64,000 bases of DNA. Source: Anaerolineaceae bacterium. Lineage in GTDB: Bacteria > Chloroflexota > Anaerolineae > Anaerolineales > Anaerolineaceae. The number at the start of each line of letters is the position of its first letter. Position 1 is the first letter of the stretch. Under the pieces are notes generated by a model. That model saw nothing but the letters and a program-made list of their open reading frames with translations. It did no database searches and was not told the origin of the DNA. This document shows, piece by piece, positions 1-64,000 of the stretch. The position numbers were made by a program, and so were the translations under genes. The stretch lies in the NCBI GenBank assembly GCA_029975475.1, contig JARKPB010000010.1:248001-312000 (forward strand), given 5' to 3'.

Positions 1-819
1 GGCACGTTTGATTCTGGCAGCGGCGGCAGCCTGACCAAGACCTTTAATATCCCGGACGGGCTGAAAGGCTCGCAGCGCATCGCCATCCGCATGGATGCGG
101 ATTCGGGCGGTTACTACGCCTACAACTGGTTCTGGAACAACCCGTCCTCCTCCAGCGGCGCCCCGACTCCCATTCCGGGCTATTCCGGCATTCCGACTTT
201 CTCAATTGTGTCTGTAGAAAAGGACAGCAAGGTTACCATCAAAACCAACAATTTCCCGCCTTCAATGACATTCAAAGTATTGATGGGAAAATACGGCACC
301 AAAGGGATTGGCGGCACGCAGGTGGCGACCACCGATTCTGGTTCCGGCGGGACCTTCACCAAAACCTACGATATCCCTGACGGGTTGAAAGGCGATCAAA
401 AAATCGCCATTCGTCTGGAAGGCACCGGTGGTTATTACGCCTTTAACTGGTTCTGGAACAACTCGACCAGCGGAAGCAGCCCGGCGCCCACCCCGGTGCC
501 CGGCGCCACACCTGTTCCATCTTCTTACAGCGGATATCCGTATTTTTACATTCAGGCGGTGGTGAAAGATTCAAAGGTGACCATCAAGGGCTACAACTTC
601 CCGGCTGGCCAAACCTTTACCGTGCGGATGGGCCCCTACGGCTCGCTGGGGATTGGCGGCACATCGGTCGGCACGACCGATACTGGCTCTGGCGGCAATC
701 TAAGCGCGACCTACACGATCCCGGACGGGCTGAAAGGCAGCCAGAAGATCGCCATCCGCATGGACAGCTCCTCGGGCTACTACGCTTACAACTGGTTCTG
801 GAACAACAACGCTCCTTAA
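1..819 (+). CDS. Surface repeat protein, C-terminal part (5' end outside window)
   Basis: The reading frame is open from base 1, so this is the end of a longer gene. It encodes about two and a half copies of a ~95-residue module, each ending in a near-identical stretch of the type IPDGLKGSQKIAIRM followed by YYAYNWFWNN. The modules are joined by short Pro/Thr linkers (PTPIPG, PTPVPGATPVP). No membrane segment or sorting signal is seen at the C-terminus. The composition (Gly, Ser, aromatic residues) and the linkers suggest an exported, cell-surface beta-rich repeat protein. The module does not match an enzyme family I recognise; an adhesion or structural role is a guess. A strong terminator follows 20 bases after the stop. 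Confidence 0.75.
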   Translation, partial: GTFDSGSGGSLTKTFNIPDGLKGSQRIAIRMDADSGGYYAYNWFWNNPSSSSGAPTPIPGYSGIPTFSIVSVEKDSKVTIKTNNFPPSMTFKVLMGKYGTKGIGGTQVATTDSGSGGTFTKTYDIPDGLKGDQKIAIRLEGTGGYYAFNWFWNNSTSGSSPAPTPVPGATPVPSSYSGYPYFYIQAVVKDSKVTIKGYNFPAGQTFTVRMGPYGSLGIGGTSVGTTDTGSGGNLSATYTIPDGLKGSQKIAIRMDSSSGYYAYNWFWNNNAP

Positions 820-838
820 TCGGCAGCCTCAAAAAACT

Positions 839-869
839 GGCGCCCGGGAATTTTCCGGGCGCCTTTTTC
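839..869 (+). terminator. Intrinsic terminator
   Basis: A 9-bp perfect GC-rich stem (GGCGCCCGG / CCGGGCGCC) with a 7-base loop is followed by TTTTTC. It lies just after the surface repeat gene. The opposite strand also has a T run after the stem, so it probably serves the convergent DUF4180 gene too. Confidence 0.9.
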
Positions 870-901
870 ATTGATACTTACCGCTGATCCACCGCGCTGA
901 C

Positions 902-1270
902 TCACAGACCAAACAACCACTCCAGAGCGGCTTCTTTTGAGTCAAAGACGCGAAAGGAACGACCGCGGTTGGTTTCAAGCGTGAATTCATAAAACTTACC
1001 CCGACCAATTTGATCGGCGCTCACCACCGCGGCGGCGGCAACCCGGTAAGTGGAAAACTTGCGCAGGATGTCTCCGGCCGTTCCGGTACGCAAATCGAAA
1101 AAGGCCGCTGTCAGCCTTTCTCCCGGGATCAATACCCGGTCCGTCTGCGCCTCGGCGCAGAGCTGAAGGGCTTCCAGCGCGGCAGCTTCGCTGTCTAGAG
1201 TTCCGGCGACCAGTTCAATCACCCGAAGGTCGCCACGATCATGCCACCTGGCCTGCAGCGTCATATTCAT
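902..1270 (-). CDS. DUF4180 family protein
   Basis: A 122-residue protein with the DUF4180 pattern: a central block LIPGERLTAAFFDLRTGTAG (residues 47-66) followed by ILRKFSTYR, then a C-terminal ETNRGRSF block. The family has no established function. The ATG at 1270 was chosen because it is preceded by GAGAGG and starts the conserved part; an in-frame extension to 1372 would run deep into the upstream gene. It is the last gene of a minus-strand operon with the GNAT gene (4 bases between them) and the M28 peptidase. Confidence 0.75.
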   Translation of the reverse strand: MNMTLQARWHDRGDLRVIELVAGTLDSEAAALEALQLCAEAQTDRVLIPGERLTAAFFDLRTGTAGDILRKFSTYRVAAAAVVSADQIGRGKFYEFTLETNRGRSFRVFDSKEAALEWLFGL

Positions 1271-1274
1271 CCTC

Positions 1275-2216
1275 TCATTTCCAGACTTTTTCCCAGGGTT
1301 CAGCCAGGAAAAATTGATCAAAACCGGCTGAAGCGTACAGCGCGCCGGCGGGGACGGAATAGGAATCCACAAAAGCCATCACCGCGCCGATTTGTTTTAA
1401 CCGCCGCAGTCCTTCGCACATCAGAGCTTTCCCCAGCCCGCGGCGCTGATAGGCTGGTACTGTACCGACGGGTTCAAATTCGCCCACCCGGGTAACTTCA
1501 TCAAACCAGATTGTGGCAAAAGCAGCCACATGGCCCTGTTCCGTGACAGCGACCAGGTCAAAATCGCGGCGGTATTGCGGGCAGCCCTGAACATGCCGGT
1601 ACCAGCGGATATCCCTGCGGTTTTCCACGGCGATTTGAATATCATCCGGGTGGAAAGCCAGCCCGGAGGCATAGGCGCGTTCAAGCACTTCTGCGCCTTC
1701 CCCCAGGGCGCGCAGGTGAAATCCATCCGGCACTGGCGCGCTGGGCAAGGTCTGGTCAAGGCGCAGGCAGCGCTGATACTCCGGTTCATCCAGACGGGAA
1801 TACCCGAGCCTGGTCAGCAGCCCTTCGCGCATGCTGTCGCCCTGCTGCGCCCAGATGGTCAGGCGGCGGGTTTCACCGCTGCGAAGCTGCGGCATGCGTT
1901 CTTCAGCCAGCCGAATCATCTCTTCTTCCAGTTCAACCCTGCGCAAATCCGGGTGAAGATGGAGATAGGCTTCACCGCTGCGGCGGTCCAGGTTCAACAT
2001 TGCGGCGAGCTTGCCCCGGGGAGACTCCCAGAGATAAACCGATTCCTGGGGGGAGACCTGATTTAAGTCTGGATTAATGAAATGATGCCAGTAATCATAG
2101 CGAAGCGGGGTCCAGTTCTGTTTGCGGTAACCGTTTCGCATCAGGGTCTCGCGAAGAAAAGCGCGGATGCGCCAGGCATCTTCATCATCCCGGTAGCAGC
2201 GGGGATTAAGGTTCAT
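1275..2216 (-). CDS. GNAT family N-acetyltransferase (tandem GNAT fold)
   Basis: A 313-residue protein about twice the size of a single GNAT domain. The C-terminal half has a clear acetyl-CoA binding motif A, VGTVPAYQRRGLGKAL, near residues 250-265, with the Q-R-R-G-L-G core. The N-terminal half is GNAT-like but lacks the motif, as in two-domain GNATs where one half is inactive. The substrate cannot be read from the sequence. The ATG at 2216 is preceded by AAGGAA at good spacing; an in-frame TTG lies two codons earlier. It sits 15 bases after the M28 peptidase stop and 4 bases before the DUF4180 start. Confidence 0.85.
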   Translation of the reverse strand: MNLNPRCYRDDEDAWRIRAFLRETLMRNGYRKQNWTPLRYDYWHHFINPDLNQVSPQESVYLWESPRGKLAAMLNLDRRSGEAYLHLHPDLRRVELEEEMIRLAEERMPQLRSGETRRLTIWAQQGDSMREGLLTRLGYSRLDEPEYQRCLRLDQTLPSAPVPDGFHLRALGEGAEVLERAYASGLAFHPDDIQIAVENRRDIRWYRHVQGCPQYRRDFDLVAVTEQGHVAAFATIWFDEVTRVGEFEPVGTVPAYQRRGLGKALMCEGLRRLKQIGAVMAFVDSYSVPAGALYASAGFDQFFLAEPWEKVWK

Positions 2217-2231
2217 GCTCAAATTCCTTGT

Positions 2232-3443
2232 TCAGGTGTTTATTTCTTCCAAATATTCTTTCAGGGCAAACGCCGTTTCAACAAGGCGGTTCACATCGAC
2301 CTGATCGATTGAATCCAGTGGCGTGTGAGTCACCCGTTGAAAGATATCCGCCGCGGCCTGGCTGGTAAGCGCCATAGCACCCACCCCGTTTTGCACAAAC
2401 ACCATGTGGTCGCTCTGATACCAGGGCGAGCCTTCCAGCAGGCCCGGGTGGCGGGCAAAGACTGCCCGGGCAGTTTCGGCCAGCGGCGCGGACAGCTCGA
2501 CAAACGAGTAAGCGGTCTTGCCCTCGCGGTATCCCAGCCCATCCAGATTGATATTGAGGAGAATTTCATCCTTATGCTCCTGGATGAAAGGCAAATAGGC
2601 AAGCTCACCGCTGCTGGCATAATAATCCTCACCGTTAAAAAGGACGATTTCGACCAGGCGCTGATTCGCCCGGTGCTCTAACAGCCTGGCCAAAAGCAGC
2701 AGGGTGACCACTCCGGCGGCGTTGTCCAGCGCTCCCGGCGTCCCGGGTTTTGCGTCAATATGCGCGCTCAGCACCACGCGCGGTCCGCGGCTGCCCGTTC
2801 GCGCGATCAGATTTTCTCCGAAGGACGGGATGCGCTGGCAGCGGCTGGTTAACCTGGCGGTCTGCCCGAGAAAAGACAGCAGGCTTTCACCGCTGCGGTC
2901 GTCGGTGAAAACCGAGGGAATATCAAAATCGCCGTCTTCGATATTGGGGTAGGGGTATAACCCTCCGGTCATACTGCCCCCGCGCCCCGCCGCGGTGATG
3001 ATAGCCAGCGGCGGCCGCGCTTCAAGCGCGCGGATAATCTGGCGGTGTTCTTCCGGGTTGTAAAACGGGAAGTTCTTGGGCATCAATTGTTCCGCCGTCA
3101 GAGCCGCGTGCATTAACAAAATCTTTCCGGTCGGATCCTGATTTTGCAGCGCTTCCAGGCTGTCAGCGGCGGTCAGTTCAGCCGACACACTGCAGCCCCT
3201 GGAATACGGGCTGGACTCGACCGGGAAAGTTAGGCCGCCCACCGCCAGTTCCGCTCCGTCCGTCCGCCAGTCCATACAGTCAAAAGGGCGTTTTTCGATC
3301 ACAAAACCAGCTTGCGCCAGGGCATCCGCTGCCCAGCCAACCGCCTGTTGATTGCCCCGGCTTCCCACCCGGCGGCTTTCCAGCTCACCGCACAAATAGC
3401 GCAGCATCACCCGCGCCTGATGATGCAGATCTAAATCCAGCAC
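2232..3443 (-). CDS. M28 family zinc aminopeptidase
   Basis: A 403-residue peptidase of the M28 (aminopeptidase Y/S) type, which removes N-terminal residues using two zinc ions. The metal-site residues are visible: H228 in SAHIDAKPGTPGALDNAAG, the bridging D240, the catalytic E272 with D273 in FNGEDYY, D301, and H346 in YQSDHMVF. There is no signal peptide, so it probably acts in the cytoplasm. The start is GTG at 3443 behind AGGAGG. It is the first gene of a three-gene operon with the acetyltransferase and DUF4180 proteins, which hints at a shared peptide or amino acid processing role. Confidence 0.88.
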   Translation of the reverse strand: MLDLDLHHQARVMLRYLCGELESRRVGSRGNQQAVGWAADALAQAGFVIEKRPFDCMDWRTDGAELAVGGLTFPVESSPYSRGCSVSAELTAADSLEALQNQDPTGKILLMHAALTAEQLMPKNFPFYNPEEHRQIIRALEARPPLAIITAAGRGGSMTGGLYPYPNIEDGDFDIPSVFTDDRSGESLLSFLGQTARLTSRCQRIPSFGENLIARTGSRGPRVVLSAHIDAKPGTPGALDNAAGVVTLLLLARLLEHRANQRLVEIVLFNGEDYYASSGELAYLPFIQEHKDEILLNINLDGLGYREGKTAYSFVELSAPLAETARAVFARHPGLLEGSPWYQSDHMVFVQNGVGAMALTSQAAADIFQRVTHTPLDSIDQVDVNRLVETAFALKEYLEEINT

Positions 3444-3502
3444 GCCATCCTCCTGTTAAAGGATTATGATTGAGATTACTCTCAGATTAACGGGATTTTG
3501 CG

Positions 3503-3531
3503 TTGAAATTCGCCGAGTTTTATTGTATGCT
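3503..3531 (+). promoter_or_regulatory. Sigma-70 type promoter for the response regulator
   Basis: TTGAAA at 3503-3508 and TATGCT at 3526-3531 are separated by 17 bases, close to consensus. Transcription would start near 3538, giving a leader of about 50 bases with a small hairpin (CTGGCT/AGCCAG) and a run of eight C before the start codon. Confidence 0.65.
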
Positions 3532-3590
3532 ATGAGCATGTTCTGCTAACTGGCTAAAAAGCCAGAAAAATCCCCCCCCAGGTGACCAAT

Positions 3591-4037
3591 ATGCACCCGA
3601 CGGCCGAAGTTGAAATATTGTTGATTGAAGATAATCCTGCGGATGCTGAACTGACGTTACGCGCGCTGCGGAAAAACCATCTGGCGAATAACATCGTCGT
3701 CGTGCAGGACGGCGAACAGGCGCTCGATTTCGTGTTTGCCCGCGGCAGCTTCACCAGCCGGCAAATCAGCGATATACCGCGCGTCATCCTGCTGGATCTG
3801 AAGTTACCCAAAGTTAACGGGCTGGATGTTCTGCGCCAGATCAAAGCCGATGCGCGCACCAAAGTGATCCCGGTGGTGGTATTAACTTCATCCTCTGAAG
3901 AAAAAGATATCGTTGAATCCTACCAGCTGGGGGTAAACAGTTATATTGTCAAACCGGTGGATTTTGAAAAATTTATCTCAGCGGTGAAAGAGCTGGGCAT
4001 GTACTGGCTGCTGGTCAATCAGGCGCCCAGCCGGTAA
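3591..4037 (+). CDS. Rcp1-like single-domain response regulator
   Basis: A 148-residue stand-alone receiver domain. Acidic residues E13-D14, the phospho-acceptor D69 in VILLDLKLP, the switch residue region T99-S100 and K121 in YIVKPVDF are all present. The spacing around D69, with an extended loop before it, and the C-terminal [10 protein letters not shown] block resemble the Rcp1 family that pairs with phytochrome or other hybrid kinases. There is no output domain, so it likely relays phosphate or binds a partner. The ATG at 3591 follows AGGTGA at five bases; a GTG three codons earlier is possible. No kinase is encoded next to it. Confidence 0.88.
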
Positions 4038-4042
4038 CCGGG

Positions 4043-4819
4043 TCAGCCGGCCAGCAAATAATACAGACCGACCCCGAAACCTATCAAAACCACCACACCC
4101 CGCAGCACACGCGGGGAAATTTTTCCGGCCAGCCGCGCCCCCAGCGCTCCGCCCGCCAGAGCGCCGAGAGCCATCACCGCCGCCGCCAGCCACACGACCC
4201 GGCCAGAAAAGACAAAGTAAATCGCCGCTGCCAGATTGACGCAAAGGGCCGCGGCCTGCTTGAGGGCGTTAAGCCGGGTGAGGGTATCGTTGAACGCCAT
4301 TCCAAGCACGGCCAGCACAATCACGCTCAGACCGGCGCCAAAATAACCGCCGTAAACTGCCGCCAGAGCGACCGCCAGCGCGGCGAATATCCCCGCCATC
4401 CGGCCGCCAGAGGCGCTCCCGGCGCGCTTCGCCGCCCAGCGTTTTACCGGCTCGCCAACCGCCAGCAGCAAGGTTGCCAGCAGAATTAAATAAGGGACAA
4501 CAGCGCGGAAAAGGCGCTCTCCGCTCAACAGCAGCAGCGCGCCGCCCAGCAGCCCGCCAAGAATCGAGGCCGGGATCAAAAGGATCAGACGGCTTTTTTG
4601 AGCGCGAATATCTTCCCAGGAAGCCAGGGTGGCTCCCAGATAGCCCGGGCAAAGCGCGACGGTATTGGTGACATTGGCAGCCACCGGCGGGATGCCCAGC
4701 GCGACCAGCGCCGGGAAGGTGATCAGCGTCCCGCCGCCGGCCAGCGCGTTGATCAGGCCGGCTAGCAGCGCGGCCGCCGTCGTTAATGCAGCGCCGCCCC
4801 AGGTAGTCAATCCGTCCAT
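4043..4819 (-). CDS. TSUP/TauE-SafE family membrane transporter
   Basis: A 258-residue integral membrane protein with about eight hydrophobic segments and the TSUP N-terminal pattern ([21 protein letters not shown], residues near 22-42). The family exports or imports sulfite, sulfoacetate and other small organosulfur or carboxylate anions; the substrate is not predictable here. A second half repeat of the fold appears after residue ~135 ([18 protein letters not shown]). The gene converges on the response regulator with only five bases between the stops, and no terminator is visible there. Confidence 0.85.
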
Positions 4820-4942
4820 TTTGCCGCCATTTTCATAACGTATCGCATATCCCAGCCGGATTATATCAGCGCTGTGATGGAATCGGTCAAAACAGGGTAC
4901 AATTTGATTAACCCTATTCTGGTTCTTTATAAAGGTATGGTT

Positions 4943-5569
4943 ATGGTTTCACCTGAATCCAGACGCCCCGCCCTGGTGTTTGATTTTGGCGGCGTCATTT
5001 TTAACTGGGACCCCTTTCCGCTTTTTGGTTCGTTTTTCAGCCACGACCGCCAGACGGTCGAAACCTTCATGAAAGAGGTTGATTTTCGCGCCTGGAATCA
5101 TCGCCTGGATATGGGCGAACCATTTGCCGCGGTGGTCGCCGAGCAATGCGCGCGTTTCCCGCAGTATGCCGATATCCTGCAGGCTTACGATCAGCGCTGG
5201 CTGGAAACCTTCGCCGGAGCCATCGAGCCAACGGTTGAATTGCTCGCGCAATTGCATTCTGACGGGCTTCCGCTTTACGCTCTCTCCAACTGGTCGGAGG
5301 AGAAGTTTCGCTTGATTCGTCCGCGTTACCCGTTTCTAGGCTGGTTCAGGCAGATCGTCATTTCTGGCGCGCTGGGGCTGGCAAAACCCGACCCCCTGAT
5401 TTTCAAAGCCTTTGAAGAACAAACCGGCCTGCTGGCAGAAGACTGCCTGTTCATTGACGATCACCTGCCGAACCTGGAAGCCGCCCAAGCCCGGGGTTGG
5501 GCAACCATCCAGTTTTGCGGCGCAGCCCATCTGGCCGATGAATTGCATCAGCGCGGAATTTTGAACTGA
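4943..5569 (+). CDS. HAD family hydrolase (HAD-IA, YihX/dehalogenase-like)
   Basis: A 208-residue haloacid dehalogenase-like hydrolase. Nucleophile D14 in FDFGGVIF (motif I), S115-N116 in LSNWSEEKF (motif II), K148 in GLAKPDP (motif III) and D172-D173 in [13 protein letters not shown] (motif IV) are intact. The DFGGVI start and SNW motif II are typical of the YihX-like sugar phosphatase/epoxide hydrolase N-terminal group. The ATG at 4943 is placed 7 bases after AAAGG; further in-frame ATGs reach to 4874 but lack a ribosome site. A -10-like TACAAT lies at 4898. Confidence 0.85.
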
Positions 5570-5582
5570 AAGAGGACAGGCC

Positions 5583-6308
5583 GTGACTCCCTACCTGCCC
5601 GACCTGGACATTCCAAAACTGTACGCCGGCTTTGATGCGCCGGTGACAGAGGTGGACTGCGGGCAGCAGTGCGCGGTACACAACCCTTCAGGGCTGCCGT
5701 TCTGCTGCGATATCTGTCTGGCCGTCCCTGTGGCTTACCGCCAGGAATGGGCTTATCTGCAACAGCAGGGCGGTTTCTGGCATCTCTGGCGCGGGGATGA
5801 ATGCGATAACGAGCCGTGCGATCCGGAAGAATTGCGTGCTGAAACGCCCGATCATCTCTGTCTGCTGGCCTGTCAGGGAGTCCAACACTGCCAGCGGAAC
5901 CTGCGCGCGACCAGCTGCCGCCAGTTTCCTTTCTTTCCGTATGTAACCTCCGATTACCGTTTCATTGGACTGGCGTATGACTGGGATTTTGAAACCCGCT
6001 GCTGGGTAATCAGCCATCTGGAACAGGTTACCAGCGCTTACCGGCGCCAGTTCACCGCCTTCTATGACGCCCTTTTCGCCCTCTGGCAGGAGGATTTTGA
6101 CAGCTACGCGGATCTTTCAGAAGACATGCGCGAACACTTTATCGCGCAAAAACGGCGCATCCCGCTGCTGCACCGCAACGGAGGCTATTACTGGATCAGC
6201 CCCCGAAGCGAGCGGTTAACCCGCGCAAACCCGGCCGCGTTTCGTCGGTTTGGCCCCTATGATACCCCCAGGCGAGGGCAGCATGTCCCCAATCCCTGCG
6301 CTCGATAA
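5583..6308 (+). CDS. Cysteine-rich protein, YkgJ-like (putative metal or Fe-S binding)
   Basis: A 241-residue protein with eleven cysteines in its first half: C26, C30, C41, C42, C45, C74, C79, C93, C97, C103 and C112. The CxxxC...CCxxC layout recalls YkgJ/UPF0153 cysteine-cluster proteins thought to bind zinc or an Fe-S cluster, but I do not see a full match. The C-terminal half has few cysteines and many aromatic residues. Translation starts at GTG 5583, 13 bases after the HAD gene, and the 3' end overlaps the LuxR regulator by 26 bases, so the three genes probably form one transcript. Confidence 0.6.
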   Translation: MTPYLPDLDIPKLYAGFDAPVTEVDCGQQCAVHNPSGLPFCCDICLAVPVAYRQEWAYLQQQGGFWHLWRGDECDNEPCDPEELRAETPDHLCLLACQGVQHCQRNLRATSCRQFPFFPYVTSDYRFIGLAYDWDFETRCWVISHLEQVTSAYRRQFTAFYDALFALWQEDFDSYADLSEDMREHFIAQKRRIPLLHRNGGYYWISPRSERLTRANPAAFRRFGPYDTPRRGQHVPNPCAR

Positions 6309-8955
6309 CCTGCTGCAGACCAAATTTCACCAGCCAGCCCTGCCGGCCAGGCGCGTTTCGCGGCCGCACCTGGTAGCCCGGTTGGAAGAGGGGCTGCGCG
6401 CCGGGCGCGTGGTATCGCTGATTTCCGCCCCCGCCGGATACGGCAAGAGCAGCCTGGCGATTGAATGGTCGCGGCAAACCAGCCGGCCGTACGCCTGGCT
6501 GCAGCTGGATGAGGGCGACAATGACCCGGCGCGCTTTTTCCTCTACTTTATAGCCGCCCTGCAAAAAGTCCAGCCGGATTTCGGCGCGGAAGTCGCCGTG
6601 AGCCTGGCCGCGGGCCAGCTGCCGGCGCAGGATATTCTGGCCGGTTTGCTGGCCGATGATCTCCTGCGCGCTCCCCGCCCGCTGCTGCTGTTCCTGGATG
6701 ACTTGCAGGTAATCCATGAAACGGCTGTGTTCAACGGTCTGCAAGCGCTGGTCAGCCGGGTGCCAGAAAAACTGCATCTGGCTGTGCTGACGCGTGAAGA
6801 TCCGTCTTTTCCGCTGGCGCGGCTGCGCGCGCAAAACCTGCTCACCGAGATCCGCGCCGCCGATCTGCGTTTCAGCACGGCGGAAATCCAGGACTTTTAT
6901 CGCGCGGTCATCCCGCTTGAGCTGTCAGCGGATGATCTGGCAGTTCTGGAAAAGCGCACAGAAGGCTGGGCCGCCGGACTTCAGCTGGCCGGGCTCTCCA
7001 TGCAAGGGCGCGAGGACCTGCACGCTTTTATTCAATCCTTAAATGGAAGCCACCGGTTCATCCTGGGTTACCTGACCGAAGAAGTGCTGCACCGCCAGCC
7101 TGAATATATCCAGGATTTTCTGTTAAAGACCTCGATCCTCAAACAACTGAACGGCAGCCTGTGCGACGCGCTCACCGGGCGCAGTGACAGCGCAGAACTG
7201 CTGGAAGAGCTGCTGGCCGCCAATCTGTTTCTGATCCCGCTGGACGACAGCGGGCAATGGTACCGTTACCACGGCCTGTTCAGCGAACTGCTGTTCAGCC
7301 TGTTAAAGCGCTCGCAGGGCGAACAGATCAATGAATATCATCAGCGCGCCAGCCGCTGGCTTTCCGAGCACGGCAGGGCGCTGGACGCGGTTGATCACAG
7401 CCTGGCCGCGGGAGACTATGCCAGAGCCATTGAGTTAATGGAAGAAAATATTCTTTCCATGCTGGGCGGCGGACATCTCTGGCGTGTGGACGGCTGGATT
7501 CGCGCCCTGCCGCCAGAATGGCTGGGACGCAGCGTGAAAATCAACCTGGGATTCGCATGGGTCTACCTGCTGCGCAGCAATTTTGAGCGAGTCGCCTTTC
7601 ATTTCGGGCAGGCGCGCAGCGCGCTGGAAAGCCAGCCAGAGACCCCCGGCGCTGAAAAGCTGCGCGCCGAAATCCTTGCCCTCGAAGCTAATTTTTTACA
7701 AACCCAGGGAAAGGTCAAGGAAGCGATTGCTGCCGGTCAAGAAGCGCTGCGGCTGGCAGATGCCGGGGATTTTCGCCTGCGCGGGCTGGCCAGCCTGGCG
7801 CTGGGCGGCGCGCTGCGCCAGGCGGATCAATTCGACCAGGCGGTCGAGACGCTGCAAGAAGCCATCCGCCTGACCCAGGAAAGCAAAGACTTTGTGACCG
7901 GAATGCTTTCCACCGGCCAGCTGGTGTTGATGGCGCTGGACTTCGGCCGGCTGCGCCTGGCGGCAGAAGCCGCTGAACGCTCGCTGCGCTGGCTGGAAGA
8001 CTCTCCCACAGCACCGCCGCCAATCATCGGCGTGATCTTCAGCACCCTGGGTATGGTCGGGCTGGAAAGGGGACAGATGGAAACAGCCCGCGAATACATG
8101 CAGCGCGGACTAAAACTGGCGCGCTTTTCCGGACATAACGCTTCCATCATCAGTATTCAGACCAATATGGCCCGCCTGCACCTGTACGAGCGCGATTTTG
8201 AACAGGCAAAAATCTGCCTGGACGAAGCCTGGCGCTTATTTATCGCCGGAGCAGCCGGCTGGCTGCGGCCGGGGCTGATCGCCCGGCAGGCTCAGTATGA
8301 GCTGGCCAGAGGAGATGCTGCCGCCGCCGAAGCCGTCCTGCGCGAGAATGGTATCTTACCGGAAGGCGAGGTCCGTTTGCCCGCCGGCGAAGCCTACCTG
8401 GTCTGGGTTCGCCTGCTGGCAGCTCACGGCGAAGCGGGAATCGAGCAGGGACTGGCGCTGACCCGCCGAATCATTGAAAGGGCTCAAACTGTCAAGCGCA
8501 GCAGTCTGGTCATGCTGGCAAATCTGCATCAGGCGCTGCTGCTCGAAAGCGCCGACCGCCGCGATGAAGCGCTTTTCAGTCTGCGCGCCGCTCTGGAACT
8601 GGCCGAACCGGAAGGTTTTATACAGCCTTTTCTTGAAGCCGGCGGACCGATTGCCAGCCTGCTGGTTGATTGCGGAGATTTGCCGTACGCCCGGCGCGTT
8701 CAGTCCGCTTTCGCTGCCATCCCGACGGCATCCAGCGCAGCGGGGGTCCGCTCACCTCTGCCGGAACCATTAACCGAGCGGGAGCTGGAGGTGCTGCGCC
8801 TGCTGGCAGAAGGGTTAAGCTACGCGGAAGTGGCTGAACACCTGGTCGTCAGCCTGAACACTGTCCGCTATCATGTAAAAGGCCTGTACGGCAAACTTGG
8901 CGTTGACCGCCAGACCCGCGCGGTCGAGATGGCCAGAAAACTCGGCCTGCTCTAA
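6283..8955 (+). CDS. LuxR family transcriptional regulator, MalT-like (STAND ATPase)
   Basis: An 890-residue MalT-type regulator. The N-terminal STAND NTPase has a Walker A APAGYGKSS at residues 49-57 and a Walker B LLLFLDDLQ near 133-141. A long middle region of TPR-like helical repeats follows (about 380-800). The last ~65 residues form a LuxR/GerE helix-turn-helix (LTERELEVLRLLAEGLSYAE, then TVRYHVKGLYGKLGV). Such proteins bind an inducer and ATP, oligomerise and activate promoters; the inducer is unknown. The ATG at 6283 lies 6 bases after GGCGAGG and inside the end of the previous gene. A strong terminator follows. Confidence 0.93.
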   Translation: MSPIPALDNLLQTKFHQPALPARRVSRPHLVARLEEGLRAGRVVSLISAPAGYGKSSLAIEWSRQTSRPYAWLQLDEGDNDPARFFLYFIAALQKVQPDFGAEVAVSLAAGQLPAQDILAGLLADDLLRAPRPLLLFLDDLQVIHETAVFNGLQALVSRVPEKLHLAVLTREDPSFPLARLRAQNLLTEIRAADLRFSTAEIQDFYRAVIPLELSADDLAVLEKRTEGWAAGLQLAGLSMQGREDLHAFIQSLNGSHRFILGYLTEEVLHRQPEYIQDFLLKTSILKQLNGSLCDALTGRSDSAELLEELLAANLFLIPLDDSGQWYRYHGLFSELLFSLLKRSQGEQINEYHQRASRWLSEHGRALDAVDHSLAAGDYARAIELMEENILSMLGGGHLWRVDGWIRALPPEWLGRSVKINLGFAWVYLLRSNFERVAFHFGQARSALESQPETPGAEKLRAEILALEANFLQTQGKVKEAIAAGQEALRLADAGDFRLRGLASLALGGALRQADQFDQAVETLQEAIRLTQESKDFVTGMLSTGQLVLMALDFGRLRLAAEAAERSLRWLEDSPTAPPPIIGVIFSTLGMVGLERGQMETAREYMQRGLKLARFSGHNASIISIQTNMARLHLYERDFEQAKICLDEAWRLFIAGAAGWLRPGLIARQAQYELARGDAAAAEAVLRENGILPEGEVRLPAGEAYLVWVRLLAAHGEAGIEQGLALTRRIIERAQTVKRSSLVMLANLHQALLLESADRRDEALFSLRAALELAEPEGFIQPFLEAGGPIASLLVDCGDLPYARRVQSAFAAIPTASSAAGVRSPLPEPLTERELEVLRLLAEGLSYAEVAEHLVVSLNTVRYHVKGLYGKLGVDRQTRAVEMARKLGLL

Positions 8956-8980
8956 CCAGACTACATCCAGAAAGCATGCC

Positions 8981-9008
8981 AGACCACATCTTCATGTGGT
9001 CTTTTTTT
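8981..9008 (+). terminator. Intrinsic terminator
   Basis: A perfect 9-bp stem AGACCACAT / ATGTGGTCT with a CTTC tetraloop is followed by a run of seven T. It closes the LuxR transcript 25 bases after its stop. Confidence 0.93.
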
Positions 9009-9027
9009 ATATGCGCTTCAGTACACT

Positions 9028-9291
9028 ATGAGCATGATGATCATGAAACCTGTTCAACACACCCCAGACAGTACTTCAGAGTACACCATCGGCGTTTACG
9101 GGCGCCTGGATGAAGAATTTATCAGCGCCTTTTGCCCGCCGGGCACCCGCCTGGAGCAAGAAGGAGAGTGCGCCCGGTTGAGCGGTATCTACGCCGATCA
9201 AGCTGCCATTCTTGGCCTACTGCGCCAGCTGCACAATCTGGGCTGCGCGATCCACTGGATGCAAGCCAGGCCGGTTGATCAAGAGGAGTAA
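9028..9291 (+). CDS. Small conserved protein (RGHLDERW-type family)
   Basis: An 87-residue protein resembling a widespread but unnamed small family of Actinobacteria and Chloroflexota in which a hydrophobic strand, a GRLDEEF/GHLDERW turn and a C-terminal DQAAILGLLRQLHNLG helix are conserved (here residues near 23-30 and 57-72). It could be a dimerising alpha/beta mini-domain; no function is established. No good ribosome binding site precedes the ATG at 9028. The stop is two bases before the start of the Tat-flavodoxin gene, so the two are likely translated together. Confidence 0.65.
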   Translation: MSMMIMKPVQHTPDSTSEYTIGVYGRLDEEFISAFCPPGTRLEQEGECARLSGIYADQAAILGLLRQLHNLGCAIHWMQARPVDQEE

Positions 9292-9293
9292 AA

Positions 9294-10001
9294 ATGAGCC
9301 CTCAACCAATGACACGCCGAAATTTTCTTAAACTCACCGGAATCACTCTGGCCGGCGCGGCTGCCTGTTCCAGCCTGGGATATGCTGCCCTGCACCAGCC
9401 GGAAATTGCCTTACCGCAAAGGATCTCAGGAAAGGAAGACGCGATGAATGATAGAGTACTGGTGACTTATGCCACTCGCTGCGGCTCAACCGCAGAAGTT
9501 GCCGAAGCGATTGCGGCCGCGCTCGCGAAGCGCGGTCTGAAAGCGGACCTGATCCCGGTCAAAGAAAAGCCACCCCTGACCGGTTACAAGGCGGTGGTGA
9601 TCGGCAGCGCTATCCGCATGGGCTCTTGGGTTGCGGAAGCCAGCGATTACATCCAGGCCAATCAGGCGGCATTGGAGCACCTGCCGACCGCGATTTTTAG
9701 CGTCCACGCCAATAATCTGGGTGATGATGAAGCCAGCCGCAGCGCTCGAAATGAGTATCACAAAGCTGTGCGCGCGCTGATCACTCCCCGCGCGGAAGCT
9801 TTTTTCGCCGGAAAGATCGATTATTCAAAGATGACCTTCCTCGACCGGCTGATCAGCAAAATGATGAAAGTGGAAGAGGTCGACCGCCGCGACTGGAAAC
9901 AGATCGCTGCCTGGGCAGAAACTCTGCCATTCGGGGATGAAACCGCCGGGATCAATGAATATGCCGGTCGCAACCCGCAGCGGTTGTATTTACTTTTTTA
10001 G
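9294..10001 (+). CDS. Flavodoxin-domain protein with Tat signal
   Basis: A 235-residue protein with two parts. Residues 1-35 form a twin-arginine signal (TRRNFLKLTG at 7-16, hydrophobic stretch, AAAC at 22-25 that could serve as a weak lipobox). Residues 51 onward form a flavodoxin domain of the HemG/menaquinone-dependent protoporphyrinogen oxidase type, with an FMN phosphate loop TYATRCGSTAEVA (58-70). A second in-frame ATG at 9444 (residue 51) has its own AAAGGAAG ribosome site and begins exactly at the flavodoxin domain, so a cytoplasmic short form is possible. Exported folded flavoproteins via Tat are plausible. It is followed by two sister membrane proteins that may be its partners. Confidence 0.85.
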   Translation: MSPQPMTRRNFLKLTGITLAGAAACSSLGYAALHQPEIALPQRISGKEDAMNDRVLVTYATRCGSTAEVAEAIAAALAKRGLKADLIPVKEKPPLTGYKAVVIGSAIRMGSWVAEASDYIQANQAALEHLPTAIFSVHANNLGDDEASRSARNEYHKAVRALITPRAEAFFAGKIDYSKMTFLDRLISKMMKVEEVDRRDWKQIAAWAETLPFGDETAGINEYAGRNPQRLYLLF

Positions 10002-10009
10002 GAGCTGAC

Positions 10010-10879
10010 ATGAATAAAGCGCTTAACTGGATGGTTCCCGCTATTTTTCTCCTCGCCCTGGCAGCGGCGCTGGCGGGTCTCTGGCCGGCTGAAGGACAAC
10101 CCTATCCTTTAACCAGCTTTCGCGGCGAAGAGGTGATGATCAACGCCCGCGGCCTGTATTACTGGGATACGGTCAGTTCTGCCGCCCAGATGAAAGGCAA
10201 CGACATGATCACCCTGTTTGTGGGTCTGCCGCTTCTGACCGCCGCATTTTTTCTCAGCCGGCGCGGTTCGCTGCGCGGCAAGTTCCTGCTCTCCGGCACG
10301 CTGGGTTTCTTCCTGTACACGTACATGTCCATGTGCGTGGGGGCTGCCTACAACCCCTTTTTCCTGGTTTATGTAGCCCTCTTCGGATTAAGTCTCTACG
10401 CCTTTATCCTCAGCATGCTGGCGTTTGACTTAAAAAGTCTGCCGGAGCGCTTTAGCCCCAAAACCCCGCGGGTCGCGATCGCCGTGGTGCTGTTTTCGGC
10501 GGGTGCTTTCCTCAGCCTGGCATGGCTGGGCCGGATTGTCCCGACCCTGCTTGGCAATCAACAACCAGCCCTGGATAACACCACCACGATGTTCATTCAG
10601 GCGATGGACCTGGTGCTGGTGGTGCCGCTGTGCTTTCTGGCGGGAATTTTGTTGCTGCGCCGCAGCGCCTGGGGTTACCTGCTCGGCACGGTCGGCGTGA
10701 TGAAATTCATCACCATGGGTCTGGCCGTCAGCACCATGGCTGTAAATATGGCCCTTTCCGGTGTGGCGGTCAGCGCGGCTGAACTGACTCTCTTCCCGGC
10801 GCTGGTGCTGGCCAACCTGACGGTCGCCTATCTGCTGCTGCGCAGCATCCGCGATGATCAGCCTGAGGGCTCGGTTTAG
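10010..10879 (+). CDS. Multi-pass membrane protein, paralog 1
   Basis: A 289-residue protein with about seven hydrophobic segments. An N-terminal membrane helix (residues ~9-27) is followed by an outside loop containing GEEVMINARGLYYWDTV, then a block of helices. It shares layout and local sequence with the next gene (RGLYYWD versus RGIYRHD; AAYNPFFLVYVALFGLSLYA versus AAFNPLLLVYIAAASASLYA), so the two arose by tandem duplication. No named domain is recognised. It starts 8 bases after the flavodoxin gene with GGAGCTGAC before the ATG. Confidence 0.75.
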   Translation: MNKALNWMVPAIFLLALAAALAGLWPAEGQPYPLTSFRGEEVMINARGLYYWDTVSSAAQMKGNDMITLFVGLPLLTAAFFLSRRGSLRGKFLLSGTLGFFLYTYMSMCVGAAYNPFFLVYVALFGLSLYAFILSMLAFDLKSLPERFSPKTPRVAIAVVLFSAGAFLSLAWLGRIVPTLLGNQQPALDNTTTMFIQAMDLVLVVPLCFLAGILLLRRSAWGYLLGTVGVMKFITMGLAVSTMAVNMALSGVAVSAAELTLFPALVLANLTVAYLLLRSIRDDQPEGSV

Positions 10880-10896
10880 ATAAAAAGACTGAGGTA

Positions 10897-11769
10897 TTGA
10901 TGAAGACTCAACGCTTATTGGTCCTGCTCGTCCTGCTGACTGCCCTGCTCGCAGGAATATATTCCGCGGTGGGCCTGTTCTCCAGCGGCGGTCCCGGCGA
11001 ACAGACAGTGGTGAACAATTATGGAGAAACGGTAACCCTTTACGGCCGCGGTATTTACCGGCACGACAGCGTGCTGAAAGCGCCAATCTTCCGCGGAACC
11101 GATGCGGTTACCCTGTTTAACGCGGTGCCTGCGCTGTTGATCGCCCTGTGGGCGGCGCGGCGCGGCGGTTTGGGCGCGCGCATCTTTCTGACCGGCATGC
11201 TGGCGTATTTTATATACAACGCCGCTTCGCTCGCCCTGGGAGCAGCCTTCAATCCGCTGCTGCTGGTGTATATCGCCGCTGCGTCAGCCAGCTTGTATGC
11301 CTTTATCCTGGCCTTTCGATCGATTGACCTGGAGGAACTGGCCCGGCGCAGTGCGGGGTTTCCGCGCGTCTGGGCGGCCGTTTTCCTGGTGCTGGGGGCG
11401 CTGTCCCTGGTCATCTGGATTGTGGACATCCTCGGCGCGCTGATCCAGGCAACGGTTCCAACCAATCTTGACCATTACCACACCGAATCAACCTACGTGC
11501 TGGACCTGGCGGTGCTGCTGCCGGCGCTGTGCTTTTCCGCCTGGCTGGTCTGGCGCCGTAAGGCAGCGGGGTACCTGCTGGCATTTCTCCTGATCGGTTT
11601 AAATCTGTTTGTCGGCCTGGTCGTGGTCGGGCAAACCGGTCTGATGATCGTTGAAGGGCTGGTATTAAGCGTCAAAGAAATGGCGCTGTATGTCGCGCCG
11701 TTCGTGCTGCTCGGGGCGCTGGCCGCTGCCCTGCTGGTCAGTATGTACCGCTCCATTCGAGTACAATAA
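10897..11769 (+). CDS. Multi-pass membrane protein, paralog 2
   Basis: A 290-residue protein with about seven membrane segments, a sister of the preceding gene (same loop between helix 1 and 2, same AxNPLLLVY helix). The loop reads GETVTLYGRGIYRHDSVLKA. It lies 17 bases downstream in the same operon, preceded by CTGAGGTATTG. Function unknown; a membrane anchor, permease or electron-transfer partner of the Tat flavodoxin is an inference from position only. Confidence 0.75.
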   Translation: MMKTQRLLVLLVLLTALLAGIYSAVGLFSSGGPGEQTVVNNYGETVTLYGRGIYRHDSVLKAPIFRGTDAVTLFNAVPALLIALWAARRGGLGARIFLTGMLAYFIYNAASLALGAAFNPLLLVYIAAASASLYAFILAFRSIDLEELARRSAGFPRVWAAVFLVLGALSLVIWIVDILGALIQATVPTNLDHYHTESTYVLDLAVLLPALCFSAWLVWRRKAAGYLLAFLLIGLNLFVGLVVVGQTGLMIVEGLVLSVKEMALYVAPFVLLGALAAALLVSMYRSIRVQ

Positions 11770-11817
11770 GTGGGGTTCCTGCGGAATCAAAATTAGAAGA
11801 AAGAAAAATTTAATCTG

Positions 11818-12363
11818 ATGAATATACAACAGGCGCAGCAAGAGATGCGAAAAGCCTTTTTAGGCGGTTTTGGCGGGCAGCTGACCGCGGGATTGATCTG
11901 GGCAGGCTCGGCTGCCCTGGCTACCTGGAGCAAGCCGCTTTATGCCATGGGTTTCCTTTTTTTCGGCAGTATGCTGCTCTTCCCGCTCACCCGCCTGGTG
12001 ATGCGCCTTCTGGGCCGCCCGGGCAAGGTCAGCCCGGAGAACCATCTGTGGGCGCTGGGCATGCAAACCGCGTTTACTGTCCCGATTAATTTCCTCCTGG
12101 TTGGCGCTGCCACCCTGTACAACCCGGATTGGTTCTTCCCGGCGGCGATGATTGCGGTTGGCGCGCATTACCTGCCATTTATCACCCTGTACGGCATGAA
12201 ACTGTTCGGCTTTCTGGCTGCGCTACTGGTTGGCGGCGGCACAGCCCTGGTTTTTCTCCCAACCGCCAGTTATCGTCTGGGAGGATGGATTTCCGCCGCT
12301 GCCTTTATCTTGTTCGCCTTTCTCGGAAGGGCTTTGGTAATCAAGGAAGAGACTGGCGGGTAA
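11818..12363 (+). CDS. DUF7010 family membrane protein
   Basis: A 181-residue protein with about six hydrophobic segments. The N-terminus MNIQQAQQEMRKAFLGGFGG, with the short amphipathic start followed by FLGGFGGQLTAGLIW, matches the small membrane family DUF7010. Function unknown. Downstream in the same direction, 12 bases on, is a methyltransferase gene. The leader before it is AT-rich with GAAGAAAGAAAAAT in front of the ATG. Confidence 0.7.
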   Translation: MNIQQAQQEMRKAFLGGFGGQLTAGLIWAGSAALATWSKPLYAMGFLFFGSMLLFPLTRLVMRLLGRPGKVSPENHLWALGMQTAFTVPINFLLVGAATLYNPDWFFPAAMIAVGAHYLPFITLYGMKLFGFLAALLVGGGTALVFLPTASYRLGGWISAAAFILFAFLGRALVIKEETGG

Positions 12364-12375
12364 ACAGGAAAGAAG

Positions 12376-13038
12376 ATGCGCAGCCAGCACGCAGACGACT
12401 ATAACCACGATGCCTGGGCGGAAGGCTACGACCAGGATGTGGCGGATGAAAGCCACCCGATCCGCGCCGGCTACAGCGCTTTGCTGGATTGGATGGCGAG
12501 CGCAGCAGAGATCGGCGCGTCGGACCGTGTGTTAGAGCTTGGTTCGGGCAGCGGCAACCTGACCCTGAGGCTGTCCGCCTGCGGCGAGCTGATCTGCGTG
12601 GATATTTCCGCCGCGATGGAAGCCCTGGCCGCGCCGAAACTGACCCACCTCTCCAACCGGCGCTTTATCCAGGAGGACATCCTGGCTGTCTTTGACCGCC
12701 CGAATTTTGGACCGTTTGACTGCGTGCTCAGTTCTTACACCGTACATCATCTGACCGAAGAAGAAAAGGTCTGGCTGTTTTCCCGGGTCTGGCAGCAGCT
12801 TGTTCCCGGGGGGCGGGCCGTGTTTGGCGACCTGATGGTGGAAACCGCCGCCTGCCAGGCCGGGCTGGCAGCGCGCTACCGGGCGCAAGGCCAGCCCGAT
12901 ACCGCCGAGAGCATTGAAGAAGAATTTTTCTGGCGCCTGGAAACCGCGGTTGAACAATTAACCCGCCTGGGTTTTTGGGTACAGACCCGGCGCTTTTCAG
13001 ATTTAACTTTTGGCCTGCTGTGTCGAAAAGGAAATTGA
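12376..13038 (+). CDS. Class I SAM-dependent methyltransferase
   Basis: A 220-residue Rossmann-fold methyltransferase. Motif I VLELGSGSGNL lies at residues 52-62, an acidic residue after the next strand (ICVDIS) would bind the ribose, and a motif II-like LSSYTVHHL follows. It resembles UbiE/YrrT-type enzymes; the methyl acceptor cannot be told. The start is supported by AGGAAAGAAG before the ATG, 12 bases after the DUF7010 gene. Confidence 0.85.
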   Translation: MRSQHADDYNHDAWAEGYDQDVADESHPIRAGYSALLDWMASAAEIGASDRVLELGSGSGNLTLRLSACGELICVDISAAMEALAAPKLTHLSNRRFIQEDILAVFDRPNFGPFDCVLSSYTVHHLTEEEKVWLFSRVWQQLVPGGRAVFGDLMVETAACQAGLAARYRAQGQPDTAESIEEEFFWRLETAVEQLTRLGFWVQTRRFSDLTFGLLCRKGN

Positions 13039-13097
13039 GCGGCGGGACAGTCAGCCCGGCGGCAGCGAACCCGCCCGCCGAAGCCTCTGGAAATACA

Positions 13098-13130
13098 AAA
13101 CCGCGCCTCGAAAAAATCGAGGCGCGGTTT
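13098..13130. terminator. Bidirectional intrinsic terminator
   Basis: A 14-bp perfect stem (AAACCGCGCCTCGA with its complement) and a 5-base A loop stand between two convergent genes. A-rich and T-rich flanks on the stem allow it to work in both directions. Confidence 0.88.
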
Positions 13131-13143
13131 GTTTCAGGGCAGC

Positions 13144-14385
13144 TTATGCCTGGTTGATTTGGGGCGGAGTGGGGGAGAAGCGCGCCTGACCCCCCAGGCG
13201 GGCGTGCAGACCCAGGTAGGCCAGCGCGGATACCGCGCACAGCGCTCCGCCGATATACCAGAGCAGGTTGGGGTTGTAATTGTCCAGGATCACTCCGGCA
13301 GCCCCCGGTCCAATGGTGGCCGGGATCATATAGGTCAGGCCAAAGACGGCCATGTAGCGCCCGCGCATCTGCTCGGGGGCAAAGTTGGACGCTACCGCCT
13401 GGATGGTGGGCATGATGATCATTTCACCGATGGTGATGACCACGATCGCCAGGGCAAATAACCAGTAAGCTGAAACGAAGCCGAACATGCTGAAACCGAG
13501 CATATAGAAGAGCGTGCCAAGGGCCATTATTTTGAAGGGCGCGCGGTTCTTAATGACGCGCGTGACCGTGAACTGGAAGAGGATCACCACGATGGCGCTG
13601 GTGGTCAGCAGGAAACCGTAGCCCTGCGGGTCGATGCCGTGCACATCGCGCAGATAAACCGAGAGCGAGTTGTACATCTGCTGGTAAACCAGGCCCATCA
13701 ACATCCCTGCCAGCAAAAAAGCGACGTAAGCGTAATCTTTAAGCACCTGGGTGTAACCGCGGAAGGTGGCCAGCACTGATTCAGCCGCCTGATCCGGGCT
13801 GGCTTCCGGTTTGGTTTCGGAGATAAAGAGGTAGAAGAGCACCGCCACCACACAACTGACAAAAGCGTCTATGATGAAGAGCGCCAAAAAAGAGCGGTTC
13901 GCGATCAGCCCGCCGATGGTCGGGCCGATGATCCAGGACATATTCGCGACCACACGCAGGATGCCAAAGCCCTCCTGGCGCTGGTGTTCCGGCAGGATAT
14001 CCGCGATCATCGCGCCGTGAGCCGGACCGGCGATGTCCGAAAGCAGACCGACCACAACCGCCAGCGGATAGAGCATGGAAAATTCATTCACCAGACCGAT
14101 CGAGAGGGTGCTGACCGCGCTGAAGACCAGCCCGAAGAGAATCAGCTTCCGCCGGCCAAATTTATCAGACAGCGCGCCGCCGATCATCCCGCCAAACAGG
14201 CCAAATATTGAGAACATCCCCAGGATAATGCCCGCCTGGGTCATCCCGACCTGGAACCGCTGGGTAATGTACAGGGAGAAGAAGGGAAAGAGCAGCGTCG
14301 CGCCGACGCGGTCAATGAAGGAAACGGCCACCACCACCCAGAACTTTTTTGGAAATTCGTTGAAGATCTTGATCAGTCGATTCAT
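13144..14385 (-). CDS. MFS transporter (drug-efflux-like, 12 TM)
   Basis: A 413-residue major facilitator with twelve predicted helices. The loop 2-3 signature GGALSDKFGRRKLILFG (near residues 57-73) is typical of MFS exporters, and a GPAHGAMIADILPEHQR loop follows helix 4. Substrate unknown; related to the YjjL/MdtG-like multidrug group. The ATG at 14385 follows GAAGGTG; an in-frame ATG at 14415 has no ribosome site. Confidence 0.85.
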   Translation of the reverse strand: MNRLIKIFNEFPKKFWVVVAVSFIDRVGATLLFPFFSLYITQRFQVGMTQAGIILGMFSIFGLFGGMIGGALSDKFGRRKLILFGLVFSAVSTLSIGLVNEFSMLYPLAVVVGLLSDIAGPAHGAMIADILPEHQRQEGFGILRVVANMSWIIGPTIGGLIANRSFLALFIIDAFVSCVVAVLFYLFISETKPEASPDQAAESVLATFRGYTQVLKDYAYVAFLLAGMLMGLVYQQMYNSLSVYLRDVHGIDPQGYGFLLTTSAIVVILFQFTVTRVIKNRAPFKIMALGTLFYMLGFSMFGFVSAYWLFALAIVVITIGEMIIMPTIQAVASNFAPEQMRGRYMAVFGLTYMIPATIGPGAAGVILDNYNPNLLWYIGGALCAVSALAYLGLHARLGGQARFSPTPPQINQA

Positions 14386-14475
14386 AGGCGCACCTTCTGC
14401 ATCGCATGATAACACAGCCGCCCGGAAAGCAACTGGTCATTCGGCCAGTCCTGGCGCGGACAGATTACGGAACTT

Positions 14476-14688
14476 TTGGTTTTGATTAACCGGAACCAAC
14501 AGCGGCGGAAAGGCCTGAAGAAAATCCCGCAGCGCCGTGTGGCCGCGCTGGAAGAGCGCCTGCCGGGCATCCAGCAGATTGAAGGCAGCTACCAGCGCCA
14601 GACCCTGACGGTAGATTACGACGATACGCAATTAACGGAAGAAGAAATTCGCGATGCGGTCCGGCAGGCCGGTTATTCCCCGGCCTGA
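14476..14688 (+). CDS. HMA-like small protein lacking the CxxC metal motif
   Basis: About 70 residues with the beta-alpha-beta-beta-alpha order of heavy-metal-associated domains: strand LLVLIN, helix RRVAALEERLPG, strands IQQIEGSYQRQTLTVDYD and helix TEEEIRDAVRQAGY. The usual metal-binding CxxC loop is replaced by RNQQRR-like residues, so metal binding is unlikely. The start is uncertain (TTG at 14476, or slightly upstream; no clear ribosome site). The 3' end overlaps the convergent Nudix gene by 16 bases. Confidence 0.55.
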   Translation: MVLINRNQQRRKGLKKIPQRRVAALEERLPGIQQIEGSYQRQTLTVDYDDTQLTEEEIRDAVRQAGYSPA

Positions 14689-15143
14689 AACAGCGGCATT
14701 ACCGTCTTGCGGAAAAAATCGCGCTCTTCAGGATGCGCCAGAACCCTCTCCACCGCGTCCGGATCAAAAAAACCCAGGCGCTCGATTTCTTTCTCCTGCG
14801 GGCGCAAATCCCCGCCGCAGCCGAGGTATTCCAGCAGGAATATGGTCGTTTCCTGGCCAGAAAAACCCAGAGCAGCCTGGTCTTCCGGGGTAAATGGAAA
14901 ACGGACGGGTTCGGCGAACTGGCGCAGCACCCGGTAAGCCTGCGAGCCGGTTTCCTCAACCAGCCCGCGCAGCAGCGCAGCTCTCAGGTCAGCATCCCCC
15001 GCCTTAACCTCGCCTCCGGGAAAGTACCACTCCCCGCCAACCTCGGCCGGGCCGTCCGGCCCGTCCATGCGCCGCACCTTGCGCAGCAGCAGAACCCGCC
15101 CTTCGCGCAAAACCACAGCCCCAACCGCCCGACAAAGGTTCAT
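14673..15143 (-). CDS. Nudix hydrolase
   Basis: A 156-residue Nudix protein. The Nudix box is recognisable (GGEVKAGDADLRAALLRGLV then EETG) but deviates from GX5EX7REUXEEXGU: D replaces the first E, one extra residue is present, and the E after R is G. The metal-binding EE pair is kept. It may therefore be a divergent or weak pyrophosphatase. The ATG at 15143 overlaps nothing upstream but lies inside the ATGA overlap with the preceding GNAT gene, so the pair is translationally coupled. Confidence 0.8.
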   Translation of the reverse strand: MNLCRAVGAVVLREGRVLLLRKVRRMDGPDGPAEVGGEWYFPGGEVKAGDADLRAALLRGLVEETGSQAYRVLRQFAEPVRFPFTPEDQAALGFSGQETTIFLLEYLGCGGDLRPQEKEIERLGFFDPDAVERVLAHPEERDFFRKTVMPLFQAGE

Positions 15144-16270
15144 TTTTCCGTCAGATTCTTGATAAACACACGGCGGCGTTTATGCTGGCGGACGTCGAAG
15201 TGCTTCCACTGCGTGCGCATTTTCAAATTGGTTTCCAGTTCCGGGTTTGATTCAACTTTCTTAATCCCCATGCGGTTGAAGACGCGGATGATATGGTCAA
15301 TCAGCACCGCGTTTAACCCCATCCCCTGGTATTCAGAACGAATAGCCACCAGATACAGATCCCCGCGGTCGTTCCAGCGCAGGGCTTTTAACAGGTGGAT
15401 AAAGCCAAAGGGGAACAGCTTACCCTGAGATTTTTGCAGGGCGCGCGAAAGGGAAGGCAGCGCCACCCCGAAAGCCACCAGACGGTCGTGCTCATCAGCG
15501 ATCATGGGCACAAAATCCTGATTCACCAGCCCGAAATACTGGCGGGTATAGGCTTCGATCTGGCGCTCATTGAGCGCCACCATACCGTACAGGTTTTTAT
15601 ATTCTTCATTTAGTAAGCCGAAGAGCTGACCGGCGTACGCCAGCATATCTTTTTTACGCTTGAAGCGCAGCAGCCGCAGATTGTTGCGTTTAAGCACAAT
15701 TTCCGCCAGGCGCGAAATCTTTTCCGGCACTTCAGAAGGAACATCCACTTCGTATTCCAGCCAGTCAATGTCTTTGGTATAACCGTGCTGTTCCATGTGC
15801 TGCGGATAGTAGGGGTAATTGTAGAACGTCGCCATCGTGCCCAGTTCATCAAACCCTTCCACCAGCATACCCTCGCGGTCCAGGTCGGTAAAGCCGAGCG
15901 GGCCATGAATGGCGCTCAAGCCCTGCTCGCGCCCCCAGGCTTCTACCTGCGCCAGCAGAGCTTTAGAAATCTCCGGGTCGTCCTCAAAATCAAACCAGCT
16001 GAAGCGGATATACGGGCTTTGCCACTTCTCGATAGCCTTTCGGTTGATAATACCGGCGATCCGCCCGGCCAGGCGGCCGTCTTTGTAAGCCAGCCAGTAG
16101 CGCGCATCTGCATATTCAAAGGCAGCGTTGGTTTCGCGGCTGAGCGTGTGCAGATCGTCATCAAACAGGTTGGGAACGAAGCAGGGGTGCTTGCGGTAGA
16201 GCGCGAGCGGATAGTTGATAAAGTCCTTCAGCTGCGCGCGGGTAGAAACTTCCTTGATCGTAATAGACAT
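15140..16270 (-). CDS. GNAT-fold protein (large YghO-like N-acetyltransferase)
   Basis: A 376-residue protein of the family seen as hypothetical or YghO-like GNATs, with an N-terminal LALYRKHPCFVPNLFDDD block, a central GPLGFTDLDREGMLVEGFD, and a C-terminal acetyltransferase-like core (YLVAIRSEYQGMGLNAVLID). Substrate unknown. The ATG at 16270 follows AAGGCGG; upstream in-frame codons reach 16330 without support. It ends in an ATGA overlap with the Nudix gene. Confidence 0.8.
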   Translation of the reverse strand: MSITIKEVSTRAQLKDFINYPLALYRKHPCFVPNLFDDDLHTLSRETNAAFEYADARYWLAYKDGRLAGRIAGIINRKAIEKWQSPYIRFSWFDFEDDPEISKALLAQVEAWGREQGLSAIHGPLGFTDLDREGMLVEGFDELGTMATFYNYPYYPQHMEQHGYTKDIDWLEYEVDVPSEVPEKISRLAEIVLKRNNLRLLRFKRKKDMLAYAGQLFGLLNEEYKNLYGMVALNERQIEAYTRQYFGLVNQDFVPMIADEHDRLVAFGVALPSLSRALQKSQGKLFPFGFIHLLKALRWNDRGDLYLVAIRSEYQGMGLNAVLIDHIIRVFNRMGIKKVESNPELETNLKMRTQWKHFDVRQHKRRRVFIKNLTEK

Positions 16271-16353
16271 ATTGGCCGCCTTAATCCTGAGGTTCGCGCC
16301 GGGAAAGCGTTCTGACCATTTTAACCCCAAACTGAGAGAATGGGAGCGAGAGC

Positions 16354-16620
16354 TTAATCAGACCCGGGATGCAGGATTTCTTTCTCCGCGCGGATAATTT
16401 CATCCAGCAGGTCCTGGATTTCTTTCTTCGTTTCGGCCGGCACAGCCGGGTTGTAGGCGGCAAATTTAACCAGATCGCGGGCCTGGCGCAGGGTGTCCTT
16501 CACCCGCGCGGTGCGGGTAAAATCTTCCCACCCGCCGGCTTCAACGGGGATCTCGCGCGCTTTCTGGATCAAGGCGCGGGCGCGTTTGATGCGTTCCGCT
16601 GTAGGAATCAATTTTGCCAC
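16354..16620 (-). CDS. Small helical conserved hypothetical protein
   Basis: An 88-residue, charged, mostly helical protein rich in Lys/Arg/Glu, with no cysteines, signal or membrane segment. No domain is recognised. The start is GTG at 16620 behind GGGAGG. It lies between DegV and the GNAT gene on the same strand, 83 bases before the GNAT start, so it may be co-transcribed with them. Confidence 0.6.
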   Translation of the reverse strand: MAKLIPTAERIKRARALIQKAREIPVEAGGWEDFTRTARVKDTLRQARDLVKFAAYNPAVPAETKKEIQDLLDEIIRAEKEILHPGSD

Positions 16621-16687
16621 GGCAGCCTCCCTGGTTCAGTCAGTTATCGGTTGGCGGTCCGCCCGGTAAGAATCGCCCTCGATGAAA

Positions 16688-16710
16688 CAGCCCCTGGGCT
16701 GCAGGGGCTG
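16688..16710 (-). terminator. Weak terminator-like hairpin after DegV
   Basis: A 9-bp stem CAGCCCCTG / CAGGGGCTG with a 5-base loop lies 20 bases after the DegV stop and is followed on the minus strand only by TTTCATC. It may reduce read-through into the next gene rather than end transcription. Confidence 0.4.
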
Positions 16711-16729
16711 GCAGTACGGCGCGGGTGAA

Positions 16730-17587
16730 TCAATCCTCCGCGTAACCGCAAAGCGCGATCGCGCGCGGACCGGTATGCACCCCCAGGACCGGGGAAACAA
16801 TGGTGATGAACATTTCAACGGGGTTGTGTTCCTGGCGCACGCGCTCGGCCAGGGCTCTGGCCTCTTCTTCAGCGTTGTTGTGCAGCACAGCCACATGCAG
16901 CGCTTTACCCGGGGGAATATGGCGAAAGAATTGTTTATACAGTCCGTCGATCGCTCCGCTTCGCGAGCGAGCCGGCAGGCTGGCGCCAACCGTGCCGGTG
17001 TCCGGCTTGACATAAATTAACGGTTTGATCTGGATGACCGAATCGAGAAACTTGATCGCCTCGCTGATGCGCCCGCCTTTGCTCAGATAGGTGATCGTAT
17101 CCAGGGAGATATAATAAACCATCCGATCGCGAACTTTTTCAGCCGCGGCCAGCATCTGGGCCATACCGCCGCCCGCCTCCCGCGCCCGCGCCGCGGCGAT
17201 CACCTGCCAGCCCAGGCCCATGGAATTGTTGCGGCCGTCCATCACGGTGACCGGAATGGGCGATTGTTCCGCCGCCTGACGCGCCGACTGGATGGTTCCG
17301 CTCATCGCGCTGCTGATGGTGATCGCCAGCACCTCGCTGGCACCCCGGTCGGCAGCCTTTTGATAGGCCGCCAGAAAGTCGCGCGGAGCCGGCTGAGAGG
17401 TGGTGGGGTGGCGGTTTTCTCGCGCCAGACGCTCATAAAATGCCAGCGCAGAAAGTTCAACCCCGTCTAAAAACTGCTCATCGCCAAAGATGATGGTTAG
17501 CGGGACAACCTCAATTTGATACTGCTCAACCCATTCGGCCGGAATATCGCAGGTGCTGTCAGTAACCAGAGCGATTCGATGACTCAT
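16730..17587 (-). CDS. degV: DegV family fatty-acid-binding protein
   Basis: A 285-residue DegV protein, which binds a fatty acid and, in Gram-positive bacteria, serves fatty acid kinase (FakB role). The family marks TDSTCDIP (residues 9-16), HPTTSQPAP (60-68) and the SSAMSGTIQSA loop are intact, as is TYLSKGGRIS. No FakA kinase gene is in the window. Upstream, a perfect AACCAA-TTA-TTGGTT palindrome at 17622-17636 could be an operator for this gene. Confidence 0.9.
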   Translation of the reverse strand: MSHRIALVTDSTCDIPAEWVEQYQIEVVPLTIIFGDEQFLDGVELSALAFYERLARENRHPTTSQPAPRDFLAAYQKAADRGASEVLAITISSAMSGTIQSARQAAEQSPIPVTVMDGRNNSMGLGWQVIAAARAREAGGGMAQMLAAAEKVRDRMVYYISLDTITYLSKGGRISEAIKFLDSVIQIKPLIYVKPDTGTVGASLPARSRSGAIDGLYKQFFRHIPPGKALHVAVLHNNAEEEARALAERVRQEHNPVEMFITIVSPVLGVHTGPRAIALCGYAED

Positions 17588-17621
17588 AAGAAGTTCCTGA
17601 TGTGGGGATACCCTAGATTTT

Positions 17622-17636
17622 AACCAATTATTGGTT
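17622..17636. promoter_or_regulatory. Palindrome upstream of degV (possible operator)
   Basis: AACCAA TTA TTGGTT, a perfect 6-bp inverted repeat with a 3-base centre, 35 bases upstream of the DegV start. It has no T run and so is more like a protein-binding site than a terminator. Confidence 0.35.
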
Positions 17637-17749
17637 CGCTGTGGTTTCAGAAAGTCATATTTTTCGATAGATTTTTTCGAGGTGAAATATATCCGCTCCG
17701 CGAGCTGCCTTTCGTGTCGCGGCTTTGATTGGAAAAAAAAGACTCAAGA

Positions 17750-19450
17750 TCAGCGCAGGAAGAACAGCAAGGTCCGCAGATAAACCGCGGCAAACACCAG
17801 CGCAATCAAGCCTGAACGTATCAGCTCAACCGCCCGCCGCCTTTTTTGCAGGCGTGCGGACTCATCCAGCAATGCGATCAGGTCCGCCAGCTGCTCAATC
17901 AGCGTGCCGGCGGCGCGCCTGGCAAAGGGAGAACTGTATGTATTAAATGACACGCCCGCGTCCGCGACCTTGAGGGCGATACTGTCATTGGGCCCGTCCC
18001 CTACCATGGCGACTTTCAGGCCGCTGGATTGCAGCAGGCGAATGATCACCCCTTTTTGCGAAGGGGTCATCATCGAAAAGACAGAACAGGTGCGCGCCTG
18101 GCGGCGAACTTCGTCCAGAGGCATGCGGTTCATCATCCTGCCGGTCAAAGAGACAGAAGAGCCCGGCGAAATTCCGCATAGCTGCGCAACTTTTACCGCT
18201 GCCGCCGGCCGGTCGCCGGTGATTAAGATCGGGCGGATTCCGCGCTCAAGAACCTGCCTCACCGTCTCTTCCGCGCCAGATTGAAGGTTGTTTTCAAACT
18301 GAACAATGCCCAGGAAGGTATAGCCGCTGGCATCCGGCGCGGCGCTGCCTTCGGCAACCGCGATCGCGATAGGAATATGCCCGTCTTGATGGACAGCCCT
18401 GCCCAGATCCCGGATTTTCGAGATGAGCGGCAGATTCAGTCGGACCTTTTTTTTGGCGTCCACGTAAATTGCGGCGCACTTTTGGAGAACAACTTCCGGG
18501 TCACCTTTTAAGAAAAAACGCATCTGGCGGTCTTGAGTCTCGTAGCCGCAGGCCATATATCTTTTCTCAGGGTCAAAGGGGATATCGACAGCGCGGCGGT
18601 AACTTTTCGCCAGCGCGGTGTAATCCAGACCAATTTGCTTCGCGAAGGCGATCAACGCGCGGTCCACCGGATTGGCATGCTCAAGCGAATCGACATGCGT
18701 CAGGTCTGTGCATAAAGCGCAGGCGGTACCCGTCAGATCCCAGACATCCGGCTGGGGCGGGGAGGCTTCAGGAAACACCTGGCTGAGGTTCCGACCGAAA
18801 TAGATTTTTTCAACCGCTACCTCGCGGGTGGTTAACACACCGGTTTTGTCAAAACAGATCGCGTCCAGCCCATGGAAGGTTTCGAGCCCGCGGGGGTCGC
18901 GCAGCACAATGCGGCGTTTCAGAAGCGCGCTCCGGGCCGCGCCAACGAGCCATTGACGGAACAACGCCTTGTTTACCAGAAAAAAAAGGGCGGCACAGGC
19001 GGCCAGAAACCAGAATATTACCGGGATGACCGCCGGAGCGCGGCTCAACGAAAGCGCCAGGGCAGGAAGCAGCAGGTACAGGCAGGTCTGATGGCTTTTA
19101 TTCAACCACGCGGCGCGGTCGGGAGCAGCCAACGCGGCGGACTGCTGTTGAATACGGCCGTATTCCGTTTCTTCGCCAATGGCAACCACGCGCCCGTAGG
19201 CTGAACCGCGAATCACCCGCGTGCCAGCGAAGACAAACGAAGTTTCGCTGGCGGAGGACTTGATCACCGGCATGATTTCGCCAGTGATCTCAAATTCGTC
19301 CACCTCGAGCAGGTTGTTCCCGTCCAGCGCCAGGTCTGCCGGGACAATATCGCCGGTTTGAACCAGGACCAACTGACCTTTTTTCAGGTGGTGGGCAGGA
19401 ATGCGGGCATGCTGTCCGTCCTGCAAAATTGTAACCATGCTCTCAATCAT
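17750..19450 (-). CDS. Degenerate P-type ATPase (catalytic core, few transport helices)
   Basis: A 566-residue protein with the soluble parts of a P-type ATPase: actuator domain with TGE at 56-58, phosphorylation site FDKTGVLT with D201, nucleotide-binding KGD (315-317, canonically KGA), TGD (411-413) and hinge MVGDGPND (482-489). Membrane parts are strongly reduced: no M1-M2, one hairpin at about 123-160 without the usual PEGL-type ion-binding motif, and one helix at about 545-565. Normal members have 6-10 helices and 700-900 residues. It could still autophosphorylate but probably cannot transport ions in the usual way. The upstream bases carry no missing N-terminal part. It lies 67 bases after the MutS-like pair on the same strand. 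Confidence 0.85.
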   Translation of the reverse strand: MIESMVTILQDGQHARIPAHHLKKGQLVLVQTGDIVPADLALDGNNLLEVDEFEITGEIMPVIKSSASETSFVFAGTRVIRGSAYGRVVAIGEETEYGRIQQQSAALAAPDRAAWLNKSHQTCLYLLLPALALSLSRAPAVIPVIFWFLAACAALFFLVNKALFRQWLVGAARSALLKRRIVLRDPRGLETFHGLDAICFDKTGVLTTREVAVEKIYFGRNLSQVFPEASPPQPDVWDLTGTACALCTDLTHVDSLEHANPVDRALIAFAKQIGLDYTALAKSYRRAVDIPFDPEKRYMACGYETQDRQMRFFLKGDPEVVLQKCAAIYVDAKKKVRLNLPLISKIRDLGRAVHQDGHIPIAIAVAEGSAAPDASGYTFLGIVQFENNLQSGAEETVRQVLERGIRPILITGDRPAAAVKVAQLCGISPGSSVSLTGRMMNRMPLDEVRRQARTCSVFSMMTPSQKGVIIRLLQSSGLKVAMVGDGPNDSIALKVADAGVSFNTYSSPFARRAAGTLIEQLADLIALLDESARLQKRRRAVELIRSGLIALVFAAVYLRTLLFFLR

Positions 19451-19517
19451 TCCCGCGACCTGAGGGATAGCCCAGCAGCTTTATTTCCGTCATCCGGCAA
19501 ACAACAGCCGCCGCGAC

Positions 19518-21029
19518 TTAGGACTGAGCGGTTTTTTGGGAAAAAAACACACTTTGATACACATCCTGCCCAAAACCGGTCGGCAGAGGTTCCCCCACCG
19601 CCAGCTTGAACGTGCGTTTCCCGCCGCTGCCCCTCTCAGCCCGCAGGAAAACGGTATCCTGACGCCGTTTTTCATAGAAATAGCGGGCAAACTCATACAT
19701 ATGGGTTACAAAAAAGACTTTGATTCCCTGCTCGGTCAGAGCGCTGACAATCTGGCGGGCAATCTCCGAGCCTTCGCGTTCATTGGTGGCGGCGAAAGAT
19801 TCATTGAACAGAATCAGGGAATTTGGTCCGATTGAATCGGCGATCGCGCTCATCCGGCTTAATTCTTCGTCCAGTTTCCCGCTCTTCATGGTTGAATCTT
19901 CTTTCCGCCTGAAATGGGTGAACACCGCCGGACAGACGTTGGCGCTGAATGCCTCGGCCGGGACGAACATCCCAGCCTGCATCATCAATTGAGCCAGGCC
20001 AATACTTCTCAGGTAAGTGGATTTTCCGCCTTGATTGGCGCCGGTGATGATGAACAGGTTTTGCGAATCGCGGTCGAGATCATTGGCCACGATCCCGGAT
20101 TTCATCGCCAAAGCCAGACAGGCGTCATAGAGCGATTTATATTGATGAACCCGCTGGCTGGCATCAAAGGGGATTGGAAAGGCGATCGGGTTGCCCGATC
20201 GGGCCAGCTGATCCCGCAAATTGATGCAGCCGATGTAAAAAGCGAGCTCGGCGCGCAGAACGTTGAAGAAAGATTCGATATGCTCGCAGGCCTGTTCCAG
20301 CGCGACCGCGGCAGCGTAGACGCCTTCATCTTTTATATCGCCCAGCGCACGAGCGCCGGCTTCATCTCTGGGATGCAAGGAGAATGAATAGGATGGCGAT
20401 TTTCTTTGGAAGATCTCGGTTATGCGGCTGCCCCTGCGGGGATTGGGAAGACGCAGGGTGAAATTTGCGCCTTCATTTGCTCGCCCCAAATCGGCGCTGA
20501 TCAACGCGCCTTCGTCAAATTTAAGATGGCGTAAATGATGATTGACTTTCTCAAAATAGGCGTCGTCCAGCTCTTGCTTCAACATCGAAAAGAAGCGCAC
20601 AAAACCTTCCGATGTGAACCGGTCGGAATATTCAGCGGTGATGGACATCAGTTTTTTTAATTGATCCATCAGCATGAACATCATCTCAACCGCGCTTTCC
20701 AGCACCCGACCGGGGGAATGGACAAAAATTCCCAGCCAGCTGTGCTGTTTGCGCTCCAGCGCCTCAATCGGAATCTGGTATATCGCCCGAATGACCTCCG
20801 GGTTATTCAGGCAATCCTTCAACACGTCCTGGCGATAAACAATGGAATCCGGGTCGGCCAGTCCGTTGATCACCGCCTGCTTGACAATATTCAGGATATA
20901 TTTATCCCCCTGAGCCATGGCGTTAAATAAAAGGTCCAGATCCAGATCCTGCATCAGGTCAGCGGCTTGCACAGGGAATGGCTGCTGGGGGTCAAAATCA
21001 CGATTCCGGTTCATTAAATAGACTTTCAT
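19518..21029 (-). CDS. MutS-like ATPase B (domain V type)
   Basis: A 503-residue protein with a C-terminal MutS-family ATPase and an all-helical N-terminal lever/core part; the mismatch-recognition domain of MutS1 is absent. Walker A is TGANQGGKS (329-337), Walker B reads LILFNES (405-411) with N where MutS has D, and the family TxExG-like loop is FAATNEREGSE, followed by VTHMYE. The ATG overlaps the stop of the partner gene by 4 bases (ATGA), so the two are translated together and may form a heterodimer, as MutS ATPases work as composite dimers. Role unknown: not classical mismatch repair. Confidence 0.85.
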   Translation of the reverse strand: MKVYLMNRNRDFDPQQPFPVQAADLMQDLDLDLLFNAMAQGDKYILNIVKQAVINGLADPDSIVYRQDVLKDCLNNPEVIRAIYQIPIEALERKQHSWLGIFVHSPGRVLESAVEMMFMLMDQLKKLMSITAEYSDRFTSEGFVRFFSMLKQELDDAYFEKVNHHLRHLKFDEGALISADLGRANEGANFTLRLPNPRRGSRITEIFQRKSPSYSFSLHPRDEAGARALGDIKDEGVYAAAVALEQACEHIESFFNVLRAELAFYIGCINLRDQLARSGNPIAFPIPFDASQRVHQYKSLYDACLALAMKSGIVANDLDRDSQNLFIITGANQGGKSTYLRSIGLAQLMMQAGMFVPAEAFSANVCPAVFTHFRRKEDSTMKSGKLDEELSRMSAIADSIGPNSLILFNESFAATNEREGSEIARQIVSALTEQGIKVFFVTHMYEFARYFYEKRRQDTVFLRAERGSGGKRTFKLAVGEPLPTGFGQDVYQSVFFSQKTAQS

Positions 21030-22582
21030 TTCGCAAGCCGCTCCTTCAAGATCTCATAGGTCAGGCGGTGCTTTTCAGCAATACAAACCGCGTAAGCCAA
21101 TCCATCCGCCTGCTTGCGGATGATCTTAAACGTCCGGCGGGTGGGATCTTTGAGGTCAACGGTGCTGACCATGCTGACGGTCTGTTCGCCCATCCGGGAT
21201 AATTCATCAATAAACGACACGCAGACGCACAGCGCGTCCAGCTGGATGATCTGTTTCATGATTTCCTGGCTGAGAAAGATCGCATCACTCAGGGTGGTAG
21301 AGCTGAAAATCTCATTGAGAATGATGATGCTTCTTGGGGTAGCCTGTTTGAGGATCTCGTGAATTCGCACCAGGTCATCCTGCAGTTTTCCGCGCAGGTT
21401 GCGGATATCTTCCTGTTTCTCAAAATGCGTGAAAATCCGGTCGGAGAGGAACAGGCGGGCTTTTTTACCCGGCACCGGACAGCCGATGCTCGCCAGGTAG
21501 TGAAGCTGGCCAAACATCCGCGAAAAGGTTGTCTTGCCCCCCTGATTGGGACCGGACACGATGATGATGCGTTCTTTGCCCGAGAGATGAAAACTGTTGG
21601 TCACCACCGGGGTGGATTCAAACTGAACTTTATTCGCCAGGGCAATATCAAACGCGTCCTGAGCCTGAATATGTTTATCGGAAACCGCAAAATCAGGATA
21701 GCAAAACTTCAGCCCCTTAAATTTTATGTTTTCAATTAAAGCCAGGTAGGATAAGTAAAATTGAATTTCGCGGTAAAAATTGGCGATGCCCGGATCTTCA
21801 AAACCGGCGTAGGCCGTGTAAAATGCCTCTAACTGGCTGAAGACGTCAGGATAAAGCCTGGCAACGCAGTCCAAAACCAGCGCTTTCACGTGATTCATCC
21901 CGGCCGCGGTGATTTTATCAATCCGGTAAGGCTTGGCTTCAACCTGTTTGAATTTCTCAAAGGTTTCGACCACCTCTCTTGAAAAATCCGCTTCCTGGTT
22001 GTATTTCTGCACGCGAACGGTGATGCCCTTGATGATCATGCTGTACTGAACTGTGCTCAGGGCTTCTTTTACCTGGCGGGTGGTGGCTTGAAATTTGAGA
22101 AACGCGTCCTGAGCCACATAATCCTTCAGATAAGCCCAGATGCCAAGCAGGCCCTCCGAATGGACTTCAAGACCGTTCAGATCTTCAGCCAGCCCGTTGA
22201 CTGCCTGACAGTACAGGTCCGCTGCCTCCAGCACCCAGCCCGCCTGGTGGTACTTGTAGTAAAGCTTCTCAATCATTCCCAGATACCGGCGCACCAGCAT
22301 CATGCGTTCAGAAAAGGTATTAAAAACCGCCAGGACAGCCTGGTCTTCCAGATCGCGAAATATATCCTGCCGGTATTTCAAAACCCGAGTATCTTGCAGT
22401 GGCTGATAATAAATGGGTTCCAGATGGAAGGTCTGCTTTTGCGCCAGAATGGTATTGATCACCTGGTCTAAAAACAGATCGGCAAAGTGTTCCGGGGGGG
22501 AGGAACTCTCTTGTTCAGCTGCTCCGGTTTCAGGATCGGGAAAAAGAATACTGGGGGCGGCCGAGTGAATCAAATCGTTCAT
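21026..22582 (-). CDS. MutS-like ATPase A (domain V type)
   Basis: A 518-residue partner of the next gene. The N-terminal ~330 residues are helical (core/lever type), and the C-terminal ATPase has Walker A SGPNQGGKT (343-351) and Walker B IIILNEIFSS (419-428), again N in place of D. It shares only general layout with its partner, so this is not a recent duplication. The ATG at 22582 is preceded by CGGAGG at 11 bases; an in-frame extension to 22630 would enter the leader terminator region. The leader holds a strong intrinsic terminator 50 bases upstream. Confidence 0.85.
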   Translation of the reverse strand: MNDLIHSAAPSILFPDPETGAAEQESSSPPEHFADLFLDQVINTILAQKQTFHLEPIYYQPLQDTRVLKYRQDIFRDLEDQAVLAVFNTFSERMMLVRRYLGMIEKLYYKYHQAGWVLEAADLYCQAVNGLAEDLNGLEVHSEGLLGIWAYLKDYVAQDAFLKFQATTRQVKEALSTVQYSMIIKGITVRVQKYNQEADFSREVVETFEKFKQVEAKPYRIDKITAAGMNHVKALVLDCVARLYPDVFSQLEAFYTAYAGFEDPGIANFYREIQFYLSYLALIENIKFKGLKFCYPDFAVSDKHIQAQDAFDIALANKVQFESTPVVTNSFHLSGKERIIIVSGPNQGGKTTFSRMFGQLHYLASIGCPVPGKKARLFLSDRIFTHFEKQEDIRNLRGKLQDDLVRIHEILKQATPRSIIILNEIFSSTTLSDAIFLSQEIMKQIIQLDALCVCVSFIDELSRMGEQTVSMVSTVDLKDPTRRTFKIIRKQADGLAYAVCIAEKHRLTYEILKERLAK

Positions 22583-22632
22583 GGTAAATGTTACCTCCGC
22601 AACAGATAAACGCAACGGTAGGGCTACCAAAT

Positions 22633-22669
22633 AAAAAAGCCTCTACTGAGCATTGCATCAGTAGAGGCT
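22633..22669 (-). terminator. Intrinsic terminator in the leader of the MutS-like operon (possible attenuator)
   Basis: A 12-bp perfect stem AGCCTCTACTGA / TCAGTAGAGGCT with an 8-base loop is followed on the minus strand by TTTTTT. It points into, and lies about 50 bases before, the start of MutS-like A. The gene on the other side is divergent, so there is no upstream minus-strand gene for it to close. This fits regulated attenuation in a leader. Confidence 0.8.
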
Positions 22670-22724
22670 ATCAGTCATGTGACATTTCAAGCGAGCCTCA
22701 TCGCTTCAATCTATCGCTGACTTG

Positions 22725-22754
22725 ATTATACTGGATTTTTATCCGGTCTGCCAG
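22725..22754 (-). promoter_or_regulatory. Probable promoter of the MutS-like operon
   Basis: On the minus strand a perfect -10 TATAAT (22725-22730) is preceded 18 bases earlier by CTGGCA (22749-22754, 4 of 6 matches to the -35). Transcription would start near 22718, giving a leader of about 135 bases that contains the intrinsic terminator. Confidence 0.5.
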
Positions 22755-22856
22755 ACGGTTGGATTTTTAATTTTTCCCGGCAAGACCCACGTGAGGGAAT
22801 GGCTTTTACACCGGCGGGTGTACAATTTAGCCATCTCATCCATCGGAGGCGAATCC

Positions 22857-23960
22857 TTGTCCCTCTTTTCTGTGATTCAACAACCCACCCTGCTGGTCAA
22901 CGAAGCGGCTGCCCGCCGCAATATTGCCCGCATGGCCGCCAAAGCCCGTAGCGCCGGGATAGCGTTTCGCCCGCATTTCAAAACGCATCAGTCCGCTCAG
23001 ATTGGCGAGTGGTTCCGGGATGAAGGCGTACAGGCGATCACGGTCTCGTCGCTGGCGATGGCCGAGTATTTTGCCTCAGCCGGCTGGGAAGACATCACCC
23101 TGGCTTTCCCGGTTAATCTGCGGCAAATGGAACAGATTAACCGGCTGGCAGCGGCGATTCGCCTAAATTTACTGGTTGAATCGCTGGAGAGCGCCCGGGC
23201 ACTATCGGCCGGGCTGCTGCGCCCGGTTGACCTGTGGATCAAAATTGACGTCGGCGCCAACCGCACGGGCATCCCCTGGGAAGCAGAAGCGCAGGTCGCC
23301 ATGCTGGCAAAAGCCGTGAACAGCCTGCCGAAGCTGCGCTTTGCCGGCCTGCTGACTCACGCCGGTCACACCTACACCGCCGGCTCGCCGGAGGGAATTC
23401 GCGCGGTCTACCGCCAGTCTGTCGAACGTATGAACTTCTTGCGCAAACGCCTGCAGGTGGAGGGCTTAACCGAGGCGCGCATCTCTGTGGGCGACACGCC
23501 TGGCTGCACACTTTCAGAGGATCTTGGCAGGGTGGATGAGATCCGCCCCGGGAACTTTGTTTTTTATGACGCCTGCCAGCTGCAATTTGGCGTCTGCGGC
23601 GCAGAAGATATCGCCGTGGCGCTGGCCTGCCCGATTGTGGCCGTCCATCCTGAACGCAGCGAGGTGGTGGTCTACGGCGGCGCGGTGCATTTATCGCTCA
23701 ACCCGATCGCCGGGATTCAGCCGCCCGCTTACGGTCTGGTCTGTCTGCCTGAAAACAGCGGCTGGGGCGCGCCGCTGCCGGGGGCGAGCGTGCGCGGGCT
23801 TTCTCAGGAACACGGAATCCTCAGGGTGCGGCCGGAAGACCTGCCGGCGTTCCCGGTCGGCGGGTTGGCCTGCATCCTGCCCGCCCATTCCTGCCTGACC
23901 GTCTCTTGCATGCGCGGTTACCTCAGCCTGGACGGCGAGCCAATTGAAGCCATGCCGTAA
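22857..23960 (+). CDS. D-threonine aldolase / D-serine dehydratase-like PLP enzyme (alanine racemase fold)
   Basis: A 367-residue fold-type III PLP enzyme of the DSD1/D-threonine aldolase family. The PLP lysine is K42 in RPHFKTH (38-44). C-terminal H344 and C346 in AHSCLT match the metal-binding pair used by the D-serine dehydratase/D-threonine aldolase group. It would cleave D-threonine-type amino acids to glycine plus aldehyde or deaminate D-serine; the exact substrate is open. The start is TTG at 22857, 8 bases after CGGAGG; longer in-frame versions lack a ribosome site. It faces away from the MutS-like operon. Confidence 0.85.
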   Translation: MSLFSVIQQPTLLVNEAAARRNIARMAAKARSAGIAFRPHFKTHQSAQIGEWFRDEGVQAITVSSLAMAEYFASAGWEDITLAFPVNLRQMEQINRLAAAIRLNLLVESLESARALSAGLLRPVDLWIKIDVGANRTGIPWEAEAQVAMLAKAVNSLPKLRFAGLLTHAGHTYTAGSPEGIRAVYRQSVERMNFLRKRLQVEGLTEARISVGDTPGCTLSEDLGRVDEIRPGNFVFYDACQLQFGVCGAEDIAVALACPIVAVHPERSEVVVYGGAVHLSLNPIAGIQPPAYGLVCLPENSGWGAPLPGASVRGLSQEHGILRVRPEDLPAFPVGGLACILPAHSCLTVSCMRGYLSLDGEPIEAMP

Positions 23961-23967
23961 GGCGGGA

Positions 23968-25164
23968 CTAAAAAATAACCAGCGGCACCGGGATAAAGAT
24001 CAGGAAAAATAAAATCAGCACGAAGATCGCCAGCCGCCGGCGGGCGGGATCCAGTTCAGTGATCTGATCCAGCGGCTCAGCATAGGCGCGCCCAAGGAAG
24101 AAAATAATCGCCGCCCAGATGTACCAGCCCGTCCAGAAAAAGCCAAGGATCACCAGAGCGGCCAGCACAAACGGCAGCCAGCGGCGCAGGCGCTGCTTGC
24201 CAAACAGAACGTACATGACATGCCCGCCGTCTAGCTGGCCCGCCGGGATCAGGTTCAAGGATGTCACCAGCAGCCCTGCCCAGCCAGCCCAGGCGACCGG
24301 GTGGAGCATGACATCCATCCCGCCCAACGGCAAAGGCGAACCGGTGAAGTAATAGCGCAGCCAGTACAGCGCGGCGGGTAAGCCTCCGGTGCTGGCTGGA
24401 GCCGGCAGCAGCTGCCCAAAAACCAGGTATTTCATCAAGAGGTAGAGGATCGAATTGCCTTCCAGGGTTCCGCCGATCATCGCGGCGCCGGGCGCGGGCA
24501 ACGGCTCAAGGCGGGAGAGGGATAATCCCAGCAGCAGAACCGGGAGGGTAACAGCCAGACCGGCCAGGGGCCCGGCGATGCCGATATCGAGCAGCACCCG
24601 TTTGTTTTTGGGAACTTCCTTCATGTTGATAAACGCGCCCATGGTTCCAAACGGTGAGAATGGCAGGGGGATAAAATACGGCAGGGTCACATGCACCCCG
24701 TGGCGGCGGCCGGCAATATAATGACCCAGCTCATGCGCGCCCAGGATGGCGATCAAAGAAACCGCAAAGGGCCAGCCGCGGGCGATCAACGCGCCGGCAG
24801 CTGCCCAGAAACCGCCAGGCAGGGGCTGATCCATGCCGTACATCGCGCCGCTGACCAGGACGCTGGCCGCGGTGAGGATAAACAGCACCAGATTTACCCG
24901 CGGGTTGGAAAGGCTGGGAGCAGGGGGCTTGTTGACGATCAGAATAACATGTCGGCCTTCTTCTATGCGAAAAAGGGGGATCAACCCCAGCGGCGCCAGG
25001 CCGCCAGCCAGACGATCGTATGCGGCCTCGGAGTCCGCATCCGCCAGCCGGCCGCGGTAGCGCAGGATGAACCCCTGGCTTTCCGTTCCGTAGGTGACAT
25101 CCTCGACGAAAAAGATGCGCCGCACCAGCGCATCCACCGCCTCGAAACCACTGATCGCATCCAT
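23968..25164 (-). CDS. M50 family site-2-type metalloprotease
   Basis: A 398-residue membrane protease. The zinc site HELGH is at 144-148 inside a membrane helix and the third ligand lies in LDGGH (D312), both typical of M50. Six to seven hydrophobic segments are seen. A soluble N-terminal domain of ~85 residues precedes them. It may process membrane-bound regulators. The ATG at 25164 is preferred; an in-frame extension to 25272 would only translate the tRNA-Sec gene. It lies 33 bases behind tRNA-Sec with no terminator between, so it is probably read from the tRNA promoter. Confidence 0.88.
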   Translation of the reverse strand: MDAISGFEAVDALVRRIFFVEDVTYGTESQGFILRYRGRLADADSEAAYDRLAGGLAPLGLIPLFRIEEGRHVILIVNKPPAPSLSNPRVNLVLFILTAASVLVSGAMYGMDQPLPGGFWAAAGALIARGWPFAVSLIAILGAHELGHYIAGRRHGVHVTLPYFIPLPFSPFGTMGAFINMKEVPKNKRVLLDIGIAGPLAGLAVTLPVLLLGLSLSRLEPLPAPGAAMIGGTLEGNSILYLLMKYLVFGQLLPAPASTGGLPAALYWLRYYFTGSPLPLGGMDVMLHPVAWAGWAGLLVTSLNLIPAGQLDGGHVMYVLFGKQRLRRWLPFVLAALVILGFFWTGWYIWAAIIFFLGRAYAEPLDQITELDPARRRLAIFVLILFFLIFIPVPLVIF

Positions 25165-25196
25165 GAAATACTCCCTTGAACCGCAGGTAAAACAGG

Positions 25197-25290
25197 CGGG
25201 AATGGATGGGAGTCGAACCCACCTCGGCCCGCAACGCGGCCCGTCACTGGTTTTGAAGACCAGGGAGCCCACCGGGACTCAACCACTCCC
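25197..25290 (-). tRNA. selC: tRNA-Sec (anticodon UCA)
   Basis: A 94-base gene with all marks of a selenocysteine tRNA. The acceptor stem has 8 bp (GGGAGTGG with CCATTCCC), the D stem is 6 bp with a 4-base loop (GAGTCC CGGT GGGCTC), the anticodon arm CTGGT CTTCAAA ACCAG gives UCA, the variable arm is long, and the T arm carries GGTTCGACTCCC. The discriminator is G and CCA is not encoded. A near-consensus promoter lies directly upstream. Its presence shows the organism decodes UGA as selenocysteine; SelA, SelB and SelD are not in the window. Confidence 0.96.
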
Positions 25291-25296
25291 AGGTTA

Positions 25297-25325
25297 AGCA
25301 TACCGCAGGGGGCGGGGCATGTCAA
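25297..25325 (-). promoter_or_regulatory. Promoter of tRNA-Sec
   Basis: On the minus strand TTGACA (25320-25325) and TATGCT (25297-25302) are 17 bases apart, and the tRNA begins 6 bases after the -10 box. Confidence 0.85.
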
Positions 25326-25351
25326 TTCACCGTCTAAGGAAGATTGGGTGA

Positions 25352-25379
25352 TTGTAAATCTTTTTATTTTTGATATAAT
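25352..25379 (+). promoter_or_regulatory. Extended -10 promoter
   Basis: TTGTAA (25352-25357), 16 bases, then TATAAT (25374-25379) with an upstream TG that makes an extended -10. It drives the small membrane protein at 25417. Confidence 0.75.
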
Positions 25380-25416
25380 TTATCAGAATTTATCATCCTA
25401 AACTGATGGAGGAAAA

Positions 25417-25839
25417 ATGAATACCAGTCCCACACCGGTTCGCCCAACGGGAATCACGATTCTGGCGGTACTCTCCGCGGTTGGCGGTGTCTTTGGCGTC
25501 TTTGGCGCCTGCGCGCTTTTCGGCCTGGGCGCGCTGGGAGGCGCACTGGTTGGCGGCCAGGAAGGCGCGCGCGTCGGGTTCTTTGGCATCTTGATGGGCA
25601 TTCTCAGTCTTGGATCCGCGGGCCTTTCGCTGGCCTTCGCCTACGGAGCCTGGAATCTCAAACCCTGGGCCTGGATGCTCGGTCTGGTCAGCCAGGGGCT
25701 TGGGATCGCCACCAACCTTTACAACCTGATCAGCGGCACGTCCGGTCTGTTCGGAACCATTATCAGCCTGATCATTCCGGGCGTGATTATCTACTATCTG
25801 TTCACCCCGGAAGTCAAGCGCGCTTTCGGCCGCGAATAA
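25417..25839 (+). CDS. Small multi-pass membrane protein
   Basis: A 140-residue protein with about four hydrophobic segments and many Gly/Ala residues; the N-terminus RPTGITILAVLSAVGGVFG recalls small membrane proteins annotated only as hypothetical in Chloroflexota and Archaea. A WNLKPWAWMLGLVSQG motif (near 82-97) lies in the loop before helix 3. Clear promoter, GGAGG ribosome site and terminator make this a single-gene unit. Function unknown. Confidence 0.75.
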   Translation: MNTSPTPVRPTGITILAVLSAVGGVFGVFGACALFGLGALGGALVGGQEGARVGFFGILMGILSLGSAGLSLAFAYGAWNLKPWAWMLGLVSQGLGIATNLYNLISGTSGLFGTIISLIIPGVIIYYLFTPEVKRAFGRE

Positions 25840-25854
25840 AATTCCTGCCCATGA

Positions 25855-25888
25855 TCCCCCCTTGCGCTGCCCGCAAGGGGGTTTTTTT
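25855..25888 (+). terminator. Intrinsic terminator
   Basis: A GC-rich stem (CCCCCTTGCG with CGCAAGGGGG) is followed by TTTTTTT, 16 bases after the small membrane protein. Confidence 0.92.
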
Positions 25889-25987
25889 ATTGGAGCGACT
25901 GCATCGTGCTGCCCGGTGCGTTGAGGCTGGCAGGCTTGACAGGCAGCTCAAAACCCGCGATAATAGAACATAATTTCAAATTGGTAC

Positions 25988-26016
25988 TTGACTTAATAGA
26001 ATTCTTGTTCTATACT
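25988..26016 (+). promoter_or_regulatory. Strong promoter with an embedded inverted repeat
   Basis: TTGACT (25988-25993), 17 bases, TATACT (26011-26016). Between and over the -10 lies ATAGAA-N6-TTCTAT (25996-26013), a perfect inverted repeat placed where a repressor would block polymerase. A half-site ATAGAACA recurs at 25963. It controls the membrane protein at 26063. Confidence 0.75.
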
Positions 26017-26062
26017 AGGGACATCCAGTGAGTTCCGCTCTTTTGATCAAGGAGAAAACGCC

Positions 26063-26812
26063 ATGTCCCTTCATTCTTCTCTCTCGCTTAACCCTTCCCG
26101 CCTGTTGTCCCGCCTGCGGATCAAACCCGGCATGATCTGGGGCGCGATCATCATCACCGCATTATTCGCTTTTGAGCTGTTTAACTACTCGACCACAGAT
26201 TTCGCGCTGAAAGACCTGCTGGGCGACCTGAAATTTGCGGGCATTCCCTGGGCAACCATTTTGACGATCGCATTCTGCGGCATTGACTTCGCCGGTATCG
26301 CGCGCATCTTCACCCCGCAGCGCGGCGCAGACGAGCCGCGCGAAGTCTGGTATCTCTTCGGCGCCTGGCTGCTGGCGGCCACGATGAACGCCGCCCTCAC
26401 CTGGTGGGGCGTCGCCATGGCGATCGCCTCGCACAAAGTGCAGAGCGCCAGCGTGATCGACCCGGCGACCATCAGCAACGTTGTCCCGGTTTTTGTCGCC
26501 ATCATGGTCTGGGTAATCCGCATCCTGATTATCGGGTCGCTGACCTATGCCGGTGACCGCATCTTCAGCACCGAGCGCCGCGGTGTGAGCGGCAGTTCAG
26601 CCCGCCCGCGCCCGCTGACCCCCAGCGGCCTGCCGGTTAATTCCACTCTCGGCAGCCTGCGCAGCGCCAGCCCGTCCGCCAGCCGCCCGGCTTACTCCGC
26701 CCGTTCGATGGCTGAACCAGTCGTCCGCCCAGAGCCGACCTATCACAGCCTGAGCGCGCGCCCGAGCCCTTCCGCATCTGGCAGCAACGAAAATAATACC
26801 CGGCGTCTGTAA
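26063..26812 (+). CDS. Four-helix membrane protein with Ser/Pro-rich tail
   Basis: A 249-residue protein. Residues 23-165 hold four hydrophobic segments with a short loop (FTPQRGADEPREVWY) between the second and third. Residues 175-249 are a low-complexity tail rich in Ser, Pro, Ala and Arg, probably disordered and cytoplasmic. No family is recognised. Its strong promoter with an inverted repeat suggests regulated, high expression. AAGGAGAAAACGCC precedes the ATG. Confidence 0.65.
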   Translation: MSLHSSLSLNPSRLLSRLRIKPGMIWGAIIITALFAFELFNYSTTDFALKDLLGDLKFAGIPWATILTIAFCGIDFAGIARIFTPQRGADEPREVWYLFGAWLLAATMNAALTWWGVAMAIASHKVQSASVIDPATISNVVPVFVAIMVWVIRILIIGSLTYAGDRIFSTERRGVSGSSARPRPLTPSGLPVNSTLGSLRSASPSASRPAYSARSMAEPVVRPEPTYHSLSARPSPSASGSNENNTRRL

Positions 26813-26869
26813 GCCGGGTCGGTAAGGGCCGCGGCTCATTCCTTCACCGTAGCTGACGCATTCCAAAAC

Positions 26870-26900
26870 AACAGCCTGGTCATTCCAGGCTGTTTTCTTT
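26870..26900. terminator. Bidirectional terminator containing a stop codon
   Basis: A 10-bp stem AACAGCCTGG / CCAGGCTGTT with T-rich flanks on both sides lies between two convergent genes. The stop codon of the histidine kinase (26880-26882) is in the 5-base loop. Confidence 0.85.
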
Positions 26901-28268
26901 ATTGTTCACAGGTTTCAACGGCAGCCAGACCGTGAAGGTCGAGCCTTTTCCCTCCTGCGAGCTGACCTCGATATGTCCGCCGTGAGCGCGAACAATCCAG
27001 TAGGCGATGGACAGACCCAGACCAAATCCGCTCTGTTTGGAACGGGTTCGCGATTTTTCGCCGCGGTAAAACCGTTCAAAAATATGCGGCAGGTCCTCGG
27101 CCGGAATACCCGGGCCGTTATCGCGGATGGTCAGCCGCGCCTGCTGGTTGATCAGGTGGAGCGCCAGGACCACTTCACCGCCCGGCGTGGAATACTGCAC
27201 GGCGTTTGCCATCAAATTGAGAATGACCTGTTTTAACCGATCTCGGTCGCCGGTCATTTCAATCTGTTCCAGGTGTTCCAGACTGATGCGGACTTTATCG
27301 CCAGCCAGGGTGGCGAGTTGATGTTGAACTTCCACCAACAAAGTATCCAGGGACATTTTTTGCGGGTCGAGCGGCAGCTCACCCTGTTCCGCCTGAGCCA
27401 GCAGGAGCAAATCACCGACCAGGCGGGTCAACCGGTCCACTTCGGATTCAATGCTTTCCAGAGCCTCCTGGTCCGCTTCGCCCAGTTTGCGCATCAACCC
27501 TGCGTTCCCCTTTATCACCGTTAACGGCGTGCGCAGCTCATGGCTGACGTCAGCGATGAAACGGCGTTGAAAGTTAAACAGCGATTCCAGCCGCTCCAGG
27601 GTTTGATTAAACGCGTTGATCAGATTACGGAATTCCTCATCCACCGGCTCGGTGATCGGGATGCGGCGGGAGAGGTCGTCCGCGCGGGTGATTTGCGTGG
27701 CTACCCGGGTTACCGTCGAAAGCGGGCGTAATGCCCGGGCGGTGATCAGCCAGGTGGCAACGGCGGTGATCAACATCGCCCCCAGGGAGGTGATGATGAC
27801 AATCGTGACCAGGTCATTTTGCAGCGCGATCACCAGACTGAGGCTGATGCCCAGCTGCAAGACGCCCGCCGGCCCGCGCACCGTTTTCAACGGGATCGTC
27901 AGCACACGCACCGGCACACCGTCGCTGGTTGAGGAGCGGTAGCCTGGCGTGCGGGCAGCCAGGCTTTGCGGGTCGAGCGGTTCGACCCAGCCGTAGGGTC
28001 GGGCAACCTGGAGTTGATTATCCGCGTTGAACAGTTGAATGATAAGATTTTCGTTCAGCTCCACGCTGGTCAGCGAACGCGGGTCGAATTGATTTTCTTC
28101 ATTGACCCGCAAAAGGGGAATCAGGTTTTCGGCAGACTGCCGTAAAGTGCTGTCAATTTGATTAATCAGGATGATGCTGACCAGGCCAAAGATTAACAGA
28201 CTGAACAATAATAAAACCACCCCTAGCAGGGTGGTATAGAGAAACGTCAATCGAACGCGCAGAGACAT
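26880..28268 (-). CDS. Sensor histidine kinase (HAMP, HisKA, HATPase)
   Basis: A 462-residue membrane kinase. Helix 1 is at ~8-36, an outside sensor region at ~37-150, helix 2 at ~153-176, then HAMP, a HisKA with H243 in DVSHELRTPLTV, and the ATPase with N box NLMANAVQYS, G1 DNGPGIP, F box FERFYRG and G2 GFGLGLS. It phosphorylates the OmpR-type regulator encoded just upstream, with 7 bases between them. The ATG at 28268 was chosen over 28349, which lies inside the regulator gene. The extracellular part gives no clear ligand. Confidence 0.92.
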   Translation of the reverse strand: MSLRVRLTFLYTTLLGVVLLLFSLLIFGLVSIILINQIDSTLRQSAENLIPLLRVNEENQFDPRSLTSVELNENLIIQLFNADNQLQVARPYGWVEPLDPQSLAARTPGYRSSTSDGVPVRVLTIPLKTVRGPAGVLQLGISLSLVIALQNDLVTIVIITSLGAMLITAVATWLITARALRPLSTVTRVATQITRADDLSRRIPITEPVDEEFRNLINAFNQTLERLESLFNFQRRFIADVSHELRTPLTVIKGNAGLMRKLGEADQEALESIESEVDRLTRLVGDLLLLAQAEQGELPLDPQKMSLDTLLVEVQHQLATLAGDKVRISLEHLEQIEMTGDRDRLKQVILNLMANAVQYSTPGGEVVLALHLINQQARLTIRDNGPGIPAEDLPHIFERFYRGEKSRTRSKQSGFGLGLSIAYWIVRAHGGHIEVSSQEGKGSTFTVWLPLKPVNNKENSLE

Positions 28269-28275
28269 GGCGAAA

Positions 28276-28953
28276 TCAGGCAACTTCCCGCATAACGTAA
28301 CCCACTCCTCTGACGGTGTGGATGAGGCGGCTTTCCCCTTCTTGTTCAAGTTTTTGTCTCAGATACCGAATATATACATCCAGGACGTTGCTTTCGCCGC
28401 CAAAATCGTATCCCCAGACGCGGTCAAAGATCATCTCGCGCGTTAACACCTGGCGCGGATGGCGTAAAAAGAGCTCGAGGAGATCATATTCTTTGGCTGT
28501 CAGGGAGATGGTGCGGTTTTTCCGCGACGCCAGGCGGGTGGAGGTATCCAGGGAGAGGTCGGCGAAGGTCAAGACGGGGACGCGCTCAGACTGGGTCCTT
28601 CGCAACAAGGCGCGAACCCGGGCATTGAGCTCATCCAGCTCAAACGGCTTGACCATGTAGTCATCCGCGCCGGCGTCCAGCCCCTGGACGCGGTCCTGGG
28701 TGGTGTCTTTGGCGGTCAGCATTAAAATGGGCATGCTGCCGGCCGCCCTCAGGCGCTGGCAGACTTCCAGTCCGTCAATTCCGGGGAGCATCCAGTCGAG
28801 AATAACCAGGTCTGGCTTGCGGTCGCGGGCTGTGGTTAGCCCGCTTTCGCCGTCCAGGGCAGTGTCCACAATATACCCTTCATACGCCAGACTGCGGCGC
28901 AAAACCTTTAAAATCGCTTCATCATCTTCGATTATCAGGATGCGCTCTTTCAT
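28276..28953 (-). CDS. OmpR/PhoB family response regulator (MprA-like)
   Basis: A 225-residue regulator with receiver residues E9-D10-D11, phospho-acceptor D53 in [11 protein letters not shown] switch (LTAKD; MVKPFEL) and a C-terminal winged helix ([38 protein letters not shown]). It forms a two-component system with the adjacent kinase. GGAGGAG precedes the ATG. A promoter with flanking TTGCAT/ATGCAA repeats lies upstream and may be an autoregulatory site. Confidence 0.95.
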
Positions 28954-29028
28954 TACTCCTCCACTGTAGAACTCAGGCGCACAGCCGCCCTCTATCCACC
29001 CACCTTAAATTTAATGTTTGCATTAATT

Positions 29029-29056
29029 AGTATATGGAGGTTTGATATAAATGCAA
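29029..29056 (-). promoter_or_regulatory. Promoter of the two-component operon with flanking inverted repeat
   Basis: On the minus strand TTGCAT (29051-29056), 16 bases, TATACT (29029-29034). The -35 sequence has an inverted copy at 29018-29023 on the other side of the -10, which could be a binding site for the regulator itself. Confidence 0.6.
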
Positions 29057-29125
29057 GTGTAAATTCGGGATTGCGGGGCAGGACCGCGCCTGTAAGCAGC
29101 TTTTCGGAAGGGTTCAAAACTGCGC

Positions 29126-29131
29126 TATAAT
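29126..29131 (+). promoter_or_regulatory. -10 box giving a probable leaderless RNase D mRNA
   Basis: A perfect TATAAT ends 7 bases before the ATG at 29139, so transcription should begin at or next to the start codon. The -35 region is poor and no ribosome site is present. Confidence 0.55.
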
Positions 29132-29138
29132 TCCACGC

Positions 29139-30257
29139 ATGGATGCACCTGTCTGGGTGGATACACCCTCATCGTTTGAACGCATGCTTTCCAGCCTGCG
29201 CAAGGAAAAGCAGCTCGCCCTGGATACAGAATCCAACAGCCTGTATGCGTACCGCGAACGAGTCTGTCTGATTCAAATTTCAACTTCCAGCATTGATTAT
29301 CTGGTGGACCCGCTGGCGTTGAGCGACCTGTCTGCGCTGGGGGAACTGCTGGCGGATGAGGGTATTGAGAAAATTTTCCACGCCGCAGAATACGACATCA
29401 TCTGCCTGAAACGCGATTTTGGTTTTGAGTTTCGCAACCTGTTTGATACCATGCTGGCTGCGCGCATTGTCGGGCGCACCGCGGTTGGGCTTGGCGCTTT
29501 GCTGGAAGAAATGTTCGGCGTCCGGCTGGACAAACGCTACCAACGGGCCGATTGGGGCCAGCGCCCGCTGCCGCCCGCGCTGCTGGCGTACGCCCGCCTG
29601 GACAGCCATTACCTGCCCGCCTTGCGAAACCGACTGGAAGAAGAACTGGAAAAATCCGGCCGAAAAGAGCTGGCCTACGAGGATTTTCAGCGCATGTGCG
29701 CCACGGCGGTGCCGCCGGAGAACGGTCACGACACCGTCTGGCGCGTCGCGGCCGGTTACGACCTTTCCGCACGCCATCTGGCGGTTCTGAGTGAACTGAT
29801 TGCTTACCGCGACCGGGTGGCCAGGCAAAAAGACCTGCCGGCGTTTAAGGTGTTGAGTAATCAGGCGCTGGCATACACAGCCCGCGCGCTGCCGCGCAGC
29901 CCCGAAGAACTGCGCAATATACCGGATCTTCCCCCGCGCCTGGCGGAGCGCCACGCGCAGGGTCTGCTGCAGGCGGTTGAGCGCGGATTGTCGGCTGAAC
30001 CTCCCGTGCGGCCGCACGCCCTGCGCTGGAGCGACCCGGTGCTTGGACGCCTGGACCGGTTAAAGACCTGGCGCAAAGAGCTGGGCTTACAACTGGGGGT
30101 CGAATCGGATGTGGTCCTGCCGCGCGAGCTGATGGAAGCGATCGCCCAGCGCGGTCCTAAAACGCGCGATGAACTGCGAGACGTGATGCAGGCCGCGCCG
30201 GTACGCTATAAATTGTTTAGCGAAAAGATTTACCGCCTGTTGACCTATCAGGATTGA
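29139..30257 (+). CDS. rnd: Ribonuclease D
   Basis: A 372-residue 3'-5' exoribonuclease of the DEDD group used in tRNA 3' trimming. Exo I D29-x-E31 in LALDTESN, Exo II in FHAAEYDI, and Exo III YARLDSHYL are visible, followed by a HRDC domain (about 205-285) and a second HRDC-like tail. There is no Shine-Dalgarno site and a -10 box sits right before the ATG, suggesting a leaderless message. The beta-CASP RNase gene starts 4 bases downstream, so both RNA enzymes are probably co-transcribed. Confidence 0.92.
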   Translation: MDAPVWVDTPSSFERMLSSLRKEKQLALDTESNSLYAYRERVCLIQISTSSIDYLVDPLALSDLSALGELLADEGIEKIFHAAEYDIICLKRDFGFEFRNLFDTMLAARIVGRTAVGLGALLEEMFGVRLDKRYQRADWGQRPLPPALLAYARLDSHYLPALRNRLEEELEKSGRKELAYEDFQRMCATAVPPENGHDTVWRVAAGYDLSARHLAVLSELIAYRDRVARQKDLPAFKVLSNQALAYTARALPRSPEELRNIPDLPPRLAERHAQGLLQAVERGLSAEPPVRPHALRWSDPVLGRLDRLKTWRKELGLQLGVESDVVLPRELMEAIAQRGPKTRDELRDVMQAAPVRYKLFSEKIYRLLTYQD

Positions 30258-30261
30258 ACCT

Positions 30262-31662
30262 ATGAAACTCCATTTTCTTGGCGCTGCTCAGACGGTCACC
30301 GGTTCGCAATATTTGCTGGAAATCAACGGAAAACGGCTGCTGCTGGAATGCGGTTTGTTTCAGGGCCGCCGCAAGGATACCTACACGCGGAACCTGACAT
30401 TTTCCTATGACCCCGCCAGTGTGGAAGCGGTGATCCTCTCCCACGCGCATATCGATCACAGCGGCAACCTTCCCAACCTGGTAAAACAGGGTTTCAACGG
30501 GCCCATCTACGCCACCCGGGCGACCGCCGCGCTGGGCGAAATCATGCTGCAGGATTCTGCCCATATTCAGGAAGCGGATATCGCTTATGTCAATAAAAAA
30601 CACGCCCGCCGCGGGGAGGAACCGGTCGAGCCGTTATATACCATGGAAGATGCCCTGGCCTGCAAACCGCTCTTTCGCGGCAAAGACTACGAGGAGGTCT
30701 TTGAACCGCTGCCAGGGGTGACCGCGCGCTTTGTAGATGCCGGTCATATTCTTGGCTCGGCGGCCCTTGACCTGACCCTGGAGGAACACGGCCGCAAGGT
30801 GCGCCTGTGGTTTTCCGGCGACATTGGACGCAACGAACTGCCGCTGATGCGCGATCCGGTCCTGCCCGACCCCCGTGTGGATTACCTGATGATGGAATGC
30901 ACCTACGGCGATAAAACCCACCGCGACCCGGAAGCTGCCTACATCGAGTTCCGCGATCTGGTTAAACGCACCGTGGCGCGGCAGGGCAAGGTGATCATTC
31001 CCGCATTCGCCGTGGGGCGGACTCAGGAACTGGTGTACGACCTGAACCGCATGATTACCGAAGGCGAGATTGAACCCATCCCGGTCTATGTGGACAGCCC
31101 GCTGGCAGTGAACGCCTCACAGGTGTTCTTTCAGTTCCCTGAATTGTTCGATCAGGAAACGCAGGAATTTATCCGCCGGCGCAACCACCCGGCGCTTAGC
31201 TTTAAGACCCTCAGTTATATCCATTCGGTTGAAGAATCCAAGAAGCTGAATGACCGCCGCGACCCGATGGTGATTATCTCCGCTTCCGGGATGGCGGAAA
31301 CCGGGCGAATACTGCACCACCTGCGCAACAACATTGAAAATCCGCGCAATTCGATCGCGATTGTCTCCTGGCAGGCGCCCGATACGCTGGGCCGCCGCCT
31401 GGCAGAGCAGGAGAAACATGTGCGAATTTTCGGTCAATGGTTCGATGTGCGCGCTGAAGTGGCAACCATCGGCGGCCTTTCCGCCCACGCCGGACAGGAT
31501 ATGCTCCTGCGCTACGCCAGCGCGGCCAACGGCCCGGCATTAAAAGGGCTTTATCTGGTTCACGGTGAAGAAAAAGCCGCCGCCGCTTTGATGGAGAAAC
31601 TCAAGGAAGCCAACCTCGGCCCGGTGTATTACCCGCAATTTGCCCAGACCTTGGAATTTTAG
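30262..31662 (+). CDS. MBL-fold beta-CASP ribonuclease (CPSF/Ysh1-like)
   Basis: A 466-residue metallo-beta-lactamase RNase. The zinc motif SHAHIDHSGNL (H61, H63, D65, H66) and later metal ligands in DAGHILGSA and SGDIGRN are present; the beta-CASP and RMMBL parts carry AFAVGRTQEL, SASGMAETGRI and GGLSAHAGQ. These enzymes are endo/exonucleases acting on RNA 3' ends, as in archaeal CPSF1 and bacterial homologs such as TTHA0252. It follows RNase D directly. Confidence 0.93.
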   Translation: MKLHFLGAAQTVTGSQYLLEINGKRLLLECGLFQGRRKDTYTRNLTFSYDPASVEAVILSHAHIDHSGNLPNLVKQGFNGPIYATRATAALGEIMLQDSAHIQEADIAYVNKKHARRGEEPVEPLYTMEDALACKPLFRGKDYEEVFEPLPGVTARFVDAGHILGSAALDLTLEEHGRKVRLWFSGDIGRNELPLMRDPVLPDPRVDYLMMECTYGDKTHRDPEAAYIEFRDLVKRTVARQGKVIIPAFAVGRTQELVYDLNRMITEGEIEPIPVYVDSPLAVNASQVFFQFPELFDQETQEFIRRRNHPALSFKTLSYIHSVEESKKLNDRRDPMVIISASGMAETGRILHHLRNNIENPRNSIAIVSWQAPDTLGRRLAEQEKHVRIFGQWFDVRAEVATIGGLSAHAGQDMLLRYASAANGPALKGLYLVHGEEKAAAALMEKLKEANLGPVYYPQFAQTLEF

Positions 31663-31680
31663 GGCTCTGTCTGCTATAAT
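31651..31680 (+). promoter_or_regulatory. Promoter of tRNA-Ser
   Basis: TTGGAA (31651-31656), 18 bases, TATAAT (31675-31680). It overlaps the last codons of the beta-CASP gene and ends 12 bases before the tRNA. Confidence 0.75.
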
Positions 31681-31692
31681 TGAGCCTTGCCT

Positions 31693-31779
31693 GGAGAGGT
31701 GCCGGAGTGGCCGATCGGGGCGGTCTCGAAAACCGTTGTGGCTTTCGGGTCACCGTGGGTTCGAATCCCACCCTCTCCG
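31693..31779 (+). tRNA. tRNA-Ser (anticodon CGA)
   Basis: A class II tRNA with acceptor stem GGAGAGG / CCTCTCC, D arm with GCCGGAGTGGCCGA, anticodon arm GCGGT CTCGAAA ACCGT (anticodon CGA), a long variable arm and T arm GTGGGTTCGAATCCCAC. The discriminator is G, CCA is not encoded. Confidence 0.95.
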
Positions 31780-32061
31780 CTGTGAGCCTGTCGATTTCAA
31801 TGACAGGCTTTTGTTTTTATCCGATCCGCCGCTTCCCCCGCCTGTCCCGCTCCAAGGGCGCAGGCAGCCCTCTCCGCTGTGAGCCTGTCGATTTCAATGA
31901 CAGGCTTTTGTTTTTATCCGATCCGCCGCTTCCCCTGCCTGTCCCGCTCCAAGGGCGCAGGCAGCCCTCTCCGCTGTGAGCCTGTCGATTTCATTGACTG
32001 GCTTTTGCTTTTACCCGATCCACCGCTTCCCCCGCCTGTCCCGCTCCAAGGGCGCGGGTCT
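31771..32061 (+). repeat. Three tandem 97-bp units starting with the tRNA-Ser 3' end
   Basis: Units begin at 31771, 31868 and 31965. Each starts with the last bases of the tRNA gene (CCCTCTCCGC) and carries a terminator hairpin and a C-rich tail. Units 1 and 2 differ at one base; unit 3 has about six changes and ends differently. No protein is likely here. Confidence 0.93.
31785..31818 (+). terminator. tRNA-Ser terminator (first of three copies)
   Basis: AGCCTGTC / GACAGGCT stem, 9-base loop, then TTTTGTTTTT. An intact second copy is at 31882-31915; a third at 31979-32012 has a mismatch in the stem. Confidence 0.9.
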
Positions 32062-32140
32062 GGTAAAAAATTGGGGGGATGAATTTTGTGGATTATTAAG
32101 ATATTATTAGTAATATTTATGGGTATTTCGGAGGCTGCCG

Positions 32141-33736
32141 ATGCTAACCATCTTTGGGTTTGAGATCCCGCTGCCAGAACCGCTCGCGTTCCTGGCAACT
32201 CCGCTGGGTTTTTTGATTGTCAACCTGGCCGCCTGGATTTTGACCGCCATCTTGGTCAACCTGGTGCTGCTGCGTCTGCTCAAATTTGTCACCCGGCAGC
32301 TTGAAGGCGACCTGGAGGATATCGTGCTGGCGATCCTGCGCGGTCCCCTGATTATCCTGATCCTGCTGTACGGAATTCTCTCCACCCTGCGCAGCCTGGA
32401 TTTGCCGCCCGAGGGAATGTTTCTGATTGAACGGGTCGGCATCACCATTCTCGTTCTGGTGGTGACCCACATCCTCGGCCGCACCATCCGGGATGTGATC
32501 GTCTATTACGGCGAGCGCTGGGCATTAAAAACGGAAACCCGTCTGGATGACGTGCTTGTGCCAGTCCTGAACCTGTTTGGGCCGCTGCTGCTCTTGATCG
32601 CCGCGGCTTTGATCATCCTGCCCATGTGGGGTGTGGATGTCAATTCGGTGCTGGTTGGCGCCGGGGTGATTGGTCTGGTCCTCGGGCTGGCGCTGCAGGA
32701 AACATTAAACAACATCTTCGGCGGCCTGTCTTTGCTTATGGAAGGGTCGTTTAAGGTGGGCGATTTAATCCAGCTGCCTGACGGGCGCATTTGCGAGGTG
32801 CTGCGCCTGGGAATGCGCTCGACGATGCTCTTTTCGCTGGATGAGCACGCCACCATTTACCTGCCAAATAAAAATCTGGCCGCGGACATTATTTTCAATC
32901 TGACCAAACCCGCCCCGGATCAGAAATACTGCATTGACGTCAGAGTGGACAGCCGCGCCAACCTGGCCCAGGTTCAGCAGCTGCTGCAAAAAACAGCCTC
33001 CGGCCATCCAGCGGTGCTGGCCGCCAACATTCCTGCCAAGCTGCCGGATGTGCGCGCTCAGATTGCCCGCATTCGCGAGCAGGCCGAAGCCGCTTCCGCG
33101 GATGAATCGGTCCGCCAAATGCTGCTGGATGAAGCCGACCGCAATGAACGCACCCTTCCGCGTTTGGAAATTGAAGGGGAATTAAACCTCGCCCTCAAAC
33201 AGCTCGAAGACTCGCTGAGAAAATTGATTCGCGGCATCAAACAGCGCGAAGGCAAAGGATTGAGTGAGGCTGAGCGCCAGGAGATTTTCTGCAACTTTGT
33301 TTCTCCAGCCGAGAATGACGTTGAAAGCGTGATCAAACTGGCAAATGAATGGTCTGAAGCCGAGGATGCCTGGCTGGACCACAGCGATTTATGGAAAATG
33401 CGCAAATTATGGGATCTGCGCAATGAACTTCTGAAAGAGCGCTGGGAACAGGTGAAGAAAGCCGTTTACAAACCGGATGACCGTACCGAGATGCGCCTGG
33501 ATGATCTTACCGGCGACATGATTAACTGGATAAACCGCGAATATAAAATCGTCCCTGGAACCTGGAAAGATCCGGCGGTAACCGTCAAAGGTTTTGACGG
33601 TTCGGGCGTGACTCTGCAGTTGTGGTACTACGTGGATAATATCCGCCTGGAGCACGACAACCGTCCGCGGCGGGTGCGCACGGAAATCAGCCGCATGATT
33701 CACGCAGCGCTGATCGCGGCGGATATCTGGGAATAA
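32141..33736 (+). CDS. MscS family mechanosensitive channel with large C-terminal insertion
   Basis: A 531-residue channel. Helices lie at ~20-50, 65-85, 97-115 and 145-165, followed by the pore helix VNSVLVGAGVIGLVLGLALQ (168-187) and the beta domain FKVGDLIQLPDG (204-215). The cytoplasmic alpha/beta domain starts at ~262 (YCIDVRVD), is interrupted after HPAVLAANIPAK (289-300) by ~175 residues of charged helices, and resumes at about 475 (DPAVTVKGFDGSGVTLQLWY). The channel releases solutes on osmotic down-shock. GGAGGCTGCCG precedes the ATG. Confidence 0.9.
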   Translation: MLTIFGFEIPLPEPLAFLATPLGFLIVNLAAWILTAILVNLVLLRLLKFVTRQLEGDLEDIVLAILRGPLIILILLYGILSTLRSLDLPPEGMFLIERVGITILVLVVTHILGRTIRDVIVYYGERWALKTETRLDDVLVPVLNLFGPLLLLIAAALIILPMWGVDVNSVLVGAGVIGLVLGLALQETLNNIFGGLSLLMEGSFKVGDLIQLPDGRICEVLRLGMRSTMLFSLDEHATIYLPNKNLAADIIFNLTKPAPDQKYCIDVRVDSRANLAQVQQLLQKTASGHPAVLAANIPAKLPDVRAQIARIREQAEAASADESVRQMLLDEADRNERTLPRLEIEGELNLALKQLEDSLRKLIRGIKQREGKGLSEAERQEIFCNFVSPAENDVESVIKLANEWSEAEDAWLDHSDLWKMRKLWDLRNELLKERWEQVKKAVYKPDDRTEMRLDDLTGDMINWINREYKIVPGTWKDPAVTVKGFDGSGVTLQLWYYVDNIRLEHDNRPRRVRTEISRMIHAALIAADIWE

Positions 33737-33770
33737 TCGAACGTCTATCTTCCAAAATCTTGTGCGCGGA

Positions 33771-34178
33771 CTAGATGGTTCCCTCCCCGTCGGGAGCTTT
33801 GCCCGGGTCATAAGCGTGGTGCAGGCCCATATCACGGCTTTGCTGAAGCGCTTCCGCCATCTCCGGGATAGCCGCGGCGCCGTGGCGGTACTGAAACGGC
33901 CACATACTCCTCAGGTGGAAGAGGGCAATGCGGTCGCCGTCGCGCAGTTCATGATCCAGGTCGGGCTGCATCCCCGGCATGGCAGAAAGGTCGCCGTTTA
34001 TAAACGTAATCCCGCGTTCTTCAGCGGGCAGCCCCAGATGGTTGAGCAGGTCCCGAACGGTGGTGCCGGCCGGCAGGCAGGGATGGAGATTGGCAAACAC
34101 TTTTTCCTGCGCATTTCCGCCGTAACGCGCCAGGGGACCGTAGAGCCAGACATCGAGGGTGATTTCGCTCATGTTCAA
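33771..34178 (-). CDS. MoaD/ThiS-like protein without C-terminal Gly-Gly
   Basis: A 135-residue protein with a ubiquitin-like fold at residues 6-92 (LDVWLYGPLARYGG; TVRDLLNHLGLP; ELRDGDRIALFH). Instead of ending in Gly-Gly it goes on for ~45 residues (WPFQYRHGAAAIPEM and a charged tail). It therefore cannot act as a normal thiocarboxylate donor unless processed. It overlaps the preceding MoaD gene by 4 bases (ATGA) and is the last gene of the AOR cluster. Confidence 0.7.
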   Translation of the reverse strand: MNMSEITLDVWLYGPLARYGGNAQEKVFANLHPCLPAGTTVRDLLNHLGLPAEERGITFINGDLSAMPGMQPDLDHELRDGDRIALFHLRSMWPFQYRHGAAAIPEMAEALQQSRDMGLHHAYDPGKAPDGEGTI

Positions 34179-34414
34179 CCGCCTCCTATTGGTGGAAAAA
34201 TCCCGACCTCATCGCCATTCTGGAGCGGAAAATCCAGTTCCTGATGGACCGCGTTAACAAAATGCAGTTTCACTTCATCTATCGGCAATTGGAGAAAATG
34301 AATCAGGTCGCCAAGCGTCGAGCCTTCGGACAGTTCGACCTCAAAAGTGCGGCCGGAACTGCCGGAAGGCGCGAAGCGCGCCAGGGTGGCGTACAAACGA
34401 ACGTCAATCTTCAT
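34175..34414 (-). CDS. MoaD-like sulfur carrier
   Basis: A 79-residue ubiquitin-like sulfur carrier, with YATLARFAPSG near the start, DEVGIFPPIGGG at the end. The terminal glycines are the site of adenylation and thiocarboxylation in MoaD, which supplies sulfur to the pterin dithiolene of molybdo/tungstopterin. Position after AOR and its maturase supports this role. The ATG at 34414 begins the conserved part; a TTG three codons upstream is possible. Confidence 0.82.
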   Translation of the reverse strand: MKIDVRLYATLARFAPSGSSGRTFEVELSEGSTLGDLIHFLQLPIDEVKLHFVNAVHQELDFPLQNGDEVGIFPPIGGG

Positions 34415-34427
34415 TCCGAGCAATTTC

Positions 34428-35615
34428 TCACGGACATTTTACAATATCCTGAGCCCAGAGACAGTCGGCGCAGGAGGGGTTCCACCCCCAGCAGCCTTCG
34501 TTACGCTCGCGCAGGTCGCAGGTCTCGCGCAAATCACAATCGGGGCAGGAAGGAAAGTAAAAAGCGTTGACCGCGCTGCGAAAACCGCAGTATTCGCGCG
34601 ACATCCAGATATCAGCCAGGCTATCCTGGTGAACATCGCCCAGCACATAGCGGCCGACCTGCTTTTTCCGCCCGTCGATGGCAAAATACGAATAGTTGTG
34701 CGACAGCGCGTAACAGGGGGTTACCCTGCCGTCCCAGCTGACGACCATGGCACGGTCTTTAACAAAGCGGCAGCGGCGCTCAGCGCCCCAGTGCATGCGC
34801 GGTAAATCAACCGTCGCCCACATCACCCAGGCGTCCGCGCGGGCAGGCCAGACATCCACGCGCATGGCTTCCTGCGGTTCGTGGCCGTACAGCGCTTCGC
34901 GGAACATCGCCTCGGTATACGCCAGGACATTGCTCACCAGCAGCTTGGAGGCATTCAGTTGCGAGGCCAGGCTGGCGATGCGCGTCAGCAGATGCACATT
35001 GCTCTTCAAGATCACCGATTCAATTCCGAGAGTCGGGAAAAGTGATTTCAGTTCCCGTTTGGCGGCGTTCAGCGCCAGCAGATTCTCAATCACCGGGGAG
35101 AGCGAAGCGCCGCGCACCTGTTCGTATGCCTGAGGGCTGCCCCCGTCAATCGAGACCATCACGCGGTCCACTCCCAGCCGCACCAGCTCCCGGGCAATAT
35201 TGGACCGCAGCAACAGGCCGTTGCTGCCCAGGGTTACCGCCAGCCCGCGCCTGCGCACCGCGGCGATCATCTTCAGGATATGCGGGTGGGTGAGCGGTTC
35301 GCCAAAACTGGTGAAGACCACCCGCTTCAATTCCGGCAGCCCGTCCAGTCCCGCCAGAATGCGCTCAAACGTTTGAAGGCTCATCTCGCTGTCCGGGTCA
35401 GACCAGACATTGCGGATGCAGGTAGCACACTGCAGGTTGCAGCCCGTTGTAACTTCTATATACAGTTTTTCAACATCTGGCAGGCGCGGCTGCAGGATGA
35501 TTTCTCCGTCGCGTTCATCCACCCAGAAATCCAGTTCAGCGGGCAGGTGGCGGCGTTCCAGAAAACCGGGCGGCAAACGCAGTCCGGACGGGGTATTGGG
35601 AACAGGGTTTTTCAT
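34428..35615 (-). CDS. Radical SAM/SPASM protein, tungsten-cofactor oxidoreductase maturase type
   Basis: A 395-residue radical SAM enzyme: CxxxCxxC is C59-C63-C66 in TTGCNLQCATC. The C-terminal SPASM-like region has many cysteines (CYALSHNYSY; CPDCDLRETC; CADCLW), suited for one or two auxiliary clusters. Its place directly after an AOR gene fits the AOR cofactor-modifying (cmo-like) maturase family. A long hairpin separates it from the AOR gene and may lower its expression relative to AOR. Confidence 0.87.
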   Translation of the reverse strand: MKNPVPNTPSGLRLPPGFLERRHLPAELDFWVDERDGEIILQPRLPDVEKLYIEVTTGCNLQCATCIRNVWSDPDSEMSLQTFERILAGLDGLPELKRVVFTSFGEPLTHPHILKMIAAVRRRGLAVTLGSNGLLLRSNIARELVRLGVDRVMVSIDGGSPQAYEQVRGASLSPVIENLLALNAAKRELKSLFPTLGIESVILKSNVHLLTRIASLASQLNASKLLVSNVLAYTEAMFREALYGHEPQEAMRVDVWPARADAWVMWATVDLPRMHWGAERRCRFVKDRAMVVSWDGRVTPCYALSHNYSYFAIDGRKKQVGRYVLGDVHQDSLADIWMSREYCGFRSAVNAFYFPSCPDCDLRETCDLRERNEGCWGWNPSCADCLWAQDIVKCP

Positions 35616-35626
35616 GATTCAAAAGG

Positions 35627-35657
35627 GCGGGCAGGGCGCGGCGTGCGCCCTGCCCGC
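35627..35657 (-). terminator. Partial terminator/attenuator between AOR and maturase
   Basis: A 13-bp perfect stem (GCGGGCAGGGCGC with its complement) and 5-base loop lie 14 bases after the AOR stop. On the minus strand it is followed by CCTTTTG, a short T tract, so partial read-through is likely. Confidence 0.6.
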
Positions 35658-35670
35658 GAGGTGAGCAGTG

Positions 35671-37425
35671 TTACAGTTCGCCGTAGACAGAATCCAGGGC
35701 GGATTCAGGGATATCAAAGACCTGATTGTGCGGCGGGAGAGGTTCTTTCAACATGAATTCCGGCATGCGGTCCGCCTCTTTGGGGATCCCGGCGGCCTCA
35801 TTGAAGGCGCGTTCCTTTTTCAAGACTTCAGCGCCGTATTTAAGGATGTCATCCGCCGTCCATTTGGTGCCCAGCACGCCGTTGCATTCGTCAATCATGC
35901 CCTGATAGCCGCTGGCAATATCCAGAATGGCAAACGCGATGAAGAGGCAGTGGCCGCAGGAATCAATGAACGCGGTGGTGGCCTGGAAGGCGCGGCTGAG
36001 CGCGGCTTTGCCTTCATTGCTCAATGGATCCTGTTTGCCCATCACGCCCAGAATCTCCGGCGCGATGGTATAGCCGGCGGTGTGGTCTGCGCCCATCGTG
36101 CTGGTCGCGTAGGTGATGCCGATGCCTTTCACCGCCCGCGGCTCATAGGCCGGCATCGCCTGACCCTTGACAGTCGGTACGCGCTTGACGCCGTAAACCT
36201 TGCCGGCCGTCTCCGTCCCGGCGCCCAGGATGCGCCCCTGAGGAGTGCCCTTGCCAATCTCATGCACCAGTTTGATCGCCGCTTCGCCGTCGCCGAAGGG
36301 GATAACGCCGGCTTCCATGGCCACACCGATGGTCACGCCGGTCTCGATGGTATCCAGCCCGTATGCGTTGCACAGCGCGTTCAGCTCGGCCACATGGTCG
36401 AGATTGTCAATTCCGCAGTTCGCGCCCAGCGACCAGTCGGATTCGTATTCAATGCAGGAGGTGTGCTCGCTGCCGTCCACCTTGTGATAGGTGTTGGAGC
36501 ATTGAATGATGCAGCCCGGCGAGCAGGCATGGTTGTAAAGTTCTTTGCCCAACCGCTCCTTGTTGGTTTCAAAAATGGCTTCGCCAGCGATCTTGGGAGC
36601 GCCCTCAAACCGGCCGCTGGAGAAATTGCGGGTTGGCAAACCGCCGGCTTCGTTCATGATGTTAATGAGGACGGCTGTTCCATATGAGTTGAGTGCGCCC
36701 TTGGGCTTGGTAATCGCGTGCGTGCGAAGCGCGTCAATCATCTTCTTGCGGCCTTCATCAAACAGGGCTTTGTCCTCAATGTGCACCCCGGGAGCGTTTT
36801 CGCGGTTGAGCACCAGGAATTTTAACCCTTTCGAGCCCATCACCGCGCCCAGACCGCCGCGCCCGGAATAGCGCGTCGGCCGTTTGGCCAGATCGTTGAA
36901 GACTACCCCGGAATTGCCGTAGCCAAATTCACCGGCTGTGCCGATGCTGCAGATGGATATCTTATCGCCAAATTTCTCGTAAATTTTCGGGAAGACCTCC
37001 GGCAGTACCTTGCCGGTGTATTCAGTCGCGTCAAAAAACTCTACCTTGGGTTTGCCGTCATAGGTGATGTAGGCTCCCCAGTACTTGCCTTTCTCAGCCG
37101 GTTGACCCTCCACCACCAGAGCCTGAATCTGCATCACCGCCAGGTCGGCCGCCCAGGAAGAGCCGGCATTGGCTTCTTTGATGCCGCCCGTCAACGGTGA
37201 TTTGGCCCCGACGGAAATGCGCGCCGAAGTCGGCGCCGGCGTGCCGGTGGTGATCCCTCCGGCAAAGACCAGTTTATTCGAAGGGCCCAGAGGATGACAA
37301 AGCGGAGGCACCTCGTCTGCCACCAGGGTGGAAGTCATGGCGCGCCCCGCCAGATATTTGTACTTCGCTGGCGCTTCACTGACTGCTGCGCTGCGGTTGG
37401 TCATGTCAATTCGAACGAACCACAT
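35671..37425 (-). CDS. Aldehyde:ferredoxin oxidoreductase family protein
   Basis: A 584-residue AOR-family tungsto/molybdopterin enzyme that oxidises aldehydes to carboxylates with ferredoxin (or the reverse). The 4Fe-4S ligands are C301, C305 and C309 in HACSPGCIIQC, with the fourth at C490 or C493 (DSCGHC). Pterin-binding stretches such as KSPLTGGIKEANAG (residues ~75-88) and the SGRGGLGAVMGSKGLKF loop (187-203) are conserved. GAGTGAAAAATG gives the start. It leads an operon with its maturase and two MoaD-like proteins. The ~300-base leader is structured. Confidence 0.93.
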   Translation of the reverse strand: MWFVRIDMTNRSAAVSEAPAKYKYLAGRAMTSTLVADEVPPLCHPLGPSNKLVFAGGITTGTPAPTSARISVGAKSPLTGGIKEANAGSSWAADLAVMQIQALVVEGQPAEKGKYWGAYITYDGKPKVEFFDATEYTGKVLPEVFPKIYEKFGDKISICSIGTAGEFGYGNSGVVFNDLAKRPTRYSGRGGLGAVMGSKGLKFLVLNRENAPGVHIEDKALFDEGRKKMIDALRTHAITKPKGALNSYGTAVLINIMNEAGGLPTRNFSSGRFEGAPKIAGEAIFETNKERLGKELYNHACSPGCIIQCSNTYHKVDGSEHTSCIEYESDWSLGANCGIDNLDHVAELNALCNAYGLDTIETGVTIGVAMEAGVIPFGDGEAAIKLVHEIGKGTPQGRILGAGTETAGKVYGVKRVPTVKGQAMPAYEPRAVKGIGITYATSTMGADHTAGYTIAPEILGVMGKQDPLSNEGKAALSRAFQATTAFIDSCGHCLFIAFAILDIASGYQGMIDECNGVLGTKWTADDILKYGAEVLKKERAFNEAAGIPKEADRMPEFMLKEPLPPHNQVFDIPESALDSVYGEL

Positions 37426-37531
37426 TTTTCACTCCTTGGTTACACAAATTTATCACCGGAACTCATCCCGCGCAGGCGGAAGCTGCGCTTCAGGCCAACA
37501 TGGGTTCGAGGGGAATAAATCCTGTCAGGGG

Positions 37532-37620
37532 TCACCTCCTTTCTTCACCAGGCACATACGCGCGCAGACCAACCGGAACGGCCGGTTGTCTGATTCGAGC
37601 GTATTGACCTCCTTTGCGCA
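37532..37620 (-). promoter_or_regulatory. Structured AOR leader with two Shine-Dalgarno-like motifs
   Basis: Read on the minus strand, AAAGGAGGT occurs near 37612-37620 and again near 37533-37541. Between them is a long hairpin: outer stem ATACGC/GCGTAT, then CAGAC/GTCTG and AACCGG/CCGGTT with loop CCGTT. It sits about 110 bases before the AOR start. This could be a riboswitch or leader-peptide element; it was not matched to a known class by eye. Confidence 0.45.
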
Positions 37621-37823
37621 CTGGCGGGCGCAGGGATTGCTCCCTGAGCCTTATCGTTTGCTTATCCCGGAGGGACTCAGCAAATCGGAGGTTGTATAAC
37701 GGTAAGTGAGTATGTTTACTATACATTTTTTTCGACTCAGATTCAAGTGGGCAGAGCGGACATACTGCGGACAATTCCTGTGGGGTATAATCAAATTTCA
37801 ACTTTGCCAGTAAGGAACCCATC

Positions 37824-39044
37824 ATGCTGAATTCATGGACTGTCCGTCTGCGGAACGCCTCCCGGGAATTAAAATTGTTCGCTGGCGCCTCTCTGGTCTT
37901 TGGAATGGCATACAGCATTTTTGATTCGGTTTTTAACAATTACCTGAACGCCACTTTTTCTCTCAGCGGTTTTCAACGCTCTTTCCTGGAATTTCCGCGC
38001 GAACTGCCGGGCTTTTTGGCGGTCTTCGCCACCGCGTTGGTGTGGTTCCTCTCCAGCCGCCGGTTGGGAGCGCTCGCTCTTGTGCTGGGCGTGGCCGGCT
38101 CGCTGTTGATCGGTTTCGCCTCCAGCAGTTACCCGGTGATGGTTCTGTGGCTGTTTATTTACAGCCTGGGAAATCATCTGCTCATGCCGGTTTCCACCAC
38201 CATTGGCATGGAACTGGCCCGCGACGGCGCCACCGGCGCGCGGCTTGGCCAATTAAACGCGCTGCGCAACCTGGCCACAATCATCGGTTCATTTATTGTC
38301 TTTATTGGTTTCCGCTATCTTTCAATGACGTTCCAGAACAGTTTCACCCTGGCGGCGGCGCTCTTCGCGCTTGCTGCCGTTCTCATGTTTCGCATGCGCC
38401 CCGAAAAAGCGCAAAAGCCAAACCGCTATCTTAAACTGCACCGGGAATACAGCCTGTTCTACCTCTTAGCCGTCCTTTACGGCTCACGCAAACAACTTTT
38501 TTTGACCTTTGCCCCCTGGGTAATTGTCAATGTGTACCATCAACCAACCCAGACCCTGGCCACTTTGATGACCATCGGCGGTATCATTGGCATCATCTTT
38601 CAACCCATCCTCGGACGCGCGATCGATCGTCTGGGGGAGCGCGCTGTCCTGGCTGCTGAGGCCGTCTTGCTGGTGGGCGTATGTCTGCTGTACGGGTTCT
38701 CCGGCAGGTTGTTTAGCCCGCAAACCGCGTTTTTAATCACCTGCGGCTGTTATCTGGCCGACCAGATTCTAATGTCGGTGAGTATGGCGCGCTCAACGTA
38801 CCTGAAGAAAATTGCCCTGCACCCCGGGGATATTCAACCCGCCCTCACCACTGCCCTGACCATTGATCACCTCTTCTCCATCAGTGTCGCTTTGCTCGGC
38901 GGTCTGATCTGGAACGCCTTCGGCTATCAATATGTCTTTTTGATGGGGGTTGGGATTGCCCTGATCAACTTTTTCGCCGCGCTGCGCATTCGTATTCCAG
39001 CCGGGGTGGAAGCCGCAGCGGCTCCGGCGCAGGCAGGTTCATGA
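37824..39044 (+). CDS. MFS transporter
   Basis: A 406-residue major facilitator with twelve predicted helices. Typical loops are weak (SSRRLGALAL; LGRAIDRLGERAVL near the start of the second half). Substrate unknown. A TATAAT at 37786 upstream and GTAAGGAACCC before the ATG support expression. It overlaps the next gene at an ATGATGA junction. Confidence 0.8.
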   Translation: MLNSWTVRLRNASRELKLFAGASLVFGMAYSIFDSVFNNYLNATFSLSGFQRSFLEFPRELPGFLAVFATALVWFLSSRRLGALALVLGVAGSLLIGFASSSYPVMVLWLFIYSLGNHLLMPVSTTIGMELARDGATGARLGQLNALRNLATIIGSFIVFIGFRYLSMTFQNSFTLAAALFALAAVLMFRMRPEKAQKPNRYLKLHREYSLFYLLAVLYGSRKQLFLTFAPWVIVNVYHQPTQTLATLMTIGGIIGIIFQPILGRAIDRLGERAVLAAEAVLLVGVCLLYGFSGRLFSPQTAFLITCGCYLADQILMSVSMARSTYLKKIALHPGDIQPALTTALTIDHLFSISVALLGGLIWNAFGYQYVFLMGVGIALINFFAALRIRIPAGVEAAAAPAQAGS

Positions 39045-39907
39045 TGAGCGGTAACAGCCGTCTTACCGGGAAAACAATCCTGATTACCGGCGCAACCGCC
39101 GGCATTGGTCTGGCCGCTGCGAGCGAGCTGGCGCGGCTGGGCGCCCGGGTGATCGGGGTGGGGCGTTCCGCCGAGCGCGCGCGAGCGGCGCAAGACTATA
39201 TTTTAGCGGCCGCTCCCTCCGCCCGGGTAGATTTTCTGCTCTGCGATCTGGCGTCACAGGCGCAGGTTCGAGCGCTGGCCGAGCAGGCTCTGAGCGCCTG
39301 CGGCGGGCACCTGGATGTGTTGATCAATAACGCCGCCGCCGTTCCTGACCGCTTCACCCTGACCGAAGACGGGATTGAACTGCAATTTGCGGTGAACCAT
39401 CTGGCGCCATTTTTGTTGACCAATTTGCTCCTGCCTGCCCTGCGGGCAGCAGGCCAGGGGCGGGTGCTGACCGTTTCCTCTTCTTCTCACTGGCACGGGC
39501 GCATCCGCTGGAAGGATGTCAACCTGCGCTTCCTTTACAATCCGCTGCTGGCATACAAACAATCCAAAGCCGCGAACATCCTTTTCACAGCCGAACTAAA
39601 CCGCCGCTTTGGAGCCGAGGGCATTCGCGCCTTTGCCGTTCACCCCGGTCTGGTCAACACTGAAATTGGCAGCAAACGAGCGCGCGGGCTGACCGCCTGG
39701 TTCTGGGAACTGCGCCGGCGGGGCGGAATCAGTCCCGAAGAAGGCGCGGCTACCCTGGTCCAGCTGGCAGCCGCGGAGAATCCCGACCCGGCGGTTGGCA
39801 TTTACTGGTACCGCGGAGCGCCCGCCTGGGCTGATCCCTATACCCTTCAGGCGGAACCTGCCAGACGCCTGTGGGAACTTTCTGCCCAATTAACCGGTCT
39901 GGCTTGA
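39044..39907 (+). CDS. Short-chain dehydrogenase/reductase (retinol dehydrogenase-like)
   Basis: A 287-residue SDR with NAD(P) motif TGATAGIG near residues 15-22, NNAA (ca. 94-97), and a catalytic serine and YxxxK (YKQSK) near 170. Arrangement and length resemble the WW-domain oxidoreductase/retinol dehydrogenase-like SDRs. The start is at 39044 or 39041, overlapping the MFS stop, so the two are coupled. Substrate unknown. Confidence 0.85.
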   Translation: MSGNSRLTGKTILITGATAGIGLAAASELARLGARVIGVGRSAERARAAQDYILAAAPSARVDFLLCDLASQAQVRALAEQALSACGGHLDVLINNAAAVPDRFTLTEDGIELQFAVNHLAPFLLTNLLLPALRAAGQGRVLTVSSSSHWHGRIRWKDVNLRFLYNPLLAYKQSKAANILFTAELNRRFGAEGIRAFAVHPGLVNTEIGSKRARGLTAWFWELRRRGGISPEEGAATLVQLAAAENPDPAVGIYWYRGAPAWADPYTLQAEPARRLWELSAQLTGLA

Positions 39908-39921
39908 ACCTGTGCATGCCG

Positions 39922-39950
39922 TTGCCCGCTAAAAAGCGCTGTGTTACACT
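39922..39950 (+). promoter_or_regulatory. Promoter of the 39964 gene
   Basis: TTGCCC (39922-39927), 17 bases, TACACT (39945-39950), starting transcription just before the ATG at 39964. Confidence 0.5.
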
Positions 39951-39963
39951 AGACGGCAAGAGT

Positions 39964-40365
39964 ATGACCCAAGAACCGCATTTTTCAAACTGGAAAGACG
40001 CCTGGGAATGGCACGCCCAGCAGACCCACGAGGACCTGGCCCGGTACAGCGTCCCGGAACTGCTGGAAAGGATCCGCGCCGGCCGGTATGACCCGTATTA
40101 CACGATCTGGTATGTGCTGCGCGAAAAGGCGACGCTGAGCCAAAGCGCTGCCGTCCTGTTGAATGTGCTGCGGCGCGAGAGCGGAGAAAACAGCATGCTG
40201 GTGCGTTACCACTGCGCCGCGGCTTTGTTCCACCTGCTCGGCTATCCTGACGAACCCATGCCGCCGCTGCGCGAGCGGGTGCAATGGGATCATCAAGGCG
40301 AGACAGCCCGCTTGAAGGCGGTCAGCGAACTGGAAGCCCTGGTGGCAAAGCGCCTTTCGGGCTGA
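39964..40365 (+). CDS. Conserved hypothetical protein
   Basis: A 133-residue soluble protein with helical, TPR- or HEAT-like character: WYVLREKATLSQSAAVLLNV and RYHCAAALFHLLG resemble repeat helices. No motif or catalytic residue is recognised. The ATG at 39964 follows GGCAAGAG; a longer frame to 39871 would overlap the SDR gene. Confidence 0.6.
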   Translation: MTQEPHFSNWKDAWEWHAQQTHEDLARYSVPELLERIRAGRYDPYYTIWYVLREKATLSQSAAVLLNVLRRESGENSMLVRYHCAAALFHLLGYPDEPMPPLRERVQWDHQGETARLKAVSELEALVAKRLSG

Positions 40366-40389
40366 GCACCGCGTGGAGAATGAACGCCT

Positions 40390-41628
40390 ATGAAAATCAA
40401 ACCCGCCCTCCTGACTCTATCCCTCCTTCTGATTCTGGCGGCGGGCTGCGGCCGGCCGCCGTCCTTTCTGCCAACCACGCCTGCGGCAGCCCAACCGCTT
40501 GCCGCGGCTTCGGCCACCGCCCCGGCTGCTCAGCCTCCATCGGCGGAGGCTCCCCAGGATAAGGCGGAAATATTAAAAGGCATTCAGCGCTCACTGGATC
40601 TGCTGGCGCAGGCTTATAACGAACGGAATGGCGAGCTGCTTCAACAGGCGGTGGATCAGGACAATCCGCCCTTCCGGCGGCTGTTGAAAACCCAGTTTGA
40701 CGATTACATGAAATCATATTACGCCGGCCAGGTAACCTTTCGCTACCGCGTGCTGGATATCGAGCAGCAAGCAAACGGCACAGCCCTGGCGCAAATCGAA
40801 GCCTTTGGCTGGCTGAGGGGAGACTGGCTTTTCCGCTGGAACGGCAGCGCCTGGGTGCTGACGGAGCCGACGGTGGAAGAGCTGGGCGAGAAGCAGACCC
40901 GCGAGGACGAACAATTCATTTTCGAGTTCTACCCCTATATGGGCGAGACCAATGAGCGCGTCATCGAACTGGTGGAGCGCGCCGCCGCGAGGGTAAAAGC
41001 CAAACTTGGCCGGCTGCCGGAAGAAAAAGCGGTGGTGCGCATCAAACCAAACTACGGGATCGATCCGTATGCCGACCCCAACGCGCTGGCATATTTTCAG
41101 CGCGGCAATGATAAAAAACCGGACCGCATTGAGCTGTTCGCGCCCTTTTCTTACACGTTCGGATTGTATGACCCCCAAGAAGGCTGGGAAAAAGACCTGG
41201 AAGATACCATCACCCACGAATATACCCACATGACCCACCTGCGCGCTTTTGGCAGCGCCGGAAAGATGATGGATTGGTTCGGCGAGGGGCTGGCGGAGTA
41301 TACTGCTGACAGCCAGCGCGTGCGGGAAGTGGGCGACGCCCTGCGCCAGGGAACCCTGATCCCGATCTTAGATACCTCCGGGCAGGTATACAAGCAGGAT
41401 CTGATGCATCTGTATATCCTCGAAAAGGATGTCTCGCTGGCTTATGCGGAAGCGCAGGCGTTGATCCTCTTTATCATTGACCGCTACGGCAGCCTTGATA
41501 AAGTCTGGGAGCTGGCGAGAGCGCATGACGAAATTCAGGACTTTGATCAAGCCCTGCGGCGCACATTTGGGATTGGCTATCAGGAGTTTGACAAAGCCTG
41601 GCGCGCCTGGATGGCAGCCCGCTATTAA
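40390..41628 (+). CDS. Lipoprotein metallopeptidase, peptidase MA type (HExxH)
   Basis: A 412-residue exported lipoprotein: signal with lipobox LAAGC (C20), then a Pro/Ala-rich linker. An NTF2/SnoaL-like part (about 55-165) precedes a gluzincin-like domain with HEYTHMTH (near 277-284) and, about 25 residues on, a glutamate in GEGLAEY as third zinc ligand. The family (peptidase MA-like) is common in Chloroflexota. The substrate would be outside the membrane. Confidence 0.82.
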   Translation: MKIKPALLTLSLLLILAAGCGRPPSFLPTTPAAAQPLAAASATAPAAQPPSAEAPQDKAEILKGIQRSLDLLAQAYNERNGELLQQAVDQDNPPFRRLLKTQFDDYMKSYYAGQVTFRYRVLDIEQQANGTALAQIEAFGWLRGDWLFRWNGSAWVLTEPTVEELGEKQTREDEQFIFEFYPYMGETNERVIELVERAAARVKAKLGRLPEEKAVVRIKPNYGIDPYADPNALAYFQRGNDKKPDRIELFAPFSYTFGLYDPQEGWEKDLEDTITHEYTHMTHLRAFGSAGKMMDWFGEGLAEYTADSQRVREVGDALRQGTLIPILDTSGQVYKQDLMHLYILEKDVSLAYAEAQALILFIIDRYGSLDKVWELARAHDEIQDFDQALRRTFGIGYQEFDKAWRAWMAARY

Positions 41629-41646
41629 ACCGTGTTCCCCGCCGCG

Positions 41647-42780
41647 CTATTCGGCCGGCGCCAGCCAGTAGCGTCCGCCGGCGCCTTCAACTGTCCAGCC
41701 GCTCAGCGTACCAGCCAGGTTGGATACTTTCCACCACAACATGTTGCCAGAGCAAACCGGCTGCTCGTTCCAGATCAGCAGGGTCTCGCCCGGGTTTGCC
41801 TTGCCGATCACGGTTGCATCGGTGCCCGGCTGCTTGCGAATGTTGTTGGGCTGCCCCTCGGTAACCACGGCGTACGAATTGAGATCCAGCCGGCTGGGCG
41901 GGGCGGAACCGCACGGCGCGATCTGGCTTTTCAGATAGCCGCTGCCGATCAACTTTCCCAGCGATGGTTGACTCCAGACAGGCGGCTGACCGCCCGCAAA
42001 GACCGCCAGCAGCGCGGAATCCAGCTCAATGGTCACCAGCAGCTCGCCGCGCGCGTCAACCTTCGCCCGCTTCCAGGCATCCAGGATCAGTTGAGTCTTA
42101 TCCGGCCGGTAGCTGACCAGCAGCACCTCCTCGTTCGCCGGAAAACCGGTCAGGTAATACATGGAGGCATTGACCGCAACCACCGCCGGGACAGCAGGCG
42201 GGATCGTTTGAAAACGATGGCTAATCGAGCCGCTGTAACCGCGCAGGTCCAGCGAGGCAGATCCGTACGGCATTCCGTAGCGGGAAAAGAAGCGGTAGCA
42301 TGCCCCGCCGTCCGCGCCGGCGGTCAGCGTTTCGCGCGTCTGGCTGCCGTCCGGAAGGGTCAGGGTTAAGTCTACCTGTTCATTCACCCCCCAGCCGCAG
42401 CTGCAGAAAGCCGTTCCAAAAAGCGGGTCGGTCGGCAGCATGACCTCATCGGGAGCAGCGATCAAATTGGGAGCGATCTGCCCCGCCGGGCATTCCTCCG
42501 GCGGGATTGAAAAACCGCCCGGCGGCACGATCAGCGCCCGGCGGAAACCTTCTGGCGGTTCAGATTGAAGATCGGCGCGCGTGAGTGAATCTTTATCCGC
42601 GTTGGGCGGCGCCTGCAAGCGCGCCAGCGCAGGGACGGCGGCAGCGGTGCTGGCGGGCAAAGGGGCTGCAGCCGGTTCAACCCGGGCGGTGCCCCCGGCG
42701 GCCGGCGATACCGGCAGGTTGCAGCCTGACAGCAGCAGGCCGGCCAGAAGCCACCAGACAGCAATCAGTGTTCGTTTCAC
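41647..42780 (-). CDS. Lipoprotein with C-terminal bacterial SH3 domain
   Basis: A 377-residue lipoprotein with lipobox LLSGC (C20). A Pro/Ala-rich region, a central beta-rich part (about 120-290) and a C-terminal SH3b domain (about 305-375: NIRKQPGTDATVIGKANPGE, WWKVSNLAGTLSGWT) follow. SH3b domains bind cell-wall or surface targets. Function otherwise unknown. It converges on the MA peptidase with 18 bases between. Confidence 0.78.
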   Translation of the reverse strand: MKRTLIAVWWLLAGLLLSGCNLPVSPAAGGTARVEPAAAPLPASTAAAVPALARLQAPPNADKDSLTRADLQSEPPEGFRRALIVPPGGFSIPPEECPAGQIAPNLIAAPDEVMLPTDPLFGTAFCSCGWGVNEQVDLTLTLPDGSQTRETLTAGADGGACYRFFSRYGMPYGSASLDLRGYSGSISHRFQTIPPAVPAVVAVNASMYYLTGFPANEEVLLVSYRPDKTQLILDAWKRAKVDARGELLVTIELDSALLAVFAGGQPPVWSQPSLGKLIGSGYLKSQIAPCGSAPPSRLDLNSYAVVTEGQPNNIRKQPGTDATVIGKANPGETLLIWNEQPVCSGNMLWWKVSNLAGTLSGWTVEGAGGRYWLAPAE

Positions 42781-42887
42781 AATGCTGCTCCAGGAAGGTA
42801 GAAATGCGATACTTAATCATACCCGATTCAGCCGTGAATCCAACCGGTCAGGACGGGGTATAATACAGCCCAGGAAGGCGGTCGATC

Positions 42888-44099
42888 ATGGATATCCAAA
42901 AAATTCGCCAGGATTTTCCCCTTTTGCAAGAAGGCGGCGGTAAGAAACCGGTGCTGTATTTTGATAACGCCTGCCAGAGTCTGCGCCCGCTGGCGGTCAT
43001 CGAAGCGGTTGAACGTTATTACCGCGAGCAATCCGCCTGCAGCGGACGCAGCATGCACCATCTGGGCGAGGCGGTATCGCACGCCGTCGAAGAAGCCCGC
43101 GCCGGCATGCAAAAATTTCTCGGCGCGGCCCGCAAAGAGGAGATTATCTTTACCCGCAATACCACCGAAGGGATCAACCTGGTGGCCAATTCCCTCGCGT
43201 GGCAGCCGGGGGATGTTGTGGTCCTCTCGGACAAGGAGCATAATTCCAACCTGATTCCCTGGCAGATGCTGGCGCGGCGCCGGGGGGTGGAAATTCGCGT
43301 CTGCCCCTCGCTGCCGGACAACACCTTTGACCTGGAAGCTTTTCAGAAGCTGCTGGACGGCCGGGTACGCCTGGCCGCTTTCGGCCATACCGCGAACCTG
43401 GACGGGGTCAGCGTTCCGGCCGCCGAGATCGTCAAAATCGCACACCGCGCTGGCGCCCTGGTGCTGCTGGATGCAGCCCAGTCGGCTCCCCACAGGCAGA
43501 TCAACGTCAAAACGTTGGATGTCGACTTCCTGGCGCTCTCAGGCCATAAAATGCTTGGACCTTCAGGCACCGGCGTGCTCTACGGCAAATATGCCCTGCT
43601 GGAAAAAATGGAGCCCTTCCTGGTAGGCGGCGACACGGTCGCCAGCTCGACCTATACCACCTGCGAATTCCTGCCCCCGCCGGAAAAGTTCGAAGCAGGT
43701 TTGCAGAATTATGCCGGCATCATCGGCCTGGCGGCGGCGGCCAGATACCTGCAAGCGGTTGGGTTTAACGCCATTCAAAAACAGGAAGAGGAAATTAACA
43801 CCTTCCTGACTCGCGAACTTTCAAGCATTCCCGGGCTGAAATTGATCGGCCCGGCTGATCCGCGCCTGCGCGGCGGAATTTTCACATTTTATATCGAAGG
43901 GGTTGACTCCCACCGCATTGCTCTGATGCTTGATCAGATGGCCAATATCCAGACCCGCTCAGGCCAGCACTGCGTCCATTCCTGGTTCAACGCCCGCGGT
44001 TTGCGCGGTTCGGTGCGCGCCTCGGCTTATTTCTACAATACCCTGGCGGAAGCGGAAACCCTGGCAGCCAGCCTGACGAAAATCCGAAAGGTGGTCTGA
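42888..44099 (+). CDS. sufS: Cysteine desulfurase, SufS/CsdA-like
   Basis: A 403-residue class V aminotransferase-fold enzyme that takes sulfur from cysteine for Fe-S clusters or sulfur carriers. The PLP lysine is K221 in SGHKMLGPSG, with H118-N119 in EHNSN, and the active cysteine is C362 in RSGQHC, as in SufS. TATAAT at 42859 precedes it. The next gene, a DsbA-like protein, starts 3 bases after. No SufBCD genes are nearby. It could also feed the MoaD proteins of the AOR cluster (inference). Confidence 0.9.
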   Translation: MDIQKIRQDFPLLQEGGGKKPVLYFDNACQSLRPLAVIEAVERYYREQSACSGRSMHHLGEAVSHAVEEARAGMQKFLGAARKEEIIFTRNTTEGINLVANSLAWQPGDVVVLSDKEHNSNLIPWQMLARRRGVEIRVCPSLPDNTFDLEAFQKLLDGRVRLAAFGHTANLDGVSVPAAEIVKIAHRAGALVLLDAAQSAPHRQINVKTLDVDFLALSGHKMLGPSGTGVLYGKYALLEKMEPFLVGGDTVASSTYTTCEFLPPPEKFEAGLQNYAGIIGLAAAARYLQAVGFNAIQKQEEEINTFLTRELSSIPGLKLIGPADPRLRGGIFTFYIEGVDSHRIALMLDQMANIQTRSGQHCVHSWFNARGLRGSVRASAYFYNTLAEAETLAASLTKIRKVV

Positions 44100-44102
44100 A
44101 CT

Positions 44103-45038
44103 ATGTTTTGCATCGTGTCGTTTATCGTCCTATCTATTCTGGGCATCTTCAGCGCCTCAAACCGCCGCCTGGCGCGCGAAGCGCTGGATTGCGTCTTTCG
44201 CCGCCTGACCCTGCGCCCCTGCAACACCGGATTTGATGAGAAGATGAAAGCCAAAATCCTGGGTGTGGTCATCACCCGCTCAGAACGGGCGGCCGCCTTC
44301 CTGAACAAGCGCTTTGAAGTACTGGCCTGGATCTTTTTCGTGATTCTGATGGCCAGCAGCATCATGGGCGTGCGCGGTTTATATCTTTTCTACACCACCG
44401 GCTCGTGTGAAGGGTTAAACTCTCCCAATTTCTGCGTCTTCGACCCCACCGGCGCGAATAACGAGGTCTCTTCTTCTGGTGTGTGCAAAGCCAATCAGGA
44501 AAGTCAGGCTCCGCTCAGCCTGGAAGGGCTGGATTTAAGCAGCTTTCCCGAGCGCAACCCCGATTCACCCGATCAGATCGTGATGATCGCCTGTTATCAC
44601 TGCGAATATTCGCGCAAAGCCTACCCGCTGGTGTATAGTCTGGCGGAACATTACGGCGCCAACCTGATCTTCTTACATTACCCGGTCAAGGAACCGACCG
44701 ATTATTTCAGCCGCCTGGCGTACTGCGTGTATCAGGCGGATCCGGTAAAATTCTGGGACTTTAACGAAGCCATGTTCAGCGGGAAAAAAGAACAGCTGGA
44801 TGACCCGGCTTATATTCAAAGCATGCTCACCGGTCTGGGGTTAGACGCCTTCGGGATTGACAATTGCACCAGCAGCCTGCAAACCCGGCAGGCGGTGGAC
44901 GCGCAGTTGAAGGAAATTGCCAGAAGCGGCTTTTACGGCACGCCAACGGTGTTTATCGGAAAAGAGGCGCTGGTGGGACCCAAACCCTACCGCGTGTACG
45001 CGATCGCTCTGAAAGGGCTGCTCTACTGGCTTAAATAG
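44103..45038 (+). CDS. Membrane-anchored DsbA-like thioredoxin-fold protein
   Basis: A 311-residue protein with two N-terminal membrane segments (about 3-17 and 76-100) separated by a basic, Cys-containing cytoplasmic loop (C30, C40). The C-terminal part (~150-311) is a DsbA-type thioredoxin fold with CYHC at ~163-166 and the cis-proline loop GTPTVFIG (~279-286). It likely oxidises or reduces disulfides outside the membrane. It is coupled to SufS upstream and closed by a strong terminator. Confidence 0.82.
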   Translation: MFCIVSFIVLSILGIFSASNRRLAREALDCVFRRLTLRPCNTGFDEKMKAKILGVVITRSERAAAFLNKRFEVLAWIFFVILMASSIMGVRGLYLFYTTGSCEGLNSPNFCVFDPTGANNEVSSSGVCKANQESQAPLSLEGLDLSSFPERNPDSPDQIVMIACYHCEYSRKAYPLVYSLAEHYGANLIFLHYPVKEPTDYFSRLAYCVYQADPVKFWDFNEAMFSGKKEQLDDPAYIQSMLTGLGLDAFGIDNCTSSLQTRQAVDAQLKEIARSGFYGTPTVFIGKEALVGPKPYRVYAIALKGLLYWLK

Positions 45039-45058
45039 ATCAAAACCGACCCGATTGG

Positions 45059-45093
45059 ACAGCGCCCGCCAGGCTGCGGGCGCTGTTTTTTTT
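45059..45093 (+). terminator. Intrinsic terminator
   Basis: An 11-bp perfect stem ACAGCGCCCGC / GCGGGCGCTGT followed by eight T ends the SufS/DsbA-like transcript. Confidence 0.95.
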
Positions 45094-45249
45094 CAGCCGG
45101 CAGTTGAAACGGGCTGACGCGCGGCAGGTGAGAGCCCTTACCCGATGTGATTCCGACCGCTGGACCGATCCGGACCGCCCGCCGCCAGGGAAAACCGCCC
45201 TCTACAGCCGTGCCCCGGCGCGGGGAGAATCTGGTAAAATAGCGAAACT

Positions 45250-45519
45250 ATGAATCTGGATGAAAACGGCGCGATCATTTTTCCCTGCGACTATCCCATC
45301 AAGGTCTTTGGGCGCGATGTTGATTCATTTGAGGAGCTGGTCATGAGCCTCTTTCGCCAGCATGTGCCCCAGGAGGTGCCGCTGCTGGTATCCAGCCGCG
45401 CCAGCGAGAAAGGCAGCTATCTGGCGGTCAGCATTACTTTCCGCGCTGAAAGCCGCGACCAGGTGGAAGCGCTGGTGGCCACCTTACAGGCCCATCCGCG
45501 CGTGCTCATGCTGCTCTGA
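45250..45519 (+). CDS. DUF493/YbeD family protein
   Basis: An 89-residue ferredoxin-fold protein of the YbeD family: FPCDYPIKVFGRD near the start, SEKGSYLAVSITFRAESRDQ in the middle, and a terminal TLQAHPRVLMLL. It may be a small regulatory domain; YbeD in E. coli has been linked to lipoate metabolism by gene order only. A -10-like TAAAAT ends 9 bases before the ATG with no ribosome site, so the mRNA may have almost no leader. Confidence 0.82.
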   Translation: MNLDENGAIIFPCDYPIKVFGRDVDSFEELVMSLFRQHVPQEVPLLVSSRASEKGSYLAVSITFRAESRDQVEALVATLQAHPRVLMLL

Positions 45520-45602
45520 CTCCGCTTGTTGGAGAACCTTCCACCTGCCGGCCAGCCCTGGCCGGTTCTTTGTTATAATCCAGTAGTACGGAGGTACAGA
45601 GA

Positions 45603-46694
45603 ATGAAGAAAAGCCGCGTTGCCGTGCTGAGAACCAGACCGGAAACAGTCTTGCAGGATTACCAGCGGTTGTGCGAACTGGCCGGGATCAAAGAAGCTCT
45701 GGATCCATCGGCCACCACCATTTTGAAAGATAACATATCCTGGCATTTGCTCTACCCCTCTTCCAACACCACTCCCTGGCAGCTGGAAGGCACCATTCTG
45801 GGGTTAAAGAACGCCGGGTTTAACGATCTGGTGGACGTCCACAACAAGACCGTGGTAACCATCGCTGATCTGGGCGACCGCTACAACAAATTTGGCCCGG
45901 TTCTGGAAAAATACGGCATCCCCAAGAAGTACAACTTTAACCCGGACGATATGACCTGGATCCGCTACCAGCCCAAGGCAAAAATGCTGGTGCTGGATAA
46001 GATCTTCCCGCACGGCATATATATCCCGGACTATTTTATCGGTAAAAATATTGTTCATCTGCCGACTGTGAAGACCCATTCTTACACCACGACCACCGGG
46101 GCGATGAAAAACGCCTTTGGCGGTCTGCTCAGCACGCACCGGCATTACACTCACACCTGGATTCACGATACGCTGGTCGATTTACTGGCCATTCAGAAGG
46201 AAATCCACACCGGTATTTTTGCGACCATGGATGGAACCACCGCCGGCAGCGGCCCCGGCCCGCGCACCCTGACACCGGTGCGCAAGGATGTGATTCTGGC
46301 CTCGGCTGACCAGGTGGCGATTGACGCGGTCGCGGCGCGAATGATGGGTTTTGACCCGCTCAAGATGCAGTATATCGCCCACGCGACCGAACGCGGGCTA
46401 GGACAGGGAGACCCGCGCGAGATCGAGATCGTCGGAATGCCGGAAGTCGCCGAAGAGCGCTGGAACTTCAAAGTTGGCGTAAACCTCGGCACCGGCACGG
46501 GCATGCTCCTGTGGCGCTCGCCGCTGAAAGTCTTTCAAAAGCTGCTCTTCCACACCCCGCTGGTGAATATCTTCATCTGGGCTTCAGAGACCTACCACGA
46601 CAGCCTGTGGTACCCGCTCAAAGGGCGCAGGGTGGTCGAGCAGTGGAAGCGCGAAAGCGTCTGGGGACAGCTTTTTGAGCAGTATCCCGAGTAA
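45603..46694 (+). CDS. DUF362 domain protein
   Basis: A 363-residue protein of the DUF362 type: ILKDNISWH near 41-49, KTVVTIADLGDR, VHLPTVKTHSYTTTTGAMKN (near 150-170) and FATMDGTTAGSGPGPRT (near 205-222). There is no ferredoxin cluster, unlike many DUF362 proteins. Function is not established; members sit with redox enzymes. The promoter has an extended -10 (TG then TATAAT, 45574-45579), and GGAGG lies before the ATG. Confidence 0.82.
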   Translation: MKKSRVAVLRTRPETVLQDYQRLCELAGIKEALDPSATTILKDNISWHLLYPSSNTTPWQLEGTILGLKNAGFNDLVDVHNKTVVTIADLGDRYNKFGPVLEKYGIPKKYNFNPDDMTWIRYQPKAKMLVLDKIFPHGIYIPDYFIGKNIVHLPTVKTHSYTTTTGAMKNAFGGLLSTHRHYTHTWIHDTLVDLLAIQKEIHTGIFATMDGTTAGSGPGPRTLTPVRKDVILASADQVAIDAVAARMMGFDPLKMQYIAHATERGLGQGDPREIEIVGMPEVAEERWNFKVGVNLGTGTGMLLWRSPLKVFQKLLFHTPLVNIFIWASETYHDSLWYPLKGRRVVEQWKRESVWGQLFEQYPE

Positions 46695-46700
46695 AAAAAG

Positions 46701-46723
46701 CGGGGCGGTGATCCACCGCCCCG
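46701..46723 (-). terminator. Intrinsic terminator (minus strand)
   Basis: A 10-bp stem CGGGGCGGTG / CACCGCCCCG with a 3-base loop is followed on the minus strand by CTTTTTTT. It ends the lipoprotein gene at 46737 and lies just after the DUF362 gene, where it may also slow read-through. Confidence 0.88.
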
Positions 46724-46736
46724 TGACATTTCCGGG

Positions 46737-47297
46737 CTATGATATCCATACCATGACGCGGCTCTTGACCTGCCAGACACCGTTGACCTTCTCCATCAAG
46801 ATCAGGTCGCCCTTGCCGGCCAGCCAGCCGTACGAACCGCCAAGATAAACCAGAGCGTATTTGCCATCCTGGCTGAAGCCCGGGCGAGAAAAAGACTGGA
46901 TGCCCGGCACGCGGCCGTAGGTCTGATAAAAAACATCCCAGCCTTTTCCCTCCGGAGCGCTAAAAATCTCGCGCCGCCTGTCTTCGCTGATGGTGATCAC
47001 TTTGGGTTTGATCTCCAGCAGCTCGGCAGCCCGCGCTGGCTGCTGGTTCGCGGCTTGAAAGGCTTGCAGCAGTTCAGGTGTCAACTCGGGGATGTTTTGC
47101 TTAAAATAGTCATAATGCTCCTGGCTGATCATATCCGCCGTGGTGAATTCGCTCACCACAACAGCTTCAGCATTTTTGAATTCCGCATTGAACAGGTCGC
47201 TGATGACCTCTTTCTCGGCCGGCGGTTCGCCTGATGATGAGCAGGCGGAGAGCATCCAGATCAGCGCCATTAGCGCCAGCCATCCTTTTACGCGCAT
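46737..47297 (-). CDS. Lipoprotein of unknown function
   Basis: A 186-residue exported lipoprotein: signal ending in MLSAC, then a soluble domain with NTF2-like features (GDLILMEKVNGVWQVKSRVM near the C-terminus, typical of NTF2/DUF4878-like folds). No catalytic motif seen. The ATG at 47297 follows TAGGAGGAGCG at ideal spacing. Confidence 0.7.
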   Translation of the reverse strand: MRVKGWLALMALIWMLSACSSSGEPPAEKEVISDLFNAEFKNAEAVVVSEFTTADMISQEHYDYFKQNIPELTPELLQAFQAANQQPARAAELLEIKPKVITISEDRRREIFSAPEGKGWDVFYQTYGRVPGIQSFSRPGFSQDGKYALVYLGGSYGWLAGKGDLILMEKVNGVWQVKSRVMVWIS

Positions 47298-47450
47298 CGC
47301 TCCTCCTAAAATCAACAGATGATGTATGCTCTAGACGTTGGCAGCCAAAAGGAAGTTCCCGGCGTGAAGCGGCGTGAATCGCGGTAAAATTGCCCTTACC
47401 GCCAGTGCGCCGCGGCAAAATTTGCCCGGCGCCGAAAAAGGAGCGTCCAC

Positions 47451-48731
47451 TTGAAATTCAATCGAATCTGCGTGCTTGGTCTGGGTTATATCGGGCTGCC
47501 AACCGCCAGCATGTTTGCCGCCAACGGCGTCAAAGTGCTAGGCGTGGATGTCAACCCGCAGGTGATCGAAACCCTCCAGCGCGGCGAAATCCACATCTAT
47601 GAACCCGGCCTGCGCGGGCTGGTCGCGCAGGCGCTTGAATCGGGCAACCTGACCTTCGCCCTTCAGCCGGAACCGGCTGATGCATTTATCATCGCTGTGC
47701 CCACGCCGTTTTATGCCGACAAACGCGCTGATTTGAGTTTCGTCCGGTCGGCGGCAGAGGCGATCCTGCCCGTGCTGCGGGCGGGGTCTCTGGTAGTTCT
47801 GGAATCAACTTCACCGCCGCGCACCACGGTAGATGTCGTCGCCCCGATCCTCAACCGCAGCGGTCTGAAGGCCGGTGAGGATTTCCTGCTGGCTTACTCC
47901 CCTGAGCGGGTCTTGCCGGGCCAGATTCTCAAAGAACTGGTTGAAAACGCGCGGGTAATTGGCGGGGTGAGCCCGGCCTCGGCTGAAGCCGGGCGGGAAC
48001 TGTACCGAACCTTTGTAAAAGGCGAAATTCACACCACCACGGCGACGACCGCCGAGATGGTCAAGTTAATGGAAAACACCACCCGAGATGTCAATATTGC
48101 CATCGCCAACGAGTTTGCCCGTCTGGCAGACCGCTTTGGCGTGGATGTCTGGGAGGCGATTTCGCTGGCCAATTTGCACCCGCGGATTAATATCCTTCGC
48201 CCCGGCCCGGGTGTGGGCGGCCACTGCATCAGTGTTGACCCCTGGTTTTTTGTGGAAGCCGCGCCAGACCTGACCACGGTGATCTATGCAGCCCGGACGG
48301 TGAACGACAGCCAACCGCACTTCGTCTTGCAGCTGGTGAAGCGCGCTCTTAACGACCTGAACGGCAAGCGCATCGCCGCCCTGGGTCTTGCCTACAAACC
48401 GGATATTGACGACCTGCGCGAAAGCCCGGCGGTTGAAACCGCCGCGCTGCTGGCGAAAGAAGGCGCCCTGGTGCGCACCTGGGAGCCCTTCAAACCCGGG
48501 CATGTGGTGCCCGGAACCCGGGCCGCAGCCAGCCTTGCGGAAGCGGTCAGCGATGCGGATTTGATCCTGCTGCTGGTCAACCACAGCCAATTGCGGGATC
48601 TGGATCCGCTGGAGCTGGCAAAATTGACCCCGGCCCGCCTGGCGCTGGATACGGTCGGCGCATGGCTGCCCAAAAACTGGGAGGCAGCCGGTTTCCGCTT
48701 ATTCCGCCTAGGCGTGGGAGCGCCGGATTAA
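47451..48731 (+). CDS. wecC: UDP-N-acetyl-D-mannosamine dehydrogenase
   Basis: A 426-residue nucleotide-sugar dehydrogenase. The NAD motif GLGYIGLP is at 10-17, the catalytic cysteine is C259 in GGHCISVDPWF, and the terminal UDP-binding domain carries AYKPDIDDLRESPA. Length and PGVGGHCI match WecC, which oxidises UDP-ManNAc to UDP-ManNAcA. With the 2-epimerase next door the pair makes UDP-ManNAcA from UDP-GlcNAc for surface polysaccharide. The start is TTG at 47451, 7 bases after AAAGGAG. Confidence 0.9.
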   Translation: MKFNRICVLGLGYIGLPTASMFAANGVKVLGVDVNPQVIETLQRGEIHIYEPGLRGLVAQALESGNLTFALQPEPADAFIIAVPTPFYADKRADLSFVRSAAEAILPVLRAGSLVVLESTSPPRTTVDVVAPILNRSGLKAGEDFLLAYSPERVLPGQILKELVENARVIGGVSPASAEAGRELYRTFVKGEIHTTTATTAEMVKLMENTTRDVNIAIANEFARLADRFGVDVWEAISLANLHPRINILRPGPGVGGHCISVDPWFFVEAAPDLTTVIYAARTVNDSQPHFVLQLVKRALNDLNGKRIAALGLAYKPDIDDLRESPAVETAALLAKEGALVRTWEPFKPGHVVPGTRAAASLAEAVSDADLILLLVNHSQLRDLDPLELAKLTPARLALDTVGAWLPKNWEAAGFRLFRLGVGAPD

Positions 48732-48735
48732 ACGT

Positions 48736-49896
48736 ATGAGCCGGATTCGCGTACTGAGCGTCTTTGGCACGCGCCCCGAGGCGGTCAAAATGGCCCCCGT
48801 GGTCCGCGCGCTGGGGCAGCATCCCGAGTTTGATCCGTTGGTTTGCGTGACTGCCCAGCACCGCGAGATGCTGGATCAGGTCCTGACGCTGTTTGATATC
48901 AAGCCGGATTTTGATCTTAACCTGATGAAGCCGGACCAGAACCTGGCGGGATTGACCGCGGATATTCTCACCGCGCTTGACCCGGTGATTGCCCGGGCGC
49001 GGCCGGACTGGCTGCTGGTGCAGGGAGATACGACCACGGTCATGGCCGCCGCGCTGCTCGGCTATTACCACCGCGTGCGGGTCGGGCATGTTGAAGCCGG
49101 TCTGCGCACCGGCAACAAATGGCAGCCGTTCCCGGAGGAAATCAACCGCCGCATCGCGGGGGCAGCGGCAGATCTGCACCTGGCGCCCACTGAACACAGC
49201 CGCCAGAATCTGCTGCGCGAGGGTGTGCCAGACTGGCGCATTCGCGTTACCGGCAACCCGGTGGTGGACGCGCTGCTGGAGATTACCCGCCGCGCCGCGC
49301 CGGAAGAGACCCGCAGCCTGCTGAACCGCCTGGGGATCGCGCCCGGCAAAAAGCGCCTGGTTCTGGTGACTGCCCACCGCCGTGAAAACTTCGGCCGCCC
49401 GCTGGAAGATATCTGCGCCGCGCTGCGCAGTCTGGCCGCGGCTTATGCCGGCAGCATCGAAATGGTTTATCCCGTCCATCTTAATCCGCACGTGCAGGAA
49501 CCGGTTTACCGCCTGCTGGATGGGGTTGAGGGCATCACCCTGCTTCCGCCCCAGGAATACCTCAATCTGGTTCATTTGATGCGTTCAGCGGCGCTGGTGT
49601 TAACCGATTCGGGCGGAATTCAGGAAGAGGCGACAGCGCTGCGCATCCCCACCCTGGTGCTGCGGCGGGTGACCGAGCGGCCGGAAGGGGTGGAAGCTGG
49701 GGTGTTAAAACTGGTCGGTACCGACCCGGCCCGGATCGTTGGCGAAGCCCGCCGCCTGCTGGACGACCCGGCCGCAGCCCGCCGGATGGCTGAGGCAGCC
49801 AATCCCTTCGGCGACGGTCAGGCAGCCGGGCGCATTCTGGACGCCATTCTATCCTTCCGCGAACCGGCTGATCCTTCCGGCGGAGGCTTATTGTGA
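48736..49896 (+). CDS. wecB: UDP-N-acetylglucosamine 2-epimerase (non-hydrolysing)
   Basis: A 386-residue epimerase with FGTRPEAVKMAPV (10-22), GDTTTVMAAAL, EAGLRTG, PEEINRR, TAHRRENFG, and LTDSGGIQEEA, all conserved in WecB. It converts UDP-GlcNAc to UDP-ManNAc, the substrate of the dehydrogenase encoded 4 bases upstream. The glycosyltransferase gene overlaps its stop. Confidence 0.93.
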   Translation: MSRIRVLSVFGTRPEAVKMAPVVRALGQHPEFDPLVCVTAQHREMLDQVLTLFDIKPDFDLNLMKPDQNLAGLTADILTALDPVIARARPDWLLVQGDTTTVMAAALLGYYHRVRVGHVEAGLRTGNKWQPFPEEINRRIAGAAADLHLAPTEHSRQNLLREGVPDWRIRVTGNPVVDALLEITRRAAPEETRSLLNRLGIAPGKKRLVLVTAHRRENFGRPLEDICAALRSLAAAYAGSIEMVYPVHLNPHVQEPVYRLLDGVEGITLLPPQEYLNLVHLMRSAALVLTDSGGIQEEATALRIPTLVLRRVTERPEGVEAGVLKLVGTDPARIVGEARRLLDDPAAARRMAEAANPFGDGQAAGRILDAILSFREPADPSGGGLL

Positions 49897-50945
49897 GCGA
49901 TTCCAGCATCTGTATCCTTCCGCGGCTGCAAGGGGTGGGCGGGCCAACCTCTTTTTCAAAGAAAATGACCGCCGGACTGACCCGGCGGGGAATCCGGGCG
50001 CATTCTGACCCTCTGGATCCCACCACGGCGGCGATCCTGGTGGTCGCCGGCACGCGCCGCCTTGACTGGCTGCTGGCAGCCAAACGCCGCGGCATCCGCA
50101 TTGTTCAACGCCTGGATGGAATGAACTGGGTCCACCGCCGCCGCTGGACCGGCCTGCGCCATTTTTTACGCTCCGAAGTGAACAACTGGATCCTCGCTGT
50201 TATCCGCAGCCGTCTGGCCGACCACATCGTGTATCAGAGCCAATTTTCGCGCAACTGGTGGCAGACGCGCTACGGTCCTACCCGCGCCAGCAGCGAAGTG
50301 ATCTATAACGGCGCTGACCTGAACGCCTATTCTCCCGCTGGCCCGGCCGACCTGCCCACCAGCCACCTGCGCCTGCTGGTGGTTGAGGGCCACCTGGACC
50401 GAGGGCATATCCACGAACTGCGCCACGCGCTTGAACTGCGCACCCTGCTGGAACAGCGACTTGGGAAGGCGGTTGAACTGACCGTGGCCGGCGATGTTCC
50501 CGCGGATGTCTGGGAAGAAGTGAACCGGTCTTACCACGGTTGGATCACCTGGAAAGGCGTGGTCAAGCGCGAAGACATTCCCCTGCTGGACCGCTCCTCA
50601 CACCTATTATTTCCGGTGGAAATCAATGCCGCCTGCCCGAATTCCGTCATCGAAGCGATGGCCTGCGGTCTGCCGGTGGTCTCATTTGCCACCGGGTCGC
50701 TGGCTGAACTGGTGGATGACGAAGCCGGGAGGGTGGTTCCTTACGGGGCGAATTACTGGAAACTGGAACACGGCGATGTGCCGGCCCTGCTGGAAGCGGC
50801 GGTAGAGGTGCTGGAGGCGCGGGAACGCTACAGCCGCCAGGCGAGGCAGCGGGCGGAACGGTTGTTTGACTCCGAAACGATGGTAGAAGGGTATCTTCAG
50901 GCTTTATTGAAAGAGGAATCCGCCGGGCGGATTAAAAATCTTTAA
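49893..50945 (+). CDS. Family 4-like glycosyltransferase
   Basis: A 350-residue GT-B enzyme. The start has the GGPTSFSKKMTAGL-type glycine loop (15-28), a middle loop QRLDGMNW, and a C-terminal donor-binding block FPVEINAACPNSVIEAMACG (about 242-261). It probably adds a sugar in surface polysaccharide synthesis together with WecBC. The start is GTG at 49893, overlapping the WecB stop. Its end overlaps the convergent phosphoribosyltransferase gene by 14 bases. Confidence 0.85.
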   Translation: MSDSSICILPRLQGVGGPTSFSKKMTAGLTRRGIRAHSDPLDPTTAAILVVAGTRRLDWLLAAKRRGIRIVQRLDGMNWVHRRRWTGLRHFLRSEVNNWILAVIRSRLADHIVYQSQFSRNWWQTRYGPTRASSEVIYNGADLNAYSPAGPADLPTSHLRLLVVEGHLDRGHIHELRHALELRTLLEQRLGKAVELTVAGDVPADVWEEVNRSYHGWITWKGVVKREDIPLLDRSSHLLFPVEINAACPNSVIEAMACGLPVVSFATGSLAELVDDEAGRVVPYGANYWKLEHGDVPALLEAAVEVLEARERYSRQARQRAERLFDSETMVEGYLQALLKEESAGRIKNL

Positions 50946-51450
50946 GCAGCACCGCTTCCGGCCCGCGGTTGATTTCCCATGGATACACAATGTGCGCGTC
51001 TGTGCTGGCAGCGAAATAGTCCGGGCGCAAACCGCCGAACAGACTGCGGTAGGGGTTAAAATGCAGCACACAGGTGTACGGCGCGCCGGCTGAGGCGGCC
51101 ACGCGGTTGCGCACCGCCGTTATGGTGCGGCCCGATCCCCAGACATCATCCACCACCAGCACGCGCCGCCCGCGCAATAAGGCGGCTTCGGGAAATTGCA
51201 GGAACTGCGGCCAGGCCATCAGCCGGTCGCGTCCCGGGTCAGAAGCGCTTTCCATCGCGGGAGGAAAATCCACCGCTGCGGTCAGCACTGTGTTGATATG
51301 CAGCGCTTCCGCCAGCAGCCCGCCCGGTACCAGCCCGCCGCGGGTGATCATCAGGATGGCGTCAAATTCCGTGTCGAACTGCGGAATCAGGTGGTCAATT
51401 AATTTGTCCACCTCTTGCCAGGAAAGGATTTCGCGCCTGGGCGTGTTCAT
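50932..51450 (-). CDS. Phosphoribosyltransferase (hypoxanthine/xanthine type)
   Basis: A 172-residue type I PRTase with the PRPP loop RVLVVDDVWGSGRTI (96-110) and an N-terminal ITRGGLVPGGLLAEAL (35-50). It resembles Gpt/XPRT-like and archaeal HPRT-like enzymes; the purine is not certain. The ATG at 51450 lies 7 bases after the sigma factor stop, so it is probably co-transcribed with rpoD. Confidence 0.82.
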   Translation of the reverse strand: MNTPRREILSWQEVDKLIDHLIPQFDTEFDAILMITRGGLVPGGLLAEALHINTVLTAAVDFPPAMESASDPGRDRLMAWPQFLQFPEAALLRGRRVLVVDDVWGSGRTITAVRNRVAASAGAPYTCVLHFNPYRSLFGGLRPDYFAASTDAHIVYPWEINRGPEAVLLKDF

Positions 51451-51457
51451 CGCAAAC

Positions 51458-52633
51458 TTACAGGTATTCGCGCAGCTGACGCGAGCGGCGCGGGTGGCGC
51501 AGCCGCCGCAGGGCTTTGCCTTCAATCTGGCGGATGCGCTCGCGGGTCAGTCCAAATTTTTGCCCGACTTCTTCCAGGGTGTAGGTGTGGCCGTTTTCCA
51601 GCCCGAAACGCAGGCGTAAAATGCGCGCCTCGCGCGGGGGCAGAGTTTCGAGCACTTCTTCAATTTTTTCGCGCAGCAGCTTGGCGTACGCGCTCTGGCT
51701 GGGGGTGGGAGTAATTTGATCTTCAACAAACTGGCCCAGCTCAGAATCTTCTTCGTCCTCGTTAATGGGCGATTCAAGCGAGAGCGGCAGCCAGGAGACC
51801 CGCAGCATCCATTCCACTTTCGCGGTGGTAACCCCGATGGATTCGGCCAGTTCATCGTTGGTTGGCGCGCGGCCGAGTTTTTGTTCCAGTTCGTGGGTCA
51901 GTTTGTACAGCTGGCGGATGCGGTCTACCATGTGAACGGGCACGCGGATGGTGCGGCCTTGATCGGCAATCGACCGCGTGATGGTCTGCCGGATCCACCA
52001 GGTGGCGTAGGTGGAGAAGCGGAAGCCGCGCTGATATTCAAACTTTTCAACCGCTTTCATCAGGCCCAGATTGCCTTCCTGAATCAGGTCCAGAAAGGGA
52101 ACCCCGCGGCCCATATAGCGTTTGGCGATGCTGACCACCAGGCGCGTATTGGCTTTGATGAGGTGCTCTCGGGCTTCCATACCGTCGTTGACCTGCTGCT
52201 GCAGGCGCAGGCGCTGCTCGGGAGTGCCGCTGCCATTTAAACGGTCAAGCTGTTTGCGTGCTTGTCGGCCGCGCTCGATGCGCTGGGCAATTTCCAGCTC
52301 TTCCTGCAAATTTAAGAGCGGAACCCGCGACATTTCTTTGAGGTACAGGCCGATGGTGTCATCCGAAGAAATGGTAGCCAGATCGGCGAAAGGATCCAGG
52401 TCGCTGGGCGGCAGAGGATCATCCTCCGGCCCAATTTCACCCTCGCGGTCTAAAATATCCACGCCGTGACGGCGTAAAGCCACCAGGATTGCCTCGAGAT
52501 GATCGGCGTCCTGGGCAGCATCTGGATAAACTTCCATCAAATCGTCCGTGGTCAGATACCCCTGAACATCTGCTTTTTCCAACAACAGGCTCAGGATCTC
52601 GGTGTTCCGCTTGCGCCTCACTGGATTCGCCAC
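51458..52633 (-). CDS. rpoD: RNA polymerase primary-type sigma factor
   Basis: A 391-residue sigma-70 of the RpoD/SigA type. Region 1.1-like N-terminus (1-80, helical), region 1.2 (DDTIGLYLKEM), region 2 (KRYMGRGVPFLDLIQEGNLG, FSTYATWWIRQTITR), region 3 (VPVHMVDRI) and region 4 (LPPREARILRLRFGL, TRERIRQIEGKALRRLR) are all present. It directs transcription of housekeeping genes. The start is GTG at 52633 behind GGAGGAAGC. It follows the YceD gene by about 70 bases on the same strand. Confidence 0.95.
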   Translation of the reverse strand: MANPVRRKRNTEILSLLLEKADVQGYLTTDDLMEVYPDAAQDADHLEAILVALRRHGVDILDREGEIGPEDDPLPPSDLDPFADLATISSDDTIGLYLKEMSRVPLLNLQEELEIAQRIERGRQARKQLDRLNGSGTPEQRLRLQQQVNDGMEAREHLIKANTRLVVSIAKRYMGRGVPFLDLIQEGNLGLMKAVEKFEYQRGFRFSTYATWWIRQTITRSIADQGRTIRVPVHMVDRIRQLYKLTHELEQKLGRAPTNDELAESIGVTTAKVEWMLRVSWLPLSLESPINEDEEDSELGQFVEDQITPTPSQSAYAKLLREKIEEVLETLPPREARILRLRFGLENGHTYTLEEVGQKFGLTRERIRQIEGKALRRLRHPRRSRQLREYL

Positions 52634-52704
52634 GCTTCCTCCTTTTACGAGTCAGGTTCCCCTCTCGCAAGCCGACTTGCATAAAATTGTGCGCGCGCCA
52701 GCGC

Positions 52705-53187
52705 TTAGACAGAAGCGGCTGCCTCCGCGTGTTCACACACAGTTGTATTCAAGTTGGCTCCGCAGATCACACACAAGCCCTTACAGTCTGGCTGACAGAG
52801 GGGCTTGATCGGTAACTCCAGTAATAAATACTCCCGCAGCAACGGAGCCAGGTCCACCTGGCCGTCTTCTGGAACCAGCAGACCGGAATCGGTAACGTTG
52901 TTGCGGGTAAAAGCAAATAATTCCTCAAAGTCAGTATGGATATCCTGATGATATTCATCCAGACAGCGGACGCACTCCTGGACGGTATCGCCGTGAAAAT
53001 CCCCCTGAAAGAGAAGGCCCTGCGGGGTGCGGCTGATGCGAACGGAACCGCTCAGGTGACTCACTAAAAAATCTTCAGAAAAACTGAATTCAGGGACATC
53101 AAATTGCATGTCCCTGTACGTCCCAATCGATTGATGCACCAGAAAACCAATATTTACCCGTAATGGAAAGCGCGGATTAAAGGTCAC
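52705..53187 (-). CDS. YceD/DUF177 family protein
   Basis: A 160-residue DUF177 protein, usually encoded beside rpmF and linked to 23S rRNA/ribosome assembly. The start FNPRFPLRVNIGFL and FDVPEF are family features. A Cys set near residue 70 (VQECVRCLDEY) and another at the end (CQPDCKGLCVICGANLNTTVC) could bind zinc. GTG at 53187 is taken as start because the transcription start implied by the promoter is near 53227. Here rpoD follows instead of rpmF. Confidence 0.88.
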   Translation of the reverse strand: MTFNPRFPLRVNIGFLVHQSIGTYRDMQFDVPEFSFSEDFLVSHLSGSVRISRTPQGLLFQGDFHGDTVQECVRCLDEYHQDIHTDFEELFAFTRNNVTDSGLLVPEDGQVDLAPLLREYLLLELPIKPLCQPDCKGLCVICGANLNTTVCEHAEAAASV

Positions 53188-53233
53188 GGTATCACATTTT
53201 AAGGAAGTAGAATATAATGAAACGTACGCGAAA

Positions 53234-53262
53234 ATTATAGCACGCGGCGACTCGCTAGTCAA
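53234..53262 (-). promoter_or_regulatory. Strong promoter of yceD-rpoD
   Basis: Minus strand: TTGACT (53257-53262), 17 bases, TATAAT (53234-53239), almost the full consensus. The transcript would start near 53227. Confidence 0.9.
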
Positions 53263-53291
53263 GTTTTTATGATTAATTTGATAAATATTAA

Positions 53292-53909
53292 ATGAAACCG
53301 GCCGCTCAACTCCTCATCGCCACCACCAACCCCGGAAAACGGATCGAAATCCAGGAAATTCTGGCGGATTTTACCCCGCCGCTCGAACTTAAACTGCCAC
53401 TCGAGCTGGGGATCGACCTCGAAGTGCCGGAAACCGGGCACAGCTACGCCGAAAATGCGGCGTTAAAAGCGCTGGCTTACGCGGCCCGCAGCGGCCTGCC
53501 AGCCCTGGCCGATGATTCCGGGCTGGAAGTCGAGACGCTGGACGGCGCGCCGGGGTTATTCTCAGCCCGGTACGCGCCTCAGCCCGGCGCGACCGACGCT
53601 GACCGGCGGCGCTACCTGCTGGCCAACCTGGCGGACAAACCCCGCCCGTGGAAGGCGCGCTTTGTCTGCGCTGTGGCGCTTGCCCTACCGGACGGGCGCC
53701 TGCTGCACAGCCGCGGCGAATGCCCCGGCGAGATTATTCCGCAGGAACTGGGCAGCAACGGCTTCGGGTATGATCCGATCTTCTGGATGCCGGAATTCGA
53801 AGCCACCATGGCGCAGTTGAGCGCCGCACAGAAAAACCGCATCAGCCACCGCGCCCAGGCCCTGCGCGCGGCTTTTCCGCTGCTGGCGCAGGTCTTTTCC
53901 CGGGATTGA
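53292..53909 (+). CDS. rdgB: XTP/dITP pyrophosphatase
   Basis: A 205-residue Ham1/RdgB enzyme that hydrolyses non-canonical purine NTPs. Marks: IATTNPGKRIEIQEIL (10-25), ADDSGLEVETLDGAPG (about 73-88), SARYAP, and GSNGFGYDPIFWMPE (near 155-169), where substrate-binding residues lie. The upstream spacer is AT-rich with no clear ribosome site. It is divergent from yceD. Confidence 0.93.
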   Translation: MKPAAQLLIATTNPGKRIEIQEILADFTPPLELKLPLELGIDLEVPETGHSYAENAALKALAYAARSGLPALADDSGLEVETLDGAPGLFSARYAPQPGATDADRRRYLLANLADKPRPWKARFVCAVALALPDGRLLHSRGECPGEIIPQELGSNGFGYDPIFWMPEFEATMAQLSAAQKNRISHRAQALRAAFPLLAQVFSRD

Positions 53910-53919
53910 CCCAATGAAA

Positions 53920-53949
53920 AAAACGCCCGCTGAAGTCAGCGGGCGTTTT
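53920..53949. terminator. Bidirectional intrinsic terminator
   Basis: A 13-bp perfect stem AAAACGCCCGCTG / CAGCGGGCGTTTT with a 4-base loop between convergent rdgB and PPK2 genes. Confidence 0.93.
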
Positions 53950-53961
53950 ACCGCGTGCGGC

Positions 53962-54786
53962 TTACTCTGCCAGCAGGCGCTGGCGGTACGGGGCGAGATC
54001 TTCGGTTTGTTTGGGATAGGACATCTTCAGCCCCTTCAGCGTATCCACCAGAATACTCAGAACGGCCAGGTTGCGGTACCAGTTGCGGTTGGCCGGGATG
54101 GCATACCAGGGGGCGGTGTGCGCGCTGGTCTCGTTCAGCGCGTCTTCAAAGGCGCGCTGATAATCATCCCAGAGTTTGCGCTCTTCCAGATCGGCAGGGT
54201 TGAACTTCCACTGCTTTTCGGGAATGTCGATGCGCTCGAGCAGGCGTTCCTTCTGCTCATCTTTGGAGATATGCAGATAGAATTTAAGAATCGTGGTGCC
54301 TTCCTCAGCCAGCATGCGCTCAAAATCGCGAATCTGGCGGTAGCGCCGTTTGGTCTCGTCGGCGTCAATCCAGCCTTTGACGCGCACAATCAGCACATCC
54401 TCGTAATGCGAACGGTTGAAGACGACGATCTCGCCGCGGGCTGGAACGCAGGCGTGCACCCGCCACAGATAGTCGTGCGCCAGTTCCAGCGGGGTAGGCG
54501 CCTTAAAGGACGCCACCTTTACTCCCTGCGGATTGACCCCCTCAAAGACGGCGCGGATCGTGCCGTCTTTACCGCCGGTATCAATAGCCTGAAAAACGAC
54601 CAGCAAGCGCTGTTTCCCCTCAGCATACAGCATCTCCTGCAGCCCGGCCAGCTCGGCGCGCAGCTTGAGGATGCGCTCCTGCGCCTTTTCTTTTCCGTCT
54701 TTGAAGCACGAACGATCGTCAGCGTCCAGTTTGGCGATTTTAAAGCCGCCCTCCGGCGGGATGCGGTACTTCTCAAAACCGGCCAT
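53962..54786 (-). CDS. ppk2: Polyphosphate kinase 2 family protein
   Basis: A 274-residue PPK2 with Walker A FQAIDTGGKDGT (65-76) and Walker B FNRSHYEDVL (near 121-130), and the lid block with RRYRQIRDFERML. PPK2 moves phosphate between polyphosphate and nucleotides. Length and single domain suit class I or III (ADP/AMP phosphorylation). The ATG at 54786 follows AAAGGACCGC. It is the last gene of the KamA operon. Confidence 0.9.
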   Translation of the reverse strand: MAGFEKYRIPPEGGFKIAKLDADDRSCFKDGKEKAQERILKLRAELAGLQEMLYAEGKQRLLVVFQAIDTGGKDGTIRAVFEGVNPQGVKVASFKAPTPLELAHDYLWRVHACVPARGEIVVFNRSHYEDVLIVRVKGWIDADETKRRYRQIRDFERMLAEEGTTILKFYLHISKDEQKERLLERIDIPEKQWKFNPADLEERKLWDDYQRAFEDALNETSAHTAPWYAIPANRNWYRNLAVLSILVDTLKGLKMSYPKQTEDLAPYRQRLLAE

Positions 54787-54809
54787 GCGGTCCTTTCCGG
54801 CGGCGGGGT

Positions 54810-55766
54810 TTAGTCCTCGTCACCGATAATTTTAAAGATGCGGTCGATGACTTCTTCGGTCATTTTTTCGGCTACTTCAGCGGCCATCAAATTTTCATCC
54901 AGCTGTTCCAGACGCGACGCGCCGGTAATCACGCTGCTGACTTCCTTGCGCCGTAAAATCCAGGCGATGGCCAGCTGGGCGGTGGTGATATCCAGTTCTT
55001 GAGCCAGGGTGGTCAGCTGGCGCACTTTTGCAATCCGTTCGGGGGTAATCCGCTCGCGGATCCAGGCCATATCCTCCTGCGAAGCGCGGCTGCCTTCCGG
55101 AATTCCTTCGTTGTATTTTCCGCTCAGGATGCCAAAATACAGCGGGCTCCAGGTGGTCAGGCCAATGCCCAGGTCCTTGACCAGCGGCATCAGCTCTTTT
55201 TCTACCCGCTGGCGGTGAAAGAGGTTGTACTGCGGCTGTTCCATGGTCGGGGGGATCAGGCCGTGCTGGCGGGCAATCCCGTGCGCGCGGGCGACCTGCG
55301 AGGCTTCCCATTCCGAGGTTCCCCAGTAAAGAATCTTGCCTTGTTGAATGAGGATGTTCATTGTGCGCACAACTTCCTCAATGGGCGTGTCGGGATCATA
55401 GCGGTGGCAGAAATACAGGTCAACGTAATCGGTGTCAAGCCGCTTGAGCGACGCGTGAATCGATTCCATGATGTGCTTGCGCGACAACCCGCGGCCGTTG
55501 GGCCCGGGCATGGTCGGCCAGAAGACCTTGCTGGAGATGACCAGAGCTTCGCGCGGCAAGCTTTTGATGGTGCGCCCCATGACTTCTTCGGCTTTCCCGT
55601 TGGCGTAGATATCCGCGTTGTCAAAAAAATTTACGCCATGGTCATAGGCCGCGTGGATCAGATCTTCGGCGGTCTTTTCCTGGATCTGCTGGCCAAAGGT
55701 CAGCCAGGCGCCCAGGGAGATTTCACTGACTTTCAGGCCGGAACGGCCAAGACGGCGGTAGTGCAT
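54810..55766 (-). CDS. Aldo/keto reductase (Kv-beta/YajO-like)
   Basis: A 318-residue AKR with catalytic D49, Y54 (FFDNADIYANGKAE), K80 and H121 (LYFCHRYDP) and an NADPH-binding C-terminal part. The family reduces aldehydes and ketones; substrate open. ATG at 55766 after AAAGGAT; a longer in-frame start at 55844 falls inside the methyltransferase gene. It is 13 bases downstream of the FkbM gene and 23 upstream of PPK2. Confidence 0.9.
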   Translation of the reverse strand: MHYRRLGRSGLKVSEISLGAWLTFGQQIQEKTAEDLIHAAYDHGVNFFDNADIYANGKAEEVMGRTIKSLPREALVISSKVFWPTMPGPNGRGLSRKHIMESIHASLKRLDTDYVDLYFCHRYDPDTPIEEVVRTMNILIQQGKILYWGTSEWEASQVARAHGIARQHGLIPPTMEQPQYNLFHRQRVEKELMPLVKDLGIGLTTWSPLYFGILSGKYNEGIPEGSRASQEDMAWIRERITPERIAKVRQLTTLAQELDITTAQLAIAWILRRKEVSSVITGASRLEQLDENLMAAEVAEKMTEEVIDRIFKIIGDED

Positions 55767-55779
55767 AATTTTTATCCTT

Positions 55780-56646
55780 TCACTTTTTTGCGGGCGGCAG
55801 GCCCACCAGGTAGGCCTTCCAGTCCAGATCGTCAATTGAAGCAACCGGCGGGTAGCCGCGCGCCATGCGCAGGAAGGTATAACCGGCTGCCAGCAAAGCC
55901 TGCGCGACCACTCTTCCAGCCTCGTGGCCGTGCATTTCGATCAACAGGACGGGCGGCGCTTCGCGCAGCAGGCGGCTCATCCCGCGAATGGCCAGCGCTT
56001 CACCGCCCTCTATATCCATTTTAACCACATCCGGCAGGGGATAGCCGCGCCGGTAGACGATTTCATCCAGCGTCACGCCTTCGACGCGGAGGTGCTGCTG
56101 GTACGCCTCGTTATCCCGGCCAGCCGAGCCCTGGACCTTGCCCATACTGGTCGAAGCATGCACCAGGAAAGTTACCGTTCCCGGTTTATCGACCACCGCG
56201 GCGTCAAGCACCTGCACCCTGCCTTCCAGGTCATTGAGCGCCAGGTTGCGGCGCAGCCGCTCGATGTTCACCGGCAGGGCTTCCACCGCCACCACCCGGC
56301 CCGCGTCCCCGACCCGGCGCGCCAGCAGCAGGCTGATATAACCGATATTCGCGCCGACATCATAGGCGGTCATCCCCGGCCTGACAAAACGCCGCAGCGC
56401 CTTCTGCAGCTCGGCTTCATAGGTGCCCAGCCAGTAGTCTTTCTCGGTGTGCAGGTCCAGTTCCAAACGATAGCCAGCCAGTCCGCCAGCCGCAACCTTA
56501 ACAATCGTCCTGCCTTCCGGGGCGGCTTCATTGAGCGTATTGCGAAGCAAGCGGGCCAGCGGCCGGAAGCGGTAGATAGCCTGTTTGAGGCGGTCAGGCA
56601 GCAGACGGGCAGCCAGGCTGGCGGCGGCGAGCAGAAGCTTCTTCAA
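55780..56646 (-). CDS. FkbM family methyltransferase
   Basis: A 288-residue SAM methyltransferase with motif I YDVGANIGYIS (95-105), VVAVEALP after the next strand, and VVKMDIEGGEALAIRG, the FkbM signature. O-methylation of sugars or polyketide-like groups is typical. The start is TTG at 56646, three bases after the KamA stop, with GAGGA in front, so the genes are coupled. Confidence 0.85.
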   Translation of the reverse strand: MKKLLLAAASLAARLLPDRLKQAIYRFRPLARLLRNTLNEAAPEGRTIVKVAAGGLAGYRLELDLHTEKDYWLGTYEAELQKALRRFVRPGMTAYDVGANIGYISLLLARRVGDAGRVVAVEALPVNIERLRRNLALNDLEGRVQVLDAAVVDKPGTVTFLVHASTSMGKVQGSAGRDNEAYQQHLRVEGVTLDEIVYRRGYPLPDVVKMDIEGGEALAIRGMSRLLREAPPVLLIEMHGHEAGRVVAQALLAAGYTFLRMARGYPPVASIDDLDWKAYLVGLPPAKK

Positions 56647-56649
56647 GTG

Positions 56650-57987
56650 TTAATCCTCATTGCCGCTGCCAATGCCCAGCGGTTTCCATTTATCCGCGTT
56701 GTCGCGCAGCCGGTGCGCGCCGCCGCCGCGGTTATGCAGCTGGTCAAAACCTTCCGGTTTAATGAACATATCCACGCCGTCCAGCAGCCCGCTCACGCCT
56801 TCCTGCCCGGGTTCCATCCGGCGAGTCCGGCAGTACGGGCAGGTTTTGGGATCGTGCGGCTCGTAGGTCAGCGGTTCTTCGTAGGTGCTGATATAGCCTT
56901 CGTAATTGCGAAGCACAATTTTATGATCGCTGGCTGAGATCTGGTAATTGGGCATGACCGGGATTTTACCCCCACCGCCAGGCGCATCCACCACGTAGGT
57001 CGGCACGGCGTAGCCGGAGGTGTGGCCGCGCAGACCCTCAATGATCTCGATTCCTTTTGCCACCGGGGTGCGAAAATGCCCGGCGCCTTCCACCAGGTCG
57101 CACTGGTAGAGGTAATACGGGCGCACGCGGATGCGCACCAGGTCCTGAACCAGTTTGCGCTGAATGTGCACGCAGTCGTTCACCCCGGCCAGCAGCACCG
57201 ATTGATTGCCCAGCGGTATGCCGGCACGGGTGAGTTTATCGGCTGCCTGCGCCAGTTCAGCGGTAATTTCATTGGGATGGTTGACATGGATATTCATCCA
57301 GACCGGGTGGTACTTCTGGAGCATGTCGCACAGCTCGTCCGTCACCCGCTGGGGCATAAAGACCGGCACGCGCGTGCCCAGGCGAATAATCTCGATATGC
57401 TCAATCTCGCGCAGACGCGCGATCAGCTCTTCCAGCAGCTTGGGCGCCAGGGTGAGCGGATCTCCGCCGGAGAGGAGCACGTCGCGCACCTGCGGAGTGC
57501 GGCGCAGGTATTCAATCTGGGCTTCAAATTCGCTGCGCGAAAACGTGGCCGAGGGATCGCCGACGATCCGCGAGCGGGTGCAGTAGCGGCAGTAAGAGGC
57601 GCACTGGGTGGTAACCAGCATCAAAACCCGGTCGGGATACCGGTGCACCAGACCCGGCACGGGAGAATGGCGGTCTTCAGCCAGCGAATCTTCCATCATA
57701 CCGGTAAAGGGCAGCACCTCGCAGTCAGTGGGGATAATCTGCTTGCGGATCGGGTCGTGAGGATCATCCGGATCGATCAAAGAGACAAAATATGGGGTGA
57801 CATCCACCCGGAAGAGTCCCTGGGTAGACAGGGCTTTGCGTTCGTCCTCGGTCAGGGTGAGGACATGTTCAAAATCTTCAACCGTGTTCAGGCGCTTGCT
57901 CAACTGCCAGCGCCAGTCATTCCATTTTTCATCGGGCACATCGGCAAAATAGGGTGCCCGCCGGGAGCGGAAAGGAGCAGGAGACAT
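56650..57987 (-). CDS. kamA: Lysine 2,3-aminomutase family radical SAM enzyme
   Basis: A 445-residue KamA with the 4Fe-4S motif C129-C133-C136 (QCASYCRYC), PLP lysine K341 in DAPGGGGK, and a C-terminal zinc-type CPYC pair. D297 (QCDLVEG) and D334 match the two aspartates that hold the lysine amino group in clostridial LAM; glutamate mutases carry Lys and Asn there, so lysine is the likely substrate. The product, beta-lysine, serves as osmolyte precursor, antibiotic part or degradation intermediate. No acetyltransferase AblB is adjacent. CGAGGTGAAAA precedes the ATG. Confidence 0.93.
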   Translation of the reverse strand: MSPAPFRSRRAPYFADVPDEKWNDWRWQLSKRLNTVEDFEHVLTLTEDERKALSTQGLFRVDVTPYFVSLIDPDDPHDPIRKQIIPTDCEVLPFTGMMEDSLAEDRHSPVPGLVHRYPDRVLMLVTTQCASYCRYCTRSRIVGDPSATFSRSEFEAQIEYLRRTPQVRDVLLSGGDPLTLAPKLLEELIARLREIEHIEIIRLGTRVPVFMPQRVTDELCDMLQKYHPVWMNIHVNHPNEITAELAQAADKLTRAGIPLGNQSVLLAGVNDCVHIQRKLVQDLVRIRVRPYYLYQCDLVEGAGHFRTPVAKGIEIIEGLRGHTSGYAVPTYVVDAPGGGGKIPVMPNYQISASDHKIVLRNYEGYISTYEEPLTYEPHDPKTCPYCRTRRMEPGQEGVSGLLDGVDMFIKPEGFDQLHNRGGGAHRLRDNADKWKPLGIGSGNED

Positions 57988-58157
57988 TTTTCACCTCGTT
58001 AAGCCATAAGGATCATCGGCCTGTCAACAATACGGCAGAATACGCCGGCGGGGCAATGCCCCGGGACAACCAGCAGCGATCAGCCCCGCGGGGGGTCGTG
58101 GTCGGTGCGGTAAAAGCCGGCAAAGAGCGAAAGTCGAACCCAGTATGCCATAGGAAT

Positions 58158-58186
58158 ATTTTAAGGGGAAAAGAGGTACGGGTCAA
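58158..58186 (-). promoter_or_regulatory. Promoter of the kamA operon
   Basis: Minus strand: TTGACC (58181-58186), 17 bases, TAAAAT (58158-58163). The leader of ~165 bases contains a CGGGGC-ATT-GCCCCG hairpin at 58047-58061. The rest of the 275-base interval up to the SDR gene shows a plus-strand TATAAA near 58221. Confidence 0.7.
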
Positions 58187-58262
58187 TCATCCCCGGCGCG
58201 CCTATCAAACCGCCGGCTGTGTTATAAATTAATGACTGGTTGTGGAGATGCAGGAGGAACGC

Positions 58263-59007
58263 ATGATCAGAGCCGTCTTGATCACCGGGGGAATGAGCGA
58301 CATCGGGCGGGCCGCCGGCGGCCTTCGCCAGAGCCGGTTACGGCGTGGCGGTTAACTACCGCCGCCAGGCCGAACAGGCTGAAGCGTTCGCCCGCGAACT
58401 GCGAGACCGCCACGGCGCGCCGAACGCCGTGGCGTTGAAAGCGGATGTGCGCCAGCGGGAAGCCGTGAGCGCAATGATGGACGCAGCCTGGGAGAGGCTG
58501 GGCGGGCTGACCGTGCTGGTCAACAACGCCGGGATCAACAAGGACCGCGCCTTTCTGGAGATGAGCGACGAGGACTGGCACATCGTGCTGGATACGATTT
58601 TGACCGGTTCTTTCCTGTGCGCCCAGGAGTTCGCCCGGCGCTTCACAGGCGAAAGCGGCTGCATCCTCAACCTGGGCGCGACCACCGGGCTGAAGGGGCG
58701 CAAGAACGGGGTCAATTACTGCAGCGCGCGGGCCGGCATCCTGACCTTCACCAAGTGTCTGGCGCTGGAACTGGCTCCGCGCATCCGCGTTAACACGATC
58801 ACCCCCGGCTGGATTGACACCGCCGAGGTGCGCGAGCGCTACCAGCTGGATATCCCGGAAAACCTGGCCAAAGCGGAGGCGAGCGTCCCGCTCGGGCGGC
58901 TGGGCCGGCCGGAGGAGATCGCCAGCCTGATGGTCTACCTGGCAGAGGCCGGCAGCTACATCAGCGGGCAGAATTTCTTCGTGGATGGCGGGTATTACAT
59001 GCATTAA
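58263..59007 (+). pseudogene. Short-chain dehydrogenase with frameshift (FabG-like)
   Basis: The start (ATG 58263 behind GGAGGAACGC) encodes the SDR N-terminus MIRAVLITGGMSDIGRA, but this frame stops at about 58355. The rest (AAFARAGYGVAVNYRR onward) is in the next frame and open to 59007. A single extra base in the GC-rich stretch near 58310-58322 explains this. The body has NNAG and the C-terminal DGGYYMH, but the cofactor motif reads TGGMSDIG and the catalytic YxxxK is YCSAR with R for K. So it is either a true pseudogene or a sequencing error in an already odd SDR. Confidence 0.75.
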
Positions 59008-59014
59008 AGCGGAT

Positions 59015-59470
59015 ATGGATACCCTGGATCGGCTATTTATCATCACCTCTTTTACGATCAGCCTGGCTTTGATCGCGCACTTTGCCTTGCGCAAATGGCG
59101 GTTTGAAACCGCGGTGAAGTACGGCTGGTGGGTGTATCTGCTTGGGCTGCCCGCCGCGGCGGTCAGCCTGGCGCTGCTGCTGGCTGGAAAGGCCTGGTAC
59201 TTCTGGCTGGGCGGCTTCTTGTACCTTGCCTGGGCGGTGTTTGGCCTGGTGGTCGAATACGGCTTGAAGATCGAATGGCGCAGTCCGATCCGGCCGGCGG
59301 TCTTTATCCCCTATATCGTCCTCTACCTGGCGATGCAAATGTTCTACTGGTTTCCGCTGGCGCGCCTGACCAGGCTGCTGGTGTATGTCTACGCGGGATT
59401 GTATGTCCTGGCAACCTGGCTGAATGTGACTTCTCACCAGAAAAATGTCCCCTCGATTGAGGCCAAATGA
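59015..59470 (+). CDS. Membrane protein of unknown function
   Basis: A 151-residue protein with about five hydrophobic segments (WWVYLLGLPAAAVSLALLLA is one). No family recognised. The ATG at 59015 is 7 bases after the SDR stop; the stop overlaps the next ATG (ATGA), indicating a three-gene translation-coupled set. Confidence 0.65.
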   Translation: MDTLDRLFIITSFTISLALIAHFALRKWRFETAVKYGWWVYLLGLPAAAVSLALLLAGKAWYFWLGGFLYLAWAVFGLVVEYGLKIEWRSPIRPAVFIPYIVLYLAMQMFYWFPLARLTRLLVYVYAGLYVLATWLNVTSHQKNVPSIEAK

Positions 59471-59708
59471 AGCATGAAGTGGTACCAATCAATTGGACAA
59501 TCGAAGGCAAGCCCGACCTCCCGGCAGCGGCGCGGACCGCTGGGAGCGGGGGCTGGCCAGGGCGGCCGCGCTGCTCGGCAACCAGTGCCTGATCACCACC
59601 CCGGCGGGGTTTGAGAGGTCGGTCCCGGTGTTCAACCTCAAGATCCTCTCCGGGAACCCGGGGCGTGAAGTGCCGTACCGCGCTGGCCGTAGTAAAAACC
59701 CGGTCTGA
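59467..59708 (+). pseudogene. Small gene with apparent frameshift
   Basis: An ATG overlaps the stop of the membrane protein gene (ATGA), as expected for a coupled gene. The frame begins MKHEVVPINWTIEGKPD and ends soon after, while another frame carries on GADRWERGLARAAALLGNQC to 59708. Joining them needs one missing base near 59510-59530. The product is not recognised. The following 59709-59977 holds no gene I can support, only a perfect palindrome CCTGCTGGCTG/CAGCCAGCAGG at 59950-59971. Confidence 0.4.
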
Positions 59709-59977
59709 TCCAGCCATTCGTGAGAATTATGAATCAGCCGTTTTGATTGCCCGGGCGGCCATTATCTGCCATCCGCCTTTTACAGCCGGTGCCGGCTTCC
59801 GGGAAACCGCGGCGCATGACCGCGGGCTACAGGCGGGCCGTTTTTGCGGTATGGAGACCGCCCGCGCCTGGCTGATCGAATTGAAAGATGACAGCCTGCT
59901 AAATCTGCGACTCGAGCAATCGCTGCCCAACCACCTCCGGCGGTATTTTCCTGCTGGCTGCAGCCAGCAGGCTGCGG

Positions 59978-61633
59978 CTATTTATCCGGCGCCCAGATTT
60001 CGTAGTTATCAAATTCAAAGACCGCTTCGTCGCCCTGATTGTTCAGCTGCACGCCAAGCGCCGGTGTGCCGTAATTGATGGAGGAATCCTTCGCGCGCGC
60101 TACCTGGACACCGTTGATCCAAAACACAAACTCGCTGCCGACCGCGTACACTTCCAGACGGTTCCAACCCTTGCGTTTTATCGCGGCGGAATAGGTGTTG
60201 GGCAAGATGGTCTTCCACTCACCGCCAACCCAGGCATCAAAAGTAAATTCCTGAATCGACGGAGCAATTAAGAAGCGATAGTAATCATCACCAAACTGAC
60301 GGAAAAATAGGCCGGCCTGTCCGTCCTCTGGACCGCTCACCTGGCGCAGATACATAGACAGGTGAAAATCAAACTGATAGGCCGCTTTCGAAAGAACATA
60401 TGATGTCACTCCCTGTTTTGCCCTGCCTTCAAAGCGGTAAACCCCATCCTTAATCCGGAAGGTGTTGGTTTCCCAGTAATCGCCCAGGCTCAGCGAACCG
60501 GTGAACCACTTGCTTGGATTGAGATCAAAAGTATCGAACTGGATCAGCTTCCAACCGGCGGGCAATTTTACCGAAGGGGTTGAAGAGAAAGGCTCAATCA
60601 CGCTCGCATCACAGGTTTGGGGTTTGGTCCCGATCTTTCCGCCTGTGACCGAGATCCGGTAATGCAGCAAGCGCAGCTCCGGTGCCGCGTAATACAATTC
60701 CGCTTCCAAAGCATACGGGTTGCTGGCCTGGTCGGAATTCCAGTGATCTTTATAGACAAATTTCATCACCAGTTCGCCCTCCCAGCTGGTCATGATGGGG
60801 TTAAGGGCTTCTCGGCTGTGAACGGCGTTTTCGGGGTCTCCGGCGATTTGTACCTGAACGGCCTCAAATGACTGGCTTCCGGTGGCAGAAGACCCCCATA
60901 ACCCGTAGGTGCCGGGAGGAAGCTGGCTGGAGGAGGTTAGAAAGGCGGTCGTCACCCGGCGGCAAATTAAAATAGACGGCAGCGGTTTCGGGGTGAGCGA
61001 TGGTGTCGCGCTGGGCAGCGGCGTAAGGGTCGGCGGCGGGGTGGATGTCGGCGGCATCGTAACGGTGGAGGTGTAAGTGAGCGAAGGTTTAGGGGTCTTG
61101 CTCGGCTTCACCGCCCGCGCCGCGCGACTGTCTTTTCGCACCATTAAGATTACGGGCGTGGACGAATCCTCTGATTTAACCTTTCTGGAAATCCAGGTCG
61201 TGTTGCTCCGCTGAACATCAACCGCTTCAATTCCTTCCCGGTCAGCTTCTATCGATCCGTCTTCGCGAATATTGAGGACTACTTCATCCTTAAACCGCAG
61301 CCCGGCATAATCGGTGTACCCCAGATCCTTAATGAGAATGTGAATATTCTGGCTGCCCAGGGCGTCGGGACAATAGATCAGTTTGGTGATCTTGCCGGTG
61401 CGAATATCAATGATGCCGGAAGACGGGATGGAAGCCTTATCGCTGATTCCCCGGGCTGTAAAACCGCCTCCGCTTTCTGACCAGTATTCAAGATCAACGG
61501 CTTTTCCAGTCTTACAGAGCGGTTCCGTTGGCGTGTAATGATAAATATCGGAGTAACTCACCCGGGTATCGCAGGCGGAAAGGCAGGCGAGAAGCGCGAA
61601 TCCCATCAGCAGAAACACGATAACCCGTTTCAT
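59978..61633 (-). CDS. Large lipoprotein with C-terminal LamG/DUF1080-like domain
   Basis: A 551-residue lipoprotein: signal with lipobox LSAC (C21), an N-terminal domain to ~175, a Thr/Pro-rich linker (PSKTPKPSLTYTST, PPTSTPPPTLTPLP), a beta-rich middle part, and from about 360 a concanavalin-like domain (FDLNPSKWFTGSLSLGDYWE; LFFRQFGDDYYRFLI; WNRLEVYAVGSEFVFWINGV; LGVQLNNQGDEAVFEFDNYE). Such domains bind or cut sugars at the cell surface. The ATG at 61633 follows GGAGGAGAAG. The 61634-62016 gap holds its leader and an A/C-rich run at 61799-61860 with two GGGGTTAT repeats on the minus strand. Confidence 0.8.
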   Translation of the reverse strand: MKRVIVFLLMGFALLACLSACDTRVSYSDIYHYTPTEPLCKTGKAVDLEYWSESGGGFTARGISDKASIPSSGIIDIRTGKITKLIYCPDALGSQNIHILIKDLGYTDYAGLRFKDEVVLNIREDGSIEADREGIEAVDVQRSNTTWISRKVKSEDSSTPVILMVRKDSRAARAVKPSKTPKPSLTYTSTVTMPPTSTPPPTLTPLPSATPSLTPKPLPSILICRRVTTAFLTSSSQLPPGTYGLWGSSATGSQSFEAVQVQIAGDPENAVHSREALNPIMTSWEGELVMKFVYKDHWNSDQASNPYALEAELYYAAPELRLLHYRISVTGGKIGTKPQTCDASVIEPFSSTPSVKLPAGWKLIQFDTFDLNPSKWFTGSLSLGDYWETNTFRIKDGVYRFEGRAKQGVTSYVLSKAAYQFDFHLSMYLRQVSGPEDGQAGLFFRQFGDDYYRFLIAPSIQEFTFDAWVGGEWKTILPNTYSAAIKRKGWNRLEVYAVGSEFVFWINGVQVARAKDSSINYGTPALGVQLNNQGDEAVFEFDNYEIWAPDK

Positions 61634-62016
61634 CTTCTCCTCCATTTGATTCAGGCACAACTTTAACCAGGCAGGCAATATGAATATTTTTCCGGAATGC
61701 TGTCGATCAATGAAAGGTATTTAATTTGAGCCGCAATTGGCTGGTCGCCCGTACTGATTGATGCAATGGATGGAACAGCCGTGCCCGGGCAAAAAACACG
61801 AACCCATAAACAAACCAATAACCCCTATAACCCCTTAAAAAAATAATAAACAAAATTGCAGCCGGAATCAAGACCCGCGGGGATGATGATTGACCGCGCG
61901 CTGCTTAAGAGAAAAACGGAATACAAAGCATGAGCACCGCGGGACGCCCAAAGGCAGCCCGCGCGGCATGAAAAACCTTACCCGATATGGATATAAATTA
62001 AAAAGATATCCCTCGG

Positions 62017-63620
62017 TTATGGTTGGACGCAAGCAGCCGCCGTCAGAATCTCTCCGTCCGGACCCTGATAGACAGGCGCGTAGCGGGACCTGAGGCTTTC
62101 AAGCTGAGCGTCTCCGAGGGGCAGGCTGCGCTGATTGTAAAACACGGCTTTCTCGGCAGGAAAAAGAATCAGCACCCCGCACTGTTGATTGACCAGCCCG
62201 GCGAGGGCGCTTTCGTCATCTATGCCAACACTGCTGCCGGATGAAGTCCCTGAATTGTAGAGGTAATACGGGTTGCGGTTGGTATAAAAAAGAACCACAT
62301 CGGGGGCGTTCGAGAGCAGCGGGATGCCCGCGGGCAGACGGTCGATTTTTTCAAAGATGGGCTGTCCCTTCCAGGCCGGAGAAGCATAGCCTTTTGGATA
62401 GGCGCTGTTATTGCGCAGATAATTCCCCAAAAATGAAGATTGTAGCCCACGAAGAACAGCACAATCATCACCTGAATCCACGGGAGCGAGACCTTAAAGC
62501 GAAACGATCTTTCCACAAACAAAGCCGCGGATAGAAGAAGCAAATACAGAGCCGGCAAGAGCGGCATCAAGGTCCGCTCATTGAGGTCCAGCATCCCGGA
62601 GAAAGCGTAGGCGATAAAGAGCACACCCAGATAGGCCGCGGCGAAGATCAGCGCGCCGAGCACAACCAGCCTGGCAGCGGATGGGTCAGCAGCGGCGCTT
62701 TTCCGCCCGGGCGCAAAGAGGCTAAACAGCGTCAGCCCCAGAAAAAAAGCGATCAAGACCGGGCTGGCGATCTTCGCGCTGAGGCCCGGGATCATCCCTG
62801 AGCGGTAAGGCAGCCAGTATTTGACCACGTTAAAAACGACGACCGCCATTTCGGTAATTTCCCGGGTCAGCGAATCCGGAAACGCAAACACGCGCGTCCC
62901 AATGGTCTGGCGCTGCAGCAGCCCAATGCCGACCCACACCCCGGTGGGAACAAAACTCAGCAGACTGAATCCCAGGGCGCCCAGCCAGCGCTGCTTCGGT
63001 CCGCCGGAGCCAAACAAAAACCAGATCAGCAAGCCGGCGACCGGCACAGCCAGGAAGGCATAACGGGTAAACAGCGCCAGGGCGCTCAGGAATGCGGCGC
63101 CCAACAGCAGCTTCATCGAATTTTCCCGCGCCGCGGCCATACTCAGGAGAAGCGCCGGGAAACCCGGGGCACAGGCCAGCGGCTCGGACATCATACTGCT
63201 GTAGGCGGATGCCAGCGCGGGGGTGGTCCCCAGAAGAATCGCAAACAGTAGGCCGGCGGCGTATGAACGGGTTACCCGAAAAAACAGCCACCCGCAGCCA
63301 ATGGTTAAGCCGGCGAAGAGAATCAGATTCATCCACCGCGAGACGGCGATCAGGTCCAGATTTGCCCCGGCGAACGGGCTGAGCATAATGGAGTAAAAAG
63401 GCGCAAAGACTTCGAGGCGTACAAAATCCCCTTGCGGCAGAACCACCCCCAGACCGGTTCCCTGAGCCAGATTGCGGGCGGCAGAAAAATAGGCAGCCGA
63501 ATCGCTAAAGCCCCAGGGAGCATAAGCGGTGCACAGATACAGATAAGTATCTGCGGCGGCCGCGATCAGCAGCAGGCCGAAAAAAAAGTATAGAAGTGGT
63601 CGTTTTGACGATAAGGTCAT
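62017..63620 (-). pseudogene. Multi-pass glycosyltransferase (GT39/PMT-like) with apparent frameshift
   Basis: The N-terminal ~395 residues form about ten membrane helices with the short loop FSDSAAYFSAARNLAQGTGL (after helix 1), typical of dolichyl-phosphate-mannose-type GT-C enzymes whose first outside loop holds the acidic residue. At about 62427-62437 the frame breaks at TTTTTGGGG on the minus strand: one frame ends at 62220, the other goes on with GNYLRNNSAYPKGYASPAWK to a natural end at 62017. A one-base change in the homopolymer restores a ~535-residue protein. The ATG at 63620 begins the hydrophobic start. Confidence 0.75.
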
Positions 63621-63712
63621 GCTTCTGCCGCCGGTGAAAATTCGTCGGGTGGAGAAAGATGGCGCTCCCCCAGGACCATTATACCCAGATTTCATTCCGA
63701 CATCCGGCAGGC

Positions 63713-63740
63713 TTGACAAATCAGAGAAAAGCAGTACAAT
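63713..63740 (+). promoter_or_regulatory. Promoter of the MFS exporter
   Basis: TTGACA (63713-63718), 16 bases, TACAAT (63735-63740). Transcription would start near 63747, right at the edge of the palindrome. Confidence 0.85.
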
Positions 63741-63747
63741 TTAGCCG

Positions 63748-63771
63748 TACTTACCGACCGGTCGGTAAGTA
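63748..63771. promoter_or_regulatory. TetR/AcrR-type operator palindrome
   Basis: A 24-bp perfect palindrome with half-site TACTTACCGACC. ACCGACCGGTCGGT cores are typical of TetR-family operators controlling efflux pumps. It covers the predicted transcription start of the MFS exporter, so a bound repressor would block it. Confidence 0.85.
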
Positions 63772-63812
63772 ACACCTTTATAACGATTAATGGAGGCTTC
63801 AAATAATAATTT

Positions 63813-64000
63813 ATGGAATCTCGTCAACGCAATTCAATCCTGGCTGTGCTGTTTATCGGCGTACTGATGGGCGCGCTGGATATCGCTATCGTCGGCCCGG
63901 CCCTGCCTTCGATTCGGGCCCAGTATCAGCTCGATGAACGCGCGCTTTCCTGGATCTTTAGTCTCTACGTTCTCTTCAATCTGATCGGCACGCCGCTGAT
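63813..64000 (+). CDS. MFS exporter, DHA2-like (partial, 3' end outside window)
   Basis: The first 62 residues are present: a short start MESRQRNSILAV, then helix 1 with VLFIGVLMGALDIAIVGPAL (motif D1-like LDxxIVxxALP, typical of 14-helix EmrB/QacA pumps) and RAQYQLDERALSWIFSLYVL. GGAGG lies 16 bases before the ATG, farther than usual; an overlapping 25-codon frame begins at 63790. A TetR-type operator suggests induction by its substrate. Confidence 0.8.
   Translation, partial: MESRQRNSILAVLFIGVLMGALDIAIVGPALPSIRAQYQLDERALSWIFSLYVLFNLIGTPL

Follow-up and report, generated by a model that had tools for sequence, protein, structure and literature searches.

A riboswitch-linked pair of MutS-like ATPases and a short P-type ATPase in a probable fluoride-stress operon of an Anaerolineaceae bacterium

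Three adjacent genes on the minus strand of an Anaerolineaceae contig, encoding two MutS-like ATPases (MutS-A and MutS-B) and a short P-type ATPase, are best explained as a whole as a fluoride-induced stress operon, a reading to which we assign a probability of roughly 80%. Since a riboswitch of the fluoride-sensing class precedes the pair and a shortened relative of ion pumps accompanies it, the locus most likely belongs to defence against fluoride poisoning rather than to an unrecognised DNA or immunity system, and the roles suggested in an earlier, sequence-only reading of this DNA (DNA stress, recombination control, defence or membrane signalling) are replaced by one in fluoride stress. 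That reading had also considered the system undescribed, which does not stand, because a link between this class of riboswitch and mutS genes was published in 2010 (PMC2864571). Here the mutS-like gene is found to be one half of an asymmetric, almost inseparable pair that falls outside MutS1 and MutS2, and a transport-deficient P-type ATPase accompanies it. Accounts of fluoride resistance usually centre on export and on extra copies of the enzymes that fluoride inhibits; a MutS-like pair, widespread and under the same switch, implies a further activity.

The window (the whole stretch of DNA analysed, 64,000 nucleotides) contains all three reading frames of the earlier proposal: MutS-A at 22582–21026 (518 aa), MutS-B at 21029–19518 (503 aa), joined to MutS-A by the 4-nt ATGA overlap, and the P-type gene at 19450–17750 (566 aa), which does start 67 nt after MutS-B. 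The suggestion of AT-rich codon use was right for the MutS pair, whose third-position GC contents (0.61 and 0.62) are the two lowest among 38 window ORFs of at least 250 aa (mean 0.693, s.d. 0.037); the P-type gene, at 0.672, does not share this bias. A fluoride riboswitch aptamer (crcB motif, RF01734; 22714–22655, minus strand) and an intrinsic terminator of 12 pairs and a T run (22669–22638, minus strand), the expression platform of an ON switch, occupy the 5′ UTR in the arrangement expected of RF01734. This riboswitch and terminator directly 5′ of the pair are a key feature missing from the sequence-only reading. A sigma-70-like promoter (CTGGCA, 18 nt, TATAAT; 22754–22725, minus strand) is a consensus match only, at 10 of 12 positions, and GGAGG at 22598–22594 (minus strand), read from the sequence, is the likely ribosome-binding site 5′ of the MutS-A start.

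The window aptamer is an Rfam covariance match of 31.1 bits (E 3.8e-7 within the 231 bases searched) against a gathering cut-off of 34 bits, so that Rfam missed it at that threshold and recovered it only with an E-value setting; it is the best RF01734 match in its own genome (E 1.3e-6), and matches 5′ of the same genes in relatives reach 47.9 bits (L042, class set). Across 15 aligned sequences the P1 stem and the long-range pseudoknot are paired in 135 of 135 cells, with 12 cells changed on both sides, and none of 500 shuffles was as high. The terminator folds at −34.9 kcal/mol (z −4.43), and its 5′ arm includes the 3′ strand of the aptamer pseudoknot. Because the aptamer overlaps a strong terminator, the leader is predicted to act as a fluoride-responsive transcriptional ON switch, Mg-fluoride being the ligand of the riboswitch (PMC11139923). 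Just two further RF01734 sites below E 0.04 occur in this genome, one before CrcB-DUF190/CBS and the other upstream of enolase.

Relatives were taken as the best 80 loci listed (51–60% identity, 79 genomes, about a dozen phyla), and the counts may therefore not hold for more distant relatives. The A–B order is kept at 78 of these 80 loci and the 4-nt overlap at 69 of 77, so the conserved co-occurrence and order proposed as a check on the locus hold for MutS-A and MutS-B. Seventy-two of the best 80 loci were testable for the riboswitch, after omission of two without MutS-A and six with MutS-A at a contig edge. Up to 6 kb upstream, and in the same orientation, a riboswitch was found at 54 of the 72 with a local model, R1, and at 58 when Rfam matches were added; within 600 nt the numbers were 42 and 45, the counts with and without Rfam being given separately because Rfam matches were mapped by coordinate only, with contig numbers unchecked. 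At 14 of the 72, neither R1 nor Rfam gave a match within 6 kb upstream. Of the 15 sequences used to train R1, 13 came from pair loci (ten lie immediately 5′ of MutS-A, one precedes a fragment of MutS-B in G040 and two are elsewhere in L041), and since three training sites recur among the 80 loci (L065, L103 and L108), three of the 54 R1 matches arise by construction. Five of the 79 genomes had no Rfam match (2 of 40 searched at E 0.05 and 3 of 39 at E 0.001), and in two of the five (L096 and L102) R1 finds a riboswitch before the pair.

In the class survey, 14 of the 18 genomes that carry the pair had a riboswitch, versus 31 of 181 others (one-sided Fisher P = 2e-7); the remaining four carriers had no match under stricter filters, and G147, which is among these four, shows a match of 24.5 bits 5′ of MutS-A. 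A control set of 34 loci (KamC, MutS1, MutS2 and two MutS paralogs with an NE Walker B) yielded a single riboswitch match, at E 0.54. The presence of the pair is variable, as had been suggested: MutS-B occurs in 3 of the 17 genomes listed for the window's family and in 20 of 151 genomes of its order, its relatives lie on 48 plasmid records, and the pair spans roughly a dozen bacterial phyla, an archaeal bin and plasmids. Its neighbours at the best 80 loci listed include enolase (27), DUF190-CBS (20), CrcB (17) and an Na+/H+ antiporter (10), and at least one of CrcB, enolase or the antiporter lies near the pair at 43 of the 80. The idea of one favoured client gene next to the pair was rejected, as enolase, CrcB, MFS, DUF190-CBS and others occur and none always does. 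The neighbour clusters include antisense frames, and annotation covered selected clusters; the neighbour references that we take to be UspA, phosphoglycerate mutase and MoxR were named by reading their sequences rather than by Pfam.

MutS_V is the sole MutS domain in both proteins (71 and 80 bits, with no other MutS domain at E ≤ 1 in Pfam), which bears out the proposed absence of mismatch-recognition domains. Walker A is present in both (GPNQGGKT and GANQGGKS) and, as had been noticed, asparagine replaces aspartate in both Walker B motifs (LNE and FNE); in counts taken from the alignment rather than from pattern matching, this NE is invariant in 33 of 33 MutS-A and 35 of 35 MutS-B sequences. 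Walker motif terms and MutS domain numbering follow general usage. The conserved MutS histidine is kept in MutS-B and is phenylalanine in MutS-A. Both predicted folds comprise the MutS levers, clamp and ATPase without N-terminal domains, as in MutS and MutS-beta; a search with the two models returned only MutS relatives among the matches listed, and neither protein has predicted membrane helices, leaving a small pair that is testable in vitro. Across the 300 residues that precede Walker A, net charge averages −5.6 in MutS-A and +1.1 in MutS-B, values that speak neither for nor against a DNA clamp, and isoelectric point was dropped as uninformative on DNA binding. Because both proteins have the NE Walker B and the conserved histidine of MutS-B is phenylalanine in MutS-A, the two likely form an asymmetric heterodimer, an idea already present in the sequence-only reading and supported by two separate clades standing side by side at 78 of the best 80 loci listed. 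The NE motif as a fluoride adaptation was rejected, since two class paralogs (L047 and L048) have NE with no riboswitch in the surrounding 17.3 and 9.3 kb; the genome of one of them, G088, has a riboswitch elsewhere.

In a subfamily tree MutS-A and MutS-B formed two clades of their own, and the check for grouping with a known subfamily found none with MutS1, MutS2 or KamC. Five rows without the Walker A pattern were left out of this tree, for which the program gave a long-branch warning; MutS-A of L066 entered as a 258-aa piece, and L182, labelled MutS1 by length, fell in MutS2. Membership of MutS1 was rejected on the separate clade, the lengths of 518 and 503 aa and the absence of domains I and II by Pfam, and the MutS1 NCBIfam scores (79.8 and 70.7 bits for MutS-A, 76.8 and 69.8 for MutS-B) fall far below the cut-offs of 480 and 641.7. 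The pair thus shares with MutS1, MutS-alpha and MutS-beta the predicted lever, clamp and ATPase fold and the expected heterodimer, but differs in these scores, in lacking domains I and II, in NE for DE and in the phenylalanine of MutS-A. MutS2, likewise rejected (55.7 bits for A and 78.3 for B against an NCBIfam cut-off of 400, and a separate clade), has a similar core architecture without mismatch domains, but its Walker B is DE (10 of 10 read) and its characteristic KOW and SMR C-terminal parts had no Pfam match at E ≤ 1 in the pair. KamC, named by NCBI as a lysine 5,6-aminomutase reactivase, is also a MutS-like ATPase of about 500 aa and, by that name, a precedent for a MutS-like protein that remodels an enzyme; membership was rejected (NF052383, 46 bits for A and 73.7 for B against a cut-off of 300; KamC forms its own clade), and KamC differs in having Walker B DE in 14 of 14 and no riboswitch near 15 loci. 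Literature searches found no paper on KamC and none on MutS D693N.

The P-type protein retains the core catalytic motifs of its family, with Pfam matches to E1-E2_ATPase, Hydrolase and Cation_ATPase and a TIGR01494 score of 160.9 bits against a cut-off of 62.3. TGE, DKTGV, KGDP and TGD, together with both GDG and ND in the hinge motif, show no variation in six of six aligned members, which are 36–40% identical to the window's protein, and this invariance speaks for selection. The aligned region begins at the A domain in all six and the full set of transport helices M1–M6 was not found: the window protein has hydrophobic stretches only at 124–164 and 540–566 and lacks M1–M2 and most C-terminal helices, supporting the proposed transport deficiency. 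Ca/Mg-kind P-type ATPases such as Listeria lmo0841, the best solved match (E 7e-44), share the A, P and N domain motifs, whereas the window protein starts at the A domain, has two hydrophobic helices before the P domain and one after it, and lacks the P-E-G-L of M4 (the PEGL motif and helix terms are those in general use). Were its cycle intact without an ion path, this protein would show the two halves of a P-type ATPase uncoupled in nature. That the three genes form one fixed unit, as had been supposed, is not supported: the P-type gene is usually absent beside the pair in relatives, occurring at 4 of the best 80 pair loci listed, and none was found on plasmids at E 1e-40. Five further class matches are frames of about 900 aa at 31–32% identity. 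The short P-type ATPase is nevertheless a real, if optional, partner.

Reports on RF01734 regulons describe the same aptamer core, overlapping terminator and place 5′ of a mutS-like gene, with CrcB, enolase, antiporters and a pyrophosphatase-domain protein among the shared neighbours; the association with 'mutS' genes has been in print since 2010, in an account of the motif that names them only as 'mutS' or 'DNA repair' (Weinberg 2010, PMC2864571). The riboswitch-driven FRM fluoride operon of Enterobacter cloacae contains ppaC, uspA, eno, gpmA, crcB and a short orf5249 annotated as a divalent cation transporting ATPase, but this orf has only 261 bp and no MutS is among the genes listed (PMC5533749). 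The only paper found on fluoride, riboswitch, P-type ATPase and CrcB describes a CrcB operon and unrelated metal pumps (PMC9484302). Literature searches returned no paper joining 'fluoride riboswitch' with MutS or mismatch repair, and no functional test or assay of the riboswitch-linked pair. Baker 2012 is said to be the main survey of fluoride riboswitch genes. The 'DNA repair' label may mislead, as the chloride-transporter label did for the fluoride exporter EriC (PMC7266159).

As fluoride rises, the nascent leader RNA would bind the Mg-fluoride complex and keep its pseudoknot, which, as read from the sequence, should block the overlapping terminator and allow transcription of all three genes. 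MutS-A and MutS-B would then assemble as an asymmetric heterodimer shaped like the lever, clamp and ATPase part of MutS, and the mechanism that we consider most likely is that this ring-like dimer uses ATP to remodel a client held by fluoride together with Mg2+ and phosphate, for example an inhibited enzyme complex, closing on it and then opening it again; enolase and pyrophosphatase are known fluoride-inhibited enzymes (PMC11139923). The short P-type ATPase, with phosphorylation motifs and no ion path, could, in a few Chloroflexota, be an optional partner attached to the membrane that acts as a helper, a regulator or a phosphatase. We infer that such a remodelling clamp for fluoride-trapped complexes is favoured over mismatch repair. 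Rather tentatively, the pair might constitute a new functional MutS-fold class: a near-obligate asymmetric heterodimeric clamp in which both halves have Asn for the Walker B Asp and one half lacks the His. Such a clamp would leave mismatches alone and use ATP to release Mg-fluoride-phosphate-trapped enzymes or complexes, helped in some lineages by a non-transporting, membrane-attached P-type phosphorylation switch.

Two other functions under fluoride control were considered. The pair could be a DNA clamp: with Mg-dependent polymerases and nucleases inhibited by fluoride, the heterodimer would protect stalled forks or ends, or mark them, and would do so without recognising mismatches. Its predicted fold matches MutS and MutS-beta, and the 2010 report explained the mutS association by DNA repair and suggested a stress that damages DNA (PMC2864571). 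We consider this doubtful, because Pfam finds no mismatch domains, the clades are separate from MutS1 and MutS2, and no DNA repair family appears among the annotated neighbours in the selected clusters. Action on the ribosome in the manner of MutS2, splitting or rescuing ribosomes stalled by fluoride-metal-trapped translation GTPases, seems improbable: the MutS-B model does match MutS2 on collided disomes (7qv3; Z 28.0, 356 residues, r.m.s.d. 4.4), but the pair lacks the KOW and SMR parts and lies outside the MutS2 clade, in which the same genome has a separate gene of 809 aa, and no translation gene is among the annotated neighbours.

Two readings depart further from a fluoride operon of pair and partner. 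In one, the P-type gene encodes an ion pump, unrelated or in decay, that lies behind the pair by chance. This would fit the rarity of the short family (3 of 199 class and 3 of 400 phylum genomes, its own genome counted in both), codon use unlike the pair's and a copy split between two frames (L049), but it is unlikely given that all eight carrier genomes place the gene in a fluoride gene neighbourhood, three of them at no more than 80 nt from the pair and on its strand, and that the catalytic motifs are invariant. A defence, recombination-control or membrane-signalling system might be expected to show just the patchy spread and plasmid records seen for MutS-B, as mobile defence would; it is very improbable here, as both the riboswitch and the neighbouring genes are typical of fluoride resistance, and fluoride islands are themselves mobile (PMC5533749, PMC5971314).

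The three genes lie on the minus strand where the sequence-only reading had placed them, in an order read from the DNA: MutS-A (22582-21026) shares an ATGA overlap with MutS-B (21029-19518), and next comes the core of a P-type ATPase (19450-17750), in which Pfam recognises the A, N and P parts. MutS domain V is the sole MutS domain that Pfam assigns to either member of the pair, in agreement with the earlier statement that both lack mismatch-recognition domains. That reading had not included the compact leader 5′ of MutS-A, bounded on its other side by a divergent neighbour frame starting at 22722. On the minus strand, this leader carries a promoter-like hexamer pair (22754-22725), a fluoride riboswitch aptamer (22714-22655), an overlapping terminator of 12 pairs and a T run (22669-22638) and, on our reading, a GGAGG site followed by the start codon; we infer that the operon is transcribed from here. 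The aptamer is not a formal Rfam match because it scores 31.1 bits with the fluoride riboswitch model (RF01734) against a cut-off of 34, and it went unreported when the window was scanned with Rfam at default settings.

We judge the aptamer to be a real fluoride riboswitch on four lines of evidence, namely its rank in the genome, its paired stems, the terminator overlap and above-cut-off copies in relatives. When the Rfam model was run on the whole 3.1 Mb genome, the aptamer was the top site (E 1.3e-6), followed by sites of 31.0 and 27.1 bits and then a gap to E 0.04; both of these next-best sites precede known fluoride genes, one being separated from enolase by two small frames (a by-eye reading) and the other immediately preceding the genes for CrcB and a DUF190-CBS protein. 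When 15 riboswitch sequences are aligned, the P1 stem and pseudoknot show pairing in 135/135 cells with 12 double changes, exceeding any of 500 shuffles. The terminator takes up the strand required by the aptamer's pseudoknot, and predicted terminators overlapping the crcB motif were described in 2010 (PMC2864571, available part). Several relatives of the operon have riboswitches scoring above the Rfam cut-off. A DegV-family gene (16730-17587, minus strand), 162 nt 3′ of the P-type gene, may share the transcript; a consensus scan between the two genes found no minus-strand terminator. About 2.5 kb from the operon, a selenocysteine tRNA (25198-25290, minus strand, 69.5 bits) overlaps a predicted M50 peptidase frame in the region of its start.

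When one genome per species was scanned, at least 576 of 593 pattern stretches encoded a MutS-B relative at E ≤ 1e-3, distant MutS kin included, and the best 80 of these loci (51-60% identity) were analysed. MutS-A adjoins MutS-B in 78 of the 80, MutS-B beginning at a contig end in the remaining two, and the 4-nt overlap recurs in 69/77. By record title, these loci belong to Chloroflexota, Bacillota, Desulfobacterales and kin, Spirochaetota, Nitrospirae, Thermotogae, Acetothermia, Caldatribacterium, Poribacteria, Verrucomicrobiota, Bacteroidetes, Proteobacteria, Actinomycetota and one Methanocella bin, although individual placements may be wrong because most are metagenome bins. Among the 72 loci in which MutS-A is present and has a 5′ flank of 150 nt or more, a local riboswitch model (trained on 15 sequences, 13 from pair loci; three of its 54 matches are training sites) found a same-strand upstream riboswitch in 54 within 6 kb and in 42 within 600 nt; adding mapped Rfam matches raised these counts to 58 and 45, and 14 loci had none within 6 kb by either means. 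One locus (L110:6490-12538) holds the pair in two tandem copies followed by CrcB and DUF190-CBS genes, and in another (L046:8899-9579, genome G040) a riboswitch lies directly 5′ of an apparent C-terminal part of MutS-B, without MutS-A.

Whole-genome Rfam searches were positive in 38/40 pair genomes at E ≤ 0.05, in 36 of the other 39 at E ≤ 0.001 and in 4/14 named control genomes. Among 199 evenly drawn genomes of the window's class, MutS-B was matched in 20 (E ≤ 1e-30), of which two (G064, G088) are distant paralogs of 34-37% identity and two others are fragmentary; with the paralogs not counted as MutS-B and stricter filters for many genomes, riboswitches were called in 14/18 genomes with MutS-B versus 31 of all 181 others (one-sided Fisher P = 2e-7). 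A control set of 34 loci of KamC (MutS-like ATPase family NF052383), MutS1, MutS2 and the two paralogs gave a single riboswitch match, at E 0.54. Presence varies within the family: MutS-B occurs in 3 of 17 listed genomes of the window's family, which argues for gain and loss.

Plasmids carry MutS-B relatives too, in 48 records, of which 21 are typed as conjugative. In each of three plasmid stretches that were read, from Klebsiella, Rhodococcus and Rubrobacter, a riboswitch (scores of 42 to 57 bits) is accompanied by genes for antiporter, UspA, enolase or CrcB. In the Klebsiella and Rhodococcus plasmids, MutS-B shares a 4-nt overlap with a gene annotated as MutS; in the Rubrobacter stretch, two hypothetical genes lie 5′ of MutS-B. 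The Klebsiella stretch (L190), from a plasmid typed mobilizable, has the riboswitch, antiporter, UspA and pair near IS26.

No neighbour is present at every one of the best 80 loci. Their fetched stretches hold enolase (27), DUF190-CBS (20), CrcB (17), MFS family (16), phosphoglycerate mutase-like, Na+/H+ antiporter and HEAT-repeat proteins (10 each), UspA (7) and longer P-type ATPases (3), and 43 have one or more of CrcB, enolase and antiporter. A dynamin-like GTPase (seen at L039:13190-14926 and L141:8586-10388), for which we know of no role in fluoride gene neighbourhoods, is near the pair in 15 of the 80. Several of the neighbour families are usual fluoride regulon members (PMC11139923, PMC5533749, available parts). 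A small protein of ~150 aa, with no Pfam match at E 0.01, recurs in four stretches (L041:15630-16091, plus; L052 from 1304, minus; L067 from 6554, minus; L167 after 4836, plus); in L052 and L067 it separates the riboswitch from enolase, and by eye a similar small frame does so in the window's genome. A ~480-aa protein adjoins the pair at L141:13452-14930, where it has an inorganic pyrophosphatase domain (35 bits), and at L110:4560-5987, where it has no Pfam match at E 0.001. Genes for a MoxR-type ATPase (named by eye) and DUF58 stand behind or near fluoride riboswitches at L140:9049-11243 and L041:2226-4481.

A MutS-like fold is predicted for both members of the pair (mean pLDDT 81 for MutS-A, 82 for MutS-B), the models matching MutS, MutS-beta and MutS2, with 8rz9 best for each (MutS-A, Z 29.1, 401 residues, 4.4 Å; MutS-B, Z 31.4, 379 residues, 3.9 Å). 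Matches often begin near residue 260 of E. coli MutS for MutS-B, and at 154 or near 260 for MutS-A. In an ATPase-domain tree, MutS-A (25 rows, 100/100) and MutS-B (25 rows, 100/99) each form one group, and a 100/100 split sets both, along with two NE paralogs, apart from KamC, MutS2 and MutS1, with a program warning of long branches. The Asn for Asp first noticed in Walker B holds throughout, with NE in 33/33 MutS-A and 35/35 MutS-B, whereas MutS has DE; the same change exists in an E. coli MutS structure (3k0s, by its title among the fold matches). Where MutS has a His following the next strand, the aligned residue is His in 35/35 MutS-B and Phe in 33/33 MutS-A, and the loop before Walker B reads G-K-L/F in MutS-B (G and K in 35/35) and G-K-L in MutS-A (G in 32/33). 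The active sites of MutS-A and MutS-B thus show a fixed asymmetry, and the two proteins would probably form a heterodimer. The NE paralogs (L047:8787-10742 and L048:1-1060), from two other class genomes, constitute a second NE family, with no fluoride riboswitch nearby.

We put the probability of a fluoride operon with a heterodimeric MutS-like ATPase at about 0.8, a figure that excludes the identity of the client. Within this reading, we tentatively prefer a role in which the pair would remodel fluoride-trapped complexes, because the poisoning of enzymes by fluoride works through metal complexes in active sites (PMC11139923, available part), because NCBI names KamC, a MutS-like ATPase of the same size as MutS-A and MutS-B, an enzyme reactivase, and because the annotated surroundings are metabolic, not genetic. 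We regard a DNA clamp as only slightly less probable than remodelling and action on the ribosome as improbable, none of the three being more likely than not. An association of the crcB motif with mutS has been published (PMC2864571) and was repeated, as one with DNA repair proteins, in a 2020 review (PMC7266159), both in their available parts; a literature search of partial coverage returned no account of such a pair, of its asymmetry or of a P-type partner deficient in transport.

The short P-type form occurs in eight genomes (the window's, G149, G060, G225, G265, G200, G654 and one record seen as stretches L049 and L166), with the pair or riboswitch-driven genes alongside in 8/8 and a riboswitch in the same stretch in 7/8, the exception being G149, whose contig begins inside MutS-A. 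It lies no more than 80 nt from the pair on the same strand in three (window, L049, L142). Elsewhere, the riboswitch is directly 5′ of the short P-type gene (L165), or is followed by enolase, a phosphoglycerate mutase-like gene and then the short P-type gene (L050), or comes with enolase after it (L140). Six aligned members, 36-40% identical to the window's protein, have the A domain at their start, no P-E-G-L in M4 and a single terminal hydrophobic region; TGE, DKTGV, KGDP, TGD, GDG and the ND of the hinge motif are invariant. The protein appears to have kept catalysis but not to serve as a pump. Longer P-type ATPases (769 and 865 aa) also neighbour the pair in L190 and MutS-B in the stretch L192, suggesting that cation handling may be a wider theme.
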